Program-made: the position numbers and the translations under genes
Part shown: positions 1 through 20,257 of the stretch, piece by piece
Position numbering within the stretch: the stretch's first letter is position 1
How the letters are laid out: every line of letters begins with the position of its first letter
The notes under the pieces: generated by a model
Told to the model about the DNA's origin: nothing
Database searches by the model: none
Seen by the model: only the letters and a program-made list of their open reading frames with translations
Source of the DNA: a virus
Reading direction: 5' to 3' (one strand)
Length of the DNA: 20,257 nucleotides
IMG/VR virus record: IMGVR_UViG_3300033149_003206
Coordinates: 1-20,257 of that record

Positions 1-321
1 TGCCCTTCTACAATAAATGTCGGCAGGGGAAAAGGCAATAAATTTACCTTCTTCTAAATAATTATCAATTCCTAAAGCAAGTGCGGTTGCTTGTGCTAAA
101 CAAGAAGAAGAACCGTCTTGATTGAAAACTTTGTAATGTGATAAATCTTCCTCAATTTTTGTTTTTATTGCCTCCCATCTCGGCCAAGCAATTGGAGCAA
201 CTTCTAAAATCTCCTCGTCTTGATAATCTAACTCCTTTTCCTCTTCTCTTCTTGGGTCTTCAATAACTCCCTGCGGAGGTTCTGGGTGTCTGAACCAATT
301 TTTGATAATACTAAATGCCAT
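1..321 (-). CDS. Papain-like (C1A-type) cysteine peptidase, 5' part only
   Basis: An open frame of 107 codons from ATG at 321 runs off the left edge, so the C-terminal part, with the expected His and Asn, is not visible. Around residues 66-80 the protein reads FNQDGSSSCLAQATA. This matches the papain active-site block: an oxyanion-hole Gln (Q68), six residues before the nucleophile Cys (C74), the same spacing as papain Q19 and C25, followed by a small-residue helix. An FSPADIYC stretch (residues 97-104) matches the segment after the helix in that family. Residues 1-60 are charged and could be a propeptide or virion-targeting segment; there is no signal peptide. The start has no clear Shine-Dalgarno site. 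It lies downstream of the structured RNA at 421-529. Phage papain-like proteins are known mostly as predicted virion or host-interaction proteins; the target here is unknown. Confidence 0.75.
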   Translation of the reverse strand, partial: MAFSIIKNWFRHPEPPQGVIEDPRREEEKELDYQDEEILEVAPIAWPRWEAIKTKIEEDLSHYKVFNQDGSSSCLAQATALALGIDNYLEEGKFIAFSPADIYCRRA

Positions 322-348
322 ATCTTTCGCTTATTAGGCTTAATTCTT

Positions 349-432
349 TTAAGTATTTCTAACTTTTTCGAAACAGACATTTTTGTTATGCAACCTTTTT
401 GAGGGACGTAAGATTTGAGCAAGGTTCAGCAT
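349..432 (-). CDS. Possible 27-aa leader peptide ORF
   Basis: ATG at 432 is followed by 27 sense codons and TAA at 349. It starts MLNLAQILRPSKRL and has no recognisable domain. Its only support is position: the ATG sits 4 nt after a strong AAGGAGG ribosome site, and that site is the 3' strand of a perfect 16-bp stem (435-450 with 514-529). Its stop lies 27 nt before the ATG of the peptidase gene, so it could act as a translated leader or a reinitiation step. A 50-codon frame from ATG 380 overlaps it and the peptidase start, and the two cannot easily all be genes. Coding status is weak. Confidence 0.3.
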   Translation of the reverse strand: MLNLAQILRPSKRLHNKNVCFEKVRNT

Positions 433-529
433 CCCTCCTCCTTATCACGAAACTTATAATTTTGTATAAGGAGGGGGATTCCCGCAGGACAGAACCTTTT
501 GGTAGCCCCCTCATCGTGATAAGGAGGAG
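421..529 (-). promoter_or_regulatory. Structured RNA: three-way junction with SD-hiding stem and possible pseudoknot
   Basis: Read on the minus strand, the segment folds neatly. P1 is a perfect 16-bp stem (435-450 with 514-529). P2 is 7 bp (471-477 with 506-512) and encloses a 28-nt region with two short 3-bp hairpins. P3 is 6 bp (453-458 with 465-470, 6-nt loop). Junction linkers are only 451-452 and 513. A 7-nt stretch inside the P2 loop (492-498) is also complementary to 421-427, just 3' of P1, which would make a pseudoknot. The 3' strand of P1 carries AAGGAGG, followed at 430-432 by an ATG. No U-run follows, so it is not a classic terminator. I infer a cis-acting translational control element. 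The core does not match the hammerhead consensus. Perfect arms could also mark a small palindromic insertion. Confidence 0.6.
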
Positions 530-577
530 AGAGAGGAGAGACCAACTATCAAGTAATTAGCCCCTCCTCATAAAGAA

Positions 578-793
578 CTAATAAAGGCTGAGATTGATTT
601 CATCGCTTGCCTCAATGATTTCCAGCTTCGCCCTTAAAATGAGTTTTGCGACATCGTGGAGACACAGCCAATCTTGAAATCTGTCATCAATGTGAGGGAT
701 AACATTGCGGAGTTTGTCTTCAGCAAGCCCCAGAAGCCTTAAAGCCTCCTCCAGAGAGTTTATCACCTTTTTGCGGTCATATCTTTCCTTCAT
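578..793 (-). CDS. Small charged helical protein, unknown function
   Basis: 71 residues from ATG at 793. This start is chosen because AAGGAGG lies 5 nt upstream; the GTG two codons earlier would overlap that ribosome site. The sequence is rich in Glu, Lys, Arg and Leu and is probably all helical (for example INSLEEALRLLGLAEDKLRN near residues 11-30). It has no membrane segment and only one Cys. It is the last gene of the four-gene operon led by the phosphoesterase at 1980. The ribosome site begins inside the stop codon of the zinc-ribbon gene at 804 (TAAGGAGG), which suggests coupled translation. No family recognised; a phage regulatory or host-modulating role is only a guess. Confidence 0.7.
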   Translation of the reverse strand: MKERYDRKKVINSLEEALRLLGLAEDKLRNVIPHIDDRFQDWLCLHDVAKLILRAKLEIIEASDEINLSLY

Positions 794-803
794 TTTCACC
801 TCC

Positions 804-1031
804 TTATATAGTCATCGCTACCTCAAAGACATAGATGATTTTACAAAATGGGCAGACAAGCCCAAGAAGCCGTCCATCGCTGTCAATAGAAAGCCAGAGT
901 TCCTGATTGCAAACAAGACATTGCCACTGGTTAGTTTTCTCGTGATGCTCGATGATTTCATTCTGGCAGATAGGACAAAGCCAAACTACCTGCCACTCCC
1001 TGCCACAATTTCCGCACTTTTTCTTTGGCAT
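804..1031 (-). CDS. Small zinc-ribbon protein with four CxxC knuckles
   Basis: 75 residues from ATG at 1031, with AAAAGGAGG 5 nt upstream; a GTG two codons earlier is too close to that site. Four CxxC pairs lie at C6/C9, C19/C22, C38/C41 and C60/C63. That is enough to bind two zinc ions as a double zinc ribbon or rubredoxin-like fold. The N-terminus MPKKKCGNCG is basic, and Trp residues (W13, W17, W36, W46) flank the knuckles. Small proteins of this type usually bind nucleic acid or a protein partner; nothing here identifies which. The preceding 47-aa gene ends with a TGA that sits within this gene's GGAGGTGA site, so the two are probably translationally coupled. Confidence 0.8.
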   Translation of the reverse strand: MPKKKCGNCGREWQVVWLCPICQNEIIEHHEKTNQWQCLVCNQELWLSIDSDGRLLGLVCPFCKIIYVFEVAMTI

Positions 1032-1033
1032 TT

Positions 1034-1177
1034 TCACCTCCTTTTCAACTTAACATAGAGTTTTATCTCATCTAAAGCCATCACCAAGAAAACATAGAAG
1101 AAAGGCGTCCTAAAAGTCAAAGCCATCGCTATACAGAGAAATACAAGCCTTATCGGTCCCATCAGGTTGATTTTCAC
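1034..1177 (-). CDS. 47-aa basic membrane peptide, unknown function
   Basis: GTG at 1177 is preceded, 8 nt away, by a full AAAGGAGGTGG ribosome site whose first bases include the TAA stop of the phosphoesterase gene. The frame runs 47 residues to TGA at 1034, and that TGA is part of the ribosome site of the zinc-ribbon gene. The product has a hydrophobic core (residues 8-35, including RLVFLCIAMAL and FFYVFLVMAL) split by an RTP bend at 23-25, and a basic tail ending KLKRR. It may be one kinked or two short membrane segments. The tight stop/ribosome-site overlaps on both sides are the main evidence that it is real. Possible roles are lysis accessory or membrane anchor; neither is shown. Confidence 0.7.
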   Translation of the reverse strand: MKINLMGPIRLVFLCIAMALTFRTPFFYVFLVMALDEIKLYVKLKRR

Positions 1178-1191
1178 TCTCACCACCTCCT

Positions 1192-1980
1192 TTAGCCCTT
1201 GAAGGTCTTTTTGCCGTATCTAAATTCGTAGTCTCTGATGTGAATTGTATGAACGGTAAAGTGTTCAAAGTTTCTATCACCTTCAACTACGGCAAATCCG
1301 TGAGCCCAATCCTGACGACAGGTGTAATGAGGTTCAAGAGAACAAAGACAGCCGATTTCGTGAAATTCCAGCGTGCCACTAAGTGTAGTCTTGATATGAG
1401 TTCCAATTCTGTGAGTGTGAGCCTGAAGACCATTTACTCCCTTATCCACAAGCAGGTTCTTTGCAGTATAGGCAGCGTGTTTATTTGCCCTGTCCCAGTG
1501 TCCAATATAGAGATTTCCAATCTTGATGTAGTTGTCGGTAAATTTGGCAATGTCTGGGTTGAGGTCAACGAGTTTAATTCTTAACTCCTTGAGATGCAGC
1601 AGTTTGGCAAAAATAGTAGAAGTAGAAACCCCTGCTAAATCAAGAATTGTTGCAAACTGTGGGTCTTCTATCTTTTTGCGGTAGATATGTTTTCTCAACC
1701 TGAACTCGTGATTTCCAACAATAAGAATAATCGTTGCCTTTTGGTTTGCCTTTCTTATTTCTTCTAATACGGCTCTTGCGGCTTCTACCTCTTCCCTGAT
1801 TGCCTGACTGGTGGCTCTTTCTGGAGATTTGTCGAACTTGGAGATAGCGTAGAAGTCAATAAGGTCTCCGTCTATTATAACAATATGGGGCTTATACCAC
1901 CGACAGAACTGATTGACGAGCCAAATTGCGGTATCATCTTGAAACGGGCAGTGCATATCGCTCATAACTACCATTCTCAT
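1192..1980 (-). CDS. Calcineurin-like metallophosphoesterase
   Basis: 262 residues from ATG at 1980, chosen because AAAGGAGG stands 9 nt upstream; the frame is open 15 codons further, but that ATG has no ribosome site. All metal-site blocks of the metallophosphoesterase superfamily are present in order: SDMH (D8, H10), GDLID (D39, D42), GNHE (N90, H91), a GHW (H161) and an AHTHRIGTH block (H188, H190). These residues normally hold two metal ions for phosphoester hydrolysis. The protein has no signal peptide, so it acts in the cytoplasm. Many phages carry such enzymes, with substrates ranging from nucleic-acid ends and cyclic phosphates to protein phosphates; the sequence does not settle which. 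It is the first gene of the operon running down to 578. Confidence 0.9.
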   Translation of the reverse strand: MRMVVMSDMHCPFQDDTAIWLVNQFCRWYKPHIVIIDGDLIDFYAISKFDKSPERATSQAIREEVEAARAVLEEIRKANQKATIILIVGNHEFRLRKHIYRKKIEDPQFATILDLAGVSTSTIFAKLLHLKELRIKLVDLNPDIAKFTDNYIKIGNLYIGHWDRANKHAAYTAKNLLVDKGVNGLQAHTHRIGTHIKTTLSGTLEFHEIGCLCSLEPHYTCRQDWAHGFAVVEGDRNFEHFTVHTIHIRDYEFRYGKKTFKG

Positions 1981-1985
1981 TTCAC

Positions 1986-1993
1986 TCACCTCC
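1986..1993 (-). promoter_or_regulatory. Strong Shine-Dalgarno site deciding the phosphoesterase start
   Basis: The minus strand reads AAGGAGGT-like sequence (plus strand ACCTCCTT) ahead of ATG 1980. Equivalent sites precede the genes at 1177, 1031 and 793. These are the only full ribosome sites placed at normal spacing before recognised genes in the window. An AT-rich stretch (plus ATATATTTTTAAAG, 2024-2037) just upstream could be part of a promoter, but no convincing -35/-10 pair could be placed. Confidence 0.7.
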
Positions 1994-2038
1994 TTTGTCT
2001 GTTTTTTCTTTCCTGCTCTTACCATATATTTTTAAAGT

Positions 2039-2106
2039 GCAATTAAAGACGCAAAGAGATAACTCTCTCTCGAAGAGACAAGTTATCTTCTTGTGCCTTT
2101 AATTGT
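2039..2106 (-). promoter_or_regulatory. Long imperfect hairpin between the tail module and the phosphoesterase operon
   Basis: Nested complementary arms: AATTAAAG (2041-2048) with CTTTAATT (2097-2104), AGATAACT (2057-2064) with AGTTATCT (2081-2088), and TCTCT (2066-2070) with AGAGA (2074-2078) around a 3-nt loop. An internal loop separates the outer and middle stems. It fills the gap between the stop of the holin-like gene (2110) and the phosphoesterase start. No U-run follows the stem on the minus strand, so it is more likely an RNA processing, stabilising or attenuating element than a full intrinsic terminator. Confidence 0.5.
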
Positions 2107-2109
2107 GGC

Positions 2110-2409
2110 TTAATTGTAACCATTTAACCTTGCTTCAATTCTGACAAGGCGTATTTTGATTTCTTCTATTTCTTTTCTTATTTCCCTGCTATCCCTTTCT
2201 AAATTATCTAATCTTCTTCCGACATCTTCCAAATGGTTATTTTCAATTAGGGAAATTCTTTTCTCAAGCCGAGAATAACCGTTATTTCCATTTACTTTGT
2301 CAGATAATTTCTGAGCAAAAACTCTAATCAACGGCTTCATTACTAATAGAAATAAGGCAATTACTCCCAATGCTGTTATGTTTTGTATGATTTCTAACCC
2401 TCCTTCCAT
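2110..2409 (-). CDS. Holin-like protein: one membrane segment plus coiled coil
   Basis: 99 residues. Residues about 8-32 form one hydrophobic segment (ITALGVIALFLLVMKPLI), followed by a highly charged heptad-like region (residues 45-97, LEKRISLIENNHLEDVGRRLDNL and onward) that looks like a coiled coil. Size, single membrane segment and place at the end of the tail genes after the fibre fit a phage holin or holin-associated protein (XhlA proteins have similar parts, though with the membrane segment at the C-terminus). The last residues are LNGYN. The start ATG is preceded by AAAAAT with no Shine-Dalgarno site, like the other structural genes. No endolysin is visible in the window unless the peptidase at 321 serves that purpose. 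Confidence 0.6.
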   Translation of the reverse strand: MEGGLEIIQNITALGVIALFLLVMKPLIRVFAQKLSDKVNGNNGYSRLEKRISLIENNHLEDVGRRLDNLERDSREIRKEIEEIKIRLVRIEARLNGYN

Positions 2410-2418
2410 ATTTTTAGG

Positions 2419-3636
2419 TTATGTTAAATAAGTTGCTCTAAACCTACAATTATTTGTATTATCTCCCGTAAAAGCCGTATTTGCTTTAACCAGCTTATTT
2501 GTTTTGTCAATTTCAAACCTTGAGGAACGAACATTGCTCCCATCGTGGTCTTTTATAACGCCACTTGTTTTTAAATCATAAGCCAAAACAACCTCTCCCA
2601 CAGCTCCATTATCTGGCTGACTATATGCTTCACAAATAATTACTCCAGCATCTTTCAATAAAGGTAATTTTACCCCACTGCCAGCCAAATTTCCTAATCT
2701 TGCTAAAACCCTTTGTGCAGGTCTTTCAAGTAAAATAGTATTTCCATCTAAAACAATACCCGCAACAATCCTTCTTGTTCCTGGTTCAAGCGAAAGAGAG
2801 CCGGCGGTATCACTTACATAAACCAAATTTCCTTTCTGGGCATAAACTCTTTTGGTGGTATAACAAGTCATCGCAAGCTCTAAAATCGTTGTTTTATAAG
2901 TGGAGTAACCGTCACTCCACTTAAAAATTCCCCTACCACTACCATTACTGCTTTTATATTCTATTAACACTTTATTATCGGAATCATTTGTTGTCATAGA
3001 CCCAAAAGTAACATACACTACATAAACTCTCTCTGGCTTTACCTCCACTGGCGAAGAAAACTCAAAGTATATGTCGTTTTCACTTGTCGGAAAATCTTCC
3101 GCATTTTTCGAAGTTGAAGCTATCTCAGTTTCCGGTTCTCCATCCTCGTCTGCCTCAAAAATTTTCAAATAAACGGGTCCTGTAGGCGAACCGTATTTAT
3201 ATCCTCTTAATCTGATTTTTGTGATATTTCCAATACCACATATTGGACTATTTTCTCTTGCCGTAATAAATCCTTGCCAAATCTCTCTGCCGCCAACATT
3301 TGAACCAACATAAGCATTATCCCCACTTTGCGAATAAAAACTTTCTTCTGAAACATCTTCTTCTAAAGTAAAACTAAAACCGCTCTTTTTTCCTTTTACT
3401 TGGACCAAAATTGTTTCATTTGCTGATTTACTCTCGTGGGCAATTCCAATAAAATTCAATCTCTCCTCATCATTTGCTTGAGCTTTATAAACTTTTCCAT
3501 CTTTCTTCAAACAAACAGCATCTCCAGCGCTAATACTTTCCCCCGCAGTGAATTCCTCTATATTCTTTAAAGCCTCCTCAAAATTATTATTCAAATCTGA
3601 TGCATTAACTTTTTCTCCTGCTGACCAAATTTTCAT
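2419..3636 (-). CDS. Tail fibre / receptor-binding-type structural protein
   Basis: 405 residues. The N-terminus (WSAGEKVNASDLNNNF, residues 4-19) is a common attachment opening of phage tail appendage proteins. Next comes a domain of the type AGESISAGDAVCLKKDGKVY (residues 31-50 and on to about 85), seen in many virion proteins. Residues about 95-260 are beta-rich, resembling a jelly-roll (strands around IRLRGYKYGSP and GPVYLKIFEADEDGEPETEI). A second GDAV-like strand set lies near residues 265-310, and a C-terminal domain closes with CRFRATYLT. There is no catalytic motif. ATG overlaps the stop of the 65-aa gene by 4 nt (ATGA). Position after the hub and before the holin-like gene fits a host-recognition protein. 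Specificity unknown. Confidence 0.7.
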   Translation of the reverse strand: MKIWSAGEKVNASDLNNNFEEALKNIEEFTAGESISAGDAVCLKKDGKVYKAQANDEERLNFIGIAHESKSANETILVQVKGKKSGFSFTLEEDVSEESFYSQSGDNAYVGSNVGGREIWQGFITARENSPICGIGNITKIRLRGYKYGSPTGPVYLKIFEADEDGEPETEIASTSKNAEDFPTSENDIYFEFSSPVEVKPERVYVVYVTFGSMTTNDSDNKVLIEYKSSNGSGRGIFKWSDGYSTYKTTILELAMTCYTTKRVYAQKGNLVYVSDTAGSLSLEPGTRRIVAGIVLDGNTILLERPAQRVLARLGNLAGSGVKLPLLKDAGVIICEAYSQPDNGAVGEVVLAYDLKTSGVIKDHDGSNVRSSRFEIDKTNKLVKANTAFTGDNTNNCRFRATYLT

Positions 3637-3830
3637 AGTTTTTGATTAGTTTTTTTACCAAAATCTTCTCTTAAGAATTTAACGACCTTTTTTGTTTCAT
3701 CTTTATCATCAAAAGTATAGGTTTTGCGATTGAACACCGCAGATAATACTTTATGCTTAAAAGACAGCTTTGTAACAATTTCGTAAGCCTCAATCTTGTT
3801 TTTAACATCAAGAATAATTGTCAGTTTCAT
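3633..3830 (-). CDS. Small 65-aa protein in the tail tip region, unknown
   Basis: 65 residues, beginning MKLTIILDVKNKIEAYEIV. The pattern suggests a beta-alpha-beta fold: strand TIILDV, helix KIEAYEIVTKL, strand VLSAVFN, strand KTYTFD, then helix ETKKVVKFLRED. It is basic overall with no membrane segment or motif. It overlaps the fibre gene by four bases (ATGA) and starts 2 nt after the stop of the 180-aa gene, so it is certainly part of the tail-tip operon. It may be a small chaperone or structural accessory for the fibre; that is an inference from position only. Confidence 0.65.
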   Translation of the reverse strand: MKLTIILDVKNKIEAYEIVTKLSFKHKVLSAVFNRKTYTFDDKDETKKVVKFLREDFGKKTNQKL

Positions 3831-3832
3831 AT

Positions 3833-4375
3833 TTATGCTGATGTTAAAGTATATTTACAATCTACGACCAATGTTTCAGTATTCGTTTTAGTCCAATTTA
3901 CTTGCATGTGTGACCACAATCTTCCCGTATTAGCAGAAGCTTCTCCATCAATAAAGTTTCCAAATTCGGTGAAAGTTCCACTAACCTCCGTTTCTGTAAA
4001 ATAAGCCGTAATGTATGCAACATTATCCTCTGCCGTCCCAGAGGCAATATCGTTTCTATATGTCTCATTGTAAAGTTGTGTTTCGGAGCCATCAAAACTT
4101 CCACTTCCAGTCCCAAGTGCCGCTTTATTGATGTTTCCAGAATAGGTATTATCAGACGCCAACCTTCTTGTAATTACATTTAATCCAGCAACGCAAATCA
4201 CATTCTTCTTGACATCTACCCTTCTAAGTTCGCCTAAAATATAATACTTTCTTGGTAAATTAAATCTAATCACTGCTTTATTCCACAATCTTTGTAAAGG
4301 ATTTAAAACGCTCTGGTCGTAGAACCTTGCCGTTATCTCACCGACTATTTTAATTTGTTTATTTTCTTGTGCCAT
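3833..4375 (-). CDS. Tail-tip/baseplate-associated protein with GTGSG beta domain
   Basis: 180 residues. The N-terminal 65 residues (FYDQSVLNPLQRLWNKAVIRF) are not assigned. Residues about 85-180 form a beta-rich domain with ALGTGSGSFDGSETQLYNE, then FTEFGNF and a final CKYTLTSA strand. The same layout (GTGTG, then DTDL, then EAGNF, then a final hydrophobic strand) appears in the 119-aa protein at 17244. This motif family is common in phage virion proteins next to baseplate or fibre genes. It sits between the hub-like gene and the fibre genes. Likely a structural connector of the fibre to the tail tip; no enzyme signature. Confidence 0.6.
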   Translation of the reverse strand: MAQENKQIKIVGEITARFYDQSVLNPLQRLWNKAVIRFNLPRKYYILGELRRVDVKKNVICVAGLNVITRRLASDNTYSGNINKAALGTGSGSFDGSETQLYNETYRNDIASGTAEDNVAYITAYFTETEVSGTFTEFGNFIDGEASANTGRLWSHMQVNWTKTNTETLVVDCKYTLTSA

Positions 4376-4379
4376 ATTT

Positions 4380-5870
4380 TTAATAAAGATAAAAACTTAT
4401 ATCAATCCTTGCGGGTCTTTTGTTATCATCATCAGAAGTGGGAAAATAAGGACCAAGAACCCATAAAGGTGTCCAAGGGTCTTTCCTTATTTGCTCAGCA
4501 ATAGACACGGTTTGATGGTCTGCACTCTCCGTATGTCTTGAAATATCTTCGGTAATCGTTACCTCTTCACTTAAAAATTTTGCTCTTTCCAATATCTCAT
4601 TCTCATCAATCTTAATTTTCTTATTCTCGCCAAGCAATAAATCCTGTAATAAGTCAATAATTCCATACTTCTTAATAGAACTAATCTCAACTTCCCATAT
4701 CAATTTATTCGCACCGATAATTTTCGTTACCACCCTATCAACAATGAAATACTCATCTATACTTCTTGAAGTTGAGTTAATTCTAATCCTTTGCCCGCTT
4801 CTTAAACCAGACCTATAAGTTTTGAAGCTACCAATTTTTAATGGTCTTGAATAAGCTTGTAATTCTGCCTTTGCTCTCTCTCTTGCAGTTGCTTTGCTTT
4901 TGATAGTTTTGTCAATAATCTTATACTCATAAGTTCCGTATTGGTTTATAGAATCATCATCAGCTGTAACTACCAAAATAGGAAATAAAGGAGTTCCAGA
5001 AATGGTAACAACCGCATTCGAAGTAGGAGCATTCTGAAATCTGATATATTTTCCATTAAAACTCCATAAACAATCATACCCGTCTGAGAAATCATCTAAT
5101 CCATCTACACCCACTACTTTTTGTTCTCCATCTATATCAACCCCAGGTTTCTCCGAATACTTATAAGCCAGAGGAAAAGAGGTCTGTTCTCCATCTGCTA
5201 CATATTTTTCGGTTCTTAGACTTGCCACATATTCTCCTCCCCTTACATAGATAACATTTCTCAATTGACTTAAATCCTCCTCTATCTCTAAACTATCGTA
5301 AATGTAAGTATCATTATCGTCTTCCAAATCAAACGGTGCCGACTCTCCTATTTTCGAGAAAAAATGAATGTCTTTATCATAATCCACATACCAATAATAC
5401 CCGACCAGTTCTGCCAATTGCTGTAATACTTTAGATGGCTGTTCATAATTGAAAGAAATGTTTTCAACTGCGATATTACATTTGACATTATCCATCGTAA
5501 ATCCGCTTGGTAGATAGTTTTCAATCAAATCACTAATAATCCCAGATACAGTCGTATTCTGATAATTCTTTACAACTAATTGTTGGTCCATCTGATGGGT
5601 ATAATCCTTACAATCAACATCATATTCTAATAATCCTCCCCTTGAAGCACTTTCTCTAACTGAAACAATTATCCCGCCAAAAATCTTTTCTCCGTTGTAA
5701 TAGACAACTACCTCGTCTCCTAATTGAGGTTTCCAGCTCTTATCTCCCCATTTTTTAGTTGTAAAGGAAAGAGTATCCACCTGTGAGGTAATTATGTCCT
5801 CCTTCCTGAAACTATCCAAATCTATATAATTTTTTCTCTCAATATCATTAACAAGAATGCTCAAGTTCAT
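4380..5870 (-). CDS. Baseplate hub / tail-associated protein (gp27-like fold likely)
   Basis: 496 residues following directly after the tape measure gene with a 4-nt ATGA overlap. Residues about 1-75 look like the first hub domain (PQLGDEVVVYYNGEKIFGGI, a phrase typical of late-control D/gp27-type proteins). Then come VDCKDYTHQMDQQLV and a helix region IISDLIENYLP, a LAELVGYYWYVDYDKDIHFF motif near residues 148-167, and a region RERAKAELQAYSRP (329-342) followed by SGLRSGQRIRI, all typical of hub proteins. The C-terminal 80 residues end with a neck (ITEDISRHTESADHQTVSI) and a tip carrying PWTPLWVLGPY. It likely caps the tail tube and plugs the tape measure end. No peptidase or lysozyme domain is visible. 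Confidence 0.8.
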   Translation of the reverse strand: MNLSILVNDIERKNYIDLDSFRKEDIITSQVDTLSFTTKKWGDKSWKPQLGDEVVVYYNGEKIFGGIIVSVRESASRGGLLEYDVDCKDYTHQMDQQLVVKNYQNTTVSGIISDLIENYLPSGFTMDNVKCNIAVENISFNYEQPSKVLQQLAELVGYYWYVDYDKDIHFFSKIGESAPFDLEDDNDTYIYDSLEIEEDLSQLRNVIYVRGGEYVASLRTEKYVADGEQTSFPLAYKYSEKPGVDIDGEQKVVGVDGLDDFSDGYDCLWSFNGKYIRFQNAPTSNAVVTISGTPLFPILVVTADDDSINQYGTYEYKIIDKTIKSKATARERAKAELQAYSRPLKIGSFKTYRSGLRSGQRIRINSTSRSIDEYFIVDRVVTKIIGANKLIWEVEISSIKKYGIIDLLQDLLLGENKKIKIDENEILERAKFLSEEVTITEDISRHTESADHQTVSIAEQIRKDPWTPLWVLGPYFPTSDDDNKRPARIDISFYLY

Positions 5871-8182
5871 ATTCTAATAGTCCTTTTTAATTTTTTCACA
5901 ATTTTGTCTCCAAGTTCTTCCGCCGCATCATCAGACAGATAATAACCACCATTAACATTTACTACAATGTTAAGGTTTTTCCCTAATTCTTTTCTTGCTC
6001 TATATGCAGGCACAACAGCTTCCCCTTTATGTAAGAGATATGTCCCAGTTGCTGGAACATAAGCAGTTCCCATTTGAAATCCTCTTAATCCTCCACCAAA
6101 AGGCAATGGAAAACGAATTCCTGATAAAGTTCTGTTTATATCTTCTACCATCTTGTCATAGATATTCACTACTTCGTCTTTCCACCCCTTAACGAGATTG
6201 AGTCGTTCTCTCACATGGTCTCTTAATGTTTTTGTCTTCTCCAATTCAGCATCAACGGCTTTTTGCGTCGTTTTTCCAATTGCTTCTCTTATCGCCGCCT
6301 GTTCTTTTAAAAGTTGAAGCAATCTTTTTGTTCTCTCAACCTGTTCGGTAAGAAACTCCTTCTGCATCGTTAACATTTTCTTTTGATGATTATACGCCAA
6401 TTGCTCCAATTCGTTCATTTGATAATATCTCTTTCTCTCCGCCACCTCGTCTTCTAAATCTAACTGCATCTTGTAATAAGTTTGTAAAAGTTGTTGTTTC
6501 CTCGATATCTGTGCGTTCAGGTCATTTACCTCTTCTCTATTTCCTTTAATAAACGCCTCATTTCTCTTTTTCATTAAGTCTTCTATTTCTAATTCGGTCT
6601 TCGCTACTAAATCTGCAACATCTTCGTGGAACTTTTCTTCTTCTCCAGCCCTATCTTTTTGATAACTGGTATAAGCGCTTGCTATTTCGTTGACCACATC
6701 TTCTATTTCTTCTCTAACGCTTCTCACAGCATCCACCGCCTTTTGAAACGCTTCTTCCATCTGTTTCCCTGCTTCTACTGAACTCTCACCAACTTCTGGA
6801 AGATTTGATACAATATCATCTAAACTGGTGTTCAATTCTTCCAATGTTTTCTTTACATCTTCGCTTATCTCTCCAAATTGTTCTTGCTCTTCTTGTGTAT
6901 TTCTGCTTGCCGCCACAACACCATAGAAACTTTCTTCCGTCTCTTTAAGTTCCGCCCTCAAATCATTCAATTTATCCTTCACAGCTCTATTCAATCTCCC
7001 GAAAGCTCTTGTAACCTTATCAGCAACCTCAAGCACTTTTATTGCCCACTTAATTACTGTTTCTCTAATAGAAAGCAATGCTAATGTCCAAGCATCTTTC
7101 CAACTACCAACAATATCTTTCAATTCTTTTATCTTCCTATACATATAAACGAATGCTGCTACTACAGCGTAAATCAATAACAAAATCGGATGAGAAAATG
7201 TAAGCGCAATAACTTTCTTTACAAATAGTAATGCTTTTCCTATTCCCATTAACATAGGAATTACTTTAGAAAACATCACAAGTAAAGGACCAATGACTGC
7301 TAAAAGACCTGCAATCTTGACAATCATTTCTTTTGTTCGGGGGCTTAACTCTTTAAATCTTTTTACCCATTCTTGTAAAATTGCTATTACTTTCTTTATA
7401 GTAGGGAAAAACGCTGTTATCATTTCACTTAATAAGTCTCTAATATCAGCTTTCAATGCCAATTGCATTCTTAATAAAGAACCTTGTTGTTCCTCATAAC
7501 CCTCTACCGCATCTTTTGATTGTTTATAAGCAAGAGAAAGCAAAGCCTGAGCCCTTACCTGCGCTCTCGTTGCTGGAGGCAATTGATTTAATTTCTCTCC
7601 TACTTTCAAAAGTCCTAATCTTAACGCCTCTGCCTCAATAGTAGATTCTCTTGCATCAATTCCGAACCTTCTTAATGGTTCTGAAGCTCCAACAAGACCA
7701 GATTTAATGGCTTGTAATACATCAACAGGATTAACATCGTTAAAAGCCGCTAATGCATCAGTCAAGAAAAGCCATTGTTTTGTCATCTCTGTTGCTGTAT
7801 CTCTCGAAATGCCCATCGGCACTAATAGGTCTTGTAAAGAAGAAGCCATCTGAATAATCTCTCTTCTGGAGGCTGGCATTGTCTTTCTTAACTGATTAAC
7901 GAACTCCATCATATTCTCTCTATATTCTCCAAACACAACATTAAACTTCGCTAAAGCACCTTCCATTGCTTTTGCCTCATTTAAAGCAATTACGCCAGCA
8001 CCTACAATCGGAGCAGTAATATACAATGACATCTGCTTTCCAATTTGTCCCATTCTTTTACTAATTTTCTCTAAGTTCTGTGATTGCTTTTTAAAATTCG
8101 ACTCCAAACCCTTCAGCTTCTCAGTAGCCTCATCTCTAATTTTTAACAATATCTCTAATGTGTTTTGACTTACAACTGCCAT
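5867..8182 (-). CDS. Tape measure protein
   Basis: 771 residues, the longest gene in the window. The N-terminus (residues 5-45) is helical with repeated Glu and Lys. Residues 55-260 resemble the N-terminal part of many siphophage tape measures (AKAMEGALAKFNVVFGEY, NPVDVLQAIKSGLVGASEPL). Residues about 285-346 contain hydrophobic stretches (IAGLLAVIGPLLVMF, ILLLIYAVVAAFVYMY) fit for membrane insertion at DNA ejection. Residues 390-690 are coiled coil. The C-terminus carries the hallmark VPATGTYLLHKGEAVVP. By the usual rule of about 0.15 nm per residue the tail would be roughly 115 nm. It begins 13 nt inside the end of the frameshifted chaperone and overlaps the hub by ATGA. Confidence 0.93.
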   Translation of the reverse strand: MAVVSQNTLEILLKIRDEATEKLKGLESNFKKQSQNLEKISKRMGQIGKQMSLYITAPIVGAGVIALNEAKAMEGALAKFNVVFGEYRENMMEFVNQLRKTMPASRREIIQMASSLQDLLVPMGISRDTATEMTKQWLFLTDALAAFNDVNPVDVLQAIKSGLVGASEPLRRFGIDARESTIEAEALRLGLLKVGEKLNQLPPATRAQVRAQALLSLAYKQSKDAVEGYEEQQGSLLRMQLALKADIRDLLSEMITAFFPTIKKVIAILQEWVKRFKELSPRTKEMIVKIAGLLAVIGPLLVMFSKVIPMLMGIGKALLFVKKVIALTFSHPILLLIYAVVAAFVYMYRKIKELKDIVGSWKDAWTLALLSIRETVIKWAIKVLEVADKVTRAFGRLNRAVKDKLNDLRAELKETEESFYGVVAASRNTQEEQEQFGEISEDVKKTLEELNTSLDDIVSNLPEVGESSVEAGKQMEEAFQKAVDAVRSVREEIEDVVNEIASAYTSYQKDRAGEEEKFHEDVADLVAKTELEIEDLMKKRNEAFIKGNREEVNDLNAQISRKQQLLQTYYKMQLDLEDEVAERKRYYQMNELEQLAYNHQKKMLTMQKEFLTEQVERTKRLLQLLKEQAAIREAIGKTTQKAVDAELEKTKTLRDHVRERLNLVKGWKDEVVNIYDKMVEDINRTLSGIRFPLPFGGGLRGFQMGTAYVPATGTYLLHKGEAVVPAYRARKELGKNLNIVVNVNGGYYLSDDAAEELGDKIVKKLKRTIRI

Positions 8183-8726
8183 TTTTTTCTGAATTTTTTA
8201 GATTCTTTTTTTAATTCTTTACTATCCAAAACTAACTTGTCTCTCAACAAATCCAAAAACCATTGGGGTTGATTCATATAAGTCCAGTAATCCCAGCCCA
8301 TCTCTTGACATATCGCTACCATCTCCATCTCTGGAGTGAGTTTGCCAAGCCGATACCATCTTCTGGCATCGGCTCTTACTTTAAAAAATCCTTCTCCCCT
8401 ATAACTTCGTTCAATTTCTTTTTAAGAAACTCCCAATCTCCCGTTCTCATATTCAAGACCTTCTCAAGAACATTCTCGCTATCACCATCCACCGACACAA
8501 TAATGGTTTCAATCATTATATTTTCCACTTTTTCAGTAAGGTCGGCAGGGTTTATACCAGCAACCTCTAAATTTTCTCCGCTCTCTCCTTTCAAATTAAA
8601 TTGCATACCTTCTAAATAAGGTCTCAAAATTGCTCTTCTTTCTCTGACAGTCAACCATTTTTTTAATACAACCTTATGCTTCTCAATAGGAGTTTCTACT
8701 TCTATTGTTTCTCTTTCGTTTTCCAT
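8170..8726 (-). CDS. Tail assembly chaperone, -1 frameshifted long form (gpGT-like)
   Basis: The zero frame from ATG 8726 reaches the heptamer T TTT TTA at 8388-8382, just before its stop. Slipping back one base there gives AAA GTA and then 70 further codons to TAA at 8170, a 185-residue fusion. The extra part (VRADARRWYRLGKLTPEME, then MGWDYWTYMNQPQWFLDLL and a basic tail) has no start of its own and otherwise leaves a 190-nt gap before the tape measure. That layout and the position directly between major tail protein and tape measure are diagnostic of the lambda G/GT scheme. The long form binds the tape measure and recruits tail subunits. The slip itself is inferred from the DNA, not measured. 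Confidence 0.88.
8376..8726 (-). CDS. Tail assembly chaperone, short form (gpG-like)
   Basis: 116 residues from ATG 8726 to TAA 8376. The opening is acidic and charged (ENERETIEVETPIEKHKVVLKK), then a mainly helical body with VRERRAILRPYLE (residues 27-39) and an EVIGEKDFLK end. It is a soluble cytoplasmic chaperone that should be made in large excess over the frameshifted long form and is absent from the mature tail. It follows the major tail protein gene after a 20-nt gap. The start has an AT-rich leader without Shine-Dalgarno site. Confidence 0.85.
   Translation of the reverse strand: MENERETIEVETPIEKHKVVLKKWLTVRERRAILRPYLEGMQFNLKGESGENLEVAGINPADLTEKVENIMIETIIVSVDGDSENVLEKVLNMRTGDWEFLKKKLNEVIGEKDFLK
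8382..8388 (-). other. Programmed -1 ribosomal frameshift slippery site
   Basis: On the minus strand the heptamer is T TTT TTA, matching X XXY YYZ, with zero-frame codons TTT TTA AAG and the zero-frame stop TAA only one codon later. After the slip both P- and A-site codons become TTT. An imperfect GATGCC/GGTATC stem lies about 15-30 nt downstream (plus 8350-8369) and may stimulate the slip. The zero-frame Leu-Lys-stop and the new frame differ by exactly one base. Confidence 0.85.
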
Positions 8727-8746
8727 TTAATTTATCGAGTTAATTA

Positions 8747-9721
8747 TTAGGAAGTGTAAGAAGCGTTTCTGTTTCTGATAACCGCTTCTATTGTCTTTGC
8801 CTCGTTCAAATCATACTCGGCAACAAAATCAATCCCTTCGCTTGCAATATCGTCCAACGCTAAATCAGGAGAGTAAGTATCATACCTTACTCTTGGAAGT
8901 TTTATCTTAACCATCTCGGAATAACCACCACCAATTCCATTACCAGTTAGGGTCAAAATCAAGGCTTTCTTGCTGAGATTTCTAAAGATATCTCTTTGAG
9001 TGGTATCTTCAAATAACAAGGAGAAGCTACCATTTACTCCAAAGTTCTTATGAACAATCTCATCTACATCTCCAGCAGTTCCAACAGTAAAGATAGTTTC
9101 TGAGTTGTTTTCAATCGTTAAACTAAACTCTCTTACCTTTAACTCAGTTCCATTTTCAGCCTCTGAAAGAGTATCTCCGAATTTCAACGAAGCGTGCTTG
9201 AATGTAAAGAGAGTTCCAGAAGTAGTCGTTAAACTTCCAGAAGCAGTTGTAATAGGAAATCTTGACAAACAATCAGCCGACAATTCAACCATCTCATCTG
9301 CGAATGACAATTCCAAACTACTAACGACAAGATAGTGAAAAAGCTGTCTATCAACAACCCTGTCAAAAACAACCGATGCTGTTAAAGGGGTATTATCAGC
9401 TTTTCTTGTAATAGTATGCTCATACACACCATTATCCAATAACTCACTACTTACACTTCCAAGAGCCAGAATGAGCAAGTATGGTGCAAGCGTTGGGTCT
9501 AATACTGTTCTAATTGTTCCTTCTCCCCATTTCTTTCCAATCTGTGAGTTTGGACCTTGTTCATCTCTAACACCCCTTGCCAATGTTTCAGCAACAGGGC
9601 TGATTTTTCCACCAAGAGAACATTCAGCAAATGGTAAATAATCTGCAGGAGGTTTGGGGGAGCCGGGACTATCTTCTATAGCAATCCCAAGCCACCCTCT
9701 TCTTCCAATAAATACTGCCAT
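8747..9721 (-). CDS. Major tail (tube) protein
   Basis: 324 residues. It lies directly upstream of the frameshifted chaperone pair, the usual place of the tail tube gene. The sequence is beta-rich. It opens with GRRGWLGIAIEDSPGSP, a typical tail tube opening in which the first strand and a loop precede SLGGKISP. An SLELSFADEMVELSADCLSR strand set (residues 134-153) and later KVREFSLTIENNSETIF (near 196-212) match the inner-sheet pattern of tail tube proteins of the siphophage and T4 gp19 superfamily. There is a late PRVRYDTYSPDLALDDI segment. Length is near the larger end of tail tube proteins, so an extra domain (for example at residues 60-130) is possible. High expression expected. Confidence 0.82.
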   Translation of the reverse strand: MAVFIGRRGWLGIAIEDSPGSPKPPADYLPFAECSLGGKISPVAETLARGVRDEQGPNSQIGKKWGEGTIRTVLDPTLAPYLLILALGSVSSELLDNGVYEHTITRKADNTPLTASVVFDRVVDRQLFHYLVVSSLELSFADEMVELSADCLSRFPITTASGSLTTTSGTLFTFKHASLKFGDTLSEAENGTELKVREFSLTIENNSETIFTVGTAGDVDEIVHKNFGVNGSFSLLFEDTTQRDIFRNLSKKALILTLTGNGIGGGYSEMVKIKLPRVRYDTYSPDLALDDIASEGIDFVAEYDLNEAKTIEAVIRNRNASYTS

Positions 9722-9733
9722 AGTTTTAATTCT

Positions 9734-9940
9734 TTAATTACTTATTTTGTTTTTTTTCGACCTTTTTGGTTTTATATCCTCATCAATCTCTTCCTCAATA
9801 ATCGGTTCCTCTGCGTTCTCAAATTTACCAGTAGCAATTAAGGAAAGGGCTACATTATCGTCCAAATCAGCAACATCTCCTACATTCCAATGTCTTTCAG
9901 GATTTATAGTTGTAACTTCTTCTAATGCTTTTACTTTCAT
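9734..9940 (-). CDS. Small acidic protein in the tail module, unknown
   Basis: 68 residues. The N-terminal part (MKVKALEEVTTINPERHWNVGDVADLDDNVALSLIATGKFE) has the shape of a small beta domain found beside head-tail connector and tail genes in many phages, where a GDV or GDI turn precedes a helix ending in ALIxxG. The C-terminal 28 residues are an acidic tract (EEPIIEEEIDEDI) followed by a basic tail (KPKRSKKNKISN), probably disordered. It stands between the tail terminator-like gene and the major tail protein gene. Role unknown; a small accessory of head or tail assembly is plausible. Confidence 0.65.
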   Translation of the reverse strand: MKVKALEEVTTINPERHWNVGDVADLDDNVALSLIATGKFENAEEPIIEEEIDEDIKPKRSKKNKISN

Positions 9941-9972
9941 ATTTTTGTTTTAATTATTTTTTTAAATGACCT

Positions 9973-10407
9973 TTACATTGATATATTAACCATTGCCTGA
10001 ACTCCTAAAGTAATATCAATTACAATTCTCGTATTATCCTCTATATATCCCCAATCCGCAGAAACAGGTATTGTCCTTAACACTCCAGCAACTCCTAAAT
10101 CGTTATCGCTATCAAAAGCATTTAAAATTTCATCTTCTCTTTCTCTTGCCACTCTTTCTGCTTTTTCTGGACCAAAATTTTCCGCAATCTTTTCCTGAAT
10201 AATCCTAATGTTGAAATAATAAGTTCTTATGTCTCTTTGGTTATCCGCAACAGCACTTTCCAATCTTGTGCTGGTAATAGAAATCGCAGGATAACCATCT
10301 GGCTGAACCACAGGATACTTATAAATCCTAACCGTCCCATCTGACCCTTTCAGACAATCTAATTGCGATAACTTATTACAAATTGCGTTAAAAATAGTAT
10401 TTCTCAT
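9973..10407 (-). CDS. Tail terminator-like protein
   Basis: 144 residues. It overlaps the gp10-like gene by 4 nt (ATGA) and precedes the major tail protein, the normal slot of the tail terminator (lambda gpU type). The sequence begins with a helix (RNTIFNAICNKLSQL), then strands around GTVRIYKYPVVQPDGYPAISIT, a long strand YYFNIRIIQEKI, a helix EKAERVAREREDEILNAFD, and a final strand pair SADWGYIEDNTRIVIDITLGVQ. This alpha/beta order is that of the terminator fold, which stops tube growth and joins the tail to the head. The call rests on position and pattern, not on a signature motif. Confidence 0.7.
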   Translation of the reverse strand: MRNTIFNAICNKLSQLDCLKGSDGTVRIYKYPVVQPDGYPAISITSTRLESAVADNQRDIRTYYFNIRIIQEKIAENFGPEKAERVAREREDEILNAFDSDNDLGVAGVLRTIPVSADWGYIEDNTRIVIDITLGVQAMVNISM

Positions 10408-10874
10408 TTTTTCAGTTCTCTTTCAATTAACAATTTAAAAGAATTGATAACTCGCTGTTTTAATTGTTCAAATGCTGGTATTAAATAAGGATGCGGTTTT
10501 GTTCCTTTCTTTGCAATCGCTCTTGCCACCGCATACGGATTCAATCCTCTTTTCTTACACCATTTTCTAAATGCGGCTGATTTCTGCGGGTCTTTTAAGG
10601 GTATCCAGTGCGGTCTTGTTCCAAATTCTACGTGTGCCGCATAAGGTTGCGATGCGCCAACAATACCTGTAATATCTTTATCAGTTGTCCTGACAACATT
10701 CTCAATTGACTCTCTTAAATCCCCAGTATCAACAGGAACCAATCTTCTTGCCTTCTGCTGTATCTGTTTAGTAGCAGTCCACATATTTCCCACCAACATA
10801 TTCTTCAATCCAGAACTCAGATTTTCCATTTTCATTACTATTTCTTTGTCTCCTTTGATTTTTATCTCAATCAT
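10404..10874 (-). CDS. HK97 gp10-like neck/tail completion protein
   Basis: 156 residues. It contains the family hallmark VPVDTGDLRESI (residues 47-58), the strand YAAHVEFGTRPH (residues 82-93) and the C-terminal PHPYLIPAF. This arrangement defines the HK97 gp10-like family, structural proteins in the head-tail joining region. A 25-residue insert (KDPQKSAAFRKWCKKRGL) between the FGT and PHPYL blocks carries Lys/Arg-rich helices and looks like the known longer variant of the family. It overlaps the downstream terminator-like gene by ATGA, so the two are co-translated. Confidence 0.9.
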   Translation of the reverse strand: MIEIKIKGDKEIVMKMENLSSGLKNMLVGNMWTATKQIQQKARRLVPVDTGDLRESIENVVRTTDKDITGIVGASQPYAAHVEFGTRPHWIPLKDPQKSAAFRKWCKKRGLNPYAVARAIAKKGTKPHPYLIPAFEQLKQRVINSFKLLIERELKK

Positions 10875-10879
10875 ATTTT

Positions 10880-11218
10880 TTACTCATTAGGTTCTACTAA
10901 TACTAATCTGTAATAAGTTCCCATTGGACCAGACCATTCCTCAATCCCTCTAACGAATGTTTTAATGCCAGAAAAAGTTGCTGTTCCAGACAAAACCACC
11001 ATATCACTAATCCGAATTCCGCTTTGCGTTGTCAATCCAGTATATACCTTCCCAGCACCACCTTCATAAAACATCTGATATTCTGGTCCAGCAGGTTGCA
11101 AACTAATTTTAAAATTACTGATAATCGTTACATATCCTTCCTTATCTACATCAGCCGAATCAGGATTTAACCTCCTTAACATTGCATCTTTTTTGTAGAT
11201 TATCCAATCTCCAGCCAT
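10880..11218 (-). CDS. Head closure / stopper-like protein
   Basis: 112 residues between the connector gene and the gp10-like gene, the usual position of the head closure (SPP1 gp16, HK97 gp8-like) protein. It is beta-rich, with strands DWIIYKKDAMLRR, YVTIISNFKISLQPAG, KVYTGLTTQSGIRISDMVVLSG and a C-terminal YYRLVLVEPNE. The phrase DWIIYKKDAMLRRLNP is compatible with the closure-type beta barrel. No enzyme motif is visible. The ATG follows the connector stop with only 1 nt between, and has a weak partial purine stretch (AGGATAAG) upstream. Confidence 0.6.
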   Translation of the reverse strand: MAGDWIIYKKDAMLRRLNPDSADVDKEGYVTIISNFKISLQPAGPEYQMFYEGGAGKVYTGLTTQSGIRISDMVVLSGTATFSGIKTFVRGIEEWSGPMGTYYRLVLVEPNE

Positions 11219-11219
11219 C

Positions 11220-11831
11220 TTATCCTATTCTTCTTTTATACCTATCTAAAATGACCTTTGCTTGTTTAATGTAATCTGATTCTTCTCCACCTCTAAAACT
11301 CATCGTAATTCCACCTTGACTGGTAGAACTCAATAACATCGGATTCGTTTGCCTATTAAAAATATCTTTTGTAATCAAATTCACCGCATCCTTAATATCA
11401 TCTGGAATCGTCTCATATCCAGCCCTATAAGATATCTTTGTAAAGTATTTCCTCAATCTCATTTTTCCTTCTATATTGATTGCGTAATAAGGATAAAGAA
11501 CATATCTTTGATTTGACGGGATAACATACTTATTGTTTCCATTGCTATCCTGCAAACTCAATTCCGTGCTGTATGTCCCTAAAAATATCTCCAATTTTGA
11601 AACTGAATGAATTGGAAACTTCCTCGGAAAGATTAAAATATCTCCATCAGGACTAATAATCGTCTCTGCTTTTTCATCTGTTATATCTTCAATCTGTAAA
11701 TCATACCCAAGATAGCCATCAACCCATTTTGAGGCTCTACTTATCATTCCCGAAATAGTTACGCTTCCATATACTGAAAAATCCATTTCGGGGTTCCAAT
11801 TTTTAAATTCGTCAACTGAAATATAGTTCAT
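11220..11831 (-). CDS. Head-tail connector (adaptor) protein, gp6-like
   Basis: 203 residues from ATG 11831; a TTG three codons earlier (11840) is rejected because the ATG follows the AAT-rich leader used by neighbouring genes. N-terminal YISVDEFKNWNPEMDFSVYG resembles adaptor starts, followed by a helix ISGMISRASKWVDGYLGYDL (residues 27-46). A beta insert carries FPRKFPIHSVSKLEIFLG. The C-terminal part (IPDDIKDAVNLITKDIFNRQ, then QAKVILDRYKRRIG) gives the helices that bind the portal in HK97 gp6-like adaptors. It sits first in the neck block, so it probably seats on the portal, whose gene is outside the window. Confidence 0.75.
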   Translation of the reverse strand: MNYISVDEFKNWNPEMDFSVYGSVTISGMISRASKWVDGYLGYDLQIEDITDEKAETIISPDGDILIFPRKFPIHSVSKLEIFLGTYSTELSLQDSNGNNKYVIPSNQRYVLYPYYAINIEGKMRLRKYFTKISYRAGYETIPDDIKDAVNLITKDIFNRQTNPMLLSSTSQGGITMSFRGGEESDYIKQAKVILDRYKRRIG

Positions 11832-11832
11832 A

Positions 11833-13710
11833 TTATTCAAACGGACCTTTTATTTGTGGCGGTCTGAAATCACGAGACCGATAAGGTAAAATTTTCCTCA
11901 GACCTTTTGGTATTTTTTCCAAGAAACCAACGATAATAGAAGCTAATGTAACAGCAGTTACGTTTAAAGTCCTAAAAAGATATTTCGTAAGTCCAATAGT
12001 AGCACTTCCCGCAACACTAACAGACAAAACAATCTTTTTATATATCCTCCTGCCTATAGATGGTATGCTACTTGTTACTACATTTATCTGTCTTTCGAAT
12101 AATCTACTCTTTACCAAAGAGACTACTGATGATACGCTTGCGCTTAATGCTTCAAAGAACCTTATTACAGTGTTGAGAGTAACAACTGATACAACGCCTG
12201 TAGATAAAGTTCTAAACAATTTCTGAACAGAACTTATCACAGCAGAACTAACAGCGGTGGCGTGTAGTGTTTTGCGCAACTTTTTCAGGATACTAACAGA
12301 TACTACAGACGATACAACCAGATTAACTGTGCGCCGTAATAACCTCGTCAACGAAACAACGCATATAGCACTAACACTGATAGTCCGTTGCAAAAACCTT
12401 TTAACATTTATGCTTACAACCGAAACAATATACGCATTTAAACTTCTGAAAAATTTACCAAACCTGCTTAAAGAAACTACAGAAGCAACACTTACTGATA
12501 ATGTTCTATACAGCCTTGCAGCTCGTGAAAGAGTTACAGAAGATACCTCTATCACTGACATAACTACGCTCTTACCGAATCTACTCGTGAGAGTCGCAAT
12601 TGTATTCGCAGTAACGGACAGTGCCCTACTTAGGGACACGCTTATCTTTATATTAGCAATAGACGACACGACAACAGATAAACTTCTAAACAAACTCTTA
12701 AATACGCTCATAGTAGCAACACTGACCACACTTACAGACAACATCTTCTTAACCATTTTCACCAGCGAAACCACAGAAACCATTGCAACTGATAACAATT
12801 TAGAGAAACTTTTTACAACAGAAAGCGTAACATTGCTAATTTCTGTGACAGATAAACTTATAAATCTCTTAGCCGTTGTTCCTAAAGTAACAATCGAACT
12901 ACTAACAACACTTAGGGTCTTTAACTTAAACAATCCGTATTTAATCGAAACAATAGCACTCTCAACGACTGATAAAACTCTGTAAAAGAACTTGGCGATG
13001 CTTAATGAAACATTACAAACAGCAATAGCAATCATCTCCACGTAATGCGTTGCTATTCTTAATAAAGTTGCAACACTACTCATAACCACACTTAATGTTC
13101 TTTTAAAAAGCCTTGCTGCTACAATACTGACTGAACTTATACTTGTCACCGTCAATGTTCTAAAAAACTTCCTCGTCAAGCTTATAACCGAAACTCCACT
13201 TACTACAGCAGATAAAGTTCTGAAAAGCTTACTTACAGTGTTTATAATTGCAGACGAAACTTCCGTCACACTCAAACTGATAAAATGTTTTACTCGAGTA
13301 GTTAAAGTCGTCACGCTACTTCCAATCACGCTCAATATTCTTCGGAAAAATTTACCCAGTGTCATACTTGCAATACCTGTCATCACCACAGACAAACTCC
13401 TGAAAAGTTTCTTCGCTATACTGATATAAGGAACACTTGTTATGGTAACTGACAAAGCTCTGAAAAACTTACTCAAAGTATTCAGCGATACGATTGACAA
13501 CTCTACGACGCTCAATATTCTTTTAAATAAACTCGTTTTTAGAACAGATACACTACCTACCGCCGTAACAATCAAACTTCTGATAAATTTCGAAGTAGTG
13601 CTTAACAAAGCCGATGATTGAGCTGTTGCGGCTAATGTCTGCGAGAAACTTCTTATAGTTTCAACCCCCCCTCCATAACTTGCCGAACCATAAGAATAAG
13701 AACCATACAT
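11833..13710 (-). CDS. Basic protein of about 29 tandem 20-residue repeats, unknown function
   Basis: 625 residues. The start MYGSYSYGSASYGGG is Gly/Ser/Tyr-rich. From residue 26 the sequence divides into 29 units: all are 20 residues long except two of 18. The consensus is LSVxxSSVxSLxxxxKxFRT. Positions 1, 3, 8 and 11 are hydrophobic, position 18 is usually Phe or Leu, and positions 13, 16 and 19 are often Lys or Arg. Acidic residues are few (about a dozen), so the protein is strongly basic. A 24-residue Pro-rich tail (RSRDFRPPQIKGPFE) ends it. It has no Cys-rich or catalytic block. It lies between the propeller region and the connector gene, outside the normal head-tail order. Repeating strand-plus-helix or solenoid is possible; DNA binding, inner-capsid protein and membrane-active roles are all guesses. 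Confidence 0.75.
   Translation of the reverse strand: MYGSYSYGSASYGGGVETIRSFSQTLAATAQSSALLSTTSKFIRSLIVTAVGSVSVLKTSLFKRILSVVELSIVSLNTLSKFFRALSVTITSVPYISIAKKLFRSLSVVMTGIASMTLGKFFRRILSVIGSSVTTLTTRVKHFISLSVTEVSSAIINTVSKLFRTLSAVVSGVSVISLTRKFFRTLTVTSISSVSIVAARLFKRTLSVVMSSVATLLRIATHYVEMIAIAVCNVSLSIAKFFYRVLSVVESAIVSIKYGLFKLKTLSVVSSSIVTLGTTAKRFISLSVTEISNVTLSVVKSFSKLLSVAMVSVVSLVKMVKKMLSVSVVSVATMSVFKSLFRSLSVVVSSIANIKISVSLSRALSVTANTIATLTSRFGKSVVMSVIEVSSVTLSRAARLYRTLSVSVASVVSLSRFGKFFRSLNAYIVSVVSINVKRFLQRTISVSAICVVSLTRLLRRTVNLVVSSVVSVSILKKLRKTLHATAVSSAVISSVQKLFRTLSTGVVSVVTLNTVIRFFEALSASVSSVVSLVKSRLFERQINVVTSSIPSIGRRIYKKIVLSVSVAGSATIGLTKYLFRTLNVTAVTLASIIVGFLEKIPKGLRKILPYRSRDFRPPQIKGPFE
11908..13635 (-). repeat. 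60-bp periodic coding repeat (20-residue units, about 29 copies)
   Basis: Units start at residues 26, 46, 66 and so on; periodicity holds to the last unit at residues 582-601. Units 15 and 22 are two residues short. At the DNA level neighbouring units share little identity, so the array is old and kept by selection on the protein pattern, or is diversifying. On the plus strand the same repeats make a false 242-codon frame (12257-12985). Confidence 0.85.
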
Positions 13711-13714
13711 ATTT

Positions 13715-14044
13715 TTATCTTCTTAATGAATTAAGATATTTCAATATCTGGGCTATTACCCAAGGTTTAAATCTTCCAAAAGGATTTTCTTCAACAACCT
13801 TTCGTAAAATCCCAAATTCTTCATCCGTTAATTCTATCTTACTTTTCGCATTCTTAATCTTTAATGCCAAATCCCAACATTCAACAGCCTCTTTTCCTCT
13901 CCTCTGAGAGTTAGGTAATAACTCTAAAAATACATCTTTGTAAATCAAAGGTTGGGGTTTCTTATCAGGTGAAGGTTGCCAGAGAGCCTGCTCCCCATAT
14001 ATATTGACAACCTTTTTATTTAGTTGTATAGTTTTAGTTTTCAT
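13715..14044 (-). CDS. Small helical protein, unknown
   Basis: 109 residues from ATG 14044. The frame opens 20 codons earlier, inside the propeller gene, but that ATG lacks the AAAAAT leader and would overlap 61 nt of the upstream gene. The sequence begins MKTKTIQLNKKVVNIYGEQA. The second half is helical (KSKIELTDEEFGILRKVVEE and FKPWVIAQILKYLNSLRR), with a WQPSPDKKPQP linker near residues 22-32. No known domain seen; not membrane bound. The gene stops 5 nt before the repeat-protein ATG, so it may be that protein's partner. Confidence 0.65.
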   Translation of the reverse strand: MKTKTIQLNKKVVNIYGEQALWQPSPDKKPQPLIYKDVFLELLPNSQRRGKEAVECWDLALKIKNAKSKIELTDEEFGILRKVVEENPFGRFKPWVIAQILKYLNSLRR

Positions 14045-14048
14045 ATTT

Positions 14049-14714
14049 TTAAAAAATATAACCAGATGATATTGGTGGTGGACCTGGTGGCACTGCTGCC
14101 GCATCTAATTCATAAACCTTTTCAGCGTCGGTATCACAATGCCAAATAGTGTTAGAGTCTCCTCCTATGCCACTAGTATAAGTTGAAGGACTGCTAGCCT
14201 CTCTTATTACTGAGAAGTCGGTAGTAGAGAGTTCATAAACCTTGTCTGTACCAGCATCACAATGCCAGATAGTGTTAGAGTCTCCTCCTATGCCACTAGT
14301 CCAAGTTGAAGGACTGCTAGCCTCTCTCACTACTGAAAAATTAGTAGTAGAAAGTTCATAAACCTTGTCTGTATAATTATCACAATGCCAAATAGTGTTA
14401 GAGTCTCCTCCTATACCAAAAGGAATATCCGAAGGACTACTAGCCCGCCTTACTACTGAGAAGTCAGAAGTAGAAAGTTCATAAACCCTGTCATCATCAG
14501 CATCACAATGCCAAATAGTGTTAGAGTCTCCTCCTATGCCAAATGGCCGAGTTGAAGGACTGCTCTTCCCTCTTACCACTGAGAAGTCAGTAGTAGAGAG
14601 TTCGTAAATCTTGTCTATATAACTATCACAATACCAAATAGTGTTAGCGTCTCCTCCTATTCCAGAAGGACTACTTGAAGGACTAGCTTCTCTTAATACA
14701 TCTCCAAAAGCCAT
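14049..14714 (-). CDS. Five-blade propeller-like repeat protein
   Basis: 221 residues. Five units begin GIGGD(S/A)NTIW(H/Y)CD, each 41 residues long (the last is cut short), at residues 18, 59, 100, 141 and 182. Each carries D+VYELST and FSVVREASSPS strands. Short four-strand repeats with Trp and a GGD turn are typical of beta-propeller blades (NHL/Kelch-like); the lead segment VLREASPSSSPS could close the ring. Every blade has one Cys in the same place. The C-terminus (VPPGPPPISSGYIF) is Pro-rich. It lies in the head-side accessory region, so a capsid decoration, host-surface or glycan-binding protein is likely. No signal peptide. Confidence 0.7.
   Translation of the reverse strand: MAFGDVLREASPSSSPSGIGGDANTIWYCDSYIDKIYELSTTDFSVVRGKSSPSTRPFGIGGDSNTIWHCDADDDRVYELSTSDFSVVRRASSPSDIPFGIGGDSNTIWHCDNYTDKVYELSTTNFSVVREASSPSTWTSGIGGDSNTIWHCDAGTDKVYELSTTDFSVIREASSPSTYTSGIGGDSNTIWHCDTDAEKVYELDAAAVPPGPPPISSGYIF
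14105..14663 (-). repeat. Tandem 123-bp repeat, five units
   Basis: The 41-residue blades are nearly identical in DNA: long blocks such as AATGCCAAATAGTGTTAGAG, spaced 123 bp, recur along the plus strand, with changes concentrated at a few codons (the CDxxxD segment and the SSPSxxx segment). This shows recent amplification and would favour recombination between units. Confidence 0.9.
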
Positions 14715-14722
14715 AGTTCAGG

Positions 14723-15145
14723 TTATTTTAATAATTCATATCTTTTTCTCTTGACAATCCCCGCAACCCCCTTATTCTCGTGCAAATCCTTTAGAATTTC
14801 TTGAGGCTTCTTTCCTTTGAATTGGTCAAGAGAAATCTTTTTCTCTTCCAAAGAAACCCTAAATAAAGCCTCATCACCAACCGAATACACTTCCTGCTCT
14901 GGCATATAATTTTTAATCGCTTCATTGATTGCATCTTTTCCAATCAAAATAGTTACTCCTTCTACTCCTTCATATTGAGATAAATCTCTATCATCCTCTA
15001 CCAGTCTTATTTCTAAGGCTGGTTCTACGTCCATATTTTGCCAGCCATAACATTGAAGTTTCGGGTCATTGGGGTCAATACCTCCTGCTCTTTTGCCCGT
15101 TTTGGGGTCCCATTCTATAAGTAATGCTCTTAATTCTTTAGCCAT
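14723..15145 (-). CDS. Small soluble protein in the head accessory region, unknown
   Basis: 140 residues, no family recognised. The N-terminus (AKELRALLIEWDPKTGKRAGGIDPNDP, read in two pieces) looks like a beta-hairpin with a Gly/Pro turn. Central GVTILIGKDAINEAIKNYMP suggests a strand and helix, and the C-terminal half (ISLDQFKGKKPQEILKDLHE) is helical, ending with a basic KRKRYELLK. It follows the fibre gene after an 18-nt gap and precedes the propeller gene by 8 nt, so it is part of the same operon. Its function may be tied to the fibre (chaperone or collar); that is inference from order only. Confidence 0.65.
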   Translation of the reverse strand: MAKELRALLIEWDPKTGKRAGGIDPNDPKLQCYGWQNMDVEPALEIRLVEDDRDLSQYEGVEGVTILIGKDAINEAIKNYMPEQEVYSVGDEALFRVSLEEKKISLDQFKGKKPQEILKDLHENKGVAGIVKRKRYELLK

Positions 15146-15163
15146 AAATTTTTTTTAGGTTAA

Positions 15164-17191
15164 TTATATCTTTTTGACCTTTAGAGCAATAGTTACCCTT
15201 GTGATTGTGTCGCAACTATCTACATTAAAAGCCAAAACATCACCAGCATTTATCGTTTTGGTCCAACCAGATAATGTTGTATCTTCGTATTTTTGAGCCG
15301 ATGAAATTGCTGGCTTATTCCCACCACAAATACTATCAGCACTTGTTGGCGGGAAGTTAGCGTAAGTATCTTTCCAAATATCAATCTGTATAGAACCCGA
15401 TTGGTCAGCCAATAGAGCAACACTTTGAATTTCGCAGTCAAAAGGGATTCTTAAATGCCCCTTCTCACCAGTTTCAATTGCAGAACCACCTCCATCAATA
15501 ACAAAAGTAATAGAATTTATATCATCCTTATTCTCCCACTTTCCTGTAGTAGAATTATAAATTAAACCCTGTCCACCTGAAGGAGATGAAATTGAAACAT
15601 CTCCTAAATCATTTAATCCAGCATCTACTGACCAAGTTCCTGATGTTACTTTTGGAATACCTGTTAAGGCTGAGGTATCAAGCCCTGTTCCACCATAAGC
15701 TGCCCCTAAAGGCGTGCCTAAAGTAAGTGTGCCAGAGGCATTAATATTACCAACAACATCCAACTTCGCCCCCGGACTCGTCGTCCCGATGCCGACGTTG
15801 CCGTTAGACCTTCTAATAGCAAGAGCGGTCCCTACCCAAGCTCCTGTATCATCAAACCTGTCAAAGTAAAATAGAGTTCCATCAGGATTCACTCCTTGAG
15901 AAAACCTTGTTGTTTCACCTTGGTAATACGCCATTTGTGCTAAATAGCCAGCACCTGATTGAAATATTAACTGAGTATTTAAGCTTCCTGAAACTCTTAA
16001 ACCATCCCAGTCAGTGGTAGTTGAGATATCCAACTTTTTACTCGGCTCTGTTGTCCCAATACCAATCTTGCCGTCTGCATCTATAAACAAATCAGAGGTA
16101 TTCACCCAGTTCGCTCCATCACACCTTAAAATTTGTCCTGCTATTGGAGAAGAAATAGAAACATCCGCTAAATCGTTCAATTCAGCACCTCCGCTAACAA
16201 CACCAGAAGACGCCTTTAAGACACCATCAAGGCTTCCAATTGTCAAACTATTAGTAGCTAACCCATAACTTCCCAAATCTACATCTCGAGTTGCTCCTTC
16301 ATAAGGAACAAAAATGTTTTTGAAAGCGCTACTTGCTACCATTATACCAATTCGGCTATCATACTCTCCTTCCATTGAAATAGTAACTGTTGGGTTTGTC
16401 CCAGTTCCAGATACATTAGCATAAATTTTCAATACCAATCTATCAGTTGGGTCAATATCTATATCATTATTCTCGCTTGACGACAAAAGATATTGCGTCA
16501 ATGTATCCGTCAAATCAGAACTTAATTCACTGGTCATCAATTCCGTCTCTGTTCCATCTGGCGCCCTCTTAAACAATTTCCAATAGATATTGACTGTCTT
16601 CTGTCCAGATTTTCTCAAGTATAAAGTTGCTGTATAAATACCGAGAGACAAGAAATCAAGATTGGGCACCCCGCTGGCAGTCACAAAAGACCATAGCAAT
16701 TGGTCATTTCCAGCCGCCAAAGCAGGACTTGTCAGTTCGCTCAACGCTTCTTCAGTTTCGCTTTCATACATATAATAATAGCCACCGATATCAGCACTAT
16801 TATCGCTCAAAAACAAATTCAACACAGCCGCAGCAACAGATGTATCCACATAGCTCTTTATATCATCTCTAAATTTCTTGGTCGGAGCCAAAACCATCTT
16901 ATAAGTCTTTCCTGTTATGTTATGGTCTTGCGGAGTCGTTCCCTCTTGTCCTCTTGTAATAGTCAAAGTATCCCCACTTTTAGCAGTAACTCTTACAATT
17001 TCTACATTGGGGTCATCCGCAGGGTCTTTATAATCTGTGTAATTCCACCAAACTAAATTGAACTCCCCATCCGTTGCTGGGTCTGGGAGTTTGTCTCCGT
17101 CTCCGGTGTTCAAAGTAATCGATATTGCAAGGCTATCGTATCCTTGCGATACTGTAACCTTAGCAAAATTTTTGACTGGGTCTATTGCCAT
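15164..17191 (-). CDS. Large virion fibre protein (head- or tail-fibre type)
   Basis: 675 residues. The N-terminus (AKVTVSQGYDSLAISITL, then TRGQEGTTPQDH, residues 9-90) matches the attachment domain of many phage fibre proteins. After a stretch of beta-rich linkers (residues 115-335) two copies of the motif GIGTTxPxxKLD occur, near residues 375-389 and 467-480, each following a D/N-G-K/N turn. Similar DVSISSP blocks precede each of the two parts. The last 110 residues (FVIDGGGSAIETGEKG, then WKDTYANFPPTSADSI and a final VTRVTIALKV-like strand) form a common fibre tip domain. No chaperone/intramolecular cleavage domain is seen. It is not in the usual tail-fibre location, so a capsid fibre is likely. 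Confidence 0.8.
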   Translation of the reverse strand: MAIDPVKNFAKVTVSQGYDSLAISITLNTGDGDKLPDPATDGEFNLVWWNYTDYKDPADDPNVEIVRVTAKSGDTLTITRGQEGTTPQDHNITGKTYKMVLAPTKKFRDDIKSYVDTSVAAAVLNLFLSDNSADIGGYYYMYESETEEALSELTSPALAAGNDQLLWSFVTASGVPNLDFLSLGIYTATLYLRKSGQKTVNIYWKLFKRAPDGTETELMTSELSSDLTDTLTQYLLSSSENNDIDIDPTDRLVLKIYANVSGTGTNPTVTISMEGEYDSRIGIMVASSAFKNIFVPYEGATRDVDLGSYGLATNSLTIGSLDGVLKASSGVVSGGAELNDLADVSISSPIAGQILRCDGANWVNTSDLFIDADGKIGIGTTEPSKKLDISTTTDWDGLRVSGSLNTQLIFQSGAGYLAQMAYYQGETTRFSQGVNPDGTLFYFDRFDDTGAWVGTALAIRRSNGNVGIGTTSPGAKLDVVGNINASGTLTLGTPLGAAYGGTGLDTSALTGIPKVTSGTWSVDAGLNDLGDVSISSPSGGQGLIYNSTTGKWENKDDINSITFVIDGGGSAIETGEKGHLRIPFDCEIQSVALLADQSGSIQIDIWKDTYANFPPTSADSICGGNKPAISSAQKYEDTTLSGWTKTINAGDVLAFNVDSCDTITRVTIALKVKKI

Positions 17192-17243
17192 ATAATCTTA
17201 CAACGATAGGCACCATTTTCAAACTATTTCATCGTGCCCATTT

Positions 17244-17603
17244 TTAAGTTATCTCTAAATCAATCGTAAATTCAATCTGGTCTCCTGCTTGTAAGTCAAT
17301 AGGGTCAAAATCTCCGTGAACAATCAAAGTTCCTCCAGACGAGGCAGTAAAGTTTCCAGCCTCTCTAATAGTTTTCGTCCCATCAGCAGTTAAAGTTCCA
17401 ACCCATCTTATCTTGTCAGCCGCTGGTTTGCTTCTTGTTCCCTGCACCCTTGCTTCTGATGTCGGTCCGAACAAATCAGTATCAGATTTGCTGGCGGTTC
17501 CAGTTCCAGTTCCCCAAGCAATCCAATCACCAGTTGTTTGGACTTGTTCATCTATTTTATCGACAAGCCATTCTTCACCAGACTGTGTAAGAACTGTTGC
17601 CAT
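17244..17603 (-). CDS. Virion protein with GTGTG beta domain
   Basis: 119 residues. After a short helical start (TQSGEEWLVDKIDEQ) comes WIAWGTGTGTASKSDTDLF (residues 28-46), then a strand set RWVGTLTADGTKTIREAGNF and a final strand QIEFTIDLEIT. The layout is the same as residues 85-180 of the protein at 3833. In phages this domain normally belongs to baseplate or fibre accessory proteins, and here it directly precedes the 675-residue fibre, so it is probably the socket or collar of that fibre. A gap of 52 nt follows, with only a weak 5-bp hairpin (17209-17238). Confidence 0.7.
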   Translation of the reverse strand: MATVLTQSGEEWLVDKIDEQVQTTGDWIAWGTGTGTASKSDTDLFGPTSEARVQGTRSKPAADKIRWVGTLTADGTKTIREAGNFTASSGGTLIVHGDFDPIDLQAGDQIEFTIDLEIT

Positions 17604-17623
17604 AGTTTTAATTTAATTGTTAA

Positions 17624-17809
17624 TTATTGTTCTTCAATGCCAAGTAATTCTGACTCAGGGATAAACTTTTTCTCGCCATCTTCTGTTAAGACGAGATAGC
17701 TTACCCCATCGTCAGAAATAGAGACCTTTAAAACTTTTAATATGCCAAGCTCTTTAAGCCTTTTTTCTGACACATCTGGTTGATTTCTGTCTTGTTTTAT
17801 CCCTGCCAT
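17624..17809 (-). CDS. Small hypothetical protein, 61 aa
   Basis: 61 residues, MAGIKQDRNQPDVSEKRLKE at the start. The first 25 residues are charged and may be disordered; the rest (GILKVLKVSISDDGVSYLVL, then KKFIPESELLGIEEQ) would form a small three-strand sheet like those of short phage head proteins. No family recognised. It is separated by 20 nt from the 119-aa gene and by 4 nt from the upstream basic gene. Confidence 0.6.
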   Translation of the reverse strand: MAGIKQDRNQPDVSEKRLKELGILKVLKVSISDDGVSYLVLTEDGEKKFIPESELLGIEEQ

Positions 17810-17813
17810 AATT

Positions 17814-18029
17814 TTACTTAATTAGTTTTTTGATTTTGCCGACCTTTAAGAATAGATTATAAAGAAATCCTCGTTTGTAAGTTGCTATTGTCCCTAAATC
17901 ATACCATTTCCCCTCACTTGCTCTATATACCCTTGCTTTAATTTCCGCTTTCTTAACTCCCGCCTTAGCCTTTCCAGCTATTTTAATTTTTCCAGTTTTT
18001 GAAAAAAGTTTTTTAAGTTTGTTGAACAT
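17814..18029 (-). CDS. Small very basic protein, unknown
   Basis: 71 residues from ATG 18029, in the same AAAAAAT-ATG context as many neighbours. Longer starts are GTG 18056 and ATG 18044; all overlap the end of the glycosyltransferase (stop 18013). The product has about 20 Lys or Arg (MFNKLKKLFSKTGKIKIAGK) and a middle beta part (EIKARVYRASEGKWYDLGTI). It ends with a hydrophobic-basic stretch FLYNLFLKVGKIKKLIK. This could bind nucleic acid or a membrane surface; it has no known motif. Overlap with the glycosyltransferase stop points to coupled translation. Confidence 0.6.
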   Translation of the reverse strand: MFNKLKKLFSKTGKIKIAGKAKAGVKKAEIKARVYRASEGKWYDLGTIATYKRGFLYNLFLKVGKIKKLIK

Positions 18030-19125
18030 ATTTTTTGAAAACATTTTCCCAATCACTTACGACCTTTTTAAGGTCTCGGTTTTCAAAGACAAATTTTCTC
18101 TGTTCTTCTAATATCCTCTCTCTAAACTCATTATCAACAATCAATTTCTCCAATTTCTCATACCAATCCTCTTTTGTATTCTTTGCTCTATAATTCACCT
18201 CTCTCTTGTAAGGAATTACATCTGACGCAATAGTCACTGTTCCGACTGCCGCATATTCGTAAAACTTAACACATGACTTTCCTTCGTTAAAACTATGCTC
18301 CTCCAATGGGCAAATTCCTATATCTAAATCCGCCTTTCTCAAAATTTCTGGGAACATCTCAACTGGATAAAAGGGAATATGCTCAAAATTCTTTATTTTC
18401 TTACACTCTTCCAATAATTTTCTAACAGCCACCGCATAATTCTCTCTTCTCTTCTCCAACAATCCTTTCTTCCTTATATCCTCCAACGCAAAGGCGTAAC
18501 TATCTAATGGCTGAAGGGTAATTCCCTGAACAACGAAATCAAAATCATACTTTTTTTGTAATTCCTGAATTACATCCGTAACAATCAATAAATCTCTTAA
18601 ATGAGTATGACCACCACTCCAGCCAATTTTTAATCTTTCACTTTTTCTTTCTCTTTCGTTAAATTTTTCAAGGGGCAGGGCATTTGGCACAACTTCTATA
18701 TTCTTACTTCCATATCTCCTCTTGACAATTTCTTTCAAATCTTCCGTTGTTACAACCATTGCATCGCTCTCCTGTGCCAGAAATCTGATTATATCTCTTA
18801 CATCATCTATTTTTTCTTTTATCGGGTGTCCCTCCATTACTCCTTCTAAATCATCGTCCATCTGATAGATTATTCCTTTTCCTTTTAACTTCGCTCTCAA
18901 AAATATCTCTTTGACCATTCCAATTTTATTTTCATCATACCCCCAATTAAACACTACAACATCACACCAATCTATTGTCTCTTCGTCTATTTTAGAACTC
19001 CTACTAACGATTATCATTTTTGCTTCATATCCTCTTTTTCCTAATTCTCTCAACGGCCATAAAACCCTATAAGCCAAACACCCATTAAAACTATCGTAAT
19101 TGTTGACAATGTTCAGTATTCTCAT
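18013..19125 (-). CDS. GT-B family glycosyltransferase
   Basis: 370 residues from ATG 19125. The frame is open a further 45 codons, into the major capsid gene, but MRILNIVNNYDSFNG (residues 1-15) is the natural GT-B opening. It has VVPNALP (residues 145-151), a linker IGWSGGHTHLRDL (167-179) and the donor-binding block DIGICPLEEHSFNEG then KSCVKFYEYAAVG (268-295), matching the GT4-like C-terminal motif (Glu-rich, Gly-ending). A QMDDDLEGV segment (88-96) may contact the acceptor. It is cytoplasmic, with no membrane segment. Its place directly after the major capsid gene suggests that it decorates a phage protein or alters a host glycan or receptor; the sugar donor is unknown. It starts after a hairpin, so it may be an inserted moron. 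Confidence 0.85.
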   Translation of the reverse strand: MRILNIVNNYDSFNGCLAYRVLWPLRELGKRGYEAKMIIVSRSSKIDEETIDWCDVVVFNWGYDENKIGMVKEIFLRAKLKGKGIIYQMDDDLEGVMEGHPIKEKIDDVRDIIRFLAQESDAMVVTTEDLKEIVKRRYGSKNIEVVPNALPLEKFNERERKSERLKIGWSGGHTHLRDLLIVTDVIQELQKKYDFDFVVQGITLQPLDSYAFALEDIRKKGLLEKRRENYAVAVRKLLEECKKIKNFEHIPFYPVEMFPEILRKADLDIGICPLEEHSFNEGKSCVKFYEYAAVGTVTIASDVIPYKREVNYRAKNTKEDWYEKLEKLIVDNEFRERILEEQRKFVFENRDLKKVVSDWENVFKKYVQQT

Positions 19126-19144
19126 ATCTTTACTTACCTGCCCT

Positions 19145-19190
19145 CCTACCGCTCCAATCCCTCGGAGGGCAACGGGTTGGAGACGGTAGG
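19145..19190 (-). promoter_or_regulatory. Strong hairpin between major capsid gene and glycosyltransferase
   Basis: A 13-bp stem pairs 19145-19157 with 19177-19190, with one bulged base at 19183; the loop holds a small CCCT/AGGG stem. No U-run follows on the minus strand, so it is not a classic terminator; it may cut read-through, act as a processing site or stabilise the capsid mRNA. AGGAGGG follows the stem, 17 nt before ATG 19125, too far for a normal ribosome site. Confidence 0.65.
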
Positions 19191-19216
19191 CAAGCCACAA
19201 GGAAAACTTGTTAATT

Positions 19217-20236
19217 TTATGTAGCCAATCCGCCAATCTTATAGAAGTATGGCTCTGCAATCAGTTTCAAGACGGTTGCCTCAACCACAAAGCTATCTTT
19301 TGCAAAAGTAGTCACTGGAACATCAAGTTTTACAAGAGGAATCAAGTCTTCCATCTCTACATAGTTCTCTCCAGCAGGAGATTTAATTGCACCCAAGATA
19401 GCCCAAGCACCCATATATCTGGACACAACAATATCAATTGTCTGTCCAGTTGCAGGGCTTACAATTGAGGAAACCCTCAAGTTGGCGGTTGCAGCACCTT
19501 GGTCAGAGACAATAATTCTCTGAATTGAACCAGATGCTTGCAACTCATCGCTCAATGCCCTGCTTTGTCTTGGGCTAACGAACAAGTGGGTAGCAACACC
19601 TCCTGCTTTGAAGATTGTCTCATCATACACTCCAACTCCTGAAGCAGTTAACAGAGAGGCAGTTCCGCTGTTAGTAGTAATCTGTTTTAGCAAGCCATCA
19701 AAGGCATTGCTATCAGCATCACTATCAGCGTTGATAATTGCCCATTCCTCTGCCAACATTACTTCAAGAGTTTTAATTCGAGTCAATTCGTCCTCAACAG
19801 GTAAATAATCTTTTGAAGCGGCAACGTGTAACAAACCAACACTTAACTTTCTTCCAAGTAATTTGTAAGCCGCAGTTACTACCGAAAATGTGTGGGTAGT
19901 TTCCTGCGGAGTTCCACCATCTGCGAAGAAAGGAGTTTTCCCAGTGCCAGTGGCGGATGGGTCAAGCTTGGAGGTCATTTTCTTCCAAGCCGCCGCCTGT
20001 CCTCTACCTTTTTTTCTTGGCAATAAACTCCTAATCGGAGTAGCTGTAGGGACAATCAATTTGACAACTGGGTCCAAATTCTCCGCAACAAAGATGGAAC
20101 GAGTGCTTGGAGAGAAAGTGTAAGTGCCAGTCGTGACCGTAGCCTTCCTAATCGCCTCAGCAACCATCTCAAGCGTATCCTTGTTGCTCAATAATGTTTT
20201 AACAGTTTCAGCATCTACAAGTTTTTGTGTTTCCAT
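19217..20236 (-). CDS. Major capsid protein, HK97-fold type
   Basis: 339 residues. It has the features of HK97-fold coat proteins: an N-terminal helical arm (residues 5-30, VKTLLSNKDTLEMVAEAI), then a likely extended loop region with TPIRSLLPRKKGRGQAAAW (about 65-85), a spine-helix region EDELTRIKTLEVMLAEEWAI (146-165) preceding the D/N-rich NADSDADSNAFDGLLKQI typical of such proteins, and a C-terminal A-domain part with RYMGAWAILG and YVEMEDLIPLV. The size is typical of coat proteins lacking a fused scaffold. Leader AATTAAAGGT before ATG gives a weak ribosome match. No scaffold or protease gene is in the window; these should lie to the right, upstream. Confidence 0.82.
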   Translation of the reverse strand: METQKLVDAETVKTLLSNKDTLEMVAEAIRKATVTTGTYTFSPSTRSIFVAENLDPVVKLIVPTATPIRSLLPRKKGRGQAAAWKKMTSKLDPSATGTGKTPFFADGGTPQETTHTFSVVTAAYKLLGRKLSVGLLHVAASKDYLPVEDELTRIKTLEVMLAEEWAIINADSDADSNAFDGLLKQITTNSGTASLLTASGVGVYDETIFKAGGVATHLFVSPRQSRALSDELQASGSIQRIIVSDQGAATANLRVSSIVSPATGQTIDIVVSRYMGAWAILGAIKSPAGENYVEMEDLIPLVKLDVPVTTFAKDSFVVEATVLKLIAEPYFYKIGGLAT

Positions 20237-20257
20237 AGTAACCGAGACCTTTAATTT

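Follow-up and report, generated by a model that had tools for sequence, protein, structure and literature searches.

The window analysed here is the whole of a virus record, 20,257 bases long, and contains a module of capsid, fibre, and adaptor genes that includes a gene for a long repeat protein. The features that concern us are as follows.

11220-11840, minus strand: head-tail adaptor gene, the immediate downstream neighbour of the array gene, which it overlaps by 8 bases
11833-13710, minus strand: repeat-array protein of 625 aa, ATG start, 29 units (residues 26-601)
11836-11907, minus strand: basic C-terminal tail of the array protein, residues 602-625, KGLRKILPYRSRDFRPPQIKGPFE
13636-13710, minus strand: short N-terminal region of the array protein, residues 1-25, MYGSYSYGSASYGGG...SFSQT
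13715-14104: 129-aa gene between the array and the propeller-like gene
14049-14714, minus strand: period-41 repeat protein, beta-propeller-like, in the same module (Vgb_lyase similarity, below cut-off)
15164-17191, minus strand: fibre protein in which some segments are tail-fibre-like and the C-terminal domain is virion-structural (phrog_35197, 1e-35; phrog_10330, 7e-24)
17244-17603, minus strand: protein resembling GP4 gp80 (fibre I), from a conserved companion gene of the array (PF23140, 21.6 bits)
18013-19260, minus strand: glycosyltransferase between the capsid and fibre genes (phrog_7162, 6.5e-36)
19217-20236, minus strand: major capsid protein, SU10 MCP family (PF17236), the upstream border of the module

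Adaptor, neck, and tape-measure genes are also present in the window. The interval from capsid to adaptor holds the glycosyltransferase, small genes, the gp80-like gene, the fibre gene, the propeller-like gene, the 129-aa gene, and the array. In contig L004 (related contigs are given by L numbers), whose adaptor is 55% identical to that of the window, the capsid gene is followed by the adaptor gene and the whole cassette is absent, which indicates that the cassette is accessory. A sequence-only reading of this DNA had placed the array gene in the virion region, between propeller and connector genes. The virion-region placement is supported, and the downstream neighbour is a head-tail adaptor gene, but on the other side the 129-aa gene separates the array from the propeller-like gene. 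The fibre protein encoded at 15164-17191 and the array are probably distinct components of one appendage module. The product of 14049-14714 has a strong 41-residue repeat (z about 30) and is a small propeller-like protein within the fibre module, and the glycosyltransferase might modify virion proteins or host glycans. The family phrog_5417 is matched both by 17244-17603, in the array module, and by 3833-4375 (minus strand), near the tail-tip genes, so that one genome carries two gp80-like paralogues.

Self-similarity within the 625-residue protein is maximal at lags of 20, 40, and 60 residues, and the mean BLOSUM score at lag 20 is 0.68, compared with -0.43 ± 0.08 for shuffled sequences. A dynamic-programming parse divides residues 26-601 into 29 units, of which 27 have 20 aa and the other two 18 aa, in full agreement with the repeat number, the 20-residue register, and the two short units that had been reported from inspection. 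The DNA of adjacent units is on average 40% identical (maximum 52%), and identity between units at codon positions 1, 2, and 3 is 46%, 44%, and 33%. As the unit DNA has diverged and third codon positions are the least alike, selection acts on the protein, and the earlier proposal that the pattern is kept at the protein level stands. The protein is basic (pI 11.7) and its acidic residues are indeed scarce (79 K+R, 12 D+E); it is also very hydrophobic (GRAVY 0.76), and half of its residues are Ser, Val, Thr, or Ile. It matched no family in Pfam or PHROG and no chain in a search of solved structures, in which the best hit was a designed barrel with an E value of 0.23, bearing out the view that no known fold or family can be assigned. 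A search of the profile databases with the repeat, which had been recommended as a check, produced no family either: the repeat consensus gave only weak matches in Pfam and PHROGs, below the Pfam cut-offs where these were given, and we read them as chance. An antisense ORF at 12257-12985 mirrors the repeat and was taken to be an artefact.

Ordinary similarity searches with the window recovered nothing beyond a copy of the same virus, and tblastn searches of 50,697 phage records with the window protein and the proteins of L064, L087/L119, and L378 gave no match. A search of genome contigs for related loci found none, and a search of them for the repeat DNA pattern left, among the matches listed, only low-complexity look-alikes after screening. 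No period-20 array was seen in the relatives obtained through the capsid (L006-L013), several of whose contigs end shortly past the capsid gene. True relatives (L064 and L087) were found with a degenerate DNA pattern at the 60-base period of the repeat, and further searches identified array relatives in L119 (a longer form of L087), L122, L154, L200, L361, L375, and L378. The same array was found in many IMG/VR phage contigs. We conclude that the array is not an orphan and that it is a member of a common phage family that has had no earlier description. Two distant members, in RHph_TM16 and ct2os315, were missed by the repeat HMM; they were reached through their gp80-like neighbour and recognized by eye.

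The arrays of the window and L064 align with 35% identity (BLASTP 2e-29), and the window array has the L1-V3-V9-L11 pattern and the 18/20-aa units of the 20-aa array family. Copy number, which the sequence-only reading had proposed to compare among relatives, ranges from about 2 to 36 units per array, and the arrays of eight relatives have GRAVY values of 0.63-1.16 and pI values of 10.5-12. The C-terminal tail contains more K/R than D/E in 39 of 50 relatives. The region ahead of the array is at least 120 aa long in 29 of 50 distinct array ORFs; the window protein has only 25 residues where about half of its relatives have a longer N-terminal region. Recognized domains in this position are CBM96 (L390) and DUF2341 (L385); other long N-terminal regions resemble beta-sandwich sequence, as judged by eye only. 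Gene calls in the metagenomic loci are stop-to-stop ORFs, and these architectures rest on HMM borders. In L386 (7356-8612, plus strand), an array of about four units is followed in the same ORF by a YQBQ/Prophage_tail hub domain (1.8e-6), a fusion that gives a possible hint that some arrays may sit at the tail tip. Hydrophobic repeats with a period of about 20 aa and different motifs occur in L052 (7567-9339, minus strand), L118 (819-2315, minus strand), and L425 (9316-11505, plus strand), and these proteins possibly form a wider class with the array family; the L052 protein and the window array protein both have a YG-rich start. In L064, the array gene is followed immediately by several transposase-like ORFs (4573-8655). 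L014 encodes period-14 repeat proteins upstream of its related capsid gene (2-772 and 4585-7011, plus strand), the first of which (2-772) is of the VKANI... type.

The gp80-like gene is a frequent companion of the array. A homologue of window 17244-17603 precedes the array in L064, L119, L154, and L200. A search with the gp80-like alignment gave at least 424 confirmed matches; among the matches listed, 80 loci were available, and an array ORF lies downstream of the gp80-like gene in 54 of these 80 contigs, a script-made count in which contigs may be kin and do not represent independent events. Most of the other 26 contigs have little downstream sequence, and among those with at least 4.7 kb of it, at least five (L434, L437, L440, L446, and L452 among them) carry a diverged period-18/20 array. 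The window gene scores 21.6 bits against PF23140, below the 27-bit cut-off, and its link to the family runs only through a relative: its homologue in MW202796, which is 42% identical over the full length, passes the cut-off with 31.6 bits.

The gene that follows the array is also informative in several relatives. It belongs to the family of the GP4 gp77 fibre-tail adaptor in L385 (1.1e-28), L388 (1.9e-27), L200 (6.5e-8), and L460 (3.3e-7), and a search with the L388 protein also matched a GP4 chain of known structure, 8jou_D (8e-7). A gene with a BppU_N domain is next after the array in L392, L395, L398, and L401, and an SU10-type adaptor directly follows it in L119 and L375. We found no recognizable gp77- or BppU-like gene in the window; neither of the two gp77 candidates, 13715-14104 and 14723-15145, gave a Pfam match, and the small genes at 17624-17809 and 17814-18056 gave no match in a PHROG search.

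Three lines of evidence bear on the fold of the repeat unit. First, 110 unit spacings comprise 86 of 20 residues, 21 of 18, one of 19, and two of 21, and in a beta strand, a change in length by two residues leaves the alternation of inward and outward side chains intact. Second, the unit profile is mirror-symmetric about position 6 (i+j=12, pairing L1 with L11, V3 with V9, and A5 with S7), above the 99.9% point of position shuffles. Every relative tested, and the 18-aa units as well, gave 12 as the best mirror sum; for the window protein on its own, a sum of 14 (0.44) scores narrowly over 12 (0.42). Such symmetry is expected for a meander of equal antiparallel strands with a turn near position 16. 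Third, AlphaFold2 modelling of residues 42-205 with 16 repeat segments gave eight strands of 16-19 residues for eight units, with turns at about unit positions 16-18 (best model: pLDDT 76.7, pTM 0.58); the alignment had 16 rows only, several of them different stretches of one protein. The other four models had pLDDT values of 65 to 48, so the chain path is still a prediction, and its antiparallel course is read from the strand list and the structural neighbours. Structure prediction, as recommended earlier, delivered a best model with one strand of about 17 residues per unit, at a pLDDT of 77. A Foldseek search of the model against the PDB and viral models returned no match with an E value below 0.001; the best structural neighbours of the model were generic wide sheets like those of outer-membrane barrels and of apolipoprotein B (VIA Z 13.1). 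Coupling between adjacent units gave no clear signal and did not show strand pairing. The length quantum, the mirror symmetry, and the AlphaFold2 model agree: a single long beta strand per unit is the probable fold, which makes the helix array and the two-strand solenoid proposed in the sequence-only reading less likely.

The genes around the relatives suggest that the array protein is part of a neck or tail fibre that meets the host. We put at about 0.55 the probability that it is an elongated, beta-rich component of a GP4-type fibre on the neck, collar, or tail; we infer its location in the particle, its packing partner, and its ligand, and the sheet is a predicted one. In such a fibre, each 20- or 18-aa unit would form one long strand with a tight turn near position 16, and successive units would run antiparallel to build one very wide amphipathic meander sheet. 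L1, V3, A5, S7, V9, and L11 would lie on one face, with K13, the aromatic residue at 17, and R19 near the turns, and the opposite face would be mostly Ser/Thr. Presumably the hydrophobic face is covered by a second chain of the array protein or by some other fibre component. Shaft length would follow from the number of units, and the variable unit number of the family fits a shaft that is tunable in this way. The CBM96 or DUF2341 N-terminal domain of some relatives could contact host glycans; in the window virus, the products of the nearby fibre and propeller genes may do this instead. The gp80-like protein, together in relatives with a gp77-, BppU-, or Ig-like adaptor, would fix the assembly to the virion. 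Against the fibre assignment are the missing gp77/BppU-like gene in the window, the sub-threshold score of the gp80-like gene, and the GRAVY values of the arrays (0.6-1.2), which are high for a soluble fibre.

The same hydrophobicity is an argument for a membrane- or lipid-binding amphipathic beta sheet, an open belt or a barrel, that enters the host envelope at adsorption or DNA entry. The eight measured relatives are basic as well as very hydrophobic, the hydrophobic band of the unit from L1 to L11 is flanked at both ends by K/R and aromatic residues, and outer-membrane barrels and apolipoprotein B are among the best structural neighbours. However, any wide antiparallel sheet would find such neighbours, none of them with a Foldseek E value that reached 0.001, and the likeness to transmembrane beta-barrels is generic only. 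The number of units varies widely and the surrounding genes point to a fibre module, so we consider insertion into the envelope unlikely. The broader form of this idea, in which a widespread phage family uses single-strand repeat arrays to make giant amphipathic sheets that become embedded in host membrane lipid, or wrap it, at adsorption, seems to us a little less probable again; we know of no tailed phage that attaches to or perforates the envelope with a giant sheet.

A beta-solenoid fibre shaft, in which each 20-aa coil would have two short strands and two turns, is likewise improbable. The beta-solenoid is a common design of phage spikes, the 20-aa period is regular, and the small residue (S/A/G) at position 7 could bend the chain, but the strands of the medium-confidence AlphaFold2 model are long, with one turn per unit, and the mirror symmetry fits antiparallel strands rather than a parallel solenoid. 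The two-residue length quantum also disfavours it.

An array of amphipathic helices, one per unit, that binds membrane or DNA is very unlikely. In its favour, and counting against a beta sheet, is a raised hydrophobic moment at 100 degrees, which is what helices should show (z 7.5 for the window protein, 4.3 for L200, and 3.9 for L119). A single-sequence AlphaFold2 model was also helical, but its pLDDT was 41.5 and it was not used, and the model became all beta once relatives were added. The abundance of Ser, Val, Thr, and Ile, the length changes in steps of two, and the mirror symmetry also argue against helices. The least credible of these alternatives is an internal or DNA-binding protein that is ejected together with the genome: the protein is basic with few acidic residues and its gene lies near head-tail genes, but relatives carry carbohydrate-binding, DUF2341, or other regions that look like beta-sandwiches, and their genes are flanked by fibre genes and linked to adaptor genes, and so the earlier suggestion of injection from the capsid is unsupported.

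The array often accompanies a gp80-like fibre gene present in hundreds of viral contigs, and naming the family turns many hypothetical genes into candidate host-contact proteins. The predicted fold is unusual: every repeat would contribute a single strand, and the sheet could reach 29 strands or more.

The closest known system is the collar fibre of podophage GP4, which comprises gp80 (fibre I, PF23140) and the fibre-tail adaptor gp77 (PF23148; PDB 8JOU). The gene partners of the array family recall this system, with a gp80-like gene before the array and, in several relatives, a gp77-like gene after it; on the other hand, no solved chain matches the array and the window has no recognizable gp77. 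A second comparison is provided by Alishewanella phage LSH1, in which gp34, gp35, and gp36 encode an adhesin, a GP4-fibril-like protein, and an Ig-like protein, and the C-terminal part of the adhesin could be modelled with poor confidence only (PMC13243795). From the published description, this three-gene module is comparable to the array module (PMC13243795), whereas the N-terminal domain of LSH1 gp34 is lyase-like. Proteins of Rhizobium phage RHph_TM16 (QIG66716.1) and phage ct2os315 (UOF82047.1, from MW202796) have, as judged by eye, units of the same pattern beside a gp80-like gene. Their units are mostly 18 aa long, compared with mostly 20 aa in the window, and the RHph_TM16 protein carries long N-terminal domains that the window protein lacks.
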